Shown one piece after another: positions 1-64,000 of a DNA stretch of 64,000 bases. Source of the DNA: Fructilactobacillus myrtifloralis (GTDB lineage Bacteria > Bacillota > Bacilli > Lactobacillales > Lactobacillaceae). The notes beneath the pieces were generated by a model, which saw nothing but the letters and a program-made list of their open reading frames with translations, was not told the origin of the DNA and made no database searches. Where the stretch lies: contig NZ_CP097116.1 in the NCBI RefSeq assembly GCF_024029335.1, forward strand, positions 496,001-560,000, given 5' to 3'. The position numbers were made by a program, and so were the translations under genes. The stretch's first letter is position 1. The number at the start of each line of letters is the position of its first letter.

Positions 1-945
1 CGGGTAGACAAAGTTTCCATCAATTTGTTGCACGATAATGACCACCACAATCGTCCAAAAAGCTTGCGCGGGACTCACGGTAATCGCCACTAAGAGGGCG
101 GGAAGAATCCCAATGTAGGGTCCTACGTAGGGAATCAAGTTACAGAACCCGGCAAAGACACCTAGAAGTAAGGCATACTTCTGCCCGATTAAGAAGTACC
201 CAATCGTGGTAAAGGTTCCGACAAACAGACACTCAATCACCTGACCACCAATGTAGTGCGACAGGGTTTGATTCATCTTAGTTAACAACGCCGTCGTTTG
301 CTTCCGGTGCCGTTCTGACAACGTTGGAAACAGTTTTTCAATACTAGGAAGGAACTTATCCCCATCTTTTAGCATATAAAAGAGGATGATCGGAGCTGTA
401 ATCATCGTGACCACGATGTTAGCCGCCATGGAAATGATGTCACCCGCACTTGAGGATAAGTGGGTCAACAAACTCTTCAAGTACGAAGAATATTCACTCT
501 GAACCTTCGTAATAATGGGATCCCAGTTAATGTTTTTCAAAAAGCCGTGCTTAGAAAGCTTCGTGAGCGATTCTTCTTGGTGCGCTGCAAACTGGGGCAT
601 GTGACTCGCCATGTTCGCAATTTGCCCGACTAACCGGGGTAAAAAGGACACGAAAATGAAGATAATCAAACCGATAAAGACCACGAAGATAATCGTGGTT
701 CCCCACGTCCGGTTGATCCGCTTGGTTTTTGAAACGGGAATCTTCATTAATAATTCCAAAATTGGATTCAACATGTAGTAGAGGAATCCGGCAATTAACA
801 ACGGGGCAAAGATGGTGGAAATAAAGACCCCGATTGGTCGAAACATGAAGTCAATCTTGGTACAGCCATAGATAATCGCCACCACCAGGAGAATTTCTAA
901 GGTCCAAAATAATAACTGTGTGCGTTTGCTGTTGCTCGTTTTCAT
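1..945 (-). CDS. AI-2E family transporter (YdbI/PerM-like), 3' end outside window
   Basis: Reading the minus strand from an ATG at 945 gives an open frame of 315 codons to the window edge without a stop, so the C-terminus is missing. The protein starts MKTSNSKRTQLLFWTLEIL, has several hydrophobic helices in the first ~110 residues, a hydrophilic middle part, and then membrane helices with the family-typical stretch containing GFCNLIPYVGPYIG near residues 280-293. Members of this family are polytopic membrane proteins. Some export the AI-2 signal, but most have no proven substrate. Its ATG overlaps the recX stop codon (ATGA, 942-945), so the two are probably translationally coupled, with recX first. 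Confidence 0.88.
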   Translation of the reverse strand, partial: MKTSNSKRTQLLFWTLEILLVVAIIYGCTKIDFMFRPIGVFISTIFAPLLIAGFLYYMLNPILELLMKIPVSKTKRINRTWGTTIIFVVFIGLIIFIFVSFLPRLVGQIANMASHMPQFAAHQEESLTKLSKHGFLKNINWDPIITKVQSEYSSYLKSLLTHLSSSAGDIISMAANIVVTMITAPIILFYMLKDGDKFLPSIEKLFPTLSERHRKQTTALLTKMNQTLSHYIGGQVIECLFVGTFTTIGYFLIGQKYALLLGVFAGFCNLIPYVGPYIGILPALLVAITVSPAQAFWTIVVVIIVQQIDGNFVYP

Positions 946-1760
946 TGCTGCCCCTTTATGTCGTCTATCAACTGATCAATGTCATCGAAGGCAAAGCCCC
1001 GTCGTAACAAGGCCTGTTTGACCTTTTGTTCCCGGGCAAGCCCCGTTTGCTTGCGATACTTATGCCAGGCTTTCTCCCCCGCTTGCGCTAACAAACGGGC
1101 TTGGTCGTCCGCATCAACCGTATCGTCAATTGCGGCAAGCGCCTCGTCGATGGTAGCAAAGGTAAAGCCCTTGCGCATCAGTGCTAATTTAGTCTTTTCA
1201 ATTCTCTTATTATATGGGTAACGTTGCGCTTGGTCAAACGTCTTTTGCGCTAACTGGATGGCAATTTTAAGCGCTTGCTCATCGGGATAATCGGTTGCTA
1301 CCGCCGTCTGGGCGAGATTTTCCGCAATTCCCTTGTGTTGGAGGTACCGTTGCGCCGCTTGGGGACCCTTTTTCCCCGCCAAAACCATCTGCTGCACATA
1401 CCGCTGCGCGTACTGGCGATCATCAAGCAATTGTAACTGTTTTAACCGGTCCACCACCTGATCAATCGCCGCTTCATCGTCGGTTAACGTTGCTAACTTC
1501 GTGCGTACCTCAGCCTCCGTGCGACTTTGATACGAAATAAAGTCAACCGCCTTGGCGTATAGTTTTGCCTGCTGATCGGCCGCCTGAATTGTTTGAATTA
1601 ACGAACGCGTCAGTTGCTGTCCCTGAAATAAATGGTACTGAATTAGGACTTCTTCACTTACTGGAAAGGCATACTGACCGTCTAGATACACGTTATAGCG
1701 CCCGGGCCGCTGTTGGGCGACCACTTTGGTAACTTTCGCTGTCACTGCATCAACTCCCAT
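942..1760 (-). CDS. recX: Regulatory protein RecX
   Basis: The 272-aa protein fits RecX of lactobacilli (about 260-270 aa). It shows the tandem three-helix repeats of the family, including R.YAQRYV.QMVLAGKKGP near residues 119-134 and two RKGF/RRGF repeat ends near 195 and 254. RecX binds and modulates RecA filaments in the cytoplasm during recombination and the SOS response. The ATG at 1760 has a GAAAGGA ribosome binding site about 10 bases upstream. It overlaps the following AI-2E-type transporter gene by four bases. Its start lies just beside the promoter of the divergent flavodoxin gene. No SOS box was recognised. Confidence 0.9.
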   Translation of the reverse strand: MGVDAVTAKVTKVVAQQRPGRYNVYLDGQYAFPVSEEVLIQYHLFQGQQLTRSLIQTIQAADQQAKLYAKAVDFISYQSRTEAEVRTKLATLTDDEAAIDQVVDRLKQLQLLDDRQYAQRYVQQMVLAGKKGPQAAQRYLQHKGIAENLAQTAVATDYPDEQALKIAIQLAQKTFDQAQRYPYNKRIEKTKLALMRKGFTFATIDEALAAIDDTVDADDQARLLAQAGEKAWHKYRKQTGLAREQKVKQALLRRGFAFDDIDQLIDDIKGQQ

Positions 1761-1780
1761 CGCACTCCATCCTTTCTAAA

Positions 1781-1809
1781 TTCACAATTATCACTGCTTC
1801 TGCTATACT
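1781..1809 (+). promoter_or_regulatory. Sigma-A-type promoter of the flavodoxin gene
   Basis: A -35 TTCACA (1781-1786) and -10 TATACT (1804-1809) are separated by 17 bases. The flavodoxin ATG follows 30 bases later with an AAGGAAG ribosome binding site at 1825-1831. Confidence 0.75.
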
Positions 1810-1838
1810 AAGGAGAAAAAATCGAAGGAAGTGCGCCC

Positions 1839-2294
1839 ATGACTCAAGCACACGTAGTATTTGCCACCATCACTGGTAACAACGAAGACATCGCGGACAT
1901 TGTCACCGAGGGATTAGAAGACCTTGGTCTCACGGTACAGGAGACCGAGATTTCGCAAACGGATCCAGAAGAACTGCTCGAAAGCGATCTGATCGTAATC
2001 TGTCCCTACACTTATGATGAAGGAAACCTGCCGGAAGAAGGTCTCGACTTTTTCGATGATCTTGCTGATCTGGATCTAACCGGAAAAATCTTTGGGGTCG
2101 CTGGCTCCGGCGACGTTTTTTACCAAGAGTTTTATAACGTCGCCGTTGATAAATTCGCCGATGCCTTGAAACAAACCGGCGCCACCCAAGGCGCTCCGAA
2201 CGTGAAGATTAATCTTGATCCGGACGAAGCAGACATCGAAACCCTTGATCAATTTTCAAAAACGCTGGTTGAGCATCTGCCCCACGCAGACTAA
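1839..2294 (+). CDS. Flavodoxin
   Basis: The 151-aa acidic protein has the short-chain flavodoxin fold signature. The N-terminal strand-loop FATITGNNEDIAD (residues 7-19) is the FMN phosphate-binding T.TGN motif, and there are further conserved segments around CPYTYDEGNLPEE (residues 55-67) and FGVAGSGDVFY (residues 86-96). Flavodoxins carry electrons in the cytoplasm, often in place of ferredoxin; the partner is not apparent here. The gene is monocistronic, with its own promoter (1781-1809) and a strong terminator directly downstream. Confidence 0.92.
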   Translation: MTQAHVVFATITGNNEDIADIVTEGLEDLGLTVQETEISQTDPEELLESDLIVICPYTYDEGNLPEEGLDFFDDLADLDLTGKIFGVAGSGDVFYQEFYNVAVDKFADALKQTGATQGAPNVKINLDPDEADIETLDQFSKTLVEHLPHAD

Positions 2295-2303
2295 CCGGTC
2301 ACT

Positions 2304-2335
2304 AAGTCCCTCCCTATTTGGTGAGGGACTTTTTA
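2304..2335 (+). terminator. Rho-independent terminator of flavodoxin gene
   Basis: The arms AAGTCCCTC (2304-2312) and GAGGGACTT (2323-2331) pair and are followed by T residues. The hairpin overlaps the last codons and the stop (2314-2316) of the convergent YihY gene. On the minus strand there is no T tract after it. Confidence 0.8.
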
Positions 2336-3207
2336 CTTACCAGTGATTTAAGTGACGTTTGCGTGGTCGCCTCGGGTAGTGATCCGTCACAGTACTCCTG
2401 CAGACTGGCGTTGATTACGGCGCCAAACAATAAAATCGTCCCCATGAAGTTTAACCACAGCATCAAGACCATCACGGTTCCCAGGGTTTTGTAGGCCGAA
2501 ATGCTACTGAAAAAGGAACTGATAATTAACGAAAAGACCTGGGTTAACACCAATAAGCCGATCAGCGCGACCACTGCTCCACAGACCACGTACCGAAACT
2601 TGGTCGTGACACTGGGAACAAAGTAGTACAGCAGGGTTAAAATAACGATGGATAAAACTAACGTGACGGGAAACCGGGCGTCATTTAACAGGTTCACGAC
2701 GCTCGTTGGCACGTGCAATTCTTTGTGGGCGAATTTCAATAATACGCGACCAAAGCCCATGACGATGATGAGCACAAACAGAAGGACTACTAACAACAGC
2801 ATCCATATAAACGAAGTTAGCCGATTCATGATGGAACTCTGGTCGGTAACTCCGTAGATTTTATTGACGGACCGCTGAAACGCTGCCATCGAACTACTAG
2901 CCGACCAGATTACGATAATAATCCCGATCGACAGGATGCTCCCCCCGTTCCCGGTAAAAATCGACTTAGCAATCGGGGCAATGCCCTGGTAAATCGACCC
3001 CGGCACCATCGAATGAATCGTGGCGAGCACGTTGTTAACGTTGGAATTGGTTAGCCGAATGATTCCCCCGATGATAATCAGAATGGGAAAGAGGGAGAAC
3101 AACACGTAGTATGCAAACACCACGGCTGAATCGGAAACGTCCCCTAGGTTAAAGCGCTTGAGTACCAGTTTGCAAAACTGAATCACCTTTTGTTTGCGGG
3201 TTGTCAT
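2314..3207 (-). CDS. YihY/virulence factor BrkB family membrane protein
   Basis: The 297-aa protein has six hydrophobic segments (about residues 27-48, 88-108, 130-155, 175-197, 205-232 and 238-262). It contains family-typical stretches AYYVLFSLFPILIIIGG (residues 27-43) and WSASSSMAAFQRSVNKIYGV (residues 101-120). The family was once annotated as ribonuclease BN, but members are polytopic inner-membrane proteins of unknown function. The ATG at 3207 is preceded by a GAGGAGG site. It is divergent from the glycosyltransferase gene, and an extended -10 element (TGCTACAAT on the minus strand) lies in the intergenic region. Confidence 0.88.
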   Translation of the reverse strand: MTTRKQKVIQFCKLVLKRFNLGDVSDSAVVFAYYVLFSLFPILIIIGGIIRLTNSNVNNVLATIHSMVPGSIYQGIAPIAKSIFTGNGGSILSIGIIIVIWSASSSMAAFQRSVNKIYGVTDQSSIMNRLTSFIWMLLLVVLLFVLIIVMGFGRVLLKFAHKELHVPTSVVNLLNDARFPVTLVLSIVILTLLYYFVPSVTTKFRYVVCGAVVALIGLLVLTQVFSLIISSFFSSISAYKTLGTVMVLMLWLNFMGTILLFGAVINASLQEYCDGSLPEATTQTSLKSLVSKKSLTK

Positions 3208-3366
3208 GCTTACACATCCTCCTCTAAGTTACAACTTCATTAGTCGGTAAAATCGGTTGGTTTCATTGTAGCAGAAATTGGCATTTCGAATTACCCTAAA
3301 TTAATGCTAAAATAAAAGAGTAGTGCTACTTTTCGATTAACCTTGAACAACCAAGGAGGAACAACT

Positions 3367-4305
3367 TTGGAAACAATCAGTCTGATTGTCCCTTGTTATA
3401 ACGAACAAGCATCAATCCAATTATTTTACGATACGGTGGAAAAGGTCTTTGCACAAATGAACCAATCGACCGCCCAGTACCAACCGGACTATCTCTTTAT
3501 CAACGACGGATCTAGTGACGACACCGCCAAGATTCTCAGAGATTTACATCAGGAGCACCCAGAGACCGTCCACTTCATTTCCTTTTCAAGAAACTTTGGA
3601 AAAGAAGCCGCAATGGCAGCGGGACTTCGGAATGCCACCGGGGACTACGTAGCGTTAATGGACGTTGACCTCCAGGATCCTCCCGAATTACTCCCGAAGA
3701 TGCTCCACATTATCACCACGGAACCCTACGATTGTGTGGGCTGTGTGCAAACTAGCCGCAAACAAAATCCGATCCGGGCCTTTCTTTCCGCTAGTTTCTA
3801 TAAGGTTATCGACAGCCTTTCGGACGTGAAAATTAAACCCAACGTCCGTGACTACCGGCTCATGACCCGCCGGTACGTAAAAGCGGTCAACGAACTAACC
3901 GAATACAACCGTTTTTCAAAGGGAATCTTTAGCTGGGTGGGCTTTCAAACTAAATACCTGAAGTACCCCGGCCGCCCGCGGGCCGCTGGTGAGACCCACT
4001 GGTCAATGGTGCAACTAATTGAATACTCCATCGAAGGAATCGTTGATTTTTCCGATGCCCCACTGCGCATCGCCACCTTTGTCGGAGGAATCTCCTGTTT
4101 CCTCGCCATGATTGGCATCATCATCGTGGTGATCCGGGCCCTCTGCTTCGGAGATGCCGTAGCCGGCTGGCCGTCCCTCGTGTCCATCATGCTCCTCATT
4201 GGTGGAATTCAACTCTTTTGCCTTGGGATTCTCGGCAAGTACATTGGTAAGATTTACCTCGAAACGAAGCGCCGTCCCCAATACATCATTGAGGAGCAGG
4301 CCTAA
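3367..4305 (+). CDS. Family 2 glycosyltransferase (GtrB/CsbB/DPM1-like)
   Basis: The frame opens at a TTG (3343), but the best start is the TTG at 3367, six bases after the AAGGAGGA site at 3353-3360. This gives about 312 residues beginning METISLIVPCYNEQ. The GT-A domain has FINDGSSDDT (near residue 46) and the metal-binding region MDVDLQDPPELLPKML (near residue 98). Two C-terminal transmembrane helices follow (about residues 235-262 and 269-292). Such proteins move a sugar from a nucleotide donor to undecaprenyl phosphate. The stop codon overlaps the ATG of the GtrA-like gene (TAATG), so the pair probably builds and flips a lipid-linked sugar for cell-wall or teichoic acid decoration. Confidence 0.88.
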   Translation: METISLIVPCYNEQASIQLFYDTVEKVFAQMNQSTAQYQPDYLFINDGSSDDTAKILRDLHQEHPETVHFISFSRNFGKEAAMAAGLRNATGDYVALMDVDLQDPPELLPKMLHIITTEPYDCVGCVQTSRKQNPIRAFLSASFYKVIDSLSDVKIKPNVRDYRLMTRRYVKAVNELTEYNRFSKGIFSWVGFQTKYLKYPGRPRAAGETHWSMVQLIEYSIEGIVDFSDAPLRIATFVGGISCFLAMIGIIIVVIRALCFGDAVAGWPSLVSIMLLIGGIQLFCLGILGKYIGKIYLETKRRPQYIIEEQA

Positions 4306-4733
4306 TGAAAAAATTGCAAGCACTTTATCAACGCCACCACGACGTGGTCTTCTACCTCTTTTGGGGAGTCGCAGCCACCGTGGTGAACCTCGTGACCTTC
4401 TATCTCCTGACGCAGTATACAACCTTAAACTACGTCATTAACTACTCGGTCGCCTGGGTAATCACGGTATTATTTGCGTTTTATACCAATAAGTACTTTG
4501 TTTTTCACAATCACCACCACTCTACCCGTGAATTTTGGTACCAACTGGTCACCTTTTTCGCAGGCCGGTTTTTAACCTACCTCATCGGAGCTGGCATTTT
4601 AGTCCTTGGAGTAAGCGTGTTAAAGTTTGATTCTAATTTAGGGAAGAACCTAGTGAACGTGTTCCAAAACGTGGTAGTCATCATCTTGAACTACTTCTGG
4701 GCCATTTGGGTTTCGTTTCGCCAAAAAGCGTAA
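4305..4733 (+). CDS. GtrA family membrane protein (putative lipid-linked sugar flippase)
   Basis: The 142-aa protein has four predicted membrane helices (about residues 16-36, 41-61, 78-101 and 115-137). The GtrA pattern is visible: FWGVAATVVNLVTFYLL in helix 1 and FAFYTNKYFVF after helix 2. Family members (GtrA, GtcA) assist translocation of undecaprenyl-phosphate-linked sugars across the membrane. The one-base overlap with the upstream glycosyltransferase supports joint function. A terminator follows at 4766-4798. Confidence 0.88.
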   Translation: MKKLQALYQRHHDVVFYLFWGVAATVVNLVTFYLLTQYTTLNYVINYSVAWVITVLFAFYTNKYFVFHNHHHSTREFWYQLVTFFAGRFLTYLIGAGILVLGVSVLKFDSNLGKNLVNVFQNVVVIILNYFWAIWVSFRQKA

Positions 4734-4765
4734 TCGGTTCATAACCGGAACAACTACCATACAAT

Positions 4766-4798
4766 AAACCCGATTACCAAATTGGTAACCGGGTTTTA
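4766..4798. terminator. Bidirectional terminator between gtrA-like gene and YCII gene
   Basis: Arms AACCCGATTACC (4767-4778) and GGTAACCGGGTT (4784-4795) pair with one mismatch. T residues follow on the plus strand and a shorter T-rich stretch on the minus strand, serving two convergent genes. Confidence 0.75.
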
Positions 4799-4803
4799 TT
4801 AAT

Positions 4804-5094
4804 TTACGCGTTGATTAACGCCTGTAAACTGGGCGCGGCTTTAGATGGATGAAACTCAACGATGCGATACTGCGCAATCTGGTGCTGATAAAATGGATCC
4901 TGATGATAAATTGCTTCCAATTCTGCGCGAGACGGAACGGCTGCCAGAATGATGCCGCCATCCCGTGGTTCCTTGCGACCTGACAACAGAAAGTTCCCAG
5001 CGGCATAATTTCGGTCTAAATACGCATTGTGCGCCGCTAACTGCTGGTCCACCTCAGCCAGTGGTTTTTGGTACGTCAATTCAATTATAAACAT
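4804..5094 (-). CDS. YCII-related domain protein
   Basis: The 96-aa protein matches the small YciI-like family. It has an N-terminal strand MFIIELTYQKPL, a conserved His/Asp region (HNAYLDRNYAAG, residues 21-32), and DPFYQHQIAQYRIVEF near residues 66-81. These proteins form ferredoxin-like folds; functions are mostly unknown, though some act on small aromatic compounds. A strong AGGAGGA site precedes the ATG. It is divergent from a TetR regulator, and a 29-bp palindrome in the shared promoter region suggests the regulator controls both. Confidence 0.85.
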   Translation of the reverse strand: MFIIELTYQKPLAEVDQQLAAHNAYLDRNYAAGNFLLSGRKEPRDGGIILAAVPSRAELEAIYHQDPFYQHQIAQYRIVEFHPSKAAPSLQALINA

Positions 5095-5130
5095 AGTGCT
5101 TCCTCCTCATTTTGCTACCACTTTAATTTC

Positions 5131-5159
5131 AATGAATAAGTTCACTGAACACGTTCATT
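5131..5159. promoter_or_regulatory. Probable TetR operator between YCII and tetR genes
   Basis: A 29-bp imperfect palindrome centres on a C at 5145. The outer arms are AATGAA and TTCATT and the inner arms are TTCA and TGAA, spaced symmetrically by four bases. It abuts a TATAAT (5159-5164) that would serve the tetR gene. The position and symmetry fit an autoregulatory TetR site; binding is inferred. Confidence 0.55.
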
Positions 5160-5184
5160 ATAATCAGCTAGAAAGGAAATTGCA

Positions 5185-5778
5185 ATGGTTAACAAGCGCA
5201 CCCAGCAAAAAATCGCCACCCAGCAAAAAATCTTTGCGGCCGCCGTCCAATTAACTAAGGAACACGGGTTTACTCACATCTCGATTAAAGACATTGTCAC
5301 GGCCGCTCACGTCTCCACCGGGACGTTCTATCTCTACTTCAAGTCTAAACAGGACTTGATCTCCCAGGTTTATTACGACCATTTAAACCAGACCATGCAA
5401 GCGCTTTTAACTCGGCTTGCGTCGCAATCAATGTCGCCCCTCACCAAATTGCAAACCCTAGTGGCTGCCGAATTTGAATTTGCAGCAACCATGGGAGTTG
5501 AAATCACCACCCGGGCCTTCATTGCCAATCTGGATGCCAACCTCACCGCACCCGGGAACCACTTTCAACAGCGGACCTTTACCACTGGTCTGCAAGCCGA
5601 ACTCCACGCGGCCATCGCTGCGGGTGAAATTACACGGACTGACGAAGCCACCCTCTTTTTGGAACTGGAAACCATGGTGCGGGGTCTAATGTTGAGCTGG
5701 TGTTTTGCCAACGGTTCCTTCGCCATTCAAACCACGGGGAAGCAAATGATTCATGATTTTTTTGCTCCATTAGTGTAA
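5185..5778 (+). CDS. TetR/AcrR family transcriptional regulator
   Basis: The 197-aa protein has an N-terminal TetR helix-turn-helix: IFAAAVQLTKEHGFTHISIKDIV (residues 15-37), then AHVSTGTFYLYFKSKQDLI (residues 41-59), which contains the recognition helix and the typical YLYF.SK.DL motif. The C-terminal ligand domain is variable and gives no ligand. The ATG has an AAAGGAA site. It lies between a divergent YCII gene and a co-oriented SDR gene; palindromes stand in front of both neighbours, so either or both may be targets. Confidence 0.92.
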   Translation: MVNKRTQQKIATQQKIFAAAVQLTKEHGFTHISIKDIVTAAHVSTGTFYLYFKSKQDLISQVYYDHLNQTMQALLTRLASQSMSPLTKLQTLVAAEFEFAATMGVEITTRAFIANLDANLTAPGNHFQQRTFTTGLQAELHAAIAAGEITRTDEATLFLELETMVRGLMLSWCFANGSFAIQTTGKQMIHDFFAPLV

Positions 5779-5796
5779 CTTTTGTAAGCTAATTAG

Positions 5797-5818
5797 TTGC
5801 ATTGCGCGCCCAGTGCAA
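5797..5818. promoter_or_regulatory. Inverted repeat in the SDR promoter (candidate operator)
   Basis: TTGCATTG (5797-5804) and CAGTGCAA (5811-5818) form an inverted repeat with one mismatch and a 6-base spacer. It lies directly upstream of the likely -10 TACAAT (5822-5827) of the SDR gene. It could bind the upstream TetR protein, but it differs from the palindrome at 5131-5159. Confidence 0.4.
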
Positions 5819-5859
5819 GCGTACAATATACTCATACCAACTAAAAGGAGTTCAAACTT

Positions 5860-6609
5860 ATGAGTGTAAAAGATAAAGTGATTGTAATTACCGGTGGTTC
5901 ATCAGGAATGGGAGCTGCCACTGCCAAGTTAGCTAACGAACGTGGTGCCAAAGTCGTGATTGGATCGAGAAACCAAGCCAAACTTGATGCCATGCAGGCA
6001 GAAGTGGCTCATCCAGAAAACTTTGCAACCAAGCTCACTGACGTAACTAACGCTGCTGACGTACAAGCCCTAGTTCAGTTAGCCATCGATCAGTTTGGCC
6101 AACTTGACGTGATGTATAATAATGCCGGCATTATGCCTAAGGGTGACATTGCGGATGCCGAAAAATTACCAGTTTGGCAGGGATTGCTTGAAACCAATCT
6201 GATGGGTGTGTTAAATGGGATTGCAGCAGCTGTTCCAACGATGCGCAATCAAGGTCATGGGTTAATCATGGCAACCGATTCCGTTGCCGGCCACAAGGTT
6301 TCCCCTGGTTTTGGCGTTTACGGTGGAACTAAATTTGCCGTCAAAGTAATTATGGAAGGCTTGCGGCAAGAAGAACATGCCAACGGCATTAAGACGGGAA
6401 TTGTGTCCCCTGGTTTCGTTAACACAAACCTGATGAACACGATTAACGATCAAGCTACCCATGACCAGATCATGGCTGCAAATAACGCGACGAAGAACGG
6501 TTGGTTAAGTGCTGATGACATCGCTGAATTAGCGGTCTTCATGATGAGCCAACCAGAAAATGTTGACATCAACGAAATCATGGTTCGGCCTACGGGTCAA
6601 GATTTCTAA
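5860..6609 (+). CDS. Short-chain dehydrogenase/reductase
   Basis: The 249-aa protein is a classical SDR. The cofactor motif is TGGSSGMG (residues 11-18), followed by NNAG (residues 87-90), a catalytic Ser near residue 140 (ATDSVAG), and YGGTKFAVK (Tyr and Lys of the active site, residues 153-161). The substrate cannot be read from sequence. The ATG has an AAAAGGAG site. It follows a TetR gene with which it may form a regulatory unit, and a long terminator hairpin follows. Confidence 0.9.
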   Translation: MSVKDKVIVITGGSSGMGAATAKLANERGAKVVIGSRNQAKLDAMQAEVAHPENFATKLTDVTNAADVQALVQLAIDQFGQLDVMYNNAGIMPKGDIADAEKLPVWQGLLETNLMGVLNGIAAAVPTMRNQGHGLIMATDSVAGHKVSPGFGVYGGTKFAVKVIMEGLRQEEHANGIKTGIVSPGFVNTNLMNTINDQATHDQIMAANNATKNGWLSADDIAELAVFMMSQPENVDINEIMVRPTGQDF

Positions 6610-6621
6610 GTATCCAAATTT

Positions 6622-6673
6622 AAAAGTGCAATCAAACTTTAGTTTTTGACTAAAGTTCGATTGCACTTTTTTT
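6622..6673 (+). terminator. Terminator of SDR gene
   Basis: A long hairpin runs from about 6622 to 6668. The arms AAAAGTGCAATC and GATTGCACTTTT are separated by a second paired segment (AACTTTAG with CTAAAGTT), and a T tract follows. Confidence 0.85.
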
Positions 6674-6768
6674 AATGTCATTTAACCTAACACTAACCCT
6701 CGGCTTTCTCACAGAACTCCGTTATGCTAAGCACAAATCCCGGAACTACTTAGCGAGGAGGAACTTTT

Positions 6769-7968
6769 ATGAAGCACCAATTACAAGTTAACTCAGAGAT
6801 TGGCCCCTTACGAACGGTCTTAGTGCACCGTCCCGGGGCTGAATTAGAAAACATCACTCCGGCTACCATGCAGGAGTTACTTTTCGATGATGTCCCCTTT
6901 TTGAAAATGGCGCAACAAGAACACGATCAGTTCACTGACCTTCTGCGTCAGCATCACATCGAACCAGTTTACGTTGAGCACTTGCTGACGGAGACTATAA
7001 CCGAGCCGACCCTTAAAACCGCGTTCATCGCCGCCTACCTCGCCCAATTTCCCCTTTCGCCGCTCCAAAAGCGAGAAGCCACTACCTATCTGGAAAAATT
7101 AGCGTCCCCTGCATTGACCACCACCATTTACGCGGGATTACGAAGTGCCACGGTCGGGTTGCCGGAAAACTACCAGCAACCGTTTCTCCTCCCACCCCTT
7201 CCCAATGCTTACTTTACGCGCGACCCCCAGGCTACGTTGGGAACCGGGTTCACCATCAATCCCATGACCTTTGCCGCCCGTAAACCGGAGTCCATGATCT
7301 TTGAGTGGATTGTTCAGCATCACCCGCGCTTTCAGACGACCCCTACCTGGCTATCCCCCACCATCCCAACTCATTTGGAAGGTGGAGACGAGCTAGTGCT
7401 TAATCGGCAAACGCTGGCCCTCGGGATTTCAGAACGCACCACCCGAACCGCCGCGTTGACGTTAGCCCAGCACCTCTTTACTGATCCGGCGTCGTCCTTT
7501 ACAACCATCATCGCCATTCAAATTCCGCACAACCACGCCATGATGCACTTAGACACCGTGTTTACGATGGTCAATCGCGATCAATTCACCATTTTCCCCG
7601 GTATCATGGACCACGATTACCGGTTAAATATTGAAGTGCTTCAACCAGACGGACACGGTGGAGTATCCGTTAAACGGGCCACCCACTTAAAACCCGTCTT
7701 ACAAGCAGCCCTCGACCTGAGTGAGATTGATCTGATTGAAACGGGCGGGGGCGATGCCATCGTTGCTCCCCGCGAACAATGGAACGACGGCTCGAATAAC
7801 CTGGCAATCGCACCCGGCGAAGTGATCACCTAAGACCGCAACTACCGCTCCATTCAGTTGATGCGTGAACACGGTCTTACCGTGCATGAAATCCCCTCCT
7901 CAGAACTAGCTCGAGGCCGGGGTGGAGCTCGCTGTATGTCGCAGCCGTTGTGGCGGGATGATGTCTAA
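6769..7968 (+). pseudogene. arcA: Arginine deiminase, interrupted by an in-frame stop codon
   Basis: Residues 1-354 are clearly arginine deiminase: SEIGPLRTVLVHRPGAELEN at the start, FTRDPQATLG near residue 149, HLEGGDE near 202, and GGGDAI near 325. The frame stops at TAA (7831-7833) right after GEVIT. Reading on in the same frame gives a further 44 codons that end the family perfectly: [11 protein letters not shown], then [20 protein letters not shown], stopping at 7966-7968. The conserved residue at the stop is normally Tyr, so a Tyr codon has become TAA. The catalytic cysteine (in GARCMSQPL) lies beyond the stop, so the truncated product should be inactive. No arcB, arcC or arcD is present beside it. 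Confidence 0.93.
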
Positions 7969-9251
7969 GTAGTTCCTTTTAAATCATTCATTTTTTTTGT
8001 CATAATTTTATCTTCATAAGATCCAAATTGAACTGCTAATGCTTTTCTTATTTCTTCTCTCCTAGAATCTTCTTTTAGTCCCCCATCATCTTTTTCACTT
8101 ATAAAATAATAATAATCTATCCGGTTAATGCAACCCACTGCTTCAGTAATGAACATCTTTATATCAACATCTGAGGCATAATCGTGTCCGATGATCGTGA
8201 TAGTAACATCATCACCTTCTTCAATATTTAAACTTTGTTTATCCTCAAAATAGGCATTCAAAGCATCTAAACTTTTATTATTATTTTGTTTTAATTTACT
8301 TCTAAGCCCAGCAATGTTCCCCTTGGGATCTTCAGCAATATTGTCTGTTGGTTTAAATGGATTTTTCATCATAAAGGCATCATCTATTAATTCTAAAAAA
8401 AATCGATATTGAGGATCATAATTATTAACATCTGGAAAAAATATTTCAACTAATTCTTTTTTTGATAAGTCTTTATACTCTTCACTTTGCTTTGCCCATA
8501 AAATAAACCTTTGGATTGATTTCATTGGCGATATCATATCTATGTGTATCTCCTCAGGATTTTCAGCTCTAACATCAGAAGATAAATTAACACTTTTATA
8601 TTGATAATCATCATTATCATATAAATTATTAAGACTTCGTTCTCCACTTTTTGGTACTTTATCAGGTGAATATCCAAAAACAAAGTCCTCATTGATAGAA
8701 CCATGAAAATAATTAATTTTTTCACTTGGAACGTTATAATTTTTTTCTAAAGTATCTGTATAATTAAATGTGATAATTTTATCCGCATCTTGCAAAATAG
8801 CTTCAATTTTATTGAATTTTATATTTTTATTCTCATTTTCCTGTTCCTTTAGATACCTTCTCAGCTTTTCTCTCCATCGATCTATTATTTTATTGTATTG
8901 CAAAGGTTTCTTTTTCCCATCTTTACCATCTCTATCATACTTATCATTAATATGTTTATATTCATAAAACATTGAATCTCTGAGAATGGTTTCTAGGTCA
9001 TACCAATCATTACCCCCTTGAACTTGATTGATATATTCATTAATTATCATTTTTTTAATCATATCTTCGTTATTTTTGGGGCTAACTAATTCTTCTATCC
9101 TAAAAATAATTGCTTCCCGTTTAATTCTTTCTAAAATATACTTATCCTTATAATCAAAAGTTTTTTCAACAAAACTCTTAAATGAAGTATCTAAGTCGTG
9201 CATCAAATCAAATCCGTTGCCAATAATAACAATATTTTTTCCCCTATTCAT
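7965..9251 (-). CDS. abiH: AbiH family phage abortive-infection protein
   Basis: The 428-aa protein shows the AbiH pattern: N-terminal [19 protein letters not shown] (residues 6-24), [12 protein letters not shown] (residues 81-92), the block [13 protein letters not shown] (residues 160-172) followed by [19 protein letters not shown] (residues 179-197), and a late [16 protein letters not shown] stretch. AbiH was described as a single-gene abortive-infection factor of lactococci; the mechanism is not established. The gene is far more AT-rich than both neighbours and its codons favour A/T, a sign of horizontal transfer. Its stop codon overlaps the arcA stop on the other strand. AGGAGC precedes the ATG. 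Confidence 0.87.
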
Positions 9252-9283
9252 TTTAAGCTCCTAAAAATTAAAGATTATGATAT

Positions 9284-9317
9284 AAAAAAAGCAACCATAA
9301 TTATGATTGCTTTTTTA
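9284..9317 (-). terminator. Terminator of gntP
   Basis: AAAGCAA and TTGCTTT arms with a paired CATAA/TTATG core lie just downstream of the gntP stop. The T run reads correctly on the minus strand; the hairpin is nearly symmetric, so it may also act on the plus strand. Confidence 0.75.
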
Positions 9318-9324
9318 TTTAAAT

Positions 9325-10680
9325 TTAAACCACCAGATTTAGCAGTAGCACAACAATCAGTCCCGTTACCGAGATCACGGTTTCTAGACTCGTCCAAATT
9401 CCTAACGTTTGCTTAACGTCTAAGTCAAAGTATTCTTTGAACATCCAGAATCCCGCATCGTTAACGTGGGACGCAGCCAGAGAACCAGCTCCAATGGCCA
9501 AGGCCATCATGACCGGGTTGACGTTCAAGGAGGACATCAATGGCATTACCAAGCCGGCAGCCGTCATTCCGGCCACCGTTGCCGATCCCAAGGAAACCCG
9601 CAAGATTACAGCTACTAACCAACCCAAGAGGATTGGAGATAGGTTCGAGTGCATCATCATGTCCTTAACGGCATTTCCAACTCCACCGTCAATTAGGACT
9701 TGTTTAAAGGCACCCCCACCGGCAATTACAAGCAGTAGCATTGCGATTGATTTTACGGCTTCGGAGATACTTGCAGAGATTTGTTTCATATCGCGACCGC
9801 GGTGGAAGCCCATGGACCAGATGGCGAAGAGTAAGGCAATTACCATCGCAATCATCGGATTCCCGAGCATTGAAATGAAGGCGTCAAAACCATGCGGATT
9901 CTTAATTTCTTTCCCACCGTTAACCGTCAGTTGGTAAACCGTATTCACTGCCATGAAAATCGCTGGGAGTAATGAAGTCAAGGCGGACAGTCCAAAGCTT
10001 GGCGTGTCCTTTAAGTCGTATTCCTTCACTTCCCCAAAGGCCGGTAAACTTTTCTTTACCACAAAGGCATCCGGGAAGAACTTCTGAACTACTTTCGTCC
10101 ATAGTGGACCAGCCACGATCACACATGGAATGGCCACGATGATCCCAAACAGGAGCACTTGCCCGATGTTAGCACCCAAAGCTGTTGCAACGGCCGTTGG
10201 AGCTGGTTGGGGTGGCAAGAATCCCTGGGTTGCTGACAAGGCAGCCGCCATCGGAATTCCTAGGTATAGGAACGGAACATCGGCTTCGAGAGCCACTGCA
10301 AACACGATTGGCGTCAAGAGCACCAGCCCTACTTCAAAGAAGAGCGACATCCCAATAATGAAAGAGGCCACCACAATTGCTAACTGCAATCGTTTCTTTC
10401 CGAACCGGCGAATCAACGTCTGAGCGATTCGATACGAACCCCCGGCATCAGAAACCAGGCGTCCAATCATGGCTCCAAACCCGAAGACGACCGCTAGTTC
10501 TCCTAGCGTGTTCCCAATCCCTAACTTAATGGAGTTGGCAATTGAGGCCGGGTTCATTCCGAGTCCCAATGCCACTAAAATTGCTACCACAATTAATGAC
10601 ACAAACGTATTAAGCTTGAGTTTGATGATTAAAAATAGCAACAACATGATTCCTAAAATTAAAACGACAAACGGCATCAT
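9325..10680 (-). CDS. gntP: Gluconate:H+ symporter, GntP family
   Basis: The 451-aa protein is almost entirely hydrophobic, with about 12-14 helices. It contains GntP-family stretches: VVFGFGAMIGRLVSDAGGSY (residues 64-83), GFLPPQPAP (residues 153-161), SLGSATVAGMTAAGL near residue 365, and SHVNDAGFWMFKEYF near residue 408. It probably imports gluconate or a related sugar acid with protons. The gluconokinase gene lies at 27366. The promoter overlaps a perfect cre consensus, so carbon catabolite control by CcpA is likely. Confidence 0.92.
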   Translation of the reverse strand: MMPFVVLILGIMLLLFLIIKLKLNTFVSLIVVAILVALGLGMNPASIANSIKLGIGNTLGELAVVFGFGAMIGRLVSDAGGSYRIAQTLIRRFGKKRLQLAIVVASFIIGMSLFFEVGLVLLTPIVFAVALEADVPFLYLGIPMAAALSATQGFLPPQPAPTAVATALGANIGQVLLFGIIVAIPCVIVAGPLWTKVVQKFFPDAFVVKKSLPAFGEVKEYDLKDTPSFGLSALTSLLPAIFMAVNTVYQLTVNGGKEIKNPHGFDAFISMLGNPMIAMVIALLFAIWSMGFHRGRDMKQISASISEAVKSIAMLLLVIAGGGAFKQVLIDGGVGNAVKDMMMHSNLSPILLGWLVAVILRVSLGSATVAGMTAAGLVMPLMSSLNVNPVMMALAIGAGSLAASHVNDAGFWMFKEYFDLDVKQTLGIWTSLETVISVTGLIVVLLLNLVV

Positions 10681-10731
10681 ATTTAGTTCCTCTTCTCTTT
10701 AATTTAATCGCTACTTTTTAGTACAAAAACC

Positions 10732-10760
10732 ATTGTATGCGTTTTCATTACTTATTTCAA
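10732..10760 (-). promoter_or_regulatory. gntP promoter with overlapping CcpA cre site
   Basis: On the minus strand a -35 TTGAAA (10755-10760) and -10 TACAAT (10732-10737) are spaced by 17 bases. The sequence at 10733-10748 (ATGAAAACGCATACAA on the minus strand) matches the cre consensus WTGNAANCGNWNNCWW at every position and covers the -10 region, which would allow repression by CcpA. Confidence 0.75.
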
Positions 10761-10832
10761 GCCTTTTATTTCTAATTTTGTGCAGATTGTTAATATGGTA
10801 GAATAAGGGTAAAGACCTAAAGGAGTTTATTT

Positions 10833-11633
10833 ATGAATAACGAAAACAACAAATTTTGTACTAACTGTGGGAAAGGGATCCCGAATACCGCGCAGTATTG
10901 CCCCTACTGCAATACCAAGCAACCAACTCTCAATCCGACTTATTTAAAACGGAGTGACGTTAGTTCCCACTTTTGTCCCCGCTGTGAAAATATTCTCCCC
11001 AACGACATTTCCTATTGTCCGTACTGTGATGAACCCCAAACCCGGGTTAGCGCTAACGCTACGCAATCACAACCAACCCCCACGAAAACGGCGGCTACTA
11101 ATCCAACTAGCCCACGTCCCCGGCGGAAGAAATCGCACTTTTGGCGTAATGTGATCGTTTTATTGATCATCATTTTGTTGGCCATCATTGCCTTCTTCAC
11201 TTACCAAAATTCGCAGGCAAATCAGGCTGCGCAAGCCGGTCAGAAACAGCCCCAGGGAATTGAACGAATCTTTGCCTTCTTTAACTTCCAATCGAACAAA
11301 TATGAATCCGGTCAGGATGCCGCCCAGGGTGTCGAAAAGATCGTTAAAAAAGTCCCAAATAGTAAAGGTTCAGAGGTTAAGTGGGATCCGAACTCCCAAA
11401 CGGTTAACGTGAACCTGCCCGCTTCTTCCCCAATTGTAAAGAGTGCCGAATCTGGCTCCCCACAGGTTTGGAACGCGCTGGTCAAAGCTTTACAAACCAT
11501 CTCCAAAGACATCGATAGTAACTCCAAAAATCAAAACGACTACTCCAACATCCGCGTGGTTCGTAACGACACCAATCAACCAATTCTCCAGGTCGATAAG
11601 GGAAACGTGTCGTTAAATAGTCGCGATAAATAA
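10833..11633 (+). CDS. Double zinc-ribbon membrane protein
   Basis: The 266-aa protein has two zinc ribbons: CTNCGKG....CPYC (residues 8-26) and CPRCENI....CPYC (residues 48-66). Then comes a basic linker, one membrane helix (about residues 105-125), and an extracytoplasmic domain rich in Asn, Ser and Lys. This layout is common in lactobacilli, with no proven role. An extended -10 (TGGTAGAAT, 10796-10804) and an AAGGAG site precede the ATG. A terminator follows. Confidence 0.8.
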   Translation: MNNENNKFCTNCGKGIPNTAQYCPYCNTKQPTLNPTYLKRSDVSSHFCPRCENILPNDISYCPYCDEPQTRVSANATQSQPTPTKTAATNPTSPRPRRKKSHFWRNVIVLLIIILLAIIAFFTYQNSQANQAAQAGQKQPQGIERIFAFFNFQSNKYESGQDAAQGVEKIVKKVPNSKGSEVKWDPNSQTVNVNLPASSPIVKSAESGSPQVWNALVKALQTISKDIDSNSKNQNDYSNIRVVRNDTNQPILQVDKGNVSLNSRDK

Positions 11634-11653
11634 AGAGCGCAGTAACTTCAAGC

Positions 11654-11692
11654 AAAAGCCTACTTTCTCATCCCGAGTAAGTAGGCTTTTCT
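11654..11692 (+). terminator. Terminator after zinc-ribbon gene
   Basis: AAAAGCCTACTT (11654-11665) pairs perfectly with AAGTAGGCTTTT (11679-11690), ending in T residues. Confidence 0.8.
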
Positions 11693-11720
11693 GTCAGCAT
11701 TCACTAGCAAGGAGCATTTT

Positions 11721-12137
11721 ATGAAAACCATTCCCGAATATCTTAAGACCATTGCTGATCCCGCCCACCGGGCCAGCTTTCAAGCCGTGTTACGGTGGAT
11801 CACAACTAACTTTCCACAACTGGACCTCGTCATAAAGTATAACCAACCGATGTTTTTAGCCCATGGTACCTACATCATTGGCTTAAGCGCTGCCAACCAT
11901 CACTATTCAATTGGCCTCGAAGGCCAGGCCATCACCCGACGCTTTCTGCCTTTGGCAGAGCAGCTCGGCCTGCAACATGGCCATAAAACCATTCGGGTTC
12001 CTTACAAACATCCGCTTCCGACTGAACTCCTGCAGGCAATTATCACGCGCCAGTTGGAACAAAAACGAGACGTTACCACCTTTTGGCTGCCTGCTAAGGA
12101 GCGGTTTCAAACCGGCTCGGATTACAGTTCGGTTTAA
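11721..12137 (+). CDS. DUF1801 family protein (YdhG/iron-chaperone-like)
   Basis: The 138-aa protein matches the DUF1801 fold: an N-terminal helix MKTIPEYLKTIADP, then VLRWITTNFPQLDLVIKYNQPMF (residues 24-46) and GLSAANHHYSIGLEG (residues 55-69). Relatives include Bacillus YdhG/Fra, proposed as a frataxin-like iron chaperone, but most members are uncharacterised. It has an AAGGAG site and stands alone between a terminator and the promoter of the AEC transporter gene. Confidence 0.8.
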   Translation: MKTIPEYLKTIADPAHRASFQAVLRWITTNFPQLDLVIKYNQPMFLAHGTYIIGLSAANHHYSIGLEGQAITRRFLPLAEQLGLQHGHKTIRVPYKHPLPTELLQAIITRQLEQKRDVTTFWLPAKERFQTGSDYSSV

Positions 12138-12159
12138 CCCGCCCATGTTTGAAAAAAGA

Positions 12160-12189
12160 TTCACAAGTATAATCCCTTCATGCTAAAAT
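12160..12189 (+). promoter_or_regulatory. Promoter of AEC transporter gene
   Basis: A -35 TTCACA (12160-12165), 18-base spacer, and extended -10 TGCTAAAAT (-10 hexamer 12184-12189). A small hairpin, CCTAGG AAT CCTAGG (12204-12218), follows in the leader. Confidence 0.6.
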
Positions 12190-12248
12190 AACAATAATTA
12201 AAACCTAGGAATCCTAGGCCAGCAATCATTATTTTAATGGAGGACGTT

Positions 12249-13328
12249 ATGCAACTTACCGATGCTTTCGTGAAAACACTAACAAATCCGCGAATTGTGA
12301 GTGCCATCACTTCGACCATCTTGATTATCTTACTCGGATTTTGGCTCCGTAAACGTGCCATTTTTTCCGAAACCTTTGGCAAAACCTTAGCCAAAGTGAC
12401 CCTCACCGTTGCCATTCCCGCGTTAGCCTTAAATTCCTTTATGGCACCAATCGATGGCAAAACCCTTGCAGAGGGCATGAATGTCTTACTTTGGGGCTTT
12501 TTAATCATCGTAATCTTCTTGCTTCTCGCGCCGGTATTCTACCTGAAATTACCCAAATCTGAACGGGACGTCATGGGCATTTTAACCACCTTTGGCTCGA
12601 CCACATTCTTTGGGATTCCCGTGGTGGGAGCCGTGCTCGGACCGAAGGGGATTATGTATAGTTCCATTTTCAACATTGGGTACCGCGTTTTTCTGTATTC
12701 CTATGCTTACATTAAAATGTCCGGTCTCAAACTCGAAGTTAAAAACGTGAAAAAAATGCTGCTGAATCCGGTGGTCATTGCCACCTTTCTGGGCCTCATC
12801 CTCTGGTTAACTCAGGGCGATCTTCCCCACGTCACGGTTCCCACCTTTGCCAATGGCGTTCTGGTAACGGGAGCTAGCAGCCACTCAGTGTCCATTTTTC
12901 GAATTGACCAAACCGCCCTCTGGTTGTGGACGCCCCTCAACTACTTAGCCCAGTTAGCTTCGCCCTTAGCCTGGCTCTCAATTGGGATTACCCTCGGTTC
13001 CCTCTCCTTTAAACAAGCTGCTAAAAGCAAACTATCTTGGTATTACGGGTTTAATAAGGTCATCCTCGTTCCGTTCATCACCCTGGGACTAACCGGTGGC
13101 TTCGCTGCCATCGGGATTTTACCCCTAAGTTTTGTGGCGATTGCAACGATGGTCATTATGATGGCTACTCCGACCGCGACGGTGGCTTCTGCCTATGCCA
13201 TTAGTTTTAATCGTGACGCTGTTTTGGCTTCAAACGCCGCCCTCATCTCCACCGTGCTCACCGTAATTATGATGCCCATTTGGATTGCTATTTTACAGGT
13301 CATTCATAACGCCGGCTGGTTCCACTAG
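12249..13328 (+). CDS. AEC (auxin efflux carrier) family transporter
   Basis: The open frame begins at 12237, but that ATG lies within the GGAGGA site (12239-12244); the ATG at 12249 is correctly spaced and gives about 359 residues. The protein has ten hydrophobic helices in two sets, with the family patterns ARGFLL-like LRKRAIFSE near residue 30, TFGSTTFFGIPVVGAVLG near residue 111, and ATPTATVASAYA near residue 306. Lactic acid bacterial members include malate permeases, but the substrate here is unknown. It is followed 12 bases later by a D-2-hydroxyacid dehydrogenase, so an organic or 2-hydroxyacid is a reasonable guess. Confidence 0.87.
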   Translation: MQLTDAFVKTLTNPRIVSAITSTILIILLGFWLRKRAIFSETFGKTLAKVTLTVAIPALALNSFMAPIDGKTLAEGMNVLLWGFLIIVIFLLLAPVFYLKLPKSERDVMGILTTFGSTTFFGIPVVGAVLGPKGIMYSSIFNIGYRVFLYSYAYIKMSGLKLEVKNVKKMLLNPVVIATFLGLILWLTQGDLPHVTVPTFANGVLVTGASSHSVSIFRIDQTALWLWTPLNYLAQLASPLAWLSIGITLGSLSFKQAAKSKLSWYYGFNKVILVPFITLGLTGGFAAIGILPLSFVAIATMVIMMATPTATVASAYAISFNRDAVLASNAALISTVLTVIMMPIWIAILQVIHNAGWFH

Positions 13329-13340
13329 AAAGGAAATTGC

Positions 13341-14342
13341 ATGTTTAAAATTACCGCCTACGGAGTTCGTCCTATAGAAGTTCCGTACTTTCACAAGTTA
13401 AATCACAACCACTACGACCTCAACCTGGTCCCCGATTTGTTAGATCAGCAGAATGCCAACGTTGCCAAGGGCTCGGACGGAGTGCTACTGCGGGGTAACT
13501 GCCAGGCCGATCGTCACAACTTAGAACAGTTTAAAGAGTGGGGCATTAACTACGTTTTCACCCGCACGGTCGGCGTTGATCACATCGACCTTCCGGCTGC
13601 CCAGGAATTAGGCATCACGGTAGCGCGGGTGCCCAGCTATTCTCCCTATGCGGTGGCAGAACTGGCGCTGACCCTTGGCATGACCTTGTTTCGCAAGGTC
13701 GGTGCTGAACTCACCAACACCCATGCTGGTCGGTTTACGGTTGCCGATTCCTACTTTAGTAAGGAAATTCACAGTTCGACGGTCGGAATCATTGGTTGTG
13801 GTCGGATTGGCGCGGCAGAAGCCCGCTTATACGCAGGGATGGGGACCACGGTCCTTGGGTATGATCCCAATTCTTCTGATCCGCATCAAAAAAATGGGAT
13901 TCCCCTCGTTGACCTCCCTGAACTGCTCCAGCGGGCGGATTTAGTCTCGCTACATGTGCCCTTAATTGCCGGTCAAACCGAAAATCTGATTGGGGCCACC
14001 GAACTGCAGATGATGAAACCCGCTGCGATTTTGATTAACACTGCCCGCTCGCAAGTTGTTAATTTAGCGGCCGTCACCACGGCCTTGCAACATCATCAAC
14101 TAGGCGGTTACGGGGCGGACGTGGTGGTTGACGAACGTCACATTTTTGGGAATGACTTTGCCACCCTCGCGGACCTTCCCAGCCCGGAACTTCGCCACCT
14201 CATGGAACACTTTCCCAACGTCATTATCACGCCCCACGTGGGCTCCTTTACCGAACCAGCCCTGCAGGATATGATTACCACCAGTTACCAGAACTTTGCG
14301 ACGACAATTGCTACGGGCACGTGTCCCAACGTTGTCCAGTAA
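13341..14342 (+). CDS. D-2-hydroxyacid dehydrogenase (D-lactate/D-hydroxyisocaproate type)
   Basis: The 333-aa protein has the family layout. The catalytic-domain segment GINYVFTRTVGVDHIDLPAA (residues 69-88) is followed by VPSYSPYAVAE (residues 96-106). The Rossmann motif is VGIIGCGRIGAAEARLY (residues 147-163), with the catalytic Arg in INTARSQVVN (near residue 235) and the His in ITPHVGSF (near residue 298). It reduces a 2-oxoacid to a D-2-hydroxyacid with NADH. The sequence is related to LdhA and HicD but I cannot assign which. With the adjacent transporter and aminotransferase it could finish an amino acid to 2-hydroxyacid route. Confidence 0.9.
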   Translation: MFKITAYGVRPIEVPYFHKLNHNHYDLNLVPDLLDQQNANVAKGSDGVLLRGNCQADRHNLEQFKEWGINYVFTRTVGVDHIDLPAAQELGITVARVPSYSPYAVAELALTLGMTLFRKVGAELTNTHAGRFTVADSYFSKEIHSSTVGIIGCGRIGAAEARLYAGMGTTVLGYDPNSSDPHQKNGIPLVDLPELLQRADLVSLHVPLIAGQTENLIGATELQMMKPAAILINTARSQVVNLAAVTTALQHHQLGGYGADVVVDERHIFGNDFATLADLPSPELRHLMEHFPNVIITPHVGSFTEPALQDMITTSYQNFATTIATGTCPNVVQ

Positions 14343-14350
14343 GCCACCCC

Positions 14351-14379
14351 TTGACAGACCCGGTTCAGAATTGTTTAAT
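14351..14379 (+). promoter_or_regulatory. Promoter of aminotransferase gene
   Basis: A -35 TTGACA (14351-14356) and -10 TTTAAT (14374-14379) are 17 bases apart, so the aminotransferase need not depend on read-through from the dehydrogenase. Confidence 0.65.
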
Positions 14380-14434
14380 TGAGCCAATCTACCGGCGTTA
14401 GCGCCAACTCAGCTTAAACCCAAAGGAGGTTCCC

Positions 14435-15607
14435 ATGTCTAATCCACTAGTTGCCAAAATGAACCGCGAGATGCTCGAGCTCTCCCCTTCGGCTATCCTC
14501 AAATTTAACGATGACGTTCACCAAATTCCCGACCTCATCTCGCTAACCCTGGGTGAACCGGACTTTCCGACTCCTGATCACATCAAGCAAGCAGCCATTC
14601 GCAGCATTAATTCCAATGAAAGCCACTACGCACCAACCCGTGGTATTAAGCCGTTACGGCAAGCAGCATCCCATTTTCTGGCTCGCAACTACGACTTGCA
14701 CTATGACCCCGACACAGAAATCATTATGACGGCTGGGGCGACCGGCGGAATTTACACTGCGTTAACCTCCGTTTTAAATCCGGGGGACGACGTTTTGATT
14801 CCAACGCCCATCTTCCCGTTGTACATCCCCGTTACCAAACTGCGGGATGCCCATCCGGTGTTCATGGATACGTCAAAAACTGACTTTGTGTTGACCCCCG
14901 ACCAACTAGAAGCCACCTTAGCCCAACATCCCAACACCAAGGCGATCGTGCTTAACTTCCCCTCTAACCCGACCGGAAAAAGTTACGACCGCGCAGCGTT
15001 GGAAGGCTTAGCGACCGTCATCAAAAAGCACGCCATTTTTGTGATTTCTGACGAGATTTACAGCGAATTAACCTATCGGGGCCACCACGTCTCGATTGCG
15101 AGTCTACTGCCTGACCAAACCATCTTACTCAATGGAGTCTCCAAATCGCACGCCATGACCGGCTGGCGCATTGGCCTCATGGCTGCTCCCAAAGACATTA
15201 CCACCCAGCTCGAAAAAATTGATCAGTTTACCATCACTTCGACGACCACGAATGCTCAGTTTGCCGCTGCCGAAGCCCTTGAAAATGGGGCTACTGACAC
15301 GGCTCAAATGAAAGCTGAGTACGAGCACCGCCGGAATTTCGTGGTAAAGGAACTCCAACAAATGGGATTTGAACTAGCGAGTCCCGACGGGGCCTTTTAC
15401 ATTTTCGCGAAAATCCCGGCGGACCAAATTCAAGCTAGCTTTGCCTTTAGTTATGATTTAGCCCGCAAGGCAAAGGTCGCTGTTATTCCCGGTAAGGCCT
15501 TTGGTCCAGGCGGAGAGAGTTACGTTCGGATCAGCTACGCCACCTCCATGGCTAACCTAAAAATGGCCATGGAACGGATTCGCCACTATTTAACCCTGCC
15601 CCACTAA
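14435..15607 (+). CDS. PLP-dependent class I/II aminotransferase (AraT/PatA-like)
   Basis: The 390-aa protein is a fold-type I aminotransferase. It has LTLGEPDFPTPDHI near residue 37, TAGATGGIYTAL (residues 99-110), the NFPSNPTG motif near residue 169, SDEIYSEL (residues 205-212), and the PLP lysine in GVSKSHAMTGWRIG (residues 234-247). The C-terminal RISYA holds the carboxylate-binding Arg. Similar lactic acid bacterial enzymes act on aromatic and branched-chain amino acids. With the dehydrogenase upstream it could yield phenyllactate or hydroxyisocaproate; this is inferred from context. AAAGGAGG precedes the ATG. Confidence 0.9.
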   Translation: MSNPLVAKMNREMLELSPSAILKFNDDVHQIPDLISLTLGEPDFPTPDHIKQAAIRSINSNESHYAPTRGIKPLRQAASHFLARNYDLHYDPDTEIIMTAGATGGIYTALTSVLNPGDDVLIPTPIFPLYIPVTKLRDAHPVFMDTSKTDFVLTPDQLEATLAQHPNTKAIVLNFPSNPTGKSYDRAALEGLATVIKKHAIFVISDEIYSELTYRGHHVSIASLLPDQTILLNGVSKSHAMTGWRIGLMAAPKDITTQLEKIDQFTITSTTTNAQFAAAEALENGATDTAQMKAEYEHRRNFVVKELQQMGFELASPDGAFYIFAKIPADQIQASFAFSYDLARKAKVAVIPGKAFGPGGESYVRISYATSMANLKMAMERIRHYLTLPH

Positions 15608-15625
15608 AACTGCATCATGGCTGCC

Positions 15626-15660
15626 AAAAAGCCCCCCATCAATCTGATGAGGGGCTTTTT
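15626..15660. terminator. Bidirectional terminator between aminotransferase and padR genes
   Basis: AAAAAGCCCC and GGGGCTTTTT arms (15626-15660), with a paired CATCA/TGATG core, lie between two convergent genes. Confidence 0.85.
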
Positions 15661-15668
15661 GGTATTAG

Positions 15669-16193
15669 TTAACCTGTCGTTAACCGCTGTAATTCTTCGT
15701 TTAAAACCTTAATTTGCGCCGTGTACGTTGCAATCCCATAGTTGGCAGTCAAGCGTTGGTTTTCCGTCATTCCCCGGGCTTGCCAGTCAGTCAAATTAGC
15801 ATGAAGTGCATCTAACTTTAGCTGCTTCAGATCCAGCTCTTGTTGCACTAAAGTCCGTTTTTGCGCCGGCGTCAGTTGGTCCCCAAAGTACATTTTTAAC
15901 AAGAAATCTGATTTAAAGGTATCTGTCGTAAGATCTGACGTTAGCGCCTGGCGAAATGCTGTTTGGCCAGCTGGTAAAATTGAAAACACGTTTTTATTGG
16001 GCTTTTCCGTTTGATTAACCTGCCGCTTAGTCACCAGCTCATCCTGTTCAAGCTTCCGTAACGTCGGATAAATCATCCCATAGCTGCCATCATAGAAATG
16101 ACTCAACTGGTTTTGAATAATTTCGTTGATCTCGTAGCCCGTCAACGGTCCCCGGGTTTCTAGTAGACCCAAAATAATTTCTTTCCCCTTCAT
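15669..16193 (-). CDS. PadR family transcriptional regulator
   Basis: The frame opens at 16226, but the ATG at 16193 has a correctly placed AGGAGG site; it gives 174 residues. The winged-helix domain is clear: ILGLLETRGPLTGYEINEII (residues 5-24), GSYGMIYPTLRKLEQDELVTKR (residues 36-57). The C-terminal helical domain (VirR-like) forms dimers in this family. PadR proteins respond to phenolic acids or to drugs; the ligand is unknown. Its own promoter carries a perfect 15-bp palindrome, suggesting autoregulation. Confidence 0.9.
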   Translation of the reverse strand: MKGKEIILGLLETRGPLTGYEINEIIQNQLSHFYDGSYGMIYPTLRKLEQDELVTKRQVNQTEKPNKNVFSILPAGQTAFRQALTSDLTTDTFKSDFLLKMYFGDQLTPAQKRTLVQQELDLKQLKLDALHANLTDWQARGMTENQRLTANYGIATYTAQIKVLNEELQRLTTG

Positions 16194-16224
16194 CCTTCGC
16201 CCTCCTATAACTATCGTTGGTGTC

Positions 16225-16250
16225 ATTATAAGCGACTTTTCGTCGAAAAG
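16225..16250 (-). promoter_or_regulatory. padR promoter with palindromic operator
   Basis: A -10 TATAAT on the minus strand (16225-16230) lies directly downstream of the perfect palindrome CTTTTCGTCGAAAAG (16236-16250), which occupies the spacer between -10 and a weak -35. Position and symmetry fit repressor binding by the PadR protein. Confidence 0.55.
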
Positions 16251-16294
16251 GGAAACTTTTTTCTTAACTTAGAACCTTTAAAAACATTTCAATC

Positions 16295-16651
16295 TCACCA
16301 TTGGCTAATCCATTCGCACCTTTTCTTCATGACCAGCCTCACGAAAAAAGCGGCACCAGGGTATTCAGCATCCAGACTAAAAAACCGCCAACCGGAAAAA
16401 TCAACCACCAGTCTCGGTGGAGAAATTCCCACCCGTTCATCTGGGGTTGGTTGGGCAAACACCAATTCGTCAAGCGAGCACTCCAACAACTCCGTTAATT
16501 TAATTAACGTGTTGAGATCCGGAGTCGCTGTTCCAGCTTCCCACTTGGAGACCGCTTGGCGCGAAATAAATAGCTCCTCAGCTAATTCCGTCTGCGATAA
16601 TCCGCGGTTGCTCCGTAATTTTTTTAATTGCTGTGCAAATTTATTTTTCAT
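16295..16651 (-). CDS. XRE-family regulator, C-terminus altered by a probable frameshift
   Basis: The ATG at 16651 follows an AAAGGAAGGG site. Residues 1-66 form a standard HTH_3 domain: LRSNRGLSQTELAEELFISRQAVSKWE (residues 11-37), then PDLNTLIKLTELLECSLDELV. After APQPT-like linker residues the frame becomes nonsense. The next frame, entered by dropping one C from the CCCC tract (plus strand G4 at 16443-16446), encodes NGWEFLHRDWWLIFPVGGFL and a further hydrophobic run, ending at the TGA at 16339-16341. A membrane segment of this type ends many small XRE proteins. The present product keeps DNA binding but probably lost its membrane anchor. Confidence 0.8.
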   Translation of the reverse strand: MKNKFAQQLKKLRSNRGLSQTELAEELFISRQAVSKWEAGTATPDLNTLIKLTELLECSLDELVFAQPTPDERVGISPPRLVVDFSGWRFFSLDAEYPGAAFFVRLVMKKRCEWISQW

Positions 16652-16698
16652 GAGCACCCTTCCTTTCACGGTTACTGTTATTATTACCAATCTAATCT

Positions 16699-16715
16699 AA
16701 TTTGCAAAGCAAATT
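16699..16715. promoter_or_regulatory. Palindrome upstream of the XRE gene
   Basis: AATTTGC AAA GCAAATT is a perfect 17-bp inverted repeat about 50 bases upstream of the XRE start, overlapping a TTGCAA that could be its -35. It is a candidate operator for the XRE protein. Confidence 0.4.
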
Positions 16716-16812
16716 TTGCCCGGGCTCCGCATCCAATCCGGACAACCCCGCCCCTTTCAGTTGCCACCCAGCATCGCTAAGTTGCCTCGAACCACTTCAA
16801 TTGCCACCAACG

Positions 16813-16848
16813 AAAAAAGCACCGCAACGATTGGTTGCGATGCTTTTT
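16813..16848 (-). terminator. Terminator of metQ1
   Basis: AAAAAGCA-CGCAAC and GTTGCG-TGCTTTTT arms (one mismatch) lie ten bases after the metQ1 stop, with T residues on the minus strand. Confidence 0.8.
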
Positions 16849-16857
16849 ATGTGTACT

Positions 16858-17679
16858 TTAATAACCAGCCGGAAGCTTCCAGAAGCTTTGCTTGTTGTGA
16901 TCCTTCAGATATTGTTTAAATTCCTTGGAGTGGTAAGCCCTGTTAACTGCCTTCGCCCACTTCTGCTTCGAGCTCTTCTTATCCACAGCTGCAACGAGGT
17001 AGTAATCTGGTTTGATGTCTTCTGATAGTAACATCGTTTTTGTCGAAATCTTAGCTGGATAAGCCGTCGATCCCGGTAAGATTACGTACGCAAAGTCTGA
17101 TCGTGACCGCGGAATTTGCACGTCCTGCATTTCTTTAATCTTTAAATCATATTTTTTGGTAGCAATATCCTTACTGGTAGCTTTAATCGGATCAACTCCC
17201 GGTTTTAGCGTGATCCATCCGGCTTTAACCAGCACGTTGTAGGCCCGCGCCATGTTCGAGGGATCATTCGGAATGGCCACGGAATCCCCCTTCGCAACTT
17301 CCTTCAAACTGTGCTTTTGGGCGGGATAGATCCCGGTTGGCACCGTTGGAATCTTCGTTAACGCCGTCAAGTGAGCGTGTTTTTCGTGGTTAAAGTTGTT
17401 CATGTACGCGGTATGCTGATCCACGTTTAAGTCCGCTTCGCCGTTATTGATGGCGACATCCGCCAGGGACAGATCGCTAAAGGACTGGTTTTTTACCTTA
17501 TAACCCTCTTTCTCCAGAATCGGCTTCACGCCCTTTAAGAAGAGTTCACTGTAAGGACCCGGTGACGAAGCTAAGCGAATGGTTTTGGCGTCATCCTGCT
17601 TGGGTTTGATGATAAACGTAAAAATAAAGAGGATGGCAAACACCACCACGATGCCGCTAATAATGTACTTTTTCTTCAT
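16858..17679 (-). CDS. MetQ/NlpA family substrate-binding protein (membrane-anchored)
   Basis: The 273-aa protein matches MetQ-type binding proteins of methionine ABC transporters: ASSPGPYSELFLKGVKPILEK (residues 37-57), a DLNVDQHTAYMNNFN block near residue 83, IPTVPTGIYPAQKHSL near residue 108, and SVAIPNDPSNMARAYNVLVKAGWI near residue 132. The N-terminus is a long hydrophobic anchor without a lipobox cysteine; there is no Cys at all near it, so it is probably held by an uncleaved helix. No ATPase or permease gene is adjacent. The 350-base leader with two cysteine-containing small ORFs suggests regulation by cysteine supply and possibly a cysteine-related substrate. Confidence 0.85.
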   Translation of the reverse strand: MKKKYIISGIVVVFAILFIFTFIIKPKQDDAKTIRLASSPGPYSELFLKGVKPILEKEGYKVKNQSFSDLSLADVAINNGEADLNVDQHTAYMNNFNHEKHAHLTALTKIPTVPTGIYPAQKHSLKEVAKGDSVAIPNDPSNMARAYNVLVKAGWITLKPGVDPIKATSKDIATKKYDLKIKEMQDVQIPRSRSDFAYVILPGSTAYPAKISTKTMLLSEDIKPDYYLVAAVDKKSSKQKWAKAVNRAYHSKEFKQYLKDHNKQSFWKLPAGY

Positions 17680-17735
17680 AATCGTCCTTCTCCTTTGTTA
17701 GTTGCATTCTGACTAGCTTACTGTTAATACTGCTC

Positions 17736-17792
17736 CTAACAACTGCGACCACCGCGGTACTTCCCGCGTAACGCCACTAACCGCTGGTTCAT
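17736..17792 (-). CDS. Leader peptide 2 (uORF2), 18 aa, terminal cysteine
   Basis: ATG at 17792, preceded by AAAGGAG at a 6-base distance, encodes MNQRLVALRGKYRGGRSC and stops at TAG. The last sense codon is TGT. The bases around the stop (TTGTTAG) can pair with CTAACAA just before the metQ1 ribosome binding site, so ribosome position at the Cys codon could affect metQ1 translation. Confidence 0.5.
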   Translation of the reverse strand: MNQRLVALRGKYRGGRSC

Positions 17793-17810
17793 ACTTTACT
17801 CCTTTACAAC

Positions 17811-17858
17811 CTAAAAACGGACCACCATCAATTCATACCGATAGTGACCCGTTTTTAG
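17811..17858 (-). terminator. Attenuator-like hairpin in the metQ1 leader
   Basis: On the minus-strand RNA a 22-bp stem (with several G-U pairs) closes on a 4-base loop AUGA. The lower stem is CUAAAAAC/GUUUUUAG, so a 14-bp hairpin directly followed by GTTTTT acts as a potential intrinsic terminator between uORF1 and uORF2. Confidence 0.5.
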
Positions 17859-17967
17859 TGACCAGTAATGCTCTCCACGAAACCCGTGTAATTGTTCAAT
17901 ATGAATTTTCTCAAAAAATTCGGTTGCGTGCTTTAGCAATGAGAAAATTCAATCTTTTTCCCATTGA

Positions 17968-18006
17968 TCACGCTAATTTTGAACAACAACCTCGACTCAT
18001 AGACAT
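17968..18006 (-). CDS. Leader peptide 1 (uORF1), 12 aa, tandem cysteine codons
   Basis: ATG at 18006 encodes MSMSRGCCSKLA and stops at TGA (17968-17970). An AAAGGAG site lies 11 bases upstream, with a second in-frame ATG two codons later. The TGT-TGT-TCA codons lie in one arm of an inverted repeat, so stalling there would change leader folding. Confidence 0.55.
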   Translation of the reverse strand: MSMSRGCCSKLA

Positions 18007-18038
18007 AATTCGTGGAGCTCCTTTACTAATTTTTAATA

Positions 18039-18068
18039 AGTATACCACGAATGTCTCAACGAAACCAA
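18039..18068 (-). promoter_or_regulatory. Promoter of the metQ1 leader
   Basis: On the minus strand an extended -10 TGGTATACT (hexamer 18039-18044) and a -35 TTGGTT (18063-18068) are 18 bases apart. It overlaps the 3' end of the small membrane ORF upstream. Confidence 0.55.
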
Positions 18069-18202
18069 ACTTTTTTACATTTTCGGGCTAACTTAACCCT
18101 AATTTCACGAACTATTTTAACTCGGTAAACCACGGCAACCAACCAAAAATAGATGAGCCAGAAAATTACCAAGCCAATGACTTTGCAACTAATAATCAAC
18201 AT
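18056..18202 (-). CDS. Small single-span membrane protein (48 aa), unrecognised
   Basis: ATG at 18202 opens a 48-codon frame ending at TGA 18056-18058, 29 bases after the metQ2 stop. The product has a hydrophobic stretch (VIGLVIFWLIYFWLVAVVY, residues 8-26) and then a strongly basic tail with many Lys and Arg. The ribosome binding site is weak (GAAGTG). It would be the last gene of the luxS operon. I do not recognise the family; it could also be a chance frame. Confidence 0.4.
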   Translation of the reverse strand: MLIISCKVIGLVIFWLIYFWLVAVVYRVKIVREIRVKLARKCKKVWFR

Positions 18203-18231
18203 ATAATCACTTCATTTCAGAAAAGCGGTCG

Positions 18232-19092
18232 CTATTTTCGTAAATAACTCACTGGTTTTTGCACTTCAATCTTCGTACCATCAAATTCATGACGAATGTA
18301 TTTTTGAACCGGTTTACTGTGGTAGATCTGCAACAACTTTTGATATTTTTGCCGTTGTTGCTTAGAAGCCGTTTGTGCGGTGGCCAGCACGTTAATGTTT
18401 GCTTTGGTCGACTGATTAACCTGTTCGTGCGCTAACGAATCCTTCAAAACGTTGAGATGCCCCTCTAACGCAATCGTATTACTAATCAAGGCAGCGGCCA
18501 CCTTCTGATCCTTAATTACCCGGGGCCCAGTCGTATCATCAATTTCTTGAAACTTAAACTGATGCGGATTACTTTGAATCCCATTGAGGCCGGATAGATC
18601 ACTAAAGTTCGGCTTCAACGTAATTAACCCCACTTTGGCTAATAGTTTTAGCCCGCGCGCCGTGTTGGCCGGGTTATCAGCAATCGCAATCGTACTACCA
18701 TCCGGAATCTGCCCCAGTTTCTTATACTTAGTGGAATAAATTCCTAACGGCTCTAAATACGTGGTTCCGATTATGCTCAACTGATTGCGCGGATTCTTAT
18801 GATTGTACGCTTGTAAATACGCATCAGACTGAAAGGCATTCACGTCAATCTTTCCCTGAGCAGTCGCCGTATTTAACGCCACCCCATCGGTAAAACTTTT
18901 AACCTGTACCTTGAGATGAGCCCGCTTAGTGGCCGGTTGCTTAGCAATATAATTCCAAATTTTAGCGTCCGAACCAATCGTCCCCAACGTGATTTCATCC
19001 TTTTGAGTCTGGGCATGCCCCCAAAAGGTCCACACTCCCAACGCCACTACGGCTAAAATTCCGATTCCGACCAAGATTTTGCTTTTTTTCAT
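18232..19092 (-). CDS. MetQ-like substrate-binding protein, second copy
   Basis: The 286-aa protein shares the NlpA/MetQ pattern with the 16858 gene: EITLGTIGSDAKIWNYIA near residue 33, IDVNAFQSDAYLQAYN near residue 82, TTYLEPLGIYSTKYK near residue 109, and TIAIADNPANTARGLKLLAKVGLI near residue 132. Like the other copy it starts with an uncleaved-looking helix (residues 6-25) and has no lipobox cysteine. It is the fourth gene of the Met T-box operon, so methionine or a related sulfur compound is the likely ligand. No transporter ATPase or permease lies in the window; both binding proteins must use one encoded elsewhere. Confidence 0.85.
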   Translation of the reverse strand: MKKSKILVGIGILAVVALGVWTFWGHAQTQKDEITLGTIGSDAKIWNYIAKQPATKRAHLKVQVKSFTDGVALNTATAQGKIDVNAFQSDAYLQAYNHKNPRNQLSIIGTTYLEPLGIYSTKYKKLGQIPDGSTIAIADNPANTARGLKLLAKVGLITLKPNFSDLSGLNGIQSNPHQFKFQEIDDTTGPRVIKDQKVAAALISNTIALEGHLNVLKDSLAHEQVNQSTKANINVLATAQTASKQQRQKYQKLLQIYHSKPVQKYIRHEFDGTKIEVQKPVSYLRK

Positions 19093-19128
19093 GGATATGC
19101 TCCCTTCTAGTTAGTACCAACTTTTGAA

Positions 19129-19905
19129 CTAGTGGAAACGCATCCCCCCGTCAATCAAAATTGATTGGCCGGTGATGTAATCAGCTTGAGGCGAAGCTAG
19201 AAAGGAAACCACGTTTGCAACGTCTGCAGGCGTCGCAGCCCGTTTTAAGGCAATTTCATTAACCACACTTGCTCGTTGCTCAGCAAAGGTCCGCTGCTTT
19301 AAGTTTGCCGTTGTTTCATCAATTCCATCTCGGAGCGAAGTCAACACAATTCCTGGGTCGTAAGCATTCACAGTAATCTGATCTGGAGCTAATTCTTTTG
19401 CGGCTGACTGCCCTAGTCCCCGAATCGCAAACTTCGAAGCTGAATATGCTCCTTGCAGCGCTGAGCCTTCTACTGATGCTAAGGAAGCCGCATTAATGAT
19501 CTTACCCCCTGTGCCTTGGCGTTTAAACTGCGTTGCCGCGGCTTGAATTCCCCAAAAAGTGCCTAACAGGTTCACATTCAAGAGGCGCTCAACCTCCTCT
19601 GGATCACTATCGATGATTGAGGCAATTATCGCAATCCCCGCATTATTAACGAACAAGTCGAGTCGCCCCCAGTCCTGCACCACTTCATCGACTAAGCGAA
19701 AGACCTCATCGCGCTTAGCAACATCTACAACGTACGCGCGCGCCGTTTGCCCTGCATTTTGATTAATGGATTGTGCGACTTGATCAGCTGTTTGGGGATC
19801 AATATCTGCGACCGCAATCGCATACCCTTCCCCGGCAAGCTGGTTAGCAATTGCAGCTCCAATCCCCCGACCACTCCCAGTAATAATTGCAACCTTCTGT
19901 GTCAT
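19129..19905 (-). CDS. SDR oxidoreductase, diacetyl/acetoin-reductase-like
   Basis: The 258-aa protein has TGSGRGIGAAIA (residues 10-21), NNAG (residues 87-90), the Ser in NAASLASVEGSAL near residue 139, YSASKFAIRG (residues 155-164), and NAYDPGIVLT near residue 186, close to the NAY.PGIV stretch of acetoin/diacetyl reductases. The C-terminal YITGQSILIDGGM is typical. It sits between the metE-like gene (three bases away) and metQ2, an odd place for such an enzyme. Its real substrate in this operon is unknown. Confidence 0.85.
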   Translation of the reverse strand: MTQKVAIITGSGRGIGAAIANQLAGEGYAIAVADIDPQTADQVAQSINQNAGQTARAYVVDVAKRDEVFRLVDEVVQDWGRLDLFVNNAGIAIIASIIDSDPEEVERLLNVNLLGTFWGIQAAATQFKRQGTGGKIINAASLASVEGSALQGAYSASKFAIRGLGQSAAKELAPDQITVNAYDPGIVLTSLRDGIDETTANLKQRTFAEQRASVVNEIALKRAATPADVANVVSFLASPQADYITGQSILIDGGMRFH

Positions 19906-19907
19906 CC

Positions 19908-21038
19908 TTAATCCTCCTGTTGATCAGGCCAAATTTGGTTGGCCGTCTGAATCACTAGTTTAATTTTGTCCCATTGTTGCGCTTCGGTCAGATGGTTTCC
20001 TTCCTCCGTTGAGGCAAACCCACACTGAGTGCTTAACCCTAAGCGGTCTAAGTCCACGTACTGACTAGCTTCTTTAACCCGTGCTTGTAACGTCTCTTGA
20101 TCTTCCAATTCAGGCCGTTTTGAAGTTACCAAACCCAACACCACGTTTTTATTATCAGGAACCTCTGCAAGCGGTTGAAAATCACCAGAACGGTCATCAT
20201 CAAATTCAAGGTAGTAATTGGGTACGTTTTCTTTAGTAAACAGCGTCTTGGCAACCGGTTGGTACCCTCCTTGCGCTGCCCAGGTTGAGGCGTAGTTCCC
20301 ACGGCAAACGTGGGTGCTTGTCCGTAAGTCAGCAGGCAAGTTCTCAAGGGCTGCGTTGTTAAAGGCCACATACTCCTGCTGTAACTGTTCAATATCTTCG
20401 GCTTGATCCGTCATTAGCTTCCAAAAATCATGATCTGCTAACATTCCCCAGGTACAATCATCGAGCTTCACATCCCGGCAGCCGGCATCGTATAACGCCA
20501 ACAATAAATCCCGGTAAGCGGTCCCAATGTCATGAACTAAGTCCTGGTGATTTGGATAATATTTGGCAACCGCTGCGCTGTTTTCTGGTCCCCGAACCAG
20601 TTCGGCATATAATTGTGCTGGTGCAGGAATGCTTTGGCGGGCAGTAATCCCCGGGTATTGTTGCACAACCGATTGCAAATACCGAAAGGCCTGTAAATCT
20701 GGGTGCTGCGGATTAAAATTAATTTTTCCATCCACCTGGGCTGAATCGTTCCGGGTTTCAACCCCATGAAACTGATAACCGTGAGCTTGATGGGTATGTT
20801 TAATCCCATCAAAGCCCCAAAAGGTATCTAAATGCCAATAACTCCGCCGAAATTCGCCGTCGGTAACCGTTTTTAATCCTACTTGAACTTCCTTGGCCAC
20901 CAAATCAGCAATGGCTTGGTTCTCAACCGTTGTGAGCTCCTCCCTACTAAAGCTTCCCGCTTGGTGTTGGGTCCGGGCTTGTTTTAACTGGGCGGGGCGT
21001 AAGAAACTCCCCACAATATCAAAATGAGTGGTTGTCAT
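19908..21038 (-). CDS. MetE C-terminal-type homocysteine S-methyltransferase (YxjG/YxjH-like)
   Basis: The 376-aa protein resembles the short Bacillus YxjG/YxjH methyltransferases (about 378 aa), which correspond to the catalytic half of cobalamin-independent methionine synthase. It contains DIVGSFLRPAQLKQA (residues 8-22), TDGEFRRSYWHLDTFWG near residue 59, KLDDCTWGML near residue 193, and the zinc ligands in STHVCRGNY (near residue 244) and LSTQCGFAST (near residue 341). It should make methionine from homocysteine in the cytoplasm; the methyl donor is uncertain. It follows luxS, whose reaction releases homocysteine. Confidence 0.88.
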   Translation of the reverse strand: MTTTHFDIVGSFLRPAQLKQARTQHQAGSFSREELTTVENQAIADLVAKEVQVGLKTVTDGEFRRSYWHLDTFWGFDGIKHTHQAHGYQFHGVETRNDSAQVDGKINFNPQHPDLQAFRYLQSVVQQYPGITARQSIPAPAQLYAELVRGPENSAAVAKYYPNHQDLVHDIGTAYRDLLLALYDAGCRDVKLDDCTWGMLADHDFWKLMTDQAEDIEQLQQEYVAFNNAALENLPADLRTSTHVCRGNYASTWAAQGGYQPVAKTLFTKENVPNYYLEFDDDRSGDFQPLAEVPDNKNVVLGLVTSKRPELEDQETLQARVKEASQYVDLDRLGLSTQCGFASTEEGNHLTEAQQWDKIKLVIQTANQIWPDQQED

Positions 21039-21050
21039 AATTCTATCCTC

Positions 21051-21524
21051 CTAAATTAACTTGCGTACGTATGGGTCAGTACTGATTCCTTGCGCTAAGA
21101 TGGTGCGTGCCCACTCCTTAGCTGAAAATAACGAATGGTCCCGGTAGTTACCACAACTGAATTGATCCACACCCTGAACGTCTGACCATTCTACTTGGTC
21201 TCGAATTGCTTCTAAGGAACCCTGTAAGGCTTCGGCAACGGTCGTCGTCGTGGGCGTTCCCCACACAATCAAATGAAAGCCGGTTCGACATCCAAACGGT
21301 GAACAATCAATTACTCCTGGGATCCGGTCCCGCAATAAGCCGGCCAAGAGATGTTCAATCGTGTGCAAGCCCGCCGTGGGAATTGCATTTGCATTCGGTT
21401 GGACCAGTCGTAAATCAAAATTGGAAATGACGTCTCCCTGCGGTCCCGTTTCCTGTGTAATTAAGCGTACATATGGAGCGTGCACCTTAGTATGATCTAA
21501 CGTAAAACTTTCTACCTCTGCCAT
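21051..21524 (-). CDS. luxS: S-ribosylhomocysteine lyase
   Basis: The frame opens upstream, but the ATG at 21524 follows a GAAAGGAG site and gives the usual 157 aa. The metal-binding HTIEH (residues 54-58) and the later Cys in [10 protein letters not shown] are present, as is the active-site Cys in [10 protein letters not shown]. LuxS cleaves S-ribosylhomocysteine to homocysteine and DPD, the AI-2 precursor, in the activated methyl cycle. It is the first gene of an operon with a homocysteine methyltransferase, an SDR and a MetQ-like protein, behind a T-box leader. Confidence 0.95.
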
Positions 21525-21592
21525 GTCTAAAACTCCTTTCAAGTTCTGCCAATCAACCGTCACAATTAAATGAGTTAAAAAAGCGGAGCAAT

Positions 21593-21874
21593 AAAAAAAT
21601 CCGCTCCTAGTGTTTAACTAGAAGCGGATTTCTCCACGGTACCATTCTACTTTGATAACTGCTTACGCACTTATCCTCATCAACGTCCCCATTGGAACGC
21701 GTGCAGTGAATAATGGTTGCCACCCCATCAGCATTTGAATCTCAATGCTGCCAATTCCCAGGCCATCTTCACCAATCCCGATTCGATCTACTCACAGCAA
21801 CCGTAGACTTTCTTAACTATCGAACATTAGTTACTCTCCTGTGCTTTTTGTTTTTCTTTTGCATTTAATTGTTG
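21593..21874 (-). ncRNA. T-box leader, methionine-type
   Basis: On the minus strand the T-box core AATGGTACCGTGGAG (21632-21646) is followed by a terminator (21593-21630, arms ATCCGCTTCTAG and CTAGGAGCGGAT, then a run of Ts). Stem I is closed by GGTTGC (21797-21802) and GCAACC (21715-21720), with an ATG at 21726-21728 in the specifier position, fitting tRNA-Met. Uncharged tRNA would stop termination and switch on luxS-metE-SDR-metQ. The specifier choice is my reading of the loop; the operon content supports it. Confidence 0.88.
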
Positions 21875-21880
21875 ATTTTT

Positions 21881-21908
21881 ATTATATATAGTTCGCATAT
21901 ATTGTCAA
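21881..21908 (-). promoter_or_regulatory. Promoter of the luxS operon
   Basis: Near-consensus TTGACA (21903-21908) and TATAAT (21881-21886), 16 bases apart on the minus strand. Confidence 0.8.
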
Positions 21909-21924
21909 GGAATTTTTTTAATTT

Positions 21925-21958
21925 AAAAAACCGAAGCCCTTAATAATGGGCTTCGGTT
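21925..21958 (-). terminator. Terminator of the small membrane protein pair
   Basis: AACCGAAGCCC (21929-21939) pairs with GGGCTTCGGTT (21948-21958). A T run follows on the minus strand. Confidence 0.8.
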
Positions 21959-21960
21959 GC

Positions 21961-22218
21961 TTAATCTTTAGGATTCAAAGGATCCTGGTGGGTCGATTGA
22001 AATTCCTGCTTGGCTTTTTTCTCGGTTTGCTTATACTTGGGCACAAACTCCTTACTAATCTTATCAATTTTTTGTTGGGTGGTCTGCACCGTCCGGTCAG
22101 CAGCCTTGCGCTGGTTAAAAATGGACACGTTCCAGGTTACTAACCCAGCGAGGATCAAGACCGCTGCGACCACCGCCAGTTTGGTGGGCGTGATTAACCG
22201 TTTAAGTCGCTGCATCAT
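21961..22218 (-). CDS. Small single-span membrane protein, unrecognised
   Basis: The 85-aa product has a basic N-terminus (MMQRLKRLITPTK), one membrane helix (about residues 12-32), and an outside part with a predicted helix rich in Gln and Lys. It overlaps the gene at 22215 by four bases (ATGA). Both start with a similar MQRLK... basic segment and a helix at the same place, so they may descend from one gene. No function can be named. Confidence 0.65.
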   Translation of the reverse strand: MMQRLKRLITPTKLAVVAAVLILAGLVTWNVSIFNQRKAADRTVQTTQQKIDKISKEFVPKYKQTEKKAKQEFQSTHQDPLNPKD

Positions 22219-22820
22219 CGTTTGCCTCCCTTAAAGACTTGAATTAAGTGGAACCGCACTTGCTTCGAGTTGAGATCCCCGTGATTGAGATCCACCTTAA
22301 ACAGGTAACGATTCGTGTACAACCGCCGACGGTGCCGCCCGTAGTACGTCACGGTCACGTTAGCGTAGTAGTAGTGCCCGTTACGGGCCTCTGAACTACT
22401 GTAGTTGTAGATTCCCACGTTATTTAACTGGGTTGGTCCGGGAACTGAATTGATTAAGGCCGTCGCATCCGTTTTCGTCAAGTACTGCTTTTGCAACTTC
22501 GTGATGGCTTGTTGCTTCGTCTCCGCCGTGGGGTAGTTGCCAAACGTAATCTGCATGGCTTCCGTTAACGCCTCGTTATTGGTTTTAGCAATCGTTTTCA
22601 TGTTTTCGTACGTAATATTTTCTTGGTAAGTAACGTCATCCGGCGCCATTTCATCGTACGATTTTTTCAGCATTTTGTACTTAACCTGTAAGTTACTAGC
22701 CTTGGTTTGGGTCTGGTGCAACTGGTACTGATTAACCCCCGTTAAAATGGCCACTACGACCACAATCAGGCCCAGAATTGCGAGTCCAATTGGCTTTCGA
22801 TATTGTTTTAACCTCTGCAC
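22215..22820 (-). CDS. Membrane-anchored hypothetical protein
   Basis: The 201-aa product has a basic N-terminus (MQRLKQYRKP), one membrane helix (about residues 11-31), a short coiled segment, and an extracytoplasmic domain of about 150 residues with Tyr-rich strands (HYYYANVTVTYYGRHRRR near residue 148). It is the first of a two-gene unit ending at the terminator 21925-21958. I do not recognise the domain. Confidence 0.7.
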   Translation of the reverse strand: MQRLKQYRKPIGLAILGLIVVVVAILTGVNQYQLHQTQTKASNLQVKYKMLKKSYDEMAPDDVTYQENITYENMKTIAKTNNEALTEAMQITFGNYPTAETKQQAITKLQKQYLTKTDATALINSVPGPTQLNNVGIYNYSSSEARNGHYYYANVTVTYYGRHRRRLYTNRYLFKVDLNHGDLNSKQVRFHLIQVFKGGKR

Positions 22821-22989
22821 AGTCTTAACCTTCTTTATCGTTTTTTCTTAGTATAGCACCAGTTCCCCTAATTGCGTACTGGAAGCTGTCGTCTCCCATT
22901 TCGTGAAATCATTTGGTCGCCCTTGGCCACCAAACTCTAGTAGAATGAAGCTAGTCAGTTCACTAGGTTACACAGTAAAGGAGATTACC

Positions 22990-23922
22990 ATGGCTGATAA
23001 AATTGCAGTGCCACAAACGCTGGCTCCCGCTGGCAAGCAACTGTTGCGTGACCACGGCTTTACCGTCGTTGAGCTTCCCGACCAAAAGGTGAGCACGTTG
23101 CTTGAACTTGCGCCGGACGCGTTTGGGGTTATCTTATTAACGTTCCCGTTCCCAAAGGAAACCATCCATCAGATGCCGAACCTTAAGATTATCGCCAGAA
23201 ACGGCGTGGGTTACGACAATCTTGACGTCCCGTATCTGAACCAACACGGGGTGTTCGTAACGATCACACCACTCGCAAACGCCGGAACGGTCGCAGAAAC
23301 TACGCTAACTTCGATTCTCGCGCTTTCTAAACACCTCGTGCCCGCCACCAATGCCATGCGCGCCGGAGAGTGGGAAGCAGCCCGCACCCACTTGGGCTTC
23401 GATTTAGCCGGCAAAACCGTCGGAATCATCGGTTACGGCCGGATTGGTAAAATGGTCGAGCAGAAAATGAGTGCCCTCGACATGCGCATCCTGATTAACT
23501 CCCCACACGCCACAACTGCGGCCTACGGAACGGTCGTGGATCGCGACACGCTCCTGCGCGAATCAGACGTGGTTACCTTGCACATGCCCATTCGTCCCGA
23601 CACTAAAAATTCCATTGCCGCCCGTGAATTTCAGTTAATGAAAAACTCCGCGGTCTTAATTAACTTTGCCCGTGGGGCGGTCGTTAATACGGATGATTTG
23701 GTTACTGCCCTAACAACCGGTGCCATTCAAGGGGCTGCCTTAGACGTGTTTGATCAAGAACCACTGCCTAAATCCAGTCCTCTCTACCAGCTCGATAACG
23801 TGTTATTAACGCCGCACATTGCGTCAAACACGGTTGAATGTACCAACCGGATGGCAACCGATGCTGCCAGTGAAATCATTCGCGTCGCTGAAGGAAAGGA
23901 ACCCCAGTGGCCCGTTCATTAG
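22990..23922 (+). CDS. Phosphoglycerate dehydrogenase-like D-2-hydroxyacid dehydrogenase
   Basis: The frame opens at 22903, but the ATG at 22990 lies behind an AAAGGAG site; it gives 310 residues. The pattern is that of the SerA/GyaR group: IIARNGVGYDNLDVPYLNQHGV near residue 71, KTVGIIGYGRIGKMVEQKM (residues 143-161), the catalytic Arg in INFARGAVVNTDDLV near residue 225, and the His in LTPHIASNT near residue 276. It lacks the C-terminal ACT domain of full SerA. Substrate could be phosphoglycerate, hydroxypyruvate or another 2-oxoacid. It is monocistronic. Confidence 0.88.
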   Translation: MADKIAVPQTLAPAGKQLLRDHGFTVVELPDQKVSTLLELAPDAFGVILLTFPFPKETIHQMPNLKIIARNGVGYDNLDVPYLNQHGVFVTITPLANAGTVAETTLTSILALSKHLVPATNAMRAGEWEAARTHLGFDLAGKTVGIIGYGRIGKMVEQKMSALDMRILINSPHATTAAYGTVVDRDTLLRESDVVTLHMPIRPDTKNSIAAREFQLMKNSAVLINFARGAVVNTDDLVTALTTGAIQGAALDVFDQEPLPKSSPLYQLDNVLLTPHIASNTVECTNRMATDAASEIIRVAEGKEPQWPVH

Positions 23923-23923
23923 A

Positions 23924-23962
23924 CCAAAAAAGTCCGAAGCGGTTATGCTTCGGACTTTTTGG
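23924..23962 (+). terminator. Terminator after the hydroxyacid dehydrogenase gene
   Basis: CCAAAAAAGTCCGAAGC and GCTTCGGACTTTTTGG arms flank a 6-base loop directly after the stop. Confidence 0.85.
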
Positions 23963-24000
23963 TTGGCTAATTTCTTTCACTGGAGAACGAGGTTCGTTGA

Positions 24001-24073
24001 TGACCCCACTCAGACTCGAACTGAGATCTGCCGCTTAGGAGGCGGATGCCCTATCCAGTTGTGCTATGGGGCC
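24001..24073 (-). tRNA. tRNA-Arg (anticodon CCU)
   Basis: The minus strand folds into a full 73-base cloverleaf. The acceptor arms are GGCCCCA and TGGGGTC with discriminator A; the D arm is GCACAACTGGATAGGGC; the anticodon loop CTCCTAA gives CCU; the T arm is CTCAGTTCGAGTCTGAG. CCA is not encoded. CCU reads AGG codons, rare in the core genes here. Confidence 0.93.
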
Positions 24074-24119
24074 AAGTCACTCCCTGTTATTTTCTCACGA
24101 AAGCTGCGTTTCGTAAAGA

Positions 24120-25409
24120 TTACTTTGACCGGTGCTTCCCCTTGTTTTTCTGGTCCCGGCGCCGATTTTTCTTCCGTTTCCGTTGCTTGGGCGGATTACT
24201 TACCACCGGTTGGGTAGGAGTCCCTCTTCGAGGAGTTGCAGTCGGTTGCGTAGCGGTGGTGGCTGTTTCCGGCTGGTCCGGACTAGCATCAGCTGGCGCC
24301 TCAACATGATCGACTAGTTTTCCCCGGTAGTAGTAAATCGGTTGTAAGTCATAATCAGTGTCACGCAGGAGCTTCTTTAGATCCCGCAGGTCATGGTCGT
24401 CTCCAAAGTTAATCACTAAGCCGGGTTCGCCCATCCGACCGGTCCGGCCGACCCGGTGAATGTAGGTCGTTGCGTCACTCGGTAAATCATAGTTGATCAC
24501 GGCGGGCAGCTTGGGAATATCGAGTCCCCGGGCAGCCACGTCCGTCGTCAGCAATAACTTAATCTGCCCCTTACGAAAGGCCTTTAAGGCCCGTTCCCGT
24601 TGCATTTTAGTTTCATTCCCACTCAACTTTTCCACCGGTGCATAGCCCTGGTGTTTAAAAAAGTTGTAAGCCCGGTTCAAGTCCTGACTCTGATTAAAAA
24701 AGACCAGGGCTTTAAAGTTCGTCAACTTGGTCAACCGGTTCAACACGTCGTTCCGTTTGCCCCGAGAGACCTCAAACTGGCCGTGGCGAACGACCCCACG
24801 ACTCTGATCCTGCTTGCGGACGTCAATCACAGTGGCCGGTTTTCCCATCTCGGTCTCTAGGTGGTGTAAGACATCGCTATCAGTGGCTGAAAAGTAGGCC
24901 ACCTGCGCATCCCGAGGGACGGTTCCCACAATTGCTCGGACCTTTGCCCGCGAATCATCCTGCAGTAAATCATCCGCTTCATCCACCACCACGGTTTCGA
25001 TTCCCTGCGGTTTCAACTTCCGATCCTGTAACAGGTTCAGCACCCGCCCGGGGGTTCCCACAATGATTTCCGGGCGCTTTTTCAACTTCTCCTGCTGCCG
25101 TTTCACGTTCGCTCCCCCGATAATCGGGAGCACCTGGGCGTGAAAGGGTCCCGCCCAGTCACGAATCACGTTGGTCACTTGCATAGCGAGTTCCTGGGAC
25201 GGTTCCAGAATAATGACCTGGGGGCCGCCCCCGGCCAGTAAATTAGCCAGAATCGGCATCAAAAAGGCCACCGTTTTCCCCGACCCCGTTGGTGACAACG
25301 CCACAATGTCGGACCCGCCGTCGATCATCGGTTCGTAGGCCGCCGTTTGAATCGCCGTGGGGGCGGCGTAGCCTAACTGGGCGAACCGGGTTTCAAATTG
25401 TTCTAACAC
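24120..25409 (-). CDS. DEAD-box RNA helicase
   Basis: The 429-aa protein carries all main helicase motifs: a Q motif near the start, SPTGSGKT (Walker A, residues 39-46), VDEADDLL (DEAD box, near residue 146), SAT (near residue 174), TTDVAARGLDIP near residue 287, and HRVGRTGR (near residue 314). The C-terminal tail after residue 370 is basic and Thr/Pro-rich, typical of RNA-binding extensions. It probably acts in ribosome assembly or mRNA turnover (CshB/YfmL group). The start is GTG at 25409, sharing a base with the upstream gene's stop (TAGTG) and following GGAGG. Confidence 0.92.
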   Translation of the reverse strand: MLEQFETRFAQLGYAAPTAIQTAAYEPMIDGGSDIVALSPTGSGKTVAFLMPILANLLAGGGPQVIILEPSQELAMQVTNVIRDWAGPFHAQVLPIIGGANVKRQQEKLKKRPEIIVGTPGRVLNLLQDRKLKPQGIETVVVDEADDLLQDDSRAKVRAIVGTVPRDAQVAYFSATDSDVLHHLETEMGKPATVIDVRKQDQSRGVVRHGQFEVSRGKRNDVLNRLTKLTNFKALVFFNQSQDLNRAYNFFKHQGYAPVEKLSGNETKMQRERALKAFRKGQIKLLLTTDVAARGLDIPKLPAVINYDLPSDATTYIHRVGRTGRMGEPGLVINFGDDHDLRDLKKLLRDTDYDLQPIYYYRGKLVDHVEAPADASPDQPETATTATQPTATPRRGTPTQPVVSNPPKQRKRKKNRRRDQKNKGKHRSK

Positions 25410-26419
25410 TACTCATCCGCCTCCAGTTTGGTTGGGTATTCGAGCCCAGCAGACGAAGCTAACCGGCTCATCACCAGGTTCACGTTCCGCATCTGTTCTA
25501 ACCAAAGCTCATAGTCGGACACGTTTTCTGGCTGCTTGGGATCCTTCAAGACCCGGGCAAAATCAGTCATTTCTGGAATCATTGGGTTCTTTCCGTATAG
25601 CTGGCTGAGGATTTGGCGTTGGTTATCCCTAATAATGGAAGCCTCGGTCACTTCTCCCGCACTATCAAACGTGATGATCTCTCGTCCGTGATAAATTTCT
25701 GAGTTGTGGGTAGAATTCGAAAGCTTACTAAAGTTCAGGGTAACGTCAAAGTCCCCGTAGTTTAAAATCGCCGTCCCTTTGCCATCTACTCCGGTCGAAA
25801 TCATGGTTGGATAGTAAGCCACTCGTTCGGGAACCCCAAACAAGCTGACCGCATCATACACGGGGTAAATCCCGAGGTCGGTCAACGCACCCCCACCAAA
25901 CTGGGGATTAAAAACGTTTGAGACATGACCAGCTAATACCTGGTCGTAGCGAGAGGAGTACTGGCTAAAGGTGAAATCGGCCCCGTCGACCCCCATTTCT
26001 AAGCCACTCAGATAGTCACGCACCGCTGCAAAAGCGGGCATGTGAACGTTTCTAGCTGCTTCAAAGTACCGGACTTGGGGATGGCGGGCTAGTTCATCCA
26101 TCACACTTTGATACTGGTAAGGGGTTAACACCGCTGGCTTTTCCACAATCACGTTTTTGTCGTGTTGGAGCGCCTGCAGAATTTGTTCGTAGTGCAACAC
26201 GTTTGGTGAGGCAATGTAAACAACCTCCACGTTGGGGTCACTTAAAAATTGCTCTAAATCCGTGTACACCGTGGCGGGTTCGTGCCCCTTGGCAATCTCT
26301 TGACCACTCGCTTCGTGGCGCGAATAAACTGCGGTTAGTTGGTATTCGCCCGTTGCATGAGCCGCCTCAATCATTCGTTCTGTAATCCAGTTGGTACCAA
26401 TCGTTCCTAATTTAATCAT
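25409..26419 (-). CDS. Gfo/Idh/MocA family oxidoreductase
   Basis: The 336-aa protein starts with the dinucleotide fold LGTIGTNWITERMIEAAHATG and has VYIASPNVLHY near residue 71 and the catalytic-region VEKPAVL (residues 92-98), then GGGALTDLGIYPVYDAVSLFG near residue 175. Members oxidise or reduce sugars and related compounds with NAD(P); the substrate is unknown. It overlaps the GH25-like gene upstream by four bases and the helicase gene downstream by one, so the three form an operon. Confidence 0.88.
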   Translation of the reverse strand: MIKLGTIGTNWITERMIEAAHATGEYQLTAVYSRHEASGQEIAKGHEPATVYTDLEQFLSDPNVEVVYIASPNVLHYEQILQALQHDKNVIVEKPAVLTPYQYQSVMDELARHPQVRYFEAARNVHMPAFAAVRDYLSGLEMGVDGADFTFSQYSSRYDQVLAGHVSNVFNPQFGGGALTDLGIYPVYDAVSLFGVPERVAYYPTMISTGVDGKGTAILNYGDFDVTLNFSKLSNSTHNSEIYHGREIITFDSAGEVTEASIIRDNQRQILSQLYGKNPMIPEMTDFARVLKDPKQPENVSDYELWLEQMRNVNLVMSRLASSAGLEYPTKLEADE

Positions 26420-27207
26420 GCTGCATCACTCCTAATCTCATTTTGTTTTAACACTTGCAGGTATTGATTCCATTGTACCTTACTCCCCCGAAAGGCCGTC
26501 ATACGAAAGTCACTGCCCTTCCCGTTGTTATACAGTTGCTCCTGCTTTGCTAAGCTCGCAAACGTCACGTGCCGTCCGGACTTCGCTCGCGGTAACAGGA
26601 ACTCCGTGTGGGGGAGTTGTTTTAGCACCTGGTAGTTTGCGGAACTCGTTTTAATTAGGACCGGCCGTTGGGAGTAACGCTGGGTCCAGGCTACTAGTTG
26701 CCGCATCCGTCGGGCTAGCTGTTTGCGGTCCACCGTTTCGGCGTTGTAATCATTATAGTAGGAAATGTTAATCATAATCGGTAGATCACCAATGTTATTG
26801 CCAAGGGTGCGCTTCAGGTTCTGCTCCTGCTCCCGCACTGAGCTACTGAAACTATATTGATGATAGACCCCCACCTTGAGTCCCGAACCAATGCTCCGGG
26901 TGTAATTGTTGTTAAAATCATCGTCGGCCAGGGCCCCGCCCTGGGTTGCACGCAGGTACACGTATTTAATCCCGTTGGTTTGTAACTGATTAAAATCAGC
27001 GTACTCATCCGTTTGGTCTAGCATCACGCCCCGCACGGGATAGTTGCGCAGCAACGCTTGCTGGCGGGCGTGCCGATTAATCACGTGGTGCCCGCCAAGA
27101 ATCCCCAGTAGCACTAATCCGACTAGGATCACGCTGGTCCACCCGAGTTTCCGGGAAGGTCTTCGCCGGTGCTCTCGTTGATAATCACTCCGTTTTTGTG
27201 CTTGCAT
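26416..27207 (-). CDS. GH25-like membrane-anchored protein, catalytic residues apparently lost
   Basis: The 263-aa protein has a basic N-terminus, one membrane helix (about residues 23-43), and a GH25 lysozyme-like domain: PVRGVMLDQTDEYADFNQLQTNGIKYVYLRATQG without the usual start DVS, FNNNYTRSIGSGLKVGVYHQYSF (near residue 99), and LPIMINISYYN (near residue 141) where active enzymes have a D.E motif. The acidic residues are replaced, so muramidase activity is doubtful. It may bind peptidoglycan. It is first in an operon with an oxidoreductase and a helicase. Confidence 0.8.
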   Translation of the reverse strand: MQAQKRSDYQREHRRRPSRKLGWTSVILVGLVLLGILGGHHVINRHARQQALLRNYPVRGVMLDQTDEYADFNQLQTNGIKYVYLRATQGGALADDDFNNNYTRSIGSGLKVGVYHQYSFSSSVREQEQNLKRTLGNNIGDLPIMINISYYNDYNAETVDRKQLARRMRQLVAWTQRYSQRPVLIKTSSANYQVLKQLPHTEFLLPRAKSGRHVTFASLAKQEQLYNNGKGSDFRMTAFRGSKVQWNQYLQVLKQNEIRSDAA

Positions 27208-27268
27208 TTTTTCTTGCCTACCATCTTTTAAGATTACCCTTATCTTACCATGATTAGCGTGTTCCCGC

Positions 27269-27311
27269 TTGAAGTACCCAACGAATTCTCATATAATGAA
27301 AGCGTTATAAT
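27269..27311 (+). promoter_or_regulatory. gntK promoter with cre-like element
   Basis: TTGAAG (27269-27274), 17 bases, TATAAT (27292-27297). The sequence ATGAAAGCGTTATAAT (27296-27311) matches the cre consensus except for one base and covers the start region; a second TATAAT lies in it (27306-27311). Confidence 0.7.
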
Positions 27312-27365
27312 AAATCAAAAATAGTTGGCTGACCCAGCCAAAATCAATGATTAAGGGGAAAAATT

Positions 27366-28925
27366 ATGGAATACGTAATTGGCGTTGACATTGGAACCAC
27401 CAGTACAAAAACGGTTTTATACGATGATACCGGAGCCGTAAAGGGCTATTCAAATGACCTTTACAACCTGTACCAAGACACTCCGGACATGGCCGAAGAA
27501 GATCCAGAAGAAATCTTTAGTGCCATGCTGGCTGGGGTTTCCAAGGTCGTCGAAAAAGCAGATTTAAAACCCGGCGAACTTAAAGGCATTTCCTATTCCT
27601 GTGCCATGCACAGCTTGATTTGTCTGGACGAAAATTACAAACCCCTCACCCGGGCAATCACCTGGGCCGATAACCGGGCTGTAAAATACGCAGACGAGTT
27701 GAAAAACAACGGAATTGGGATGGAACTCTACAAGAAGACCGGAGTGCCAGTGCACCCCATGACGCCGTTAACCAAGATTATGTGGATTCGAAACGAACGC
27801 CCAGCCATCTACAAACAAACGCGGTACTTCGTCGGCATCAAAGAATACATTAACTACAAGCTGTTCGGTGTGCTCAAGGAAGACTACTCCATCGCGAACG
27901 CAACGGCCTTGTTCAACATCTTTACCATGGACTGGGACGACCAAGCCCTTTCCGTCGCTGGAGTAACGCGCGACCAGTTACCAGAACTAGTTGATACCAC
28001 CTACCAATTAAAGGGGCTCAACGAACGTTATGCCAACATGATGGGGATTGATAAGGACCTCCCATTTGTCATTGGGGCTTCCGATGGTCCCTTAGCTAAC
28101 CTCGGAGTCGATGCCATCAAACCCGGCGTGGTAGCCGTGACGATTGGAACCTCTGGAGCCGTTCGGATTGTTAGTGACAAACCCCGCATTGATCCAAAGG
28201 CACGGGTCTTTTGTTACTACCTCGCCAAGGATATGTGGGTCATCGGGGGACCAGTTAACAACGGTGGAATCGTCTTCCGGTGGATTCGGGATCAAATCTG
28301 TCTCCCCGAAAAGGTAACCGCTGAGGAAATGAATCTCGATGCGTACGACCTGTTGACTAAGATTGCTGCTTCGATTCCAGCTGGGTCGGACGGCCTGATC
28401 TTCCTACCCTTCTTAGGTGGCGAACGTGCTCCGATCTGGGATGCCGATGCCCGGGGAACCTTCTTCGGACTAACCCGGCAACACACCCGGGCCAACATGA
28501 TTCGGGCCGCGCTCGAAGGAATCGTCTACAACCTGTACACGGTTATGTTGGCACTAGCCGAAGTAGTTGGCGAACCAACCAAGATTCAGGCCACTGGTGG
28601 CTTTGCCCACTCTGAACTCTGGCGACAAATGTTAGCTGACATCTTTGAACAAGACGTCAACATCCCCGAAAGTGTCGAAGGAACGGCACTGGGGGCTGCG
28701 GTCTTAGGGATGTACAGTTTCAAGATGATTGATAGTCTGTACGACGTCGAAAACTTTGTCGGGGTTACCAACACCCACAAACCAAATCCCGAAAATTACA
28801 AGGCTTACCGGGAATTAGTGCCAATTTACATTCGGCTTAGCCGGGCATTACAACCAGAATACAAGAACATTGCGAACTTCCAGCGCCAAAACGAGGCTGA
28901 AGATCAGCATGATGCGGAAAAGTAA
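27366..28925 (+). CDS. gntK: Gluconokinase (FGGY family)
   Basis: The 519-aa protein is a long-form FGGY kinase. It starts with the phosphate motif VIGVDIGTTSTKTVLYD (residues 4-20), then WADNRA near residue 99, VTIGTSGAVR (residues 259-268), and the C-terminal signature GGFAHSELWRQMLADI (near residue 409) and GTALGAAVLGMYS. It matches the GntK type of lactobacilli and bacilli, making 6-phosphogluconate for the pentose phosphate or phosphoketolase route. It is monocistronic. The transporter gntP is 17 kb away, and both carry cre-like sites. Confidence 0.9.
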   Translation: MEYVIGVDIGTTSTKTVLYDDTGAVKGYSNDLYNLYQDTPDMAEEDPEEIFSAMLAGVSKVVEKADLKPGELKGISYSCAMHSLICLDENYKPLTRAITWADNRAVKYADELKNNGIGMELYKKTGVPVHPMTPLTKIMWIRNERPAIYKQTRYFVGIKEYINYKLFGVLKEDYSIANATALFNIFTMDWDDQALSVAGVTRDQLPELVDTTYQLKGLNERYANMMGIDKDLPFVIGASDGPLANLGVDAIKPGVVAVTIGTSGAVRIVSDKPRIDPKARVFCYYLAKDMWVIGGPVNNGGIVFRWIRDQICLPEKVTAEEMNLDAYDLLTKIAASIPAGSDGLIFLPFLGGERAPIWDADARGTFFGLTRQHTRANMIRAALEGIVYNLYTVMLALAEVVGEPTKIQATGGFAHSELWRQMLADIFEQDVNIPESVEGTALGAAVLGMYSFKMIDSLYDVENFVGVTNTHKPNPENYKAYRELVPIYIRLSRALQPEYKNIANFQRQNEAEDQHDAEK

Positions 28926-28931
28926 TTAATT

Positions 28932-28967
28932 AAAAAGACCAGTCACTAGTTGTGACTGGTCTTTTTT
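28932..28967 (+). terminator. Terminator of gntK
   Basis: AAAAAGACCAGTCAC and GTGACTGGTCTTTTTT flank a 5-base loop. Confidence 0.88.
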
Positions 28968-28977
28968 GGTAGTCTCA

Positions 28978-29006
28978 TTGACACTCCAAGTCTGGATATC
29001 TATACT
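28978..29006 (+). promoter_or_regulatory. Promoter of the cystathionine gene
   Basis: TTGACA (28978-28983), exactly 17 bases, TATACT (29001-29006). A leader of about 90 bases follows, with only a weak inverted repeat (AGGTA/TACCT, 29034-29050). Confidence 0.75.
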
Positions 29007-29102
29007 TACAAATAATAAGAATTCATTGAACTTAGGTAGCTAGTATACCTGGCTCACTTATCATTTCTAGACAATTATTTTAAATTAGCAAAGGAGTCCC
29101 TC

Positions 29103-30245
29103 ATGAAATTTGACACTAAGTTATTACACGGTGGCATTAGCGAAGACCCTACCACTGGAGCAGTATCCATGCCCATTTACAGGGCCAGTACCTTTCACCA
29201 ACCAGAACTAGGTCATCCCCAGTGGGAATATTCTCGAACTGGAAACCCCACTCGACAAGCATTGGAAAAATTAATGGCTGATTTAGAGGTTGGAACAGCC
29301 GGATTCGCCTTTAGTTCTGGTTCAGCCGCCATCCATGCGGTCTTATCATTATTTTCAGCTGGAGATCACATTATTGTTGGGAACGATATTTACGGTGGGA
29401 CCTTCCGGCTCATCAATCAGGTAATGCAACGCTTTGGAATTGAATTTTCGACCGTAGACACCACCAATTTAGCAGAAGTGGAAGCAGCTTTTCAGGATAA
29501 TACTAAGGCTTTGTACCTGGAAACTCCGACGAATCCCCTGCTAAAGGTATCTGATTTAGCAGCATTAAGTCAGATTGCTAAACGTCATCAGGCAACCACC
29601 ATCGTGGATAATACCTTTGCAACCCCCTACAACCAACAACCCTTAACCCTCGGTGCCAACATTGTGGTCGCTTCTGGAACTAAGTATTTGGGTGGCCACA
29701 GTGATTTAATCGCCGGCATTGCAGTTACCAACAATGATCAATTGGCAGAACGAATTGGTTTTTTGCAAAACTCAATTGGAAGTATTTTGGCACCAGAAGA
29801 AGCTTGGCTGTTACAACGAGGGATTAAAACGCTAGGCGCCCGGATGCGAGTTCATGAAGAAAACACTCAGTCCATTTTTCAGTTTCTCAGTCAAGATCCT
29901 CACGTCAGCAAGCTTTATTATCCTGGGGATCCTCAGAATCCCGGGTATGACATTGCCAAACGCCAAATGCGTGGATTTGGAGCAATGCTGTCGTTTGAAC
30001 TCAAACCGGAATACAGCCCCAAGCAGTTGATTGACCACTTACAATTAATCACGCTCGCCGAGAGCCTTGGTGGTGTGGATAGCTTAATTGAGGTCCCTGC
30101 CATTATGACTCACGGCGCTATTCCACGAGCAGAACGAATTAAAGATGGAATTCAAGATAATTTGATTCGTCTATCGGTTGGGATTGAGGATCAAGCCGAT
30201 TTGATTGAAGATTTGCAAACGGCTTTAAACAGCTTGGATCACTAA
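29103..30245 (+). CDS. Cystathionine gamma-synthase or gamma-lyase (trans-sulfuration PLP enzyme)
   Basis: The 380-aa protein belongs to the Cys/Met metabolism PLP family. It has the YSRTGNPTR motif (residues 43-51), AFSSGSAAIHAVLSL near residue 73, ETPTNPLLKVSD near residue 140, VDNTFATPYNQQPL near residue 168, and the PLP lysine in SGTKYLGGHSD (near residue 195). The C-terminal RLSVGIED is typical. Members interconvert cysteine, cystathionine and homocysteine; synthase and lyase cannot be told apart here. It is a single gene, more AT-rich than gntK, possibly acquired. Confidence 0.87.
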   Translation: MKFDTKLLHGGISEDPTTGAVSMPIYRASTFHQPELGHPQWEYSRTGNPTRQALEKLMADLEVGTAGFAFSSGSAAIHAVLSLFSAGDHIIVGNDIYGGTFRLINQVMQRFGIEFSTVDTTNLAEVEAAFQDNTKALYLETPTNPLLKVSDLAALSQIAKRHQATTIVDNTFATPYNQQPLTLGANIVVASGTKYLGGHSDLIAGIAVTNNDQLAERIGFLQNSIGSILAPEEAWLLQRGIKTLGARMRVHEENTQSIFQFLSQDPHVSKLYYPGDPQNPGYDIAKRQMRGFGAMLSFELKPEYSPKQLIDHLQLITLAESLGGVDSLIEVPAIMTHGAIPRAERIKDGIQDNLIRLSVGIEDQADLIEDLQTALNSLDH

Positions 30246-30263
30246 TCTAAATGGAATAATTTC

Positions 30264-30314
30264 TAAAAATGGAAAGGCCGAGGTCTAAATAATGCCCGAA
30301 TTTTCCATTTTTTT
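30264..30314 (+). terminator. Terminator after the cystathionine gene
   Basis: AAAAATGGAAA (30264-30274) pairs with TTTCCATTTTT (30302-30312), with an inner GGC/GCC pairing and a T tract. Confidence 0.7.
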
Positions 30315-30359
30315 AAATACCAATTCATTAAATTTATTTAAATATTTCTTTGCAAAAAC

Positions 30360-30388
30360 TTAACATTTAACTTAAATTCCCCTATAAT
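30360..30388 (+). promoter_or_regulatory. Promoter of the DUF5067-like gene
   Basis: TTAACA (30360-30365), 17 bases, TATAAT (30383-30388). Confidence 0.7.
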
Positions 30389-30439
30389 TAAAACGTTAGT
30401 GAAATTAATAACAATTATTTAATTATAGGAGTGTCATTT

Positions 30440-31510
30440 ATGAAGCTTAAGCTAAATTACTGGGTTGCTGCAGAAGATATCATCAACACCTGTCTCTTCG
30501 CAATTTCCTGGTTTCTAATTATTGGTGCATCATTTTCAGATTCATTTGACAAAACATCTTCTCTATCTGGAGTTAGTCTCTTTTTAACTTTCATATCTTG
30601 TTTCGGCTTACTACTTCACCTGATTCAGTTACAACAATGTCGCCGTTGGCACGTTTCCCTCGTTGGTCCCATCTTGGGAATCATTGGTAATGGACTATTT
30701 TTAATTGCACCATTATTCGCGCTTCCTGCCATTATCATTTTAATTATTGCTGCAGTATTTGAATTCATTAACAAAGTTAAAAAAGTCAGTTCACAACCAG
30801 CAGCAAAAGTTTGGTATCGAACTTGGTGGGTGCTGATTTTAACGGTTTTAATCGTGATTTATTTCATCTTTGCATCCGTTTCGGCTAGTCAAGAACAAGC
30901 TGCTCGGGACCAACAAAATCGTAACACCCCTAATTTAACTAAAGAAGCACAAAAAAACACTGATAAAAACCCGAAATTGCAAAAAAATAACAGCGATTTA
31001 ATTCACATTAAAAACAATGTTATTGTTACTCCAAAAGGAAAAATTGAAATTCTCAAAGAAGCATCTGGTAAAACAACCGATGGCAAAATGGGCGTAATCT
31101 TCATGTACAAAATTACCAATACTAGTAATCAAGCTCTAACTCCCAAACAAATTCTAGCTGATAATCAAATTAACGTTTATGAAAAAGATTCCAACTCTGA
31201 AAAACCAGCCCAACAAACTTTTGGAACGAGCGATTTCACCAGTATGCAAGATTTCAACGATGCTAATAGCGCCATTGATGACGCAATCAATAATGACTAT
31301 AATAACTGGGATAAAACTGAAATTGGTCCCCATCAATCTGTAACCATGAGTGATGGCCAAATCTGGAAACTTGATGATGGGAAAACTCCAATTATTAAAA
31401 TTGGTGACAGCATTAATAATGTTGATAGCACTAAAATTAATCCGCACCAAAATCAATATCAACTTGATAATTCGGTCGAAAAAATTGAAATTACCAAATG
31501 GAATGGTTAA
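30440..31510 (+). CDS. Membrane protein with C-terminal DUF5067-like domain
   Basis: A GTG at 30431 is in frame, but the ATG at 30440 is correctly spaced from AGGAG (30427-30431), giving 356 aa. Four hydrophobic segments occupy about residues 10-120 and 130-150. After a polar linker rich in Asn, Lys and Gln comes an extracytoplasmic beta-rich domain (from about residue 190) with a VIFMYKITNTSNQALTP stretch, as in DUF5067-type domains of lactobacilli. Function is unknown. Base composition is more AT-rich than the core genes. Confidence 0.7.
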   Translation: MKLKLNYWVAAEDIINTCLFAISWFLIIGASFSDSFDKTSSLSGVSLFLTFISCFGLLLHLIQLQQCRRWHVSLVGPILGIIGNGLFLIAPLFALPAIIILIIAAVFEFINKVKKVSSQPAAKVWYRTWWVLILTVLIVIYFIFASVSASQEQAARDQQNRNTPNLTKEAQKNTDKNPKLQKNNSDLIHIKNNVIVTPKGKIEILKEASGKTTDGKMGVIFMYKITNTSNQALTPKQILADNQINVYEKDSNSEKPAQQTFGTSDFTSMQDFNDANSAIDDAINNDYNNWDKTEIGPHQSVTMSDGQIWKLDDGKTPIIKIGDSINNVDSTKINPHQNQYQLDNSVEKIEITKWNG

Positions 31511-31547
31511 TCAAAACAGCGGGGATTGCTAAATCCTTAACCTAAAT

Positions 31548-31587
31548 AAAAAAAGTCGGGCACTTTATAGAGTGCCCGACTTTTTTT
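31548..31587. terminator. Bidirectional terminator between DUF5067-like gene and trpA
   Basis: AAAAAAAGTCGGGCACT and AGTGCCCGACTTTTTTT flank a 6-base loop; T runs exist on both strands for two convergent genes. Confidence 0.92.
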
Positions 31588-32359
31588 ATTCCGTAATCGC
31601 TCGCTTCATCTCCTGCGCATAGTCAATCAACTGGGCCGGAGCCTGGGCGCCCGCGCGGTGAATTAGGTCAACAATCTGACTCCCTACAATCACCCCATCG
31701 GCTAACTGGCTCATCTCGTGGGCTTGTTCTGGAGTATGAATTCCAAAGCCAATTTCAATCGGGAGCTTCGTGTACTGGCGCAACTCCGCAATCACTCCCG
31801 CTAAGTTGGCCTCAAAATCATTGCGCATCCCGGTTACCCCGGTCGCTGAAACCACATAGACAAAGCCCTGCGCCCGCTGCGCAATTTTGGGAATCCGTGC
31901 CTTAGAATTCGGGGTTACAAGTTGAATCAGATCAAGGTCCAAATCCTGCATTGCGGACCGCAAATCATCCTGTTCCTCATAGGGCAGATCCGGAATGATT
32001 AGCCCATCGACTCCCAGTGCCGTGCACCGGCGACAAAATTCCCGGTAACCCACCTGAAAGACTGGGTTTACGTAGGTTAAAAAGACCAGGGGCACGTCCG
32101 ACTGCTCCCGCACTTGTGAAACCACGTCAAACACGTCGTCAGTAGTGACGTTCCGATCCAGCGCCCGTTGATCAGCCGCTGCAATCACCGGACCATCCGC
32201 CACCGGATCGGAAAAGGGAATTCCAATTTCAATCACATCAGCCCCGCCCTGCGCTAGGGCTAAGATGTTTTCCACCGTTGCTTCACAACTCGGATCGCCG
32301 GCCACCACAAAGCCAATTAACGCTTTTTTAGCGGTTAACGCTGCTGTTAACTTACTCAT
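31586..32359 (-). CDS. trpA: Tryptophan synthase alpha chain
   Basis: The frame opens earlier, but the ATG at 32359 overlaps the trpB stop (trpB ends at 32352) and gives 257 aa starting MSKLTAAL. Family patterns are GFVVAGDPS (residues 15-23), the catalytic Glu in [20 protein letters not shown] (residues 40-59), and [12 protein letters not shown] near residue 160. It cleaves indole-3-glycerol phosphate to indole for TrpB. It is the last gene of trpDCFBA. Confidence 0.95.
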
Positions 32360-33539
32360 CGATCTGTACCCCCTTGTACTTTGCAATCGCTGCAACATCC
32401 TTATCGCCCCGTCCCGACAACGTACAGATAATCGTTTGGTCCGGTCGCATCGTCGGTGCTAACTTTTCCACATATGCAATCGCGTGCGCACTTTCAATTG
32501 CCGCGATAATTCCTTCCGTCCGGGCGATCAATTCAAAAGCCTGCACCGCTTCGTCATCCGTAATCGGCACGTACTGTGCCCGCCCCGCGGTAGCTAGCGC
32601 GGCGTGTTCCGGCCCAATTCCCGGATAATCCAAGCCGGCCGAAATCGAATAGACCTGATCAATTTGGCCCGCGGGACTTTGTAAAAACTTTGATTTCATT
32701 CCGTGAAAAATTCCGTCCGTGCCGTTGGTAATCGTGGCGGCTTGCTGTTTGGTGTGAACGCCTTTACCGGCTGCTTCACACCCGATTAGTCGAACCGACT
32801 CATCATCTAGAAAGGCGGCAAAACTCCCAATCGCATTGCTTCCACCTCCGACACAGGCCACCACGGCATCCGGCAGTTTTCCGGTTGCTTGAACAATCTG
32901 GCGTCTGGATTCCGTACTAATCACACTCTGAAAATCACGAACCATCATGGGGAAGGGATGGGGACCCACTGCCGAACCCAGCACATAAAAGGTCCTATCA
33001 ACGTCCGTAACCCAGGCCTGCATGGCCGCGTTGACCGCGTCCTTTAGGACCATCGAACCACTCGTCACTTCGTGCACCTGGGACCCTAACAGTTCCATCC
33101 GAAACACGTTTAGGCGTTGCCGTTCGATGTCTTCCTTCCCCATGTAAATCTCACATTCCAGGCCGAGCAGGGCCGCGACCGTCGCAGTGGCCACACCATG
33201 TTGACCGGCGCCCGTTTCCGCAATCAACTTCTGCTTCCCCATTCGTTTGGCCACCAAGGCCTGGCCTAACACGTTATTAATCTTGTGCGCTCCGGTGTGG
33301 TTGAGATCTTCTCGTTTCAAGTAAATCTGAGCCCCACCTAATTTTTCCGTCAGGTGCTGGGCGTGGTACAACAGCGACGGCCGGTTGGCATAGTTGTCCA
33401 ACAAATCGTGTAACTCCCGTTGAAATTCCGGGTCCTCGCGCAACTTCAGATAAACTGTTTCAATTTCCTGTAATTCCTGCATCAGGGTTTCTGGGACAAA
33501 CTGACCCCCGTACCCACCAAATTTACCGTTAGTTGTCAT
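32352..33539 (-). CDS. trpB: Tryptophan synthase beta chain
   Basis: The 395-aa protein has the PLP lysine in [15 protein letters not shown] (near residue 85), [13 protein letters not shown] (near residue 108) with the catalytic Glu, and the glycine-rich [10 protein letters not shown] (near residue 227). It condenses indole and serine to tryptophan. An AGGAGG-like site precedes the ATG; it lies 11 bases after trpF. Confidence 0.97.
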
Positions 33540-33550
33540 CTACTTTCCTC

Positions 33551-34126
33551 CTATAACTGGTGCACTAAGTTCGTCAGTGCTTGCATTTTGGTTAAGTCTT
33601 TCTGTCCGTCGGTTTCCACACCACTCGAAACGTCCACCACCGCGGGCTTCACGCTGGCTACGGCTGCCTGGACGTTAGTAATTGTGATCCCGCCGGATAG
33701 GATTTCTGGTTGAGTTAACTGGTGTGCTTGAAATTGCGACGGGGCCTGTCCCCGTCCCCGACTCGCGTCAAACATCACGTAGTCGGTCGCCGAATCAACA
33801 TCTGTTTCTGTCTGAACTACCTGGATTAACTGCACGTGCTGCTCGTGTAAAGCCGGAATTAAGCCCTTTGGCAACTCCCCATAATACTGCACTAATTGCA
33901 GTCGTCCGGCCTGCACGGCCGCCATTACGGTTGCTAAACTAGCCTCGACAAACACCCCAACCGGTGTAATCGTGGGCGCTAAATCCCGCATCAGTTGCTG
34001 GGCAGTGGCAAGGTCGACCTGCCGTCGACTGGGAGCGAAGACCAAGCCAATGAAATCGGGCTGGACCACGTTGGCCTTGTGAATGTCTGCCACGGTCTGC
34101 AGCCCACATAGTTTAATTTTCACCAT
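33551..34126 (-). CDS. trpF: Phosphoribosylanthranilate isomerase
   Basis: The ATG at 34126 (or GTG at 34129) follows GGAGGAG and gives 191 aa starting MVKIKLCGLQTVADI, with the catalytic Cys in KLCGL. FIGLVFAPSRRQVD near residue 24, VGVFVEAS near residue 56, and LSGGITITNV near residue 145 fit TrpF. Its start lies within the 3' end of trpC, overlapping by about 14 bases. It isomerises phosphoribosylanthranilate to CdRP. Confidence 0.92.
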   Translation of the reverse strand: MVKIKLCGLQTVADIHKANVVQPDFIGLVFAPSRRQVDLATAQQLMRDLAPTITPVGVFVEASLATVMAAVQAGRLQLVQYYGELPKGLIPALHEQHVQLIQVVQTETDVDSATDYVMFDASRGRGQAPSQFQAHQLTQPEILSGGITITNVQAAVASVKPAVVDVSSGVETDGQKDLTKMQALTNLVHQL

Positions 34127-34898
34127 CACGGAGCTCCTCCAACTTTTCCCGGGGATACGCTGCCAGCATCATCGTTTCCCCGACGAGAACGCCATCGACG
34201 CCAAGGTTGCTCAATTCCCGGATGTCAGCTGCCGTTTTAACTCCGCTTTCCGCGATCATCAACGTATCAGCGGGGACCGCCTCTCGGAGTTGCTTGGCGT
34301 TGTCAAAATTAACCGTGAAGTTTTTCAGGTTGCGGTTGTTAATCCCAATGATGCGGGCCCCCGCAGCAATCGCCCGCTGAACCTCGGTCGCGTTATGGGC
34401 TTCAAAGATCGCCGATAAGCCCAAGTGTTCGGCTAGGGCGAAGAACTCCCGGAGCTCCTGATCGGATAAAATCGCACAAATCAATAAGATTGCGCTCGCT
34501 CCGGCTTGTTTAGCCGCATAAATCATATACGGATCGACCGTGAAGTCCTTGCGGAGCACTGGAATCGAAACGGTTTGTGCCACGGTTTCTAAATCAGTCA
34601 AGCTCCCTTTAAAGTAGTCGGGTTCCGTCAGGACCGAGATGGCACTGGCGCCGGCCGCGGCGTAAGCGCGGGCGAGTTGCGCCACGTCAATCGTGGTTTT
34701 AATGTCCCCTTTGGACGGCGACGCCCGCTTAATTTCACAAATAAAGCTGAGGTGGGGGTGATGCAAAGCACGTTCAAACGGAAAGTCCGTGGTTAAATCC
34801 CGCGCCTCTACCTGCTCCTGTAATTCTGCGAGTGGTTGTTGGGCTTTCGCCCGGGCAACGCGTGCTTTGGTCACGTTGGTTAAATCATCTAAAATCAT
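34113..34898 (-). CDS. trpC: Indole-3-glycerol phosphate synthase
   Basis: The 261-aa protein has ICEIKRASPSKGDI (residues 52-65) with the catalytic Lys, SVLTEPDYFKGS (near residue 89), VLRKDF (near residue 113), IIGINNRNLKNF (near residue 181) and MIAESGV (near residue 214). It closes the indole ring from CdRP. The ATG overlaps the trpD stop (ATGA). Confidence 0.96.
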   Translation of the reverse strand: MILDDLTNVTKARVARAKAQQPLAELQEQVEARDLTTDFPFERALHHPHLSFICEIKRASPSKGDIKTTIDVAQLARAYAAAGASAISVLTEPDYFKGSLTDLETVAQTVSIPVLRKDFTVDPYMIYAAKQAGASAILLICAILSDQELREFFALAEHLGLSAIFEAHNATEVQRAIAAGARIIGINNRNLKNFTVNFDNAKQLREAVPADTLMIAESGVKTAADIRELSNLGVDGVLVGETMMLAAYPREKLEELRDGEN

Positions 34899-35917
34899 GC
34901 GTCCTCCTTCTCGTTGGTTGCGGCCACAAACTCCGCGAGTTTGTGGGCTGCCTTGCCACTATCAATCGTTGCCGCCGCTAGCTTTAAGCCCTCCGCAATC
35001 GTCACCTCCGGTCTGGCTACGTGTAAGGCACAAGCGGCATTTAGCAGCACCACGTCTCGTCGCGGACCGCGCTCGCCCTGCAAGATGTTCCGGGTAATCT
35101 CAGCGTTTTCCTGCGGAGTCCCACCGACTAAGTCCGCTGGAGAACATAAGGAAAGTCCCAACGCTTCTGGATCAATGCTGCCCGTCGTAATTTGGTGCTG
35201 ATGCAACCGGGCAAACTGCGTCGTAGTCGTCAGAGTCACTTCATCTAGACCATCATCTCCATGAACCACCATGGCCTCTTTGACTCCCAGTTGGTCCAGC
35301 ACCTGTGCCATTGGTTCTACCAACTTGGCGTCGTTCACGCCTAACAGCTGATACATGGCTCCAGCTGGATTGGCCAACGGTCCGAGGTAGTTAAACAGGG
35401 TCGGGATTGCCAATTCGCGTCGTACCGGAGCGACAAAGCGCATGGCCTGATGGTACTTTTGCGCAAACAAGAAACAGATGCCCACGGTCGTCATGGTGTG
35501 GGTCGCTTGCACGGGGCTTGATGCCAGGTTAACTCCCAGAGCCTCCAGCACATCCGCCGCTCCACTCTCACTGCTAGCCGCCCGATTCCCGTGTTTGGCC
35601 ACTGGGATCATCCCAGTGGCGGCCACCACTAACGCCGTGGTGGTTGAAATGTTAAAGGTCTGGGCGTGATCGCCCCCCGTCCCAACGATTTCGAGCACGT
35701 CCTGTTGGGGTTGAATTTGCGTGGCGTGTTCGCGTAACGAAGCGGCTGCCCCACTAATTTCGTCCACCGTTGCACCCTTACTGGTAAGGCCCATCAAAAA
35801 CGCGGCTTGTTCGCTGGAGCTCGTTGCATCGTTCATCATTTCGTCTAACACGGCATGGGTTTGGTCAGCCGTTAAATCCCGGCGTTGGCTCAATAACGTA
35901 ATCGCAGTTTTAATCAT
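34895..35917 (-). CDS. trpD: Anthranilate phosphoribosyltransferase
   Basis: The 340-aa protein has the PRPP-binding GTGGDHAQTFNISTTTALV (near residue 80), KHGNRAASSESGAADVLEALG (near residue 107), and HGDDGLDEVTL (near residue 224). It adds a phosphoribosyl group to anthranilate. It is the first gene of the minus-strand trp operon, behind a T-box leader. Confidence 0.96.
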   Translation of the reverse strand: MIKTAITLLSQRRDLTADQTHAVLDEMMNDATSSSEQAAFLMGLTSKGATVDEISGAAASLREHATQIQPQQDVLEIVGTGGDHAQTFNISTTTALVVAATGMIPVAKHGNRAASSESGAADVLEALGVNLASSPVQATHTMTTVGICFLFAQKYHQAMRFVAPVRRELAIPTLFNYLGPLANPAGAMYQLLGVNDAKLVEPMAQVLDQLGVKEAMVVHGDDGLDEVTLTTTTQFARLHQHQITTGSIDPEALGLSLCSPADLVGGTPQENAEITRNILQGERGPRRDVVLLNAACALHVARPEVTIAEGLKLAAATIDSGKAAHKLAEFVAATNEKEDA

Positions 35918-36019
35918 GGTTAACTCCTTTACTTAATCCTAGTGACAATCAACTTCGATCCGGCGTTGCCATCGTTTTCCTTGCATTGCTTCCATTCCTC
36001 CTAAAATTTTCCAACCAAC

Positions 36020-36330
36020 AAAAAAACCGCCCTTAACTAACTATTGTAGTTAAGGACGGTTTCCCGCGGTGCCACCTTGAATTTGGGTAAAAAGACGGTC
36101 TTTGTCAACGAAAGATAGCAGTTTACCCCACTTATCAGAGGACTAACATCCTCCTGACAACTGACGTATGTCTGCACGTCAAACCATACTTGCACTGCGT
36201 TCCGGTTTGCCCTCGATGGTCCATTTAACTAACTGCGTTCGGCTGCCATTCTCACCACCGGCAACTCTCTTGGCGGGCACATTAGTTTTAATCTCCATCT
36301 CAACGGTTTCTGTGGGTTGGATTTAATTGT
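36020..36330 (-). ncRNA. T-box leader of trpDCFBA, tryptophan-type
   Basis: The T-box core AAGGTGGCACCGCGGG lies at 36063-36078 on the minus strand. The terminator (36020-36062) has arms ACCGTCCTTAACTA and TAGTTAAGGGCGGT with a T7. In stem I the sequence AAATGGACCATCGAGGGC holds a TGG at 36221-36223 followed by A, fitting a Trp specifier. Uncharged tRNA-Trp would allow read-through into trpD. Confidence 0.9.
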
Positions 36331-36335
36331 TGCTT

Positions 36336-36364
36336 ATCATAACGAGCAATGAAATCCTTGTCAA
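36336..36364 (-). promoter_or_regulatory. Promoter of trpDCFBA
   Basis: On the minus strand TTGACA (36359-36364) and TATGAT (36336-36341) are 17 bases apart. Confidence 0.8.
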
Positions 36365-36388
36365 GGATTAATTTAAATTTTTTTAGCA

Positions 36389-36417
36389 TTGACATTACTT
36401 TTTAAATGTTTTAGGCT
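36389..36417 (+). promoter_or_regulatory. Promoter of trpEG
   Basis: On the plus strand TTGACA (36389-36394) and a weaker TAGGCT (36412-36417) are 17 bases apart. It is back to back with the trpD promoter, with 24 bases between the two -35 hexamers. Confidence 0.65.
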
Positions 36418-36423
36418 AAGAAA

Positions 36424-36746
36424 AATTAATTTACACCAGCGATAACTTAAACCAAACAAGTTATCTAAACCGATGACGTGGAGATCAAGATTACGCGGCC
36501 TTGTCAGCGAACTGATGATGGTGGGAGATCAGTCAAGCAACCCGTAGTTAAATGGACCACCGAGGGCACTATCAAAGGCAGCGTGCCGAGTACTTAGTGA
36601 CGAGTTGGAATGCGTCAGTTTCCGGGGGAATGATTCGTTCCTCGCTGAGCGGGTGGGATGCTTTTGGCATACCCATCAATTAAGGTGGCACCGCGGAGTA
36701 AAAAGTCCGTCCTTAACCATTATTCGTTAAGGACGGACTTTTTTTG
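36424..36746 (+). ncRNA. T-box leader of trpEG, tryptophan-type
   Basis: The T-box core AAGGTGGCACCGCGG lies at 36682-36696, followed by a terminator (36699-36746) with arms AAAGTCCGTCCTTAAC and GTTAAGGACGGACTTT. A TGG at 36553-36555 sits in AAATGGACCACCGAGGGC, nearly the same context as in the minus-strand leader, so both probably read tRNA-Trp and arose by duplication. Confidence 0.9.
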
Positions 36747-36768
36747 TTGTCTTTTTAGGAGGTTGAAC

Positions 36769-38175
36769 ATGCCAAATTACGTACGCCACGTTGTCACTTA
36801 CCACGAACCGAAGTTTTCGCCGACCCAGATTCTCGCGCAGTTACGCCACGAACATCCTGGGGACGGCTTTCTCTTCGATCTAACTAATCCCCATCCGGAT
36901 CATTCCGACCACCTGATTTACCTCGGCCTGCATCCGCTCCATCGCATTATCTATCAAGACGGTGTCATTACAACGGACGGGCACCAGCACACCGAAAAAT
37001 TGCAACCCTACCTAGAACGCTTACTAGCCCAATATCATTTTGAAACGACGAACCAACCCCTCCCCTTTTCGGGCGGACTGGTGGGGTATCTAGCCTATGA
37101 CTATAGTCGCGAACTCGTGCCACAGGTGCCGGTGACGGCTAATCCGCTAGGGTTTGCGGAAGCTGCTTTCCTCGTGTTTACGGAAGTGATTGGCTTTAAC
37201 CCTCAGACGCACGAGGTCACGCTGATCCAAAATCTTCCAGCCGGCGAACCCGAGACCTTGGCGGACCTTCGCCAGGAACTCGACCGGCTACAAGCTGCTG
37301 GTCCCACGTCGCCTAAGTTGCACCTAACTCAACCCCTGCAACCCCGGTTCGACCAAGCGACCTATACTGAGTTAATTGATCAAGTCGTCGACCACATTTA
37401 TCGCGGCGACATTTTCCAACTGATTCTCGCTAATCCCTTACAGGGGCAGGTCCGTGGCGATCTGCTCGCCCTGTACCAAGAGTTAGCCGGTCACTACCAC
37501 TGCTACCTTAGCTGCGGAGACTTGCAAATGGCAACGGCGTCGCCCGAAACATTACTACGCAAAACCGGGAACCATCTCGCCACCTTCCCGTTAGCGGGAA
37601 CCCGGCGGCGGGGGCGCGATGCTGAAACAGATAAGCAGATGGCCCACGAACTGCTCACCGATCCCAAAGAGCATGCTGAACACAACATGCTAGTCGACTT
37701 AGGTCGCAACGATTTGGGGGCCGTGAGTCAGTTCAACTCGGTTCGGGTCAACGAACACATGCAGTTGCACAAATACCAACAGGTCATGCACCTCGCTTCG
37801 ACCGTTGAAAGTGAAATTGCGCCCGAAAAATCGGCCCTTGATGCCTTACAAGCCGTCTTTCCCGCCGGCACCCTGTCTGGAGCTCCCAAGAGCTCGGCGC
37901 TCAAAATCATTGCTCAGCTCGAGCAACAACGCCGCGGGCTGTACGGAGGGACCTTTGGGTACTTAGACTTTAACGGTGACTGTGACTTTGCAATCGGCAT
38001 TCGCCTGGCGCAACAAAAAGGCCCACAGTTGCTGGTCCAATCCGGCGCAGGCATTGTCGCCGACAGCATTGGCAGCCACGAGTATCAGGAATGTTTTAAT
38101 AAAACCCGGGTGATTCGCAAGGCGCTCGCACGGGCAACCCAACAGGAGGTGCTATCCGATGATTTTACTGATTGA
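36769..38175 (+). CDS. trpE: Anthranilate synthase component I
   Basis: An earlier frame start lies within the T-box leader; the ATG at 36769 follows AGGAGG (36757-36762) and gives 468 aa. The chorismate-binding domain is clear: GDIFQLILANPL near residue 212, the SPETLLRK near residue 258, LAGTRRRGRD (near residue 276), LVDLGRNDLG (near residue 307), and PAGTLSGAPKSSAL (near residue 364). It makes anthranilate from chorismate using ammonia from TrpG. It is the first gene of a two-gene unit diverging from trpDCFBA. Confidence 0.93.
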   Translation: MPNYVRHVVTYHEPKFSPTQILAQLRHEHPGDGFLFDLTNPHPDHSDHLIYLGLHPLHRIIYQDGVITTDGHQHTEKLQPYLERLLAQYHFETTNQPLPFSGGLVGYLAYDYSRELVPQVPVTANPLGFAEAAFLVFTEVIGFNPQTHEVTLIQNLPAGEPETLADLRQELDRLQAAGPTSPKLHLTQPLQPRFDQATYTELIDQVVDHIYRGDIFQLILANPLQGQVRGDLLALYQELAGHYHCYLSCGDLQMATASPETLLRKTGNHLATFPLAGTRRRGRDAETDKQMAHELLTDPKEHAEHNMLVDLGRNDLGAVSQFNSVRVNEHMQLHKYQQVMHLASTVESEIAPEKSALDALQAVFPAGTLSGAPKSSALKIIAQLEQQRRGLYGGTFGYLDFNGDCDFAIGIRLAQQKGPQLLVQSGAGIVADSIGSHEYQECFNKTRVIRKALARATQQEVLSDDFTD

Positions 38176-38746
38176 TAACTACGACAGCTTTACGTACAAC
38201 CTGTACCAACTGCTCGGTCAGTTCACGACTGACATCCGCGTGATTAAAAACGACGAGTTAACCGTGGCCGAGATTCAAACCCTCCATCCGGCTGGAATCG
38301 TGCTCTCTCCCGGCCCCGGCAATCCTGATGACGCGGGCGTCAGTCTGGACGTCGTGCGCCAGTTACACGGTCAGATTCCGATGCTGGGCGTTTGCATGGG
38401 CTTGCAGGTCATGATTCAGGCCTATCACGGGCATGTGGTCCCCGCCCAGCAGTTACTGCACGGTAAGGCCACTCCGGTCCGGTTAAACCCGAAGAGTGTT
38501 TTGTTTCACGGCGCAGGACCCACTGGAACGGTCGCCCGCTATCATTCGTTAGTCGGTGAGCGGGCCACCCTACCCGCTGAGTTTACTGTTACCGCGGTCG
38601 ACGAGTACCAGGAACTGATGGCGGCCGAAATTCCCGCGCAACAACTGTACGGCGTCCAGTTTCATCCGGAATCGATTTTGACGGAGGATGAGTTGGGAGA
38701 ACGAATTGTGGAGAATTTTTTGCGAGTGGTAAATGAAAAGGAGTGA
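38159..38746 (+). CDS. trpG: Anthranilate synthase component II, glutamine amidotransferase
   Basis: The 195-aa protein is a class I amidotransferase: LLIDNYDSFTYNLYQLLG (residues 3-20), LSPGPGNPDDAG (residues 51-62), the nucleophile Cys in LGVCMGLQ (residues 77-84), and the His-Glu pair in VQFHPESILTE (near residue 170). It overlaps trpE by 17 bases. It could also serve p-aminobenzoate synthase as PabA, but the place after trpE favours TrpG. Confidence 0.93.
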   Translation: MILLIDNYDSFTYNLYQLLGQFTTDIRVIKNDELTVAEIQTLHPAGIVLSPGPGNPDDAGVSLDVVRQLHGQIPMLGVCMGLQVMIQAYHGHVVPAQQLLHGKATPVRLNPKSVLFHGAGPTGTVARYHSLVGERATLPAEFTVTAVDEYQELMAAEIPAQQLYGVQFHPESILTEDELGERIVENFLRVVNEKE

Positions 38747-38912
38747 ATTAATCAAGATATTATCTTGCATGATGGATTATTTGTGTAAACAAAAAATAGA
38801 TGAGATTTTTATTTATGACAACCATTAAATTTCAAAGCCAAAAATAAATCAAATAATCAATATATTTATTTTATGAAATTATAAATATATTGATTTAATG
38901 ATATAAATATAT
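38747..38912. other. AT-rich spacer with two inverted repeats
   Basis: The spacer between trpG and the DUF6119 gene is very AT-rich. It holds a perfect 15-bp palindrome, CAAGATA T TATCTTG (38753-38767), directly after trpG, and a 13-bp perfect inverted repeat with an 11-base loop (38857-38893, arms TCAATATATTTAT and ATAAATATATTGA) just after the stop of the minus-strand gene. The latter may be a weak terminator. Confidence 0.5.
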
Positions 38913-41144
38913 TTAAATACTTATTAAATGAGGTTTTCCACTTATAAGTATTGTTTTTTTGTATTTGCTTACATCTTTAATAAATAAAATTTTCAAATCT
39001 ATACCATTGGATTTCAAATCTTTACACAAACTATATAACCCTAAACAAGATAGAAAGGGTAATTTTTCAGAAATTTTGTCGGCTTTTTTATCCGTTATAA
39101 TACCCAAAACATAGCAAACATTATTATTTTCAAAATTTAAAGATTGCTTCCCCCCTAGTCTTTTAACCCATTTGCCACCTTTTTTATTTATAAAATTTTT
39201 AACTCCATCTTTTTCATTATTAACTACTTCTGATGAAGACCTAACTTGGTTAAGTAAATGACTAAATCCATTACCGCTAACACCGATTTTATTACAAATA
39301 AAATAAAATTTATTTTCATTATTTCCATAATAAAGCCAATCACAGATTTCAATTTTGGTTATTTTGCCATTATTATTGTATGGTTTACAATCCAAATTTA
39401 AAATTTCGCCAGAACTGTTTTCATAAATAATTTTATTGTAATTATTTTCACTAAAAGTTTTCTCATTACCATTACTTCTTAATTTTTTTGTATAATCCAA
39501 AGCATATTTTATTTTAAAATCTCTAATTCTATTAACATATTTGAATACTCTTTGTATAAATTCACTTGTAAATTTATACCATTTTCCATCTATAAGTAAA
39601 TATGTATATTCATTGTCTTCATAAAAAAATTGACAACAATTATAAACAAAAGTATATTTACTTATACTTTTATTATTTGAATCATATTCACTTATTTTTA
39701 AATTTTTCAATATAAATGTTAAGGGATTATAAAATTTAATATCAAACTTCACTTTTATAGGTTGCATAATTTTTGTATTTTTTTCTACAAATTCACTAAC
39801 AGTTTTATTTAAAACATTATTTTTAATATACAAATTAAAGATTTTAATTTTTTTATCTTTAATTTTTTTATCTTTAATTGAAGAAATTTTTTCTTCAAAT
39901 TTTTTATTAAAATTTTCACCAAAAAAAGGTAAGTCTGATAATTTTTTTCTAAAAATATCTTTAAAAATATCTTTAAATAAATCATTATTTAAATTATCAA
40001 ACAATTCATTATCAATCTTAACAATCTTTATTTTATTTTTATCCTCTTCATCTTCTTTTTCATAAATATATGAAAGTTTATTTCCATCAACGATATTACC
40101 ATCAATAAAAAATCCCTTTAAAAATGATTCAAATTTATCTTCCTGATCTTTAGTTTCTCCTAATTCCTTTAATTCATTATTCCATGAAATATTTTCAGGT
40201 TTTGATTCTGATTCTATATGACTTATTCTATCAATAACATTTAAAGCATCAACAAAAGATTCAAAACGCGAAGTAATATTCAAAAACTTCCCATTTTCTA
40301 TTAAAATATCAAAATCCTTGTTATTACTTTTAACAAACTTTGAGTATATTTCATATTTTTCAGAACCCTTCTTATTTTCATCTCTCTTTTTTTTATAAAA
40401 TTCTCCCAATTTTTTACATTTACCACCTGAAAAGGTCACATTCCCTGTCATCTTTTTTGCCAAAAATGGTATGTCATCATCTACTATTCTAGAAACAGGA
40501 ATATATTTATTATCAGTTGTTTTTTTATTATTTTTTATAAATGGATATTCAGAAAAATCAATTGCTGAAATATTTTTTAAATCTTCAACTGATAAAACCT
40601 TCCTGATAATATTAATGGGAAAATTTTCACAAATATCTTCATCATTTAAAAAACCAATTCCATTACCAAAAGAAATTGCATAGATATTATTATTATCCTT
40701 ATCTCCAATAATTATTAAAGCATCATATTTTATTTTTCTAAGATCAAAATCCTTACCAATAAAATCGAAAAAATCATCTTTCCATCCAGGGAAAAGAGGA
40801 AATTCTTTTTTCAAAAAGAATTTTCCATCATAACCATTTAAAGACTTAATTCTGTTATTAAGATCTCCTTCAATCAATTGGTAATTACCATTATTTATGT
40901 TAATAATTCTTATAATGTCGTTAACAGAACTATTTATTTTTTCTTTATCTTCAATATTTTCTTTTATGTCCTCCAACTTTTTTTCAACATGTTGAATATA
41001 TTCATAAGTATTTTCATCTGAAGTATTTTCATCTGAAGTATTTTTATCTAAATATTTAATATATCCTTCTTTAAGATAATATCTATAATCTTTAATTTGG
41101 CGTTTTTTCAGCTTACAAAAACTTATCTTCTTTTTTTTAATCAT
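38913..41144 (-). CDS. DUF6119/TIGR04141-like sporadically distributed protein
   Basis: The 743-aa protein is larger than the usual family size (about 500-600 aa). Two blocks match my memory of the family. The N-terminal third has DALIIIGDKDNNNIYAISFG, GFLNDEDICENFPINIIRKVL and the later MTGNVTFSGGK. The C-terminal third has YLLIDGKWYKFTSEFIQRV, KIEICDWLYYGNNENKFYFI and SHLLNQVRSS. Members occur patchily in bacteria, often near mobile or defence genes; no mechanism is established. The gene is extremely AT-rich and Lys/Asn/Ile-rich, unlike trpG before it and the ABC genes after it. Short in-frame repeats (TSDEN twice, KDKKI twice, FKDIF twice) suggest slippage. Function unknown. Confidence 0.68.
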   Translation of the reverse strand: MIKKKKISFCKLKKRQIKDYRYYLKEGYIKYLDKNTSDENTSDENTYEYIQHVEKKLEDIKENIEDKEKINSSVNDIIRIININNGNYQLIEGDLNNRIKSLNGYDGKFFLKKEFPLFPGWKDDFFDFIGKDFDLRKIKYDALIIIGDKDNNNIYAISFGNGIGFLNDEDICENFPINIIRKVLSVEDLKNISAIDFSEYPFIKNNKKTTDNKYIPVSRIVDDDIPFLAKKMTGNVTFSGGKCKKLGEFYKKKRDENKKGSEKYEIYSKFVKSNNKDFDILIENGKFLNITSRFESFVDALNVIDRISHIESESKPENISWNNELKELGETKDQEDKFESFLKGFFIDGNIVDGNKLSYIYEKEDEEDKNKIKIVKIDNELFDNLNNDLFKDIFKDIFRKKLSDLPFFGENFNKKFEEKISSIKDKKIKDKKIKIFNLYIKNNVLNKTVSEFVEKNTKIMQPIKVKFDIKFYNPLTFILKNLKISEYDSNNKSISKYTFVYNCCQFFYEDNEYTYLLIDGKWYKFTSEFIQRVFKYVNRIRDFKIKYALDYTKKLRSNGNEKTFSENNYNKIIYENSSGEILNLDCKPYNNNGKITKIEICDWLYYGNNENKFYFICNKIGVSGNGFSHLLNQVRSSSEVVNNEKDGVKNFINKKGGKWVKRLGGKQSLNFENNNVCYVLGIITDKKADKISEKLPFLSCLGLYSLCKDLKSNGIDLKILFIKDVSKYKKTILISGKPHLISI

Positions 41145-41241
41145 AATAATAATACATACCTCTTAAAATAAACGTTTAACAAAAGTATTTAACACAATCA
41201 TTATACAGTTTATTTATAACAACATATATACATTATATGAT

Positions 41242-41266
41242 ATTTTTTATTAAATTAATAAAAAAT
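41242..41266 (-). terminator. AT-rich hairpin downstream of the ABC permease gene
   Basis: ATTTTTTATTAA pairs perfectly with TTAATAAAAAAT around one base. It lies 55 bases after the permease stop and may terminate that operon; the stem has no G or C, so this is weak. Confidence 0.35.
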
Positions 41267-41320
41267 AGAATGTACAATGAATTTACTTATAATACCAATG
41301 TACACATTTAAAAATTAAAA

Positions 41321-43615
41321 CTATTCCACACCCTTCGTCGCTGCAATCAAATCCAATTTTCGTAACCTTCGACCCAATAACAGGACCGTTGAAAAGGCGG
41401 CCACAATCACAATCAAAGAGGAACCGACTAAACTCAATTTTGTGAGAAATGGATAGTAAATTAACTGGTTCGTGTTAAAGGTCGTAACGTATCGAGCTAG
41501 GAACCATTCTCCAAATGGAACTCCCACAAGCCAACCCACGGTTGTGATCATCAAGGTTTCTACAATGGTTAAATTTCGAATTTTCCCGCGCGAAAAACCT
41601 AAAATTTCTAACGTGGCGTAACTACGTGCTCGCTCCGTAAAACTCAGCGAACCCAGATTATATAAAATCACAATTGTAAGCATGATTCCGAAAACTTGAA
41701 TCATTAAAAAGATACTCCCCAGATTATCAACCATTGTCTGGGCATTCTGGCGTTGCTCACTTAAACTTACAAAATGACTAACAGCGGGACTATTTTTAAC
41801 CGAGCGGGACAGTTGAGACCGTTGCGTCAAAATAGAGCTCGGAAGAAACGGCATCCCCTGCTTTTCCCAGGTTGCTTGGGTTAGATAAAGTCCTTGTGGA
41901 GCATTCGATTTCACAATCCCCTTAATTCTGAGCCGCAGCGCCTTCGAACTGAGCGAGGGATGGAGAGTCACAAACTCATTGCGACGTAAATGGGACCGTT
42001 GTGCAATTCCTTCCGTCACATATACTCCACCATTTTGTATTTGCTGTTGATCAGTGGTCTGCAAGTGAACCGGGGCATGCTTGCTTAAGATGGTTAGTGG
42101 ACGATCAAATTGACCATGAGGTTGTAATCCAGCCGTAATCGTCTCAATCGGCTTTCCATTCGTCTTATTCACGAGTCGTTGTAATTCCGTTGCACTGGCC
42201 GGTTGCTGCAGATTAATTTTTTGCGTGTATGCGTATTCATGTCCATACGTTTGGCGAACCTGATAATCCATGGAGTTCTTTGTACCAAACCCAGTCATTA
42301 CCAGTGCTAAGCCCCCAATAATTCCAACTAACCCCATTACAGTTTGAATCTGATTGCCCAAATTAGCTCTAATTGACCATCGATTTCCAAACGGAATTAG
42401 TTGCCATATTTTGGTGATCCTTTCTAACCAAACCCGGTGGCCAACTTGAGCAGTACTCCCCTTTCGAAAGGCTTGAGCTGGTAGTAAGCCATGATTAACT
42501 TGGGCTGCTAGGTAAGCCGCCAGCATACAAATCAGAATCACTCCTAATGCTATATAAAGAGGCATCGCCGTATAAGAAATTTTCCAACTGGGCAGGGTAA
42601 ACATTGGTTTTTGGGAATTCATGACAAAGTTCGACAAGAACGGTGCAAACATTAAGCCACTTGCGGCCCCAATGGTTCCCACCAACAATCCATACATGGA
42701 ATAGTACAGAGCGAGAACCCCGTTTCGATACCCCAATGACTGCAGGGTAGATAAATCCTGTTGTTGTTGATCAATTACTTTTCGAATCGTTGTATACATA
42801 GCGAGAACCGCTAACAGAATAAAGATGATTGAAAACAGCAGTGAAAGATTGCGAATTTGTCCCACCCGATCTACTGCGGTTGATATTCCAATGTTCGATT
42901 TTTGCGTTTGTAACGTTACATATCGATCCTGCAACAACGAACGTAACCGTTTTTCAACTTGAACCAGATGCTTGGTTTGTAAATCAACTACATTATTGAT
43001 TGTTGGAACATGTAACTGGTTAGTTAGGGTCTCTTCACTTACATATCCATACCCATAAGCTTGTGCCTGAGGAGAAATGAAATCATTCGAACCTGTGTAG
43101 TACATTTTGTCAGGTGCATTAATCAACCCAGCTACTTTCAGCCGCGCTTCATGACGATTAACTTTTACAGCGATGAAACTTCCCACCCGTACTCCATTTT
43201 CTTGGGCAAACCGTTGATTTAAATAAATCCCCCGCGGATGCTGCGGTAACCGCTGTCCATCAACTTGGCGAACTTGCGAAATTTGTTGTTTTCCGGGAGT
43301 TGAAACCGTTAAATAACGCTTTTTCCCTTGGAGGTTAACATTCGTTTCCACTTCCGTTTTGGCATTCATCTTCTTCACGCTCGGTAACTGCCGAATTCGA
43401 TGCAAATCACGAGAAGTTATAGCAGTTGCTCGTAACGTGGCACTTGCTAAGTGGGTTTGGGTTGCATAGTGATTAATATTTTGCTTCATACCATTCCAAG
43501 TCCCTTCCAGTCCCGTATAGAAGAGAACACTGAGAAACGCCATCAGAAAAACTGAGAAGAATTGGGTCCAATTTTTCCGGACCGTTCGGAATAATTTTTT
43601 GACTAAAAAGCTCAT
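41321..43615 (-). CDS. ABC transporter permease, FtsX/MacB-like
   Basis: The frame opens at a TTG at 43621, but the ATG at 43615 overlaps the ATPase stop (ATGA) and gives 764 aa. Layout: one N-terminal helix (about 15-35), an extracytoplasmic domain, three helices (about 262-385), one helix near 430, a second extracytoplasmic domain, and three C-terminal helices (about 640-750). Such duplicated FtsX permeases export or extract lipophilic compounds or peptides, or sense antimicrobials. Partner ATPase lies directly upstream. Confidence 0.9.
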   Translation of the reverse strand: MSFLVKKLFRTVRKNWTQFFSVFLMAFLSVLFYTGLEGTWNGMKQNINHYATQTHLASATLRATAITSRDLHRIRQLPSVKKMNAKTEVETNVNLQGKKRYLTVSTPGKQQISQVRQVDGQRLPQHPRGIYLNQRFAQENGVRVGSFIAVKVNRHEARLKVAGLINAPDKMYYTGSNDFISPQAQAYGYGYVSEETLTNQLHVPTINNVVDLQTKHLVQVEKRLRSLLQDRYVTLQTQKSNIGISTAVDRVGQIRNLSLLFSIIFILLAVLAMYTTIRKVIDQQQQDLSTLQSLGYRNGVLALYYSMYGLLVGTIGAASGLMFAPFLSNFVMNSQKPMFTLPSWKISYTAMPLYIALGVILICMLAAYLAAQVNHGLLPAQAFRKGSTAQVGHRVWLERITKIWQLIPFGNRWSIRANLGNQIQTVMGLVGIIGGLALVMTGFGTKNSMDYQVRQTYGHEYAYTQKINLQQPASATELQRLVNKTNGKPIETITAGLQPHGQFDRPLTILSKHAPVHLQTTDQQQIQNGGVYVTEGIAQRSHLRRNEFVTLHPSLSSKALRLRIKGIVKSNAPQGLYLTQATWEKQGMPFLPSSILTQRSQLSRSVKNSPAVSHFVSLSEQRQNAQTMVDNLGSIFLMIQVFGIMLTIVILYNLGSLSFTERARSYATLEILGFSRGKIRNLTIVETLMITTVGWLVGVPFGEWFLARYVTTFNTNQLIYYPFLTKLSLVGSSLIVIVAAFSTVLLLGRRLRKLDLIAATKGVE

Positions 43616-44313
43616 CCCCAATCAACCTCCTCCACTTTCAACGGCGCACTAATCTCATTAATCTTTTCTACTTGACCATCTCGAATTCGAATGACGCGAT
43701 CCGCAATTTGCTCTACTAACGGATTATGGGTCACAATTACTACTGCCGTTTGGGGATTCTTACTAGCTTGCAACAACTTAAAAACTTGCTGGGACGTTTG
43801 CGTATCAAGTGCTCCAGTTGGTTCATCACATAGTAAAATCCGGGGGTGTTTAGCCAAAGCCCGGGCAATGGCAACCCGCTGCATTTCTCCGCCCGATAAT
43901 TGATCCGGAAAATTTTGCTTTCGTTGCTGCAAACCTACTTGTGCTAAGCAATCGTTTGTAGGTTGTTGGTACTGTTTGTTCAACAGTTGAGCTGCAATCG
44001 CAACGTTCTCTTCCACCGTCAAATTAGAAATTAAATTATAAAATTGAAAGACAAAGCCGACCAGCTTTTTCCGATACTCGGTTAATTGGCGATCCGATTC
44101 TGTATTAATCACGTCCCCATCGTAAGTTACGGAACCGGTGGTCGGCCGATCCATTCCACCCAAAATGTTCAACATCGTACTTTTCCCAGAACCACTTGGA
44201 CCTAAAATAACGGTTAGTTGATTCGGATTAATTTCAAAACTAACGTCGTTTAGTGCATGAGTAGTCTCCGCTCCAGTTTGGTACGTTTTACTGATATGGC
44301 TTAGTTTTAACAT
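43612..44313 (-). CDS. ABC transporter ATP-binding protein, MacB/LolD type
   Basis: The ATG at 44313 follows GAGGAGG and gives 233 aa starting MLKLSHISKTYQTG. Motifs: Walker A LGPSGSGKST (near residue 38), the Q loop in FVFQFYNLI, signature LSGGEMQRVAIARAL (near residue 140), Walker B ILLCDEPTGALD (near residue 161), and the His switch in VIVTHN. It energises the FtsX-like permease. The HxlR gene is divergent and probably regulates the pair. Confidence 0.93.
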   Translation of the reverse strand: MLKLSHISKTYQTGAETTHALNDVSFEINPNQLTVILGPSGSGKSTMLNILGGMDRPTTGSVTYDGDVINTESDRQLTEYRKKLVGFVFQFYNLISNLTVEENVAIAAQLLNKQYQQPTNDCLAQVGLQQRKQNFPDQLSGGEMQRVAIARALAKHPRILLCDEPTGALDTQTSQQVFKLLQASKNPQTAVVIVTHNPLVEQIADRVIRIRDGQVEKINEISAPLKVEEVDWG

Positions 44314-44394
44314 AAAAAAACTCCTCCTCTTAAATTCGTTCAGATACAATGCCACTTACAAAAGGAGAATTGCTAGCGATTTCCTTTCTGATTA

Positions 44395-44415
44395 AAAGCA
44401 TAAATGCTATACTTT
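44395..44415. promoter_or_regulatory. hxlR promoter and candidate operator
   Basis: An imperfect 21-bp palindrome with arms AAAG.ATA and TAT.CTTT overlaps an extended -10 (TGCTATACT, hexamer 44408-44413) of the HxlR gene. It is a likely site for the HxlR protein. Confidence 0.5.
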
Positions 44416-44475
44416 AAAAATAAAAGTAGGGTAATTTTTTACAGTATCTGTATTGAAACGAAAGAGGGACCTTTA

Positions 44476-44799
44476 ATGGCGACAGAACAGCATCTTGATG
44501 ATTGTCCAATTCAACCAGTGGTTGATATTATTAGCGGCAAATGGACCGCTTACGTTCTCTGGGAAATTTACAACGGGAATAATCACTACGGTGGGATGGT
44601 CCGTGCGTTACCGGGAATCAGCACCCGCACCCTCTCTACCCGGTTGAAAATGTTGGAACAACGAGGAATTATTACCAGAACCGTGTTTGACACAAATCCC
44701 CCTACGGTTGCTTATCAGCTGACTAAGAAAGGAACTGCGCTAGCTCCGATTCTGACTTCAATGAAGGAATGGTCGGAACGGTTTCGGGAAACGGATTGA
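44476..44799 (+). CDS. HxlR family winged-helix regulator
   Basis: The frame opens at 44404, inside the promoter; the ATG at 44476 gives 107 aa. The HxlR fold is clear: CPIQPVVDIISGKWTAYVLWEI (residues 10-31), then ALPGISTRTLSTRLKMLEQRGII (residues 44-66) and YQLTKKGTAL near residue 79. Cys10 lies at the conserved HxlR position used for redox or thiol sensing. It is divergent from an ABC exporter and probably controls it. Confidence 0.9.
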   Translation: MATEQHLDDCPIQPVVDIISGKWTAYVLWEIYNGNNHYGGMVRALPGISTRTLSTRLKMLEQRGIITRTVFDTNPPTVAYQLTKKGTALAPILTSMKEWSERFRETD

Positions 44800-44808
44800 G
44801 GGCAAAAG

Positions 44809-44837
44809 AAAAAGCAGCCGTTAATAGGCTCCTTTTT
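44809..44837. terminator. Terminator between hxlR and the FRG gene
   Basis: AAAAG-AGCC and GGCT-CTTTT arms with one mismatch, followed by T residues, lie between two convergent genes. Confidence 0.55.
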
Positions 44838-44844
44838 ATTATTT

Positions 44845-45927
44845 TCAATTATTACTATAAGGATGCATTTCCCTATAAAAGGATTCATTATAATTTTCTT
44901 TTAAATAAGCAGCTACATTATCATCGTCAGAATAAATAAATTTTCGATTAATCCCCATCAAATTAAGTTGTTTCATTATTTTAGCTTTTTTACTAGCCGG
45001 AATATTCATTTTAACAGCTGGTATAATTGGCTGAAAGTCCCCTATTTCATCATCTACACCTTCTCTTAATTGATAAATAAATAATCCTTGTTGATTTTTC
45101 ATTCGATCAAAAATAATTGTTGGTTTAACTAACAAGTACTTAAGACTGGGGAAATACATTCCATTTTCCATATTCATACCAATTAATGAGAATGTTAATC
45201 CAATAATTGGATCGAACCTTTTACTTATTTCTTCCGACCGTGAATAATTTTTATTCTTTATTTGAGATAAAAATTTATTTTTACTATAACTAACTTTTGC
45301 AAGTTCTGGATACTTAATAGAATATTCATTCCAGACTTTTTCACTTTCATCTTGGATTTTAAAAAAGTCTGAATCTTGAAATAAATAATAAGTAAATTGA
45401 TTAGATTCTTCCATTAAATCCTTTTGAATCATACTATCATCAATATCTTCAAACCATCTAAAAAAAATATGTTGCTGTGATATATCTTGTGAATATAACT
45501 TTTTTGTTAAATCTCTATATGGACTAGAATAGAATTGTCTTGGATAAAGATTATCATCTTTAATTGAATTACTAAATAGATACAAAAAACCATCTTCTTT
45601 TGGATTAGAATCACAAGCAAAGTACAATGCCACTAATGGATTAGCTGTAATATCAAGTAATTCTGTTGGTAAACCATGATGTTGCGAATACGATAAAAAA
45701 TTTTCTATTTCCTTTTGTGTAAGGTTTCCGCCAACTTCTCTAAAAAATTCTTTTCTTAAATTAAGTAAATCAACAAACGTCTTTTTATTATCAACCATCC
45801 AACGGTAACCACTAGCTAGATTTTTAGTTATACCATAATCTTTTGACTCACCACGAAAATACCAGTGATCATCGTATTTATCATCAATGAGTGTAATAAA
45901 ATCTTGTAAACTTTTAATTTCATCCAT
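44845..45927 (-). CDS. FRG domain-containing protein
   Basis: The 360-aa protein has the FRG domain in its first ~110 residues: DDHWYFRGESKDYG (residues 19-32), then FLSYSQHHGLPTELLDITANPLVALYFAC (residues 77-105), matching the family core (FRG motif and QH.GLPT.LLD..NP..ALYFA). The rest is unassigned. FRG proteins are patchily distributed and often near defence or toxin genes; the biochemical role is not settled. The gene is AT-rich and divergent from a small TIR-like gene across a 157-base promoter region with a perfect inverted repeat, so the two probably form one unit. Confidence 0.82.
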   Translation of the reverse strand: MDEIKSLQDFITLIDDKYDDHWYFRGESKDYGITKNLASGYRWMVDNKKTFVDLLNLRKEFFREVGGNLTQKEIENFLSYSQHHGLPTELLDITANPLVALYFACDSNPKEDGFLYLFSNSIKDDNLYPRQFYSSPYRDLTKKLYSQDISQQHIFFRWFEDIDDSMIQKDLMEESNQFTYYLFQDSDFFKIQDESEKVWNEYSIKYPELAKVSYSKNKFLSQIKNKNYSRSEEISKRFDPIIGLTFSLIGMNMENGMYFPSLKYLLVKPTIIFDRMKNQQGLFIYQLREGVDDEIGDFQPIIPAVKMNIPASKKAKIMKQLNLMGINRKFIYSDDDNVAAYLKENYNESFYREMHPYSNN

Positions 45928-46010
45928 AAATCTACCCCGTTTTTAATTATAAAAATAACAATATACTAAAATATCAATAATTAATTATAAATTATTAATC
46001 TAAATATTCC

Positions 46011-46058
46011 TTAACAAAATTTATGATTACTGTTATATTGCATATGTAAATGCAATAT
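46011..46058 (+). promoter_or_regulatory. Promoter and perfect inverted repeat between FRG and TIR-like genes
   Basis: TTAACA (46011-46016), 17 bases, TATATT (46034-46039) drives the TIR-like gene. The arms ATATTGCAT (46035-46043) and ATGCAATAT (46050-46058) form a perfect 9-bp inverted repeat covering the -10 and start site, as expected for a repressor site or an RNA hairpin. Confidence 0.6.
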
Positions 46059-46084
46059 TAAAAGGTAAAAGGACATTAATATTA

Positions 46085-46570
46085 ATGAAAAATATATTCT
46101 TAAGTCGTCCAAATAAATTTGATCCCATATATCAAAATTCAGTTGATAAATTAACTGAAGAACTCGATCATAGAGGACTTTATCCGATTACTATAGGTTC
46201 AACGGTTTTTCCTAACGGAATTCCTGTTAAAGAAATAAAAAAACAAATGCATGAATGTAAAGGAATAATTATTTTAGGAATCCCACAAATCCTAATTAAA
46301 GATGGTATTTATAAACCAGGTTCAGAAAATGAAACTAGAATAAATAATAAATTATATCCTTCAGTTTGGAACCAAATTGAAGGCGCGATGGCTTTCATTA
46401 TTGGAATTCCCATCATGATTATTGCAGATAATGAATTAAAATGCGATGGCCTTTTTGAAAATGGAACTTTGCCATTATCTACACATAGATATAACTTAAA
46501 AAATTCTGATTGGATTAATGATAAAAGTTTCATAGACCCTTTCAACGAATGGATTGGAGAATTAGAATAA
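46085..46570 (+). CDS. Small TIR-like/nucleotide-binding protein (tentative)
   Basis: The 161-aa protein starts with a TIR- or deoxyribosyltransferase-like strand-loop (KNIFLSRPNKFDPIY, residues 2-16), then a helix and VKEIKKQMHECKGIIILGIPQ (residues 48-68). Next comes SVWNQIEGAMAFIIGIPIMIIADNEL (residues 92-117), where a conserved Glu in the helix and the following hydrophobic strand resemble TIR-type NAD-processing folds. This is a fold-level guess; I do not recognise a named family. It is AT-rich and divergent from the FRG gene. Confidence 0.6.
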   Translation: MKNIFLSRPNKFDPIYQNSVDKLTEELDHRGLYPITIGSTVFPNGIPVKEIKKQMHECKGIIILGIPQILIKDGIYKPGSENETRINNKLYPSVWNQIEGAMAFIIGIPIMIIADNELKCDGLFENGTLPLSTHRYNLKNSDWINDKSFIDPFNEWIGELE

Positions 46571-46673
46571 TTTGAAAGCAAATCAATTATTAGCTAGCTA
46601 ATTAAAAGTATGTTATTGTTATGCTAAGTTTTTAATTGTACACCATCAAATTCAACAGAATGGAGTCCTTCTC

Positions 46674-47147
46674 ATGCTCAACTCAATTTACGATTACCAA
46701 ACTAAAGAACTAAACGGCGATCAAATTAACTTTGCCGACTTCAAAGGTAAAGTTATTCTCGTGGTTAACACCGCCAGCAAGTGTGGTTTAGCCGGTCAAC
46801 TCAAGGATCTAGAAAAGCTGTACCACGAATATCACGACCAAGGCTTAGAAGTTATCGGCTTCCCATCCAACCAGTTCATGATGGAATTGAAGGATTCGAA
46901 AAACATCACCGAGTACTGTCAGGTTCACTACGGGGTGACCTTCCCCATTACCGAAACCATCAAGGTTAATGGCGAAGATACCGATCCGCTATTTGCCTAC
47001 TTGAAAAAGGAATCCGGTCACGGTGCAATTAAATGGAACTACACCAAGTTCTTAATTGGCAAAGATGGCCAGTTGATTCACCGATATGCGCCAATTACTA
47101 ACCCTGCCAAGTTAGAACCAGCCATCAAAAAAGCACTCCAGGCCTAA
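46674..47147 (+). CDS. Glutathione peroxidase family protein
   Basis: The 157-aa protein is a short GPx: VILVVNTASKCGLAGQLKDLEKLYHEY (residues 27-53) with the peroxidatic Cys near residue 37, GFPSNQF (residues 63-69) where relatives often have GFPCNQF, and IKWNYTKFLIG (near residue 122) with the Trp-Asn pair. The resolving Cys of the second block is a Ser here. It reduces peroxides with thioredoxin or another thiol. Single gene with terminator. Confidence 0.92.
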   Translation: MLNSIYDYQTKELNGDQINFADFKGKVILVVNTASKCGLAGQLKDLEKLYHEYHDQGLEVIGFPSNQFMMELKDSKNITEYCQVHYGVTFPITETIKVNGEDTDPLFAYLKKESGHGAIKWNYTKFLIGKDGQLIHRYAPITNPAKLEPAIKKALQA

Positions 47148-47149
47148 AC

Positions 47150-47184
47150 AAAAAAGACCACAGGAAGAAATCCTGTGGTCTTTT
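47150..47184. terminator. Bidirectional terminator after the GPx gene
   Basis: AAAAGACCACAGGA and TCCTGTGGTCTTTT flank a 5-base loop between two convergent genes. Confidence 0.88.
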
Positions 47185-47192
47185 CTTTTGCG

Positions 47193-48368
47193 TTATTTTT
47201 TAATTGACTCACCGTTCGGTAACGGTGGCAACCCGTTATCTGGCAAAGAGAATGAGTCTAACAAGCCCTTGGTCCAGGCGGTTTGTTTCAACTGTTCCGG
47301 CGAAATCTCATGCACAATTTCATTAGCTCGATGATGAGATACCTTATACCCAAACAACGGGTCAATCAAACTACCGCGGGCCATCCCGACCATATCCATG
47401 TAGTGATTAACGGCATCCAGCGCTGCTTCGGCGCTAAATACACTGCCGACCGCCAACAACTTGGTTTCGGCATCCAGCGATTCCCGATAGATTTGCGTGT
47501 AACTCAGATTGCTATCCTTGGGGCCATCGTAATAGTGCCCAAAGATTGAAACATGCAAGTAGTCGAGTTGGAGCTGGTTAAGTTCCTTAACTAACTGGTT
47601 AGAATCGGCAATCGAATACCCGCTACCATCTTGATGCGGTTCTTCCGGACTGATCCGGTAACCAACGATAAAGTCCTGGGGTGCGTATTTAGCAACCATG
47701 CGCAGAACTTCCTTAGTAACCGCGATGGGAAAGCTCATCCGGTTAGCTAACGATCCGCCCCACTCATCAGTCCGTCGATTGGAATAGGTCGACATGAATT
47801 GTTGTAATAGGTAGTGGTTAGCGCCGTGAATTTCCACCCCATCAAAGCCAGCTTCAATGGCGCGCTTTGTCGCTAACCCAAAATCCTTGATGATAGCTTC
47901 AATCTGCTGAGTAGTTAACTCACGCACCTCATAGTTCAAATTCGGGGAAGTAATGGCACTGGGACCTAAGGCGTACCCATGCTTATCAGCAAATCCATTA
48001 CTTCGTAGGCCACCATGATTGATCTGTAGAATGGCTTTGGCCCCATCCTGCTTCATAGCCTTAGCAAGTGCTTTAATCGAGTCGAGGTGCTCGTCGTCAT
48101 AAATCCCAAGTTGTTCACCAAACGGACCGCCACCACTCGGTCCCCCGTTTTCGCTGACGTAATGATACTCGGTGATCAGCATCCCTGCTGTCTTACTCCG
48201 GGCTGCGTAGTACTGCAACGTATCAGCGGTTGCTCTTCCATCCGCCGTTCCAGATGAAGTTAGCATCGGAGGCAGAAACAAACGTCCCTGGACTTCGACG
48301 CCCCGCCGAAACTTCACTGAATCCGTTAATTGTCGTGTGATGATGAATCCCTCCTTAAATAAAACCAT
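47193..48368 (-). CDS. NADH:flavin oxidoreductase, old yellow enzyme family
   Basis: The protein (about 382-391 aa) has the OYE barrel: LPPMLTSSGTADG (near residue 32) for FMN binding, AILQINHGGLRS near residue 113, GVEIHGANHYLLQQFMSTYSNRRTDEWGGS (residues ~178-207), and DMVGMARGSLIDP near residue 330. It reduces activated alkenes or similar acceptors. The start is unclear: the in-frame ATG at 48368 precedes the AAGGAGGG site, and at the normal distance after it the codon is ATC (48339-48341), not ATG. The C-terminus has no extra FeS or Rossmann domain. Confidence 0.88.
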   Translation of the reverse strand: MVLFKEGFIITRQLTDSVKFRRGVEVQGRLFLPPMLTSSGTADGRATADTLQYYAARSKTAGMLITEYHYVSENGGPSGGGPFGEQLGIYDDEHLDSIKALAKAMKQDGAKAILQINHGGLRSNGFADKHGYALGPSAITSPNLNYEVRELTTQQIEAIIKDFGLATKRAIEAGFDGVEIHGANHYLLQQFMSTYSNRRTDEWGGSLANRMSFPIAVTKEVLRMVAKYAPQDFIVGYRISPEEPHQDGSGYSIADSNQLVKELNQLQLDYLHVSIFGHYYDGPKDSNLSYTQIYRESLDAETKLLAVGSVFSAEAALDAVNHYMDMVGMARGSLIDPLFGYKVSHHRANEIVHEISPEQLKQTAWTKGLLDSFSLPDNGLPPLPNGESIKK

Positions 48369-48621
48369 TTTTGTTATAAATGCTAACATTGATAGCTAAA
48401 TTATAGCTGGATTCCGTGAAATAGCAATGATATTGCATACTTTTAGTAAGTTAGATTATTAATAAACTTTCCCTCACCACAAACAGCTTATCCATAGTGA
48501 TCAAATTATCCGACAATCAATTCCTTATGATGATTCTAATTTTCCTAGCTAACTCCATTTTCTAATAGTGAAATTTAATCTTTCAATATGCTAAAATTAC
48601 TTTATTTTGGTGAGGGATTAA

Positions 48622-49204
48622 GTGTCTGATTATTCCCAGCACTAGAACGATTACCCAACCTATTCCCATAATCGGAACTGAGATTGCTACCGTAATTATG
48701 CTTGTTATTTATTACTTAAATTGACGAGCAGAAAATAAATTAAATAAGGCTGTTTTATTAACTTCTGAACAAGATATTTTAAGTGATGCTTTTACTAGTA
48801 TCGGAACCATGGTTGCCCTTGCTGGAGCAATGTTCTTTAAAATAACCTGGCTGGATGGAGCAACTAGTATTGTTGTCGGCTTCTTTATCCTCTATTCTGG
48901 ATTTAAAATTTTTCGGGAAACCAGTTTGAACCTTGCTGACTACTTTAGCCCCAAAGCAGAGCAAAAATATAAAGATGCCATCATGACTAATCCTAGTGTC
49001 ATTGCTGTGCCTAAATTAAAATCCCACTATAAGGGTAATTTAGTAACTCTAAATGTGGCAGTTGTCATTGATGGTGACAAGAAAGTTAGTGAAAGTTTTA
49101 AAATTGCCGAAGCAATTGAGGCGATGATGAAAACCAAATTTGTAATCATTGATACTGATGTTTCCTTTATTCCCGACTCAGTAATAGATACAAAAAATGA
49201 GTAA
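48622..49204 (+). pseudogene. CDF (cation diffusion facilitator) transporter, decayed
   Basis: The intact part (from about 48809) encodes the second half of a CDF protein: MVALAGAMFFKITWLDGATSIVVGFFILYSGFKIFRE and the cytoplasmic C-terminal domain. Upstream in the same frame PIIGTEIATVIMLVIYYLN is followed by a TGA and then SEQDILSDAFTSIGTMVALA, which is the membrane core of the family. A GTG behind a GTGAGGGA site at 48622 starts a short MSDYSQH frame that soon stops. The N-terminal membrane helices are missing, so the gene has a deletion and at least one stop. Confidence 0.8.
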
Positions 49205-49374
49205 CTAGAAAGCTCCCTAAATTAAATTTTGAATCTATAATTTTTGATACTGATGACATTAACTAAGTGAATGTGGTTAGTACACCTTTTTATAATCAGT
49301 GAAAATAAAAAAGAACATACCCTTTAGTTACAATATGTTCCAACTATTAGAAAGAATCAATTATTATGAATGAA

Positions 49375-49426
49375 ATAAAAATCAACAATGACATCAGAAC
49401 TCACAAATTCTAATGTCATTGTTGAT
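49375..49426 (-). terminator. Terminator downstream of the AAA ATPase gene
   Basis: ATCAACAATGACAT (49381-49394) and ATGTCATTGTTGAT (49413-49426) form a 14-bp perfect stem, with T residues following on the minus strand. It lies about 100 bases after the ATPase stop; the rest of 49205-49530 shows no gene. Confidence 0.6.
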
Positions 49427-49530
49427 AATAAAAAAAGTCAATGGCAATAATTAAATAAATTACATTATAAAATTAAAATCTTTAAATAACAATAAAATAA
49501 AAGAGAAAATTATCATATTTTAAAAACAAA

Positions 49531-51251
49531 TTAAAGTTTCTCACCTGTTACTTCTTTAATACTACTTATCCATTTTCCCTTTGATTTATAAAAAACCTCA
49601 TAATAAGCATCAATAACTAATGAAGCAAATTCTTTTGCATCATCTTTAGGAAAGTCAACTGCATATTTATTATAGTGAGCACCTGCAATATTCCTTGAAA
49701 AAATAAAATCATCTAAATTTTCATATGTTTCTTTGGCTGGAGTTTTTTTCATTTTCTTTAGAATACCTTTCCATAAATCTCCAATTGTATACTTATCATC
49801 TTTTTTTCTTTCGACTCCTGAATGAATGATCTTACTTAAATTATCACACAAATATTCCAACATATATCCAGCTCTTGAACAAATATCATGTGCATCACCA
49901 GTATTAATTGTTTCTTTTAGTTTTTCATCGTAATTATTAATACCACTAGAAATATGAGGACCATCTAAAAGATTCCAGTTTTCAATTTCATATTTTATCA
50001 ATTGCTTATTATGATTTATAAATAAATTTATAAGATCTTCTTTCCATAATTTATCATGAGTTGTTATTATAAATTGCCAATCACTAAAACGTTTTATAAG
50101 ATATCGAAAAAATTTAAACCTAATATTTGAGTCTATACTCTGAAATATATCATCTATCACTAATACTTTGCTTTGTCCGTCAAACTGCTTTTTATATATA
50201 AATTCAAAATATAGTATTAATGCAAGCAAATCAAGATTTCCCTCTGAAAAATATTTTTCTGGATCTGCTGTAGAACCATTACTTAGTGTAAGTTTAAATT
50301 TTAGTGAAATACTTGTTTGAGTAGCAACATACACAGTAATTTTTTCTACGGATTTTCTTGATGGTGAAATTTTTTTAAATATGTTCGTAATTTCTGGAGA
50401 AATATCATTCATAATTTTTTTCAATCCTTGAAATTTATCATTACTTTCCTCCATAATTCTTTTATATTTATTTTCTATTTGCTTTATTTTATTGTTACAA
50501 TTTTTAATTCTTCTGTAAAGATTACATAAAATTTTAATTTCCCTATATTTTTTGATATTTTTTTTCTTTAAATCTAAAAGTTGTTTTATATTTTCTTGTT
50601 CATTTATTTTTGAAACTAAATTATCTGTTACCTTTAATTTTTCATCTTTATAATTAAATCCATAATGTTTACATACATAAAATAAACGCTTATTTCTTTT
50701 TTTCTTAAGACGTAATCTTTTTGATCTAAGTTTACCTAATCGTTCTTGCTCAGTAAGAGGTATATAACCTATATAATTTTTTTTATTAGAAAATGGAATA
50801 AATACTTTTAATCTTTCAACAGAATCTAAATTCCAAAATTTAATAATATCACGTCTTCTTAAAACCAAGGGAGCATGGCAAAATTCTGGAATAGAAACAT
50901 TTTTATTATTTTTTATTCCATTCTGCAAAGTAATGATTTTTAACTTTCCATCATTCAATAAGCAATTTTTGCTAACTTTTTCATCATTATCAAAATCACA
51001 AAATATTTTTGTCTCCGAAGATAAGTTAACTTTAGATTTAGAATTATAAATCCAACTACCATACTTTTTATCCCTCATATTATGTACGGTTCCTTGAGTA
51101 ATAAATTCTATTGCATCTAAAAAACTGGATTTTCCAGTACCATTATCTCCGTAAAGCAAAATAGATTCTGGTCTTGAATTTTTAACAAAATTTATTTTTT
51201 TGTTTTAGAAATTCCTCGAAAATTAGAAACAGACAATTTATTAAATTTCAT
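49531..51251 (-). pseudogene. ABC-type AAA ATPase (RecF/SMC-like), frameshifted at an A7 tract
   Basis: An ATG at 51251 behind AGGAGA starts MKFNKLSVSNFRGISKTKK and then stops. The next frame continues INFVKNSRPESILLYGDNGTGKSS, the Walker A, so one A is missing in the A7 run (plus-strand T7, 51195-51201). The rest (542 codons) has a coiled-coil-like Lys-rich middle, a signature-like SEGNLDLLALILYFEF, Walker B KVLVIDDIFQSID, the His switch in ITTHD, and a C-terminal helical domain. ATPases of this type occur in many defence systems, usually with a nuclease; no partner is next to it. Very AT-rich. Slippage could restore the full product. Confidence 0.75.
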
Positions 51252-51275
51252 AATAATCTCCTGTAAAGTATTTAC

Positions 51276-52655
51276 CTACTTCCTTGTAAACACCGTCACA
51301 CTCTCCACATGCGGCGTCTGTGGGAACTGGTCCACCGGTTGTACCGGTTGGTCAATCGTGTAGCCTCCGTCAAGCAACAACTGCGCATCGCGCACCAACG
51401 TAGCTGGATTACACGAAACGTACACCAGTCGTTCTGGTTGCATCTTCACGGCACTCTCGATAAAGCTGACATCTAGTCCCTTCCGGGGTGGATCCACGAC
51501 AATCACATCCGGTTTAATCCCGTCGGCTTCCCACTTCTGCATCTGGTCCTCGGCCTTCCCGGTCACGAAGGTCACGTTTTCAATGTGGTTCAGCTTGGCG
51601 TTCGTGCGGGCATCCTGAATGGCTTCCTTAACCACGTCAACGCCGTAAACGTGCTTCACTTGCGGCGCCATTGCGAGCGAAATAGTCCCAATCCCACAGT
51701 AGGCATCGATTACGATGTCATCCTTGGTCAACTGCGCCTTCTCAATCGCTAACGAGTATAGCTTTTCCGTTTGTACCGGATTAACCTGGTAAAACGATAA
51801 CGGTGAAATCAAGAACTTCGTATCTAACAGCTGGTCCATGATGTAGTCCTTGCCAGCCAGCACCGTATTCTTGTCCCCCAGCAACCGATTGCCAGTACTC
51901 TGGTTCACGTTCACCACGAGGCTATCCAAGTTAGGCAAGGCGGCTTCAATCGCGGCCGTAATTTCTGCGGCCCGCGGCAGGTGCCGGTCGTTGATCACCA
52001 ACACCACCATCAGCTCGTGGCTATACTTCCCGTACCGAACCATGATGTTACGTACCACTCCTTGATGGGTCGTTTCATTGTAGGCCGGGATTTGGAAGTC
52101 CCGTAAGACGTCGCGTACCTTCACGATGGCATCATCAATTGCTGGATCCTGGATGTAAAAGTCTTCGATTGGAATCAGGTCATGGCTATGGCGCCGGTAA
52201 AACCCAGTTTCCAACTGTCCGTGTTGTTCCCGCACTGGAATCTGGGCCTTATTCCGGTACTGCACCGGATGGTCCATTCCAATCGTCGGAGCCACCTGAA
52301 CCTGTTCCAAATGGGCCTTTTGGAACAACTCGGCAATCTGGTGTTGTTTAAACTCCAATTGCTTCGCATAACTCAGGTGTTGCAAGGGAGCAATTCCGGC
52401 CTGCGTCAACCGCCGATCCACCGTGGTCACCCTGTCCGGACTGGCCTGCTTGGTCTCGAGTAACTTGGCAAAGGCAAAGTTTCGTTTGACCTTGATCACC
52501 TTGACCGTGACTTGTTCCCCAGGAAGGGCGTCTTCGATGAAAAGCGGGTAGCCGCCGTCCACCTTGGCCACGCCCATCCCTTCGTAGGTCAGGTCGGTCA
52601 CCGCCACGTCGAGCGTTTCGTTTTTCGTTACTGGTGCTTGCTTATTTTTGCTCAT
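51276..52655 (-). CDS. rlmD: 23S rRNA (uracil-5-)-methyltransferase RlmD
   Basis: The 459-aa protein has an N-terminal TRAM domain (residues ~10-70), the SAM-binding DAYCGIGTISLAMA (near residue 318), VVDPPRKGLD (near residue 391) and the catalytic Cys in YVSCNPATLVRD (near residue 418). It methylates a uridine of 23S rRNA. It is downstream of the dagK terminator and has its own start at 52655. Confidence 0.93.
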   Translation of the reverse strand: MSKNKQAPVTKNETLDVAVTDLTYEGMGVAKVDGGYPLFIEDALPGEQVTVKVIKVKRNFAFAKLLETKQASPDRVTTVDRRLTQAGIAPLQHLSYAKQLEFKQHQIAELFQKAHLEQVQVAPTIGMDHPVQYRNKAQIPVREQHGQLETGFYRRHSHDLIPIEDFYIQDPAIDDAIVKVRDVLRDFQIPAYNETTHQGVVRNIMVRYGKYSHELMVVLVINDRHLPRAAEITAAIEAALPNLDSLVVNVNQSTGNRLLGDKNTVLAGKDYIMDQLLDTKFLISPLSFYQVNPVQTEKLYSLAIEKAQLTKDDIVIDAYCGIGTISLAMAPQVKHVYGVDVVKEAIQDARTNAKLNHIENVTFVTGKAEDQMQKWEADGIKPDVIVVDPPRKGLDVSFIESAVKMQPERLVYVSCNPATLVRDAQLLLDGGYTIDQPVQPVDQFPQTPHVESVTVFTRK

Positions 52656-52669
52656 TGCTACTCCTTAAC

Positions 52670-52704
52670 AAAAAGTTTTGTCGCCATTCACGACAAAACT
52701 TTTT
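52670..52704 (-). terminator. Terminator of the gat-dagK operon
   Basis: AAAAAGTTTTGTCG and CGACAAAACTTTTT (52670-52704) flank a 7-base loop directly after dagK. Confidence 0.88.
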
Positions 52705-52709
52705 CGTGT

Positions 52710-53654
52710 TTATTCTAGTAATCGTTGCGGTTCTGGGGGCAGATTTGAAAAAATCGACAGATGTTCTTTGAGGTTTTCAAAGTGCATCGGCGCCGTTCCG
52801 CCAAACTCGCCGTCCAGATTAATCGGCATCTGCAGGTTCGTGTTTTGCTGCGCGACCGTAAAGTGCTTGGTTTTCTTGTAGATAATCCGCGCATCGTTTA
52901 CGTGCCGGCCTCCGTTTAAGACCTTCGTCAGTAGCTGGAGGATTTCCATCATGTTCCCGGTTTTCACGATGATCATCGTGAAGTTCCCGTCGTTTAACGA
53001 GGCGTTCGGAACCACCTGCTCCAGACCGCCAACTGAGTTGGTCATCGCGAGGAAGAACATCGAGGCCTTCCCCTCGTATTCGCCCCCGTCAAAGGTGGCC
53101 TTCATCTCAATCGGCCGCGCTTGGGGCAGCATTTCCATCGCCTTCACGAGGTAGGCAATGTACCCAAAGACGGTTTTTAGATCCGAGGGAACGTCGTAGG
53201 TCAGCTCGGTCAAGCGGCCGCCAGCCGCAATGTTGATGAAGTACTTGGTAATCTCATCGTTACTGGCCTTCCCCACGTCCATCGGGATTAAGCGTCCCTG
53301 GGTAATCACCCGCGCCGCTTCCACAAAGTCTGCCCGCGGAATGCCGAGCGCCCGGGCGAAGTCGTTGGTGGTCCCAGCCGGAATAATGCCCAGGTTTGGG
53401 CGTTGTTCCAACGGAGCAATCCCGTTGATAACTTCGTTAATGGTCCCATCGCCCCCGGCGGCCACGACCAAGTCAAAGCCTTCGTGAGCGACCCGAGCCG
53501 CTTCATCCCGAGCCGAATTTTGCTGGGGCGTTGTGGCGTAGGCACTGGTTTCGTACCCGCCCCGTTCTAAAACGTCTAAGATATCAACCAACTTGGCTTT
53601 GAGCGTTTCGCGGCCAGAAGTTGGATTGTAAATTACGCGCGCACGTCGTCGCAT
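52710..53654 (-). CDS. dagK: Diacylglycerol kinase (DagK/YerQ type)
   Basis: The 314-aa protein has the lipid kinase signature: YNPTSGRE (residues 9-16), VVAAGGDGTINEVINGIA (near residue 62), GIIPAGTTNDFARALGIP (near residue 89) and a later LDGEFGGTAP region. It phosphorylates diacylglycerol released by lipoteichoic acid synthesis. It follows gatB by 16 bases. Confidence 0.93.
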   Translation of the reverse strand: MRRRARVIYNPTSGRETLKAKLVDILDVLERGGYETSAYATTPQQNSARDEAARVAHEGFDLVVAAGGDGTINEVINGIAPLEQRPNLGIIPAGTTNDFARALGIPRADFVEAARVITQGRLIPMDVGKASNDEITKYFINIAAGGRLTELTYDVPSDLKTVFGYIAYLVKAMEMLPQARPIEMKATFDGGEYEGKASMFFLAMTNSVGGLEQVVPNASLNDGNFTMIIVKTGNMMEILQLLTKVLNGGRHVNDARIIYKKTKHFTVAQQNTNLQMPINLDGEFGGTAPMHFENLKEHLSIFSNLPPEPQRLLE

Positions 53655-53670
53655 CTGGTGCCACCGCCTT

Positions 53671-55095
53671 CTATTGATTTAATGCTTGCATCAGGATTTG
53701 GTTTACCACTTTCGGGTTGGCCTTCCCTTGCGTCCGCTTCATGATTTGGCCCACAAGGAAGCCAACCGCCCGGTCCTTCCCATTGTGGAAGTCTTCAATC
53801 GATTGTTGGTTATTCGCTAACACGTCGTCGACGATTGGTTTCAATTCGGCGGGATCAGAAAGTTGGATCAAGCCCTTTTCCTTCACAAAGACTTTCGGAT
53901 CTTCACCCTGCGTGATGGCCTTAAAGACCTTCTTGGCCATCTTGGTGGAGATCGTTTCATCCATCAACATCTTAATCATGGCGGCCAGAGCTTCCGGCGT
54001 AATCTTGGTGTTTTCCAACTTCACCTGTTGATCGTTCAAGTAGGCGTTCACGTCCCCTTGGAGGTAGTTCGAAGCCATCTTCGGATCACTGCCGAGTTCA
54101 ATCAAACGGTCAAAGAAATCAGACATTTCCTTGGTTTGGGTTAACACCATGGCATCGTAGTCGGTTAAGCCAAGTTCGTGCACGTAGCGTTCCCGCCGCT
54201 TCGCGGGCATTTCTGGCAAGGCAGTCCGTAACTCGTCAATCCAAGCGTCCGAAATTTCCAAACTCGGCAGGTCTGGTTCAGGGAAGTAACGGTAATCATC
54301 CTTGCCTTCCTTCACCCGCATCAAGTAGGTCTTGCCGGTTAGTTCGTCGAACCGACGGGTTTCAGCACCAATCGTGCCTCCGGCCATGATCACCTGAGCC
54401 TGGCGTTGTTCTTCGTAGGCCAGCGCCTTACGCACGTAGTTAAACGAGTTCAGGTTCTTCAACTCGATCTTTTGGCCGAGTTGGTCACTGCCGATGGGCC
54501 GAATCGAGATGTTACAGTCAACCCGCATCGATCCTTCTTCCATCCGCACGTCAGAAATCCCGGTAAACTGGATCCGTTCCCGTAGGCCTTCCAGGTAATC
54601 GTAGGCTTCTTGGGGCGTTGTCATTTCTGGTTTCGACACAATTTCAATCAACGGCGTCCCCTGCCGGTTCAAATCGACGTAGGAGTACTTGTTACCGTGG
54701 GTGTTCTTTCCGGCATCTTCTTCGACGTGCATCTCTTCGATCCCGATTTTCTTGGTGCCACCGTCAGCGGTCTGCACTTCAATCCAACCGTTAGTAGCGG
54801 CCGGCGTATCGTTTTCGGTCACCTGGTAACCCTTGGGGTTATCAGGATAGAAGTAGTTTTTCCGGTCAAAGTGGGGGTGTTTTTCAATGTCAGCGTGGAG
54901 AGCTAAAGCCGCCGTGATCCCATTCGCAATCACCTGCTTGTTGATGGTTGGCAACGTTCCCGGATAACCCCAGTCAATCACGTTGGTGTTTTCGTTCGCG
55001 TCGGCCCCATAACTAACGGGCGACGGGCTGAAAATTTTCGAATTCGTCTTTAATTCCACGTGGACTTCGAGTCCAATTGTTGTTTCAAAGTTCAT
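53671..55095 (-). CDS. gatB: Asp/Glu-tRNA amidotransferase subunit B
   Basis: The 474-aa protein starts [25 protein letters not shown] and has [16 protein letters not shown] and the [15 protein letters not shown] block (residues ~143-157), then the helical and YqeY-like C-terminal domains. GatB binds and activates the mischarged tRNA. It starts two bases after gatA. Confidence 0.97.
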
Positions 55096-55097
55096 CC

Positions 55098-56555
55098 TTA
55101 TTTACCTCCCAACTGTGGGGTGTGCTGGTGAAAATCAGTGTTTTGTTCAAAAGCGTGTCCCGCTTGGTACAAGGTGCTTTCGGCAAACGGTTTTCCAATC
55201 AGTTGCATCCCAATCGGCAATCCATCACTGAACCCAGCTGGAAGTGACATCCCCGGTAACCCAGCTAGGTTAACGGGAATCGTCATCACATCATTCACGT
55301 ACATTTCGGTCGGGTCGGTGCTTTCGGACCCAATCTGAAAGGCCTTCGTCGGGGCGGTCGGACCCATGATCAAATCATGATCCTGAAAGACCTTTTGGAA
55401 GTCTTCAATGATCAGCGTCCGGATCTGCGCTGCCTTCTTAAAGTACTTATCAAACGAACCGGCCGACAGGGCAAAGGTTCCTAACATGATCCGGCGTTTT
55501 ACTTCGTTGCCAAAGCCGGTAGACCGGGTTTGCACGTACAGGTCCTCGAGGTTCTTGGCCTCGGGAGACCGGTAGCCATACCGAATGCCGTCAAACCGTT
55601 CCAAGTTTGAGGAGGCTTCTGAAGAAGCAAGGGCGTAGTACGCCATTACCCCGTACTTAGCGTGGGGCAAGGAGACCGTTTCCACCGTAGCGCCGAGGTC
55701 TTCGTACTGCTTAGCAGCGGCCCGAATGGCATCTTTCACTGCCGGAGCAATTCCGTCGCCAAGGTATTCTTTGGGTAAGGCAATCCGCATTCCCTGCACC
55801 CCGTCGTTTAGGTGTGCCGTAAAGTCCGGAACTTCCTGATCGGAAGAAGTTGCATCGTGGTCATCATGACCCGCAATGGCGTTTAACAGGTAAGCGTTAT
55901 CCTTAACGGTTCGGGTAAATGGCCCCACTTGGTCAAAACTCGAACCAAAGGCAATCAGACCCCACCGCGAAACCCGGCCGTACGTTGGTTTCATGCCAAC
56001 CACGCCGGTAAAGGACGCCGGTTGGCGAATTGAACCACCGGTATCAGAACCGAGACTAGCAAGCACTTGACCGGCGGAAACCGTTGCCGCCGAACCACCT
56101 GAGGATCCTCCAGGTACCGTGGTAAGATCCCACGGGTTCTTCGTCGTTTGGTAAGCTGATTTTTCGGTCGAACTCCCCATCGCAAATTCATCCAGGTTGG
56201 TTTTTCCAACGATGATTGCGCCAGCGGCCTGGAGTTTTTCCACGACCGTCGCGTTAAACAGGGAGTGGAAGTTTTCGAGCATCTTTGACGCAGCCGTCGT
56301 CGGCATGTTGGTCGTTACCAGGTTGTCCTTGATGGCCACGGGCATCCCGGATAACACGTTATCGGGATCAATCCCGGCCGCATCCACTGCTTCGGCCTGT
56401 TCGACTGCTGCTTCGTTCATGGCTAAGTAAGCTTGTAAATCGGGTTCCTGCGCTGCAATGTTAGCGAGGGTCTGCTTCGTCAGTTCAGCTGACGTTACGT
56501 CCCCGTTCACTAATTGCTGGTGCACGGACTCTAAATCACGATCAAAATAGTTCAT
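55098..56555 (-). CDS. gatA: Asp/Glu-tRNA amidotransferase subunit A
   Basis: The 485-aa amidase has the catalytic Lys in PVAIKDN (near residue 73) and the Ser-rich signature [16 protein letters not shown] (near residue 149). It releases ammonia from glutamine for the GatCAB complex. Its ATG overlaps the gatC stop (TAATG). Confidence 0.97.
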
Positions 56556-56863
56556 TACTTGTCCTCGCTTTCGTCAATAATGGTTGGGACGCGAATCAAC
56601 CCGTCTACAGATTCCGGCGCGTTCCGTAAGAGCGCATCGCGTTCGCCCCAGTTGTTGGCGACGTCGGGACGCAGCACGTTGAGTTGGTCGGTCACGGAGT
56701 ACGTCGGCGTTACACCTTCCGTATCAACGGCTTCCAACTTGTCGAGCATTGCCAACATCTCGTTGAGTTGGTCGGTAAACTGAGCGAGCTCCTGGTCCGC
56801 AATCTTCAACTTGGCTAGACCCGCAATGTGTTGGGTCCGGGCTTGATCTACTTTTTCACTCAT
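56555..56863 (-). CDS. gatC: Asp/Glu-tRNA amidotransferase subunit C
   Basis: The 102-aa protein has [40 protein letters not shown] (residues ~12-51), the usual GatC helix. The ATG at 56863 follows an AGGAAG site; a TTG one codon earlier is also in frame. First of gatCAB, behind camS. Confidence 0.95.
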
Positions 56864-56886
56864 CAAACTTCCTCCTTACGTGGTTC

Positions 56887-58002
56887 CTAATAATTGTTAA
56901 ACACGTGGGCCGTGAACTTCTTCTCGTCTTGGCCCCGGTTCAGATAACTCTGCACTCCGTTCGTCGATCCAACCGTGATTTCGATTGGAACGTTGTGTGG
57001 CAAGTACTTCTGGGCGGCCGTCTGCAGGTACTGGGTGAAGCTGTTAATTTCCGTGTAACTGTAGAACTGGGTCACGATGTTCACGTGCATCCCGGTCAAG
57101 GTGCCGTCCGTGTACTGGGCCTGGGCGGTCACTCCACTCAGGTTCGGGAAGTAACTCTGGGCCTTGTTCTTGAACTGCTCAAAGGCAGCTTCGTCATTGG
57201 CATTGGGAACCTTTTCGTTCCCGGCCGTTGGGAAGACGTAGTTGCGTTGGTTTACCTTGTTCCAACTAGAAACACTCGTGGCGCCCCCGCGGTTAACGGA
57301 GTAGGCAAAGAAGTTCCCGCCGACCAGACTGTCATCCGGAGCGGCCTTGTACAAGGCAATCACGATCGGAATGTCATTGGTTTCTGAACGTTGGCGCATC
57401 CGCTTCAAGACCTCGTTGGCCATTTCCTTCCCCTTGGCCTCGATCTCATCATCCGATAGGTTCTTGGTGTATTGGGCACCGTACTTTTCCTTCGTGTAGT
57501 AGTACACGGAATTCAATCCGAGCCCAATCGTCATTCCCTTGAGCTGTAACTTGCCACCGTTTTGTTGCAAGAAATCCTGCTCGTCAATCTGTTGTAGGTA
57601 CTCCGGAACGATTTTCTTGTCCGGTTGGTCCGGATTCAGACCCTCGGGGTTCTTCTTGGTTTTGCGACCAAGCCAGTTATAGGTTTGTTCGGTCGAAATT
57701 TGTTGGCCCTCTTGGAACACGTACTTGTTAGGCGAAAATTCCTTTTTCGAAATGTCTAACAGCCCGTGTTGAAACCCTTCCAGGTTAAACTGGTTGCTGG
57801 TTTGCTGTTGGTCCACACCGGCAGACTTACTGGTTTGGTAATGGCCGTCTTGAATCACACTCTGGTAGTTATTGTTCGAGTTGGACCCCGTCAGCTCGGT
57901 CTTGGTCGACCCACTGTTGGAGCTCATCTTATTCTGATTCCCACAGGCTGCCAGCACGATGGCACTCGCCGCCAGCATAATCCCGATTCCAATCTTTTTC
58001 AC
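56887..58002 (-). CDS. camS: CamS family lipoprotein
   Basis: The 371-aa protein starts with a signal and lipobox (VLAACGN, Cys near residue 20), then a low-complexity Asn/Ser stretch, and the CamS domain with KGMTIGLGLNSVYYYTK near residue 153 and DIPIVIALYKAAPDDSLVGG near residue 208. In enterococci the lipoprotein signal of CamS-type precursors gives sex pheromones; the role of the mature protein is unclear. Start is GTG at 58002. It lies between ligA and gatC as usual in lactobacilli. Confidence 0.92.
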   Translation of the reverse strand: MKKIGIGIMLAASAIVLAACGNQNKMSSNSGSTKTELTGSNSNNNYQSVIQDGHYQTSKSAGVDQQQTSNQFNLEGFQHGLLDISKKEFSPNKYVFQEGQQISTEQTYNWLGRKTKKNPEGLNPDQPDKKIVPEYLQQIDEQDFLQQNGGKLQLKGMTIGLGLNSVYYYTKEKYGAQYTKNLSDDEIEAKGKEMANEVLKRMRQRSETNDIPIVIALYKAAPDDSLVGGNFFAYSVNRGGATSVSSWNKVNQRNYVFPTAGNEKVPNANDEAAFEQFKNKAQSYFPNLSGVTAQAQYTDGTLTGMHVNIVTQFYSYTEINSFTQYLQTAAQKYLPHNVPIEITVGSTNGVQSYLNRGQDEKKFTAHVFNNY

Positions 58003-58024
58003 AACTTCACCTTCCTCTTCCTGC

Positions 58025-60067
<2,043 letters not shown>

Positions 60068-62329
60068 CTACTTTTCGACCTTTTGAATCGGTGCAAAGGC
60101 GGCTAACAGCCGTTTGATGCCCTTGTCCGTAAATGCAATATCGAGTTCCATGTCTTCTCCGGTCCCGTTGACTTTGACCACGGTGCCCTGACCCCAAGCT
60201 TTGTGGCTCACTTGGTCCCCAACCTGCCAACTTTGACGATCGGCTCCGGTTCCCGTGGCGGCCTGCACGGCCTTGGGAGCCTGATAAGTCGACTTGGTGG
60301 CTGCGGCGGTCCGGCGCTGGTACCGGTCGTTGTCAAACGGCGTCCGGGGTCCGTTTGTGGCTGCAGGTTGACTCATCTCATTTTCTAACAAATCAGCGTT
60401 AATTTCATCCATAAAGCGCGACGCCGGATTATTTTGGAGCCGACCGTAGAGCGTTCGGGAGTAAGCGTTGGTTAGATAGAGCTTCTTTTGCGCCCGAGTA
60501 ATCCCCACGTACGCTAACCGGCGTTCTTCCTCTAGTTCATCCGGATTTTCCGCGGCCCGAGCCAGTGGGAAGAGGTTTTCTTCCATTCCAATCATAAAGA
60601 CCACCGGAAACTCCAGCCCCTTGGCGGCGTGAAGCGTCATCAGGGTCACCTGCGGTGCGCTCTCATCAACGTCATCCTGCGCGGAAACAAGGGCCAAATC
60701 GGCCAAAAAGTCCACGAGCCGGTTCCCGGTTTCACTCTGATCCGGATCAAACTTCTCGTCAAAGTCCTGGGTTACGGTCAGAAATTCTTCAATATTTTCT
60801 AAGCGGGCCTGGGATTCAAGGCTATTTTCCTGGCGTAGACTGGCAACGTACCCGGTTTTTTCGAGGATCGCTTCGGTAATCTCCGTCACGGTCTGGTTCG
60901 AAACGGCGGCGTGAATCTGGGCCATCGTCTGCCCAAAGTCGGCAATCGCATTTCGGGCGCGCGACGAGATGTCATTGGCCAAGGCCACGTTCTGGGCGGC
61001 TTCTGATAAACCCCAGTCGTTCGCACTCGCAAAGTTGCGGAGTTTCGTAAAGCTAGTCGCCCCAATCCCTCGTTTCGGGACGTTAATCACCCGCTCAAAA
61101 CTCAAAGAATCATTGGGATTAGCGGCTAACGTCAGGTACGACAAGATGTCCATGATTTCTTTTCGTTCGTAGAACTTGTGCCCCCCGACCATCGTGTAGG
61201 GAATGTTGGCTTTCAAAAAGGTTTCTTCAATTACCCGGGACTGGGCGTTGGTCCGATACAAAACGGCAAAATCGTTGTACTTATAATGATGCTTTTGCAT
61301 CTCTTCCTTAATCTTAGCCACCACGTACTGGGTTTCATCGCGTTCACTCTGCGCCCGGTAGTAGGTAATCTTCTCGCCCTGCTGATTTTCGGTCCAGAGG
61401 TTCTTATCCTTCCGTTCCTCGTTATTTTGAATTACCTGGTTGGCTGCCTGCAAAATCGTTTTGGTAGAGCGGTAGTTCTGTTCCAAGAGGGTCACATGGG
61501 CGTCCGGATAGTCGGACTCAAAGTCCAAGATGTTATTCATGTTGGCTCCCCGCCAGCCGTAGATACTCTGGTCGGCATCCCCCACTACACAAAGGTTGTG
61601 GTACTTATCAGCCAGCATTTGGACTAACTTGTACTGGGCCTCGTTCGTATCCTGGTATTCGTCGACGTGAATGTAGCGAAACTTTTGTTGGTAGTAGGCT
61701 AACACGTCGGGAAATTGTTCCAGGAGCTGGATGGTTAACATGATCAAATCGTCAAAGTCGACTGAATCATTGGCCCGCAGCCGTTTTTGGTACTCTTCGT
61801 ACACGTTAGCCACCACCGTATGAAAGGGATTGCCATCGTCATGGCGACTTCGGTAATCGGCAGGGGTTTCCAAGTCATTTTTAGCGTTTGAAATCGCCCC
61901 TAAAATCGCCCGCGGATCGTTTTTCTTGGGATCCAAGTCGAAATCGGACAAAATTCGTTTTACGAGCGTTTTTTGTTCACTGGTTCCCGCAATCGAAAAG
62001 GCCTGGTTATACCCTAACTTTTCAATGTGACGGCGCAAAATGCGCACCCCGAGGGCGTGGAAGGTCGAAACCCACACGTCGTCCCCGCCGACTTCTAGGA
62101 GTTGGTTCACCCGGTCTTTCATTTCGCGGGCCGCCTTGTTCGTAAAGGTAATGGCCAGGATATTCCACGGTAACACGTGCTGGGCTTCGATCAGATAGGC
62201 AATGCGGTGGGTCAGAACCCGCGTCTTTCCACTTCCGGCGCCGGCCATGATTAACAACGGTCCGTTCACAAATTCCACGGCCTCGCGCTGTTTATCATTC
62301 ATATTCGTTAGCAAGTCTGCAATCGCCAT
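60068..62329 (-). CDS. pcrA: ATP-dependent DNA helicase PcrA
   Basis: The 753-aa SF1A helicase has MAGAGSGKTRVLTHR (Walker A, near residue 31), VDEYQDTNEAQYKL (motif II, near residue 227), GDADQSIYGWRGA (motif III, near residue 252), EQNYRST, and LMTLHAAKGLEFPVVF (motif V region, near residue 560). It unwinds DNA in repair and plasmid replication. First gene of the pcrA-ligA-camS-gatCAB-dagK unit. An extended -10 (TGCTATAAT) lies upstream. Confidence 0.97.
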   Translation of the reverse strand: MAIADLLTNMNDKQREAVEFVNGPLLIMAGAGSGKTRVLTHRIAYLIEAQHVLPWNILAITFTNKAAREMKDRVNQLLEVGGDDVWVSTFHALGVRILRRHIEKLGYNQAFSIAGTSEQKTLVKRILSDFDLDPKKNDPRAILGAISNAKNDLETPADYRSRHDDGNPFHTVVANVYEEYQKRLRANDSVDFDDLIMLTIQLLEQFPDVLAYYQQKFRYIHVDEYQDTNEAQYKLVQMLADKYHNLCVVGDADQSIYGWRGANMNNILDFESDYPDAHVTLLEQNYRSTKTILQAANQVIQNNEERKDKNLWTENQQGEKITYYRAQSERDETQYVVAKIKEEMQKHHYKYNDFAVLYRTNAQSRVIEETFLKANIPYTMVGGHKFYERKEIMDILSYLTLAANPNDSLSFERVINVPKRGIGATSFTKLRNFASANDWGLSEAAQNVALANDISSRARNAIADFGQTMAQIHAAVSNQTVTEITEAILEKTGYVASLRQENSLESQARLENIEEFLTVTQDFDEKFDPDQSETGNRLVDFLADLALVSAQDDVDESAPQVTLMTLHAAKGLEFPVVFMIGMEENLFPLARAAENPDELEEERRLAYVGITRAQKKLYLTNAYSRTLYGRLQNNPASRFMDEINADLLENEMSQPAATNGPRTPFDNDRYQRRTAAATKSTYQAPKAVQAATGTGADRQSWQVGDQVSHKAWGQGTVVKVNGTGEDMELDIAFTDKGIKRLLAAFAPIQKVEK

Positions 62330-62364
62330 TCGATTCGTCCTTTCAAATTCTCAATTGTACTTTA

Positions 62365-62403
62365 ATTATAGCAAAAATAGAGCCAGCTGATGGCTGACTC
62401 TGC
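62365..62403 (-). promoter_or_regulatory. pcrA -10 region and purK-like gene terminator
   Basis: On the minus strand a hairpin (AGAG.CAGC with GCTG.CTCT, 62379-62401) is followed by a T5, ending the PurK-like transcript. Immediately after it comes an extended -10 TGCTATAAT (hexamer 62365-62370) for pcrA; no clear -35 is visible. Confidence 0.55.
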
Positions 62404-62409
62404 TTATTT

Positions 62410-63513
62410 TCATTTTTCTGAGGGAAGATTCAGCAATCCGCTTTGCTGGAGCTGCCGTTTGGTCCGTTCTGGATCCGTAGTTGATACCCAGACGCCCCCG
62501 GTGAGCGTTGCATCGGTTGGCGACCGATAGCTAAAGTCAAATTCCCAATCCGGATGTTGCCGGCGAGCGACTAGCGCCGCTGGTTCGGCGTTGGTTGCAA
62601 AGCCACACCACTGTTGGGGAATTAGTTGTTCAACAGTGGGCAACGGCAAACCACTGAGGGCGCGCACATGCAACTCGGCCGGGGTAAAATTACAGCCCCG
62701 GGAGAGATTAACCGTCAGACTGGGTAACGATAACTGAAGTCCAGTAACGTATAAGAGACCCGTCGTGGTGAGTAAAAATGCAACCCCAAAACTGCCAACG
62801 GTGGTCAGTGCTTGCCCGACCTTGCTGGTGGCCTGCTGGAGTTCTGCCGCTAGGTCTGAATCCAACATTTCCGTGGCCATGGTTGTTAACAACCGCCCAT
62901 TGGCAGCTACCGCCACCGGTGGAAACAGTTCCAGCTCGCCGGTTTCAGCTTTGGTGGCTAACACCACGAATTGGTGCTGGACGTCTACCGTTGGCACGTA
63001 TAAATAACTCCCCTGCCCGGCTAACGGGGAAAATTGGGCAACATCCGCCGGCGTCTGTAAGCTAATCCCATCCTGATTTGAACTGTCCTTAATAATCGGA
63101 AGAATCTGGGCCGGCAACCCAAGCGTGGCGATGGCGTGGTTGACATCATCAGCTGTAATCACCGTTTGCACCGGACGGGTGTTTAAATTCAAGGATTGGA
63201 AAAAAGCTTGTTCTAAGGCTCGGTCCCGGCTAAGTTCGGTTAGTTCCGACCCCTGCGGAAACCTGGTATACTGAGTAATGGTGCTCAGAATAGCTGGAGC
63301 GACCGGTTGGGTCACGCTGGTAACTAAATCACACTGCTGAGCAAAGGCGCGACTGACGCTGGGATTGGCGAGTGGATTGGAGGCGCCTGCTGGCGTCGCC
63401 GGGGCACTTAACACCTGCAGCCCCGCTTGCCGGGCAACGGTGGCTAACTGCTGGGCTGGGGCCCCCGTTCCCATGATCCCAAGGCGCTGGCCGGGTTGTA
63501 AGGTCGGCATCAT
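62410..63513 (-). CDS. PurK-like ATP-grasp protein, divergent
   Basis: The 367-aa protein has the PurK start pattern LQPGQRLGIMGTGAPAQQLATVARQAGLQV, ELTELSRDRALEQAFFQSLNL near residue 91, and a C-terminal AELHVRALSGLPLPTV near residue 280. Key ATP-grasp lysine and glutamate motifs (such as the usual GYDGKGQ) are not seen; in that place is KDSSNQDGISLQ. No purine genes are near. It may be a diverged paralogue without carboxyaminoimidazole synthase activity. Such a gene beside pcrA is, from memory, common in lactobacilli. Confidence 0.7.
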   Translation of the reverse strand: MMPTLQPGQRLGIMGTGAPAQQLATVARQAGLQVLSAPATPAGASNPLANPSVSRAFAQQCDLVTSVTQPVAPAILSTITQYTRFPQGSELTELSRDRALEQAFFQSLNLNTRPVQTVITADDVNHAIATLGLPAQILPIIKDSSNQDGISLQTPADVAQFSPLAGQGSYLYVPTVDVQHQFVVLATKAETGELELFPPVAVAANGRLLTTMATEMLDSDLAAELQQATSKVGQALTTVGSFGVAFLLTTTGLLYVTGLQLSLPSLTVNLSRGCNFTPAELHVRALSGLPLPTVEQLIPQQWCGFATNAEPAALVARRQHPDWEFDFSYRSPTDATLTGGVWVSTTDPERTKRQLQQSGLLNLPSEK

Positions 63514-63995
63514 CGTTGTCCCACCTGCCGATCGTATTGATTCAAGTGGTACTTCTCGATAATCTCAATCACCTTTTGGGCGTAACCCGGATCGGTCGCA
63601 TAGCCCTCGCTGCTCAACGCATTGGCTGAGTCACGGTAGTTATCGGCCTGGACCACATCCCGGTACTGAAGGTTGTTCCAGTCCGTTCCGTTTGCCAAGA
63701 GCTTGGCGTGGTCTTCGATTGATTCATCAAAATTATCGTAAACGCGGAAGCGACCGGTCACCGTGCTGGCTTTACCATCCGTAAACTCGGTCGTTTTCAG
63801 TTCTACCCCGCGTTGGTTCGGGCCCGCTTTCACCCCAAATAAATTATGGTACTGAGCGGCTAACTGACTTTGACCCCAGTTGGATTCCAAAATCGCCTGT
63901 CCCAGCGTAATGCTCGGCAGGATTTTATATTCCTTCTGCGCTTTTAAGGCTCCGGGCAGGATTTGGTTAATGAAGGCTTGGTGTTGCTGACTCAC
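63510..63995 (-). CDS. GH73 glucosaminidase-like cell-wall hydrolase, possibly cut by the window edge
   Basis: At least 161 residues match the glucosaminidase domain: SITLGQAILESNWGQSQLAAQYHNLFGVKAG (residues ~28-58) with the catalytic Glu in ILESNWG, a RFRVYDNFDESIEDHAKLLAN block (residues 82-102), and YATDPGYAQKVIEIIEKY at the end. A GTG at 63995 can start it, but the frame stays open to the edge, so an N-terminal anchor may lie outside. It overlaps the PurK-like gene by four bases. Confidence 0.85.
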   Translation of the reverse strand: MSQQHQAFINQILPGALKAQKEYKILPSITLGQAILESNWGQSQLAAQYHNLFGVKAGPNQRGVELKTTEFTDGKASTVTGRFRVYDNFDESIEDHAKLLANGTDWNNLQYRDVVQADNYRDSANALSSEGYATDPGYAQKVIEIIEKYHLNQYDRQVGQR

Positions 63996-64000
63996 GTTCG

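Follow-up and report, generated by a model that had tools for sequence, protein, structure and literature searches.

The window analysed here, a 64,000-nucleotide stretch of the 1.46-Mb genome of Fructilactobacillus myrtifloralis, raises the question of what controls metQ1, a gene for a MetQ/NlpA-type binding protein that is preceded by a leader with two small open reading frames (ORFs). A preliminary description of this DNA had read the leader as a ribosome-mediated attenuator that senses cysteinyl-tRNA. We found support for that reading in all 11 homologous leaders, in covarying hairpins, in a predicted structural switch and in the TcyP-type gene that stands downstream in three of the leaders. 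On these grounds, all of them computational, metQ1 is very probably controlled by a cysteine-responsive, ribosome-mediated transcription attenuator.

Both of the small ORFs described earlier, each with a Shine-Dalgarno (SD) site and cysteine codons, were located (Table 1), as was the 22-bp stem resembling an intrinsic terminator between them. The three inverted repeats reported as perfect and nested are nested, but only two are perfect and the third matches at 91%. Thermodynamic folding, proposed earlier as a check, showed the leader RNA to be far more stable than its dinucleotide shuffles (z = -4.93; 0/100 as stable). The transcript is expected to start near 18032, which fits the position of the TATACT box. 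Upstream of the leader, the minus strand carries luxS, a metE-like gene, an SDR gene and metQ2 in a single run (window 18232-21563).

Table 1. Elements of the metQ1 leader and its surroundings (window coordinates), with the terminator of a Lacticaseibacillus paracasei leader in the last row
Element	Position	Strand	Detail
Leader between metQ2 and metQ1	metQ2 19092-18232, metQ1 17679-16858	-	
Extended -10 box TATACT (TGN before it)	18039-18044	-	Kept with downstream AATTAGTAAAGG in the 5 closest leaders
SD of uORF1, AAAGGAG	18018-18024	-	
uORF1, predicted leader peptide MSMSRGCCSKLA (then stop)	17968-18006	-	Tandem TGT TGT at 17988-17983
P0, uORF1 SD/start region 18017-18009 with 17881-17873	17873-18017	-	Inverted repeat 9/9
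P1, Cys codons 17986-17976 with segment 2 17902-17892	17892-17986	-	Inverted repeat 91%
H1 hairpin, uORF1 stop codon in or beside the 5' arm	17926-17973	-	Local hairpin energies, covariation
X:segment 2 helix, 17951-17940 with 17913-17902	17902-17951	-	Inverted repeat 12/12
Predicted antiterminator, segment 2 17907-17896 (AATTCATATTGA) with terminator 5' arm and loop 17841-17830 (TCGGTATGAATT)	17830-17907	-	
Intrinsic terminator hairpin, T run inside the 3' arm	17811-17858	-	22 bp in the MFE fold
uORF2, predicted 18-aa peptide MNQRLVALRGKYRGGRSC (then stop)	17736-17792	-	TGT is the last codon; SD 17805-17799
uORF2 end TTGTTAG 17742-17736 with CTAACAA 17701-17695 beside the metQ1 SD	17695-17742	-	
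metQ1, orphan MetQ/NlpA-type binding protein, 273 aa, no Cys	16858-17679	-	SD 17696-17690
L. paracasei cysK2-ctl1-cysE2 5'-UTR terminator			GGGCGCGAA/TTCGCGCCC; after the Cys-run ORF in plasmid copies

The 11 homologous leaders comprise eight in Fructilactobacillus, standing before metQ1, and three in two other genera (g5 and g54), standing before the gene of a TcyP-type cystine symporter instead. In a DNA search of 60 genomes, four of the nine other members of the genus had the leader. With a profile of uORF2, 10 matches at E ≤ 5.4e-6 were obtained among 350 family genomes (next best 0.0073): seven genus members including the window's own genome, two of the 12 genomes of g5 and one of g54. 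The eleventh leader (G005) has a uORF1 reading MKTCCCCMSK and a terminator without uORF2; as printed, it is identical to the leader of F. sanfranciscensis. The closest named relatives of MetQ1 are those of F. sanfranciscensis DSM 20451 (84%) and F. florum DSM 22689 (80%). Among the nine metQ1 orthologs of the genus, eight follow the leader, and none was found before the ortholog of G006 (59% identity). The symporters were named through annotated relatives; the NCBIfam matches included no model specific to TcyP. The G249 protein shares 55% identity with an Enterococcus L-cystine transporter (by annotation) and 44% with an E. coli protein annotated tcyP, while the G157 and G180 proteins share 71-73% with the one from G249.

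The cysteine codons of uORF1 are its most constant part. Cysteine accounts for 0.46% of codons in 40 genes of the window, and on both strands of the 64 kb only two SD-led ATG ORFs of 5-41 codons contain adjacent cysteine codons, uORF1 among them. By predicted translation, uORF1 has an SD and 2-4 consecutive cysteine codons in 11/11 homologous leaders, as in MKMCCCLISV, MKMCCCFMSKK and MACCCSSFLS from relatives; the rest of the peptide varies while the tandem codons are retained. In all 10 leaders with uORF2, it lies about 200 nt upstream of uORF2 and has two or three such codons in a row. An alignment of relatives had been suggested earlier as a check on the uORF codons and on covarying stems; for the codons, the Cys-run uORF1 and the terminator are kept in every homologous leader. 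A 10-position profile of uORF1 worked at the noise limit, mixing true and false matches (best E 0.0165) and missing G005, G007 and G008, and an NCBIfam search with padded peptides returned nothing for uORF1 or uORF2.

For the stems, covariation bore out the terminator and the hairpin at the uORF1 stop codon (H1), but not the antiterminator. A terminator hairpin with a T run is predicted in 11/11 leaders (-16.8 to -25 kcal/mol), as are a local H1 hairpin (-10.5 to -17.4 kcal/mol) and, on energies alone, a P0-type duplex in the corresponding place (-21.3 down to -7.0 kcal/mol, the last in G249). Across H1 and the terminator, 83% of cells were paired, against at most 51% in slid controls, and the covariation score, with the effect of kinship left in, was 0.444 against 0.264 (sd 0.028; 0/500 shuffles as high). 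Changes on both sides of a pair fall mostly in the terminator (9 pairs) and less often in H1 (3). Between uORF1 and the terminator lies segment 2, with the core ATTCATATTGA or a variant of it, which has three possible partners: the cysteine-codon region (P1), the upstream strand X and the 5' arm of the terminator. RNAalifold by itself predicts the X:segment 2 helix. The P1 and antiterminator duplexes exceeded all 500 shuffled sets in mean strength; when species were swapped among eight representatives, P1 was matched by 1 of 1002 permutations and the antiterminator by 78 of 1002. In the antiterminator, 84% of cells were paired (at most 45% in slid controls), and its covariation was not significant (68/500 shuffles as high). 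Since few of its pairs have changed on both sides, covariation speaks neither for nor against it.

To model the effect of ribosome position, the ribosomal footprint was masked in transcripts ended near the terminator loop. With the footprint of a stalled ribosome alone masked, the antiterminator formed in 6/11 leaders, the window's own not among them, and a second run was similar; with the RNA 5' of the ribosome masked as well, it formed in 9/11, now including the window's own. When H1 was held, which assumes that H1 folds first, the stalled state gave the antiterminator in 11/11 leaders, against 7/11 in the same run without H1 held. It formed in 1/11 with the ribosome at the stop codon and in 1/11 with no ribosome, the exception in both cases being G007, which folds to the antiterminator even with a ribosome at the stop codon. 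The stalled-minus-free change in terminator-arm pairing was 11.9, against 3.5 (sd 1.0) when the sequence from stop codon to terminator was dinucleotide-shuffled (0/40). These models predict that antiterminator and terminator exclude each other and that ribosome position sets the choice, a prediction that weakens without H1 held. They support, in silico and short of proof, a mechanism of the trp type.

Under this mechanism, a shortage of Cys-tRNA would stall the ribosome on the cysteine codons of uORF1, so that H1 could form and segment 2 would be left free to pair with the 5' arm of the terminator, and metQ1 would be transcribed. With ample Cys-tRNA, the ribosome would reach the uORF1 stop codon and break H1, strand X would take segment 2, and the terminator would form. 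Were uORF1 not translated, segment 2 and the flank 3' of it would pair with the SD and cysteine-codon region of uORF1 (P0, P1), and here too transcription would end. Upon read-through, uORF2 would be translated.

uORF2 follows directly after the terminator in 10 of the 11 leaders, with the consensus MNxxLVxLxGK[YHF]RGGx[SAT]C. Among seven representatives, pS is 0.79 (near saturation) and pN 0.21, giving a pN/pS of 0.27 in frame (0.82 and 1.34 in the other two frames) and of 0.07 over the GKYRGG codons, while the flanking DNA on both sides is about 30% identical in an ungapped comparison. The in-frame ratio therefore indicates that uORF2 is selected as a peptide. Its cysteine is the last codon in 7/10 leaders; in G001, G249 and G008 the frame runs on for another 2, 3 and 7 codons. 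In searches beyond this group, uORF2 was found in only the window's own genome, G008 and G249 among 395 genomes of the order, and in only the own genome, besides two weak matches inside longer frames, among 348 genomes of the class. The G005 leader lacks it, so that uORF2 does not belong to the constant parts of the attenuator. Translation of uORF2 upon read-through would add a function at the peptide level. We tentatively suggest, at somewhat less than even chances, that uORF2 represents a new family of cysteine-sensing leader peptides, whose nascent chain would arrest or release the ribosome at the cysteine codon and so place, after the terminator, a second control point on cyst(e)ine uptake on top of a transcription attenuator that reads the same amino acid.

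The alternative that survives best also centres on uORF2. Translation attenuation there, alone or on top of the attenuator, would have the uORF2 end mask the next start until a stall at the cysteine codon unmasks it. The bases at the uORF2 stop can indeed pair with CTAACAA beside the metQ1 SD, as described earlier, and a pairing of at least 6 bp between uORF2 end and the start region of the next gene is predicted in 6/10 leaders (G000, G007, G008, G249, G157, G180). Its mean length over the set is 5.5 pairs; after shuffling of the downstream DNA it is 2.7 (sd 1.0; 0/60 as high). Single leaders are unremarkable, however: in the six with the pairing, 2 to 12 of 60 own shuffles were as high, so that no leader stands convincingly above its own shuffles. 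The pairing is weak or absent in the other four (G003, G004, G001, G009), and the pairing sequences differ between leaders. With a stall at the uORF2 cysteine codon, mean exposure of the start region rose only from 0.46 to 0.52, and exposure of the SD hexamer was mixed, rising by more than 0.1 in four leaders, falling by more than 0.1 in four and staying level in two. The G005 leader has no uORF2 at all. The pairing is thus partly supported, and we consider this account rather unlikely; a translational layer of control at the start of metQ1, additional to the transcription attenuator, is possible.

The next explanation to be weighed is that the leader is a T-box, a SAM riboswitch or another known riboswitch instead of a leader-peptide switch. 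T-boxes often serve lactobacilli as amino-acid sensors, and in other genera they do occur before tcyP at some loci. A tcyP search gave 35 match places, of which 30 loci were read (five were without loci). An SD-led ORF with adjacent cysteine codons lies upstream of tcyP at 17 of these 30; three of the 17 are the homologous leaders, and the others belong to several unrelated sequences. No such ORF was seen at the remaining 13 loci (for L131 and L123 the upstream DNA is short or missing), and Rfam identified a T-box at one (L130) of the 12 ORF-less loci scanned. By eye, L120 and L132 also have the T-box motif AGGGTGGTAACACG. The two genomes concerned combine both arrangements, with a T-box at tcyP and a Cys leader ORF at a cysK-ctl-type operon (G151, loci L120 and L139; G240, loci L132 and L141). 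The UGGU in the L120 and L132 T-boxes presumably fits a tRNA with A73, such as that for methionine, rather than tRNA-Cys. In the window itself, as the absence of a T-box core from the preliminary description would lead one to expect, no credible Rfam family was found in the leader. At the gathering score the only match in the window was a tRNA elsewhere, the leader being without RF00230, and relaxing the limit to E 10 yielded, for the leader region, only sub-threshold matches to eukaryotic mir-427 (E 0.016, on the terminator hairpin) and snoZ30a (E 9.6). Together with tandem cysteine codons that persist while the remainder of uORF1 changes, this makes a known riboswitch very improbable. Equally improbable is that the hairpin, which does sit between metQ2 and metQ1, is a mere terminator of the metQ2 operon with small ORFs arisen by chance, given that in G007 the run luxS-metE-SDR-metQ2 is missing directly upstream of the leader and metQ1, that promoter box and SD are conserved and that uORF2 shows purifying constraint.

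With a cysteine-responsive attenuator as the preferred reading, the substrate of MetQ1 comes into question. The protein matches the MetQ/NlpA family, which is named for methionine, and the solved structures closest to it are those of lipoproteins, for example 3gxa and 3ir1. We agree with the earlier designation as an orphan, because the sole NIL-domain match of the genome lies far from metQ1. tcyP occurs in 34 of 345 family genomes; of the 10 genomes of the genus, exactly one, G002, has it, and the same genome alone lacks a metQ1 ortholog. There, tcyP is preceded by a Cys leader ORF of its own (MTKLNFKIQLACCCTCYML) and a terminator; a short ORF, MCTYSSK, with an SD-like site was also seen by eye after this terminator (L118), in the place of uORF2 and unrelated to it in sequence. 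In two g56 genomes, tcyP directly follows, at a distance of 12 nt, a gene that by eye resembles metQ2; in the window, the leader and metQ1 occupy this position. Because metQ1 exchanges with tcyP in this way, the favoured ligand is cystine, cysteine or a related sulfur source, and MetQ1 may help to take up one of these. Cysteine as the sensed amino acid fits the function of tcyP and of cysK-ctl-cysE by annotation of relatives; for metQ1 a fit is suggested by the gene exchange. The low cysteine content of MetQ1 was rejected as further support: 9/9 orthologs have no cysteine, but neither do 15 of 40 window proteins.

Cys-run leader ORFs also occur at cysteine synthesis genes. In L. paracasei FAM18149, cysK2-ctl1-cysE2 is repressed by cysteine, with a log2 change of -2.9 to -3.2 between methionine-deficient and cysteine-deficient conditions; its 5' UTR has high coverage and a terminator formed from the GGGCGCGAA palindrome, with an antisense RNA at the 3' end, and the authors found neither a T-box nor an S-box and describe the mechanism as 'yet to be discovered' (PMC6004538). 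In plasmid copies of the operon, we found an SD-led ORF, M(M)SQSMFNAINCCCRTTRFWRCSAC, ahead of this terminator; the L. rhamnosus version begins MTQSMF. The peptide recurs at 90-100% identity in 32 plasmid records, all from Lacticaseibacillus, and no gene is listed under it in any row of their gene table, which is incomplete. In the plasmid copies from L. paracasei and L. rhamnosus (L134:1500-2068, L135, L136), the terminator hairpin behind the Cys-run ORF coincides with the palindrome AAAGGGCGCGAA-N-TTCGCGCCTTTT, which has been cited as a potential regulatory motif before lactobacillar cysteine genes. In L. fermentum, a leader ORF, MTNVFTKQAVCCCGARQLRGSTLWRSLKRG, and a terminator precede a cysK homolog. 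Close ctl homologs (63-69%) were present in 5 of 8 genomes searched, all with a CCC-containing SD-led ORF 1.1-1.3 kb upstream, which we take to sit ahead of cysK; none was found at ten other ctl-like loci (41-48%), of which L142, L145, L146 and L150 were anchored on another frame. Ribosome-position folding gave no support in L. paracasei, where the stop state paired more (11-19) than the stalled one (10.9), and leaned the right way in L. fermentum (11 vs 1-6) and for the tcyP leader of G002 (9-16 vs 8-10). In view of these mixed results, we claim only the anatomy of ORF plus terminator for these three.

Attenuators of the trp, his and ilv operons combine a short ORF carrying a run of the sensed codon, alternative helices and an intrinsic terminator before the gene. 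The metQ1 leader shares these parts and differs in the amino acid that it would read (cysteine), in its Lactobacillaceae host, in the three partners of segment 2 and in a second peptide ORF past the terminator. An attenuator of this type is that of ilvB1 (PMC13236596). In Actinobacteria, Cys-run leader ORFs before cysteine genes are described for mycobacteria, P. acnes cys and B. longum cbs, where no conserved terminator was found (PMC1262725). For M. smegmatis, translation attenuation is reported, and the title of Canestrari 2020, as cited in PMC13236596, calls such ORFs leaderless. The metQ1 leader has the same run of cysteine codons in a short ORF but, unlike the mycobacterial case, an SD and a predicted terminator and antiterminator. 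Ordinary leader peptides within Firmicutes are represented by the predicted histidine leader peptides before hisS/hisZ in Bacilli, which replace a T-box (PMC2965389), and by the leucine-rich attenuator peptide of S. aureus (PMC5794164); these concern other amino acids and genes, and no second peptide ORF is mentioned in the parts available. The L. paracasei cysK2-ctl1-cysE2 5' UTR shares the terminator and, in plasmid copies, a Cys-run ORF before it, in a sequence unrelated to the metQ1 leader. The preliminary description knew of no such attenuator in lactobacilli, and none turned up in the open-access literature searched, which leaves most subscription papers outside. Leader-peptide attenuation is classical; for the cysteine version in Lactobacillaceae and the conserved second peptide we found no description within that literature.

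If this reading is correct, some members of a large bacterial family found in food and the gut sense cysteine supply through leader peptides and not by T-boxes alone, at cystine import as well as at cysteine synthesis. It would offer a testable answer to the published question of how cysteine switches off L. paracasei cysK2-ctl1-cysE2, and a substrate clue for orphan MetQ-type proteins of a family named for methionine. It also exposes uORF2 as a conserved 18-aa peptide that matches no NCBIfam model.

Several minor observations concern the MetQ-type proteins and their surroundings. MetQ1 and MetQ2 both contain no cysteine, hence no lipobox; an uncleaved N-terminal helix as the anchor of both would be our guess. 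Leaderless relatives of metQ1 (L046, L061, L047) stand beside genes assigned by eye to M20-type amidohydrolases, and at L047 also beside genes for an ABC ATPase and permease (by eye); this setting hints at uptake of an N-acylated sulfur amino acid. Elsewhere in the window, ORFs that by eye are possibly defence-like lie amid metabolic genes at 7965-9251, 38913-41144, 44845-45927 and 49531-51159.
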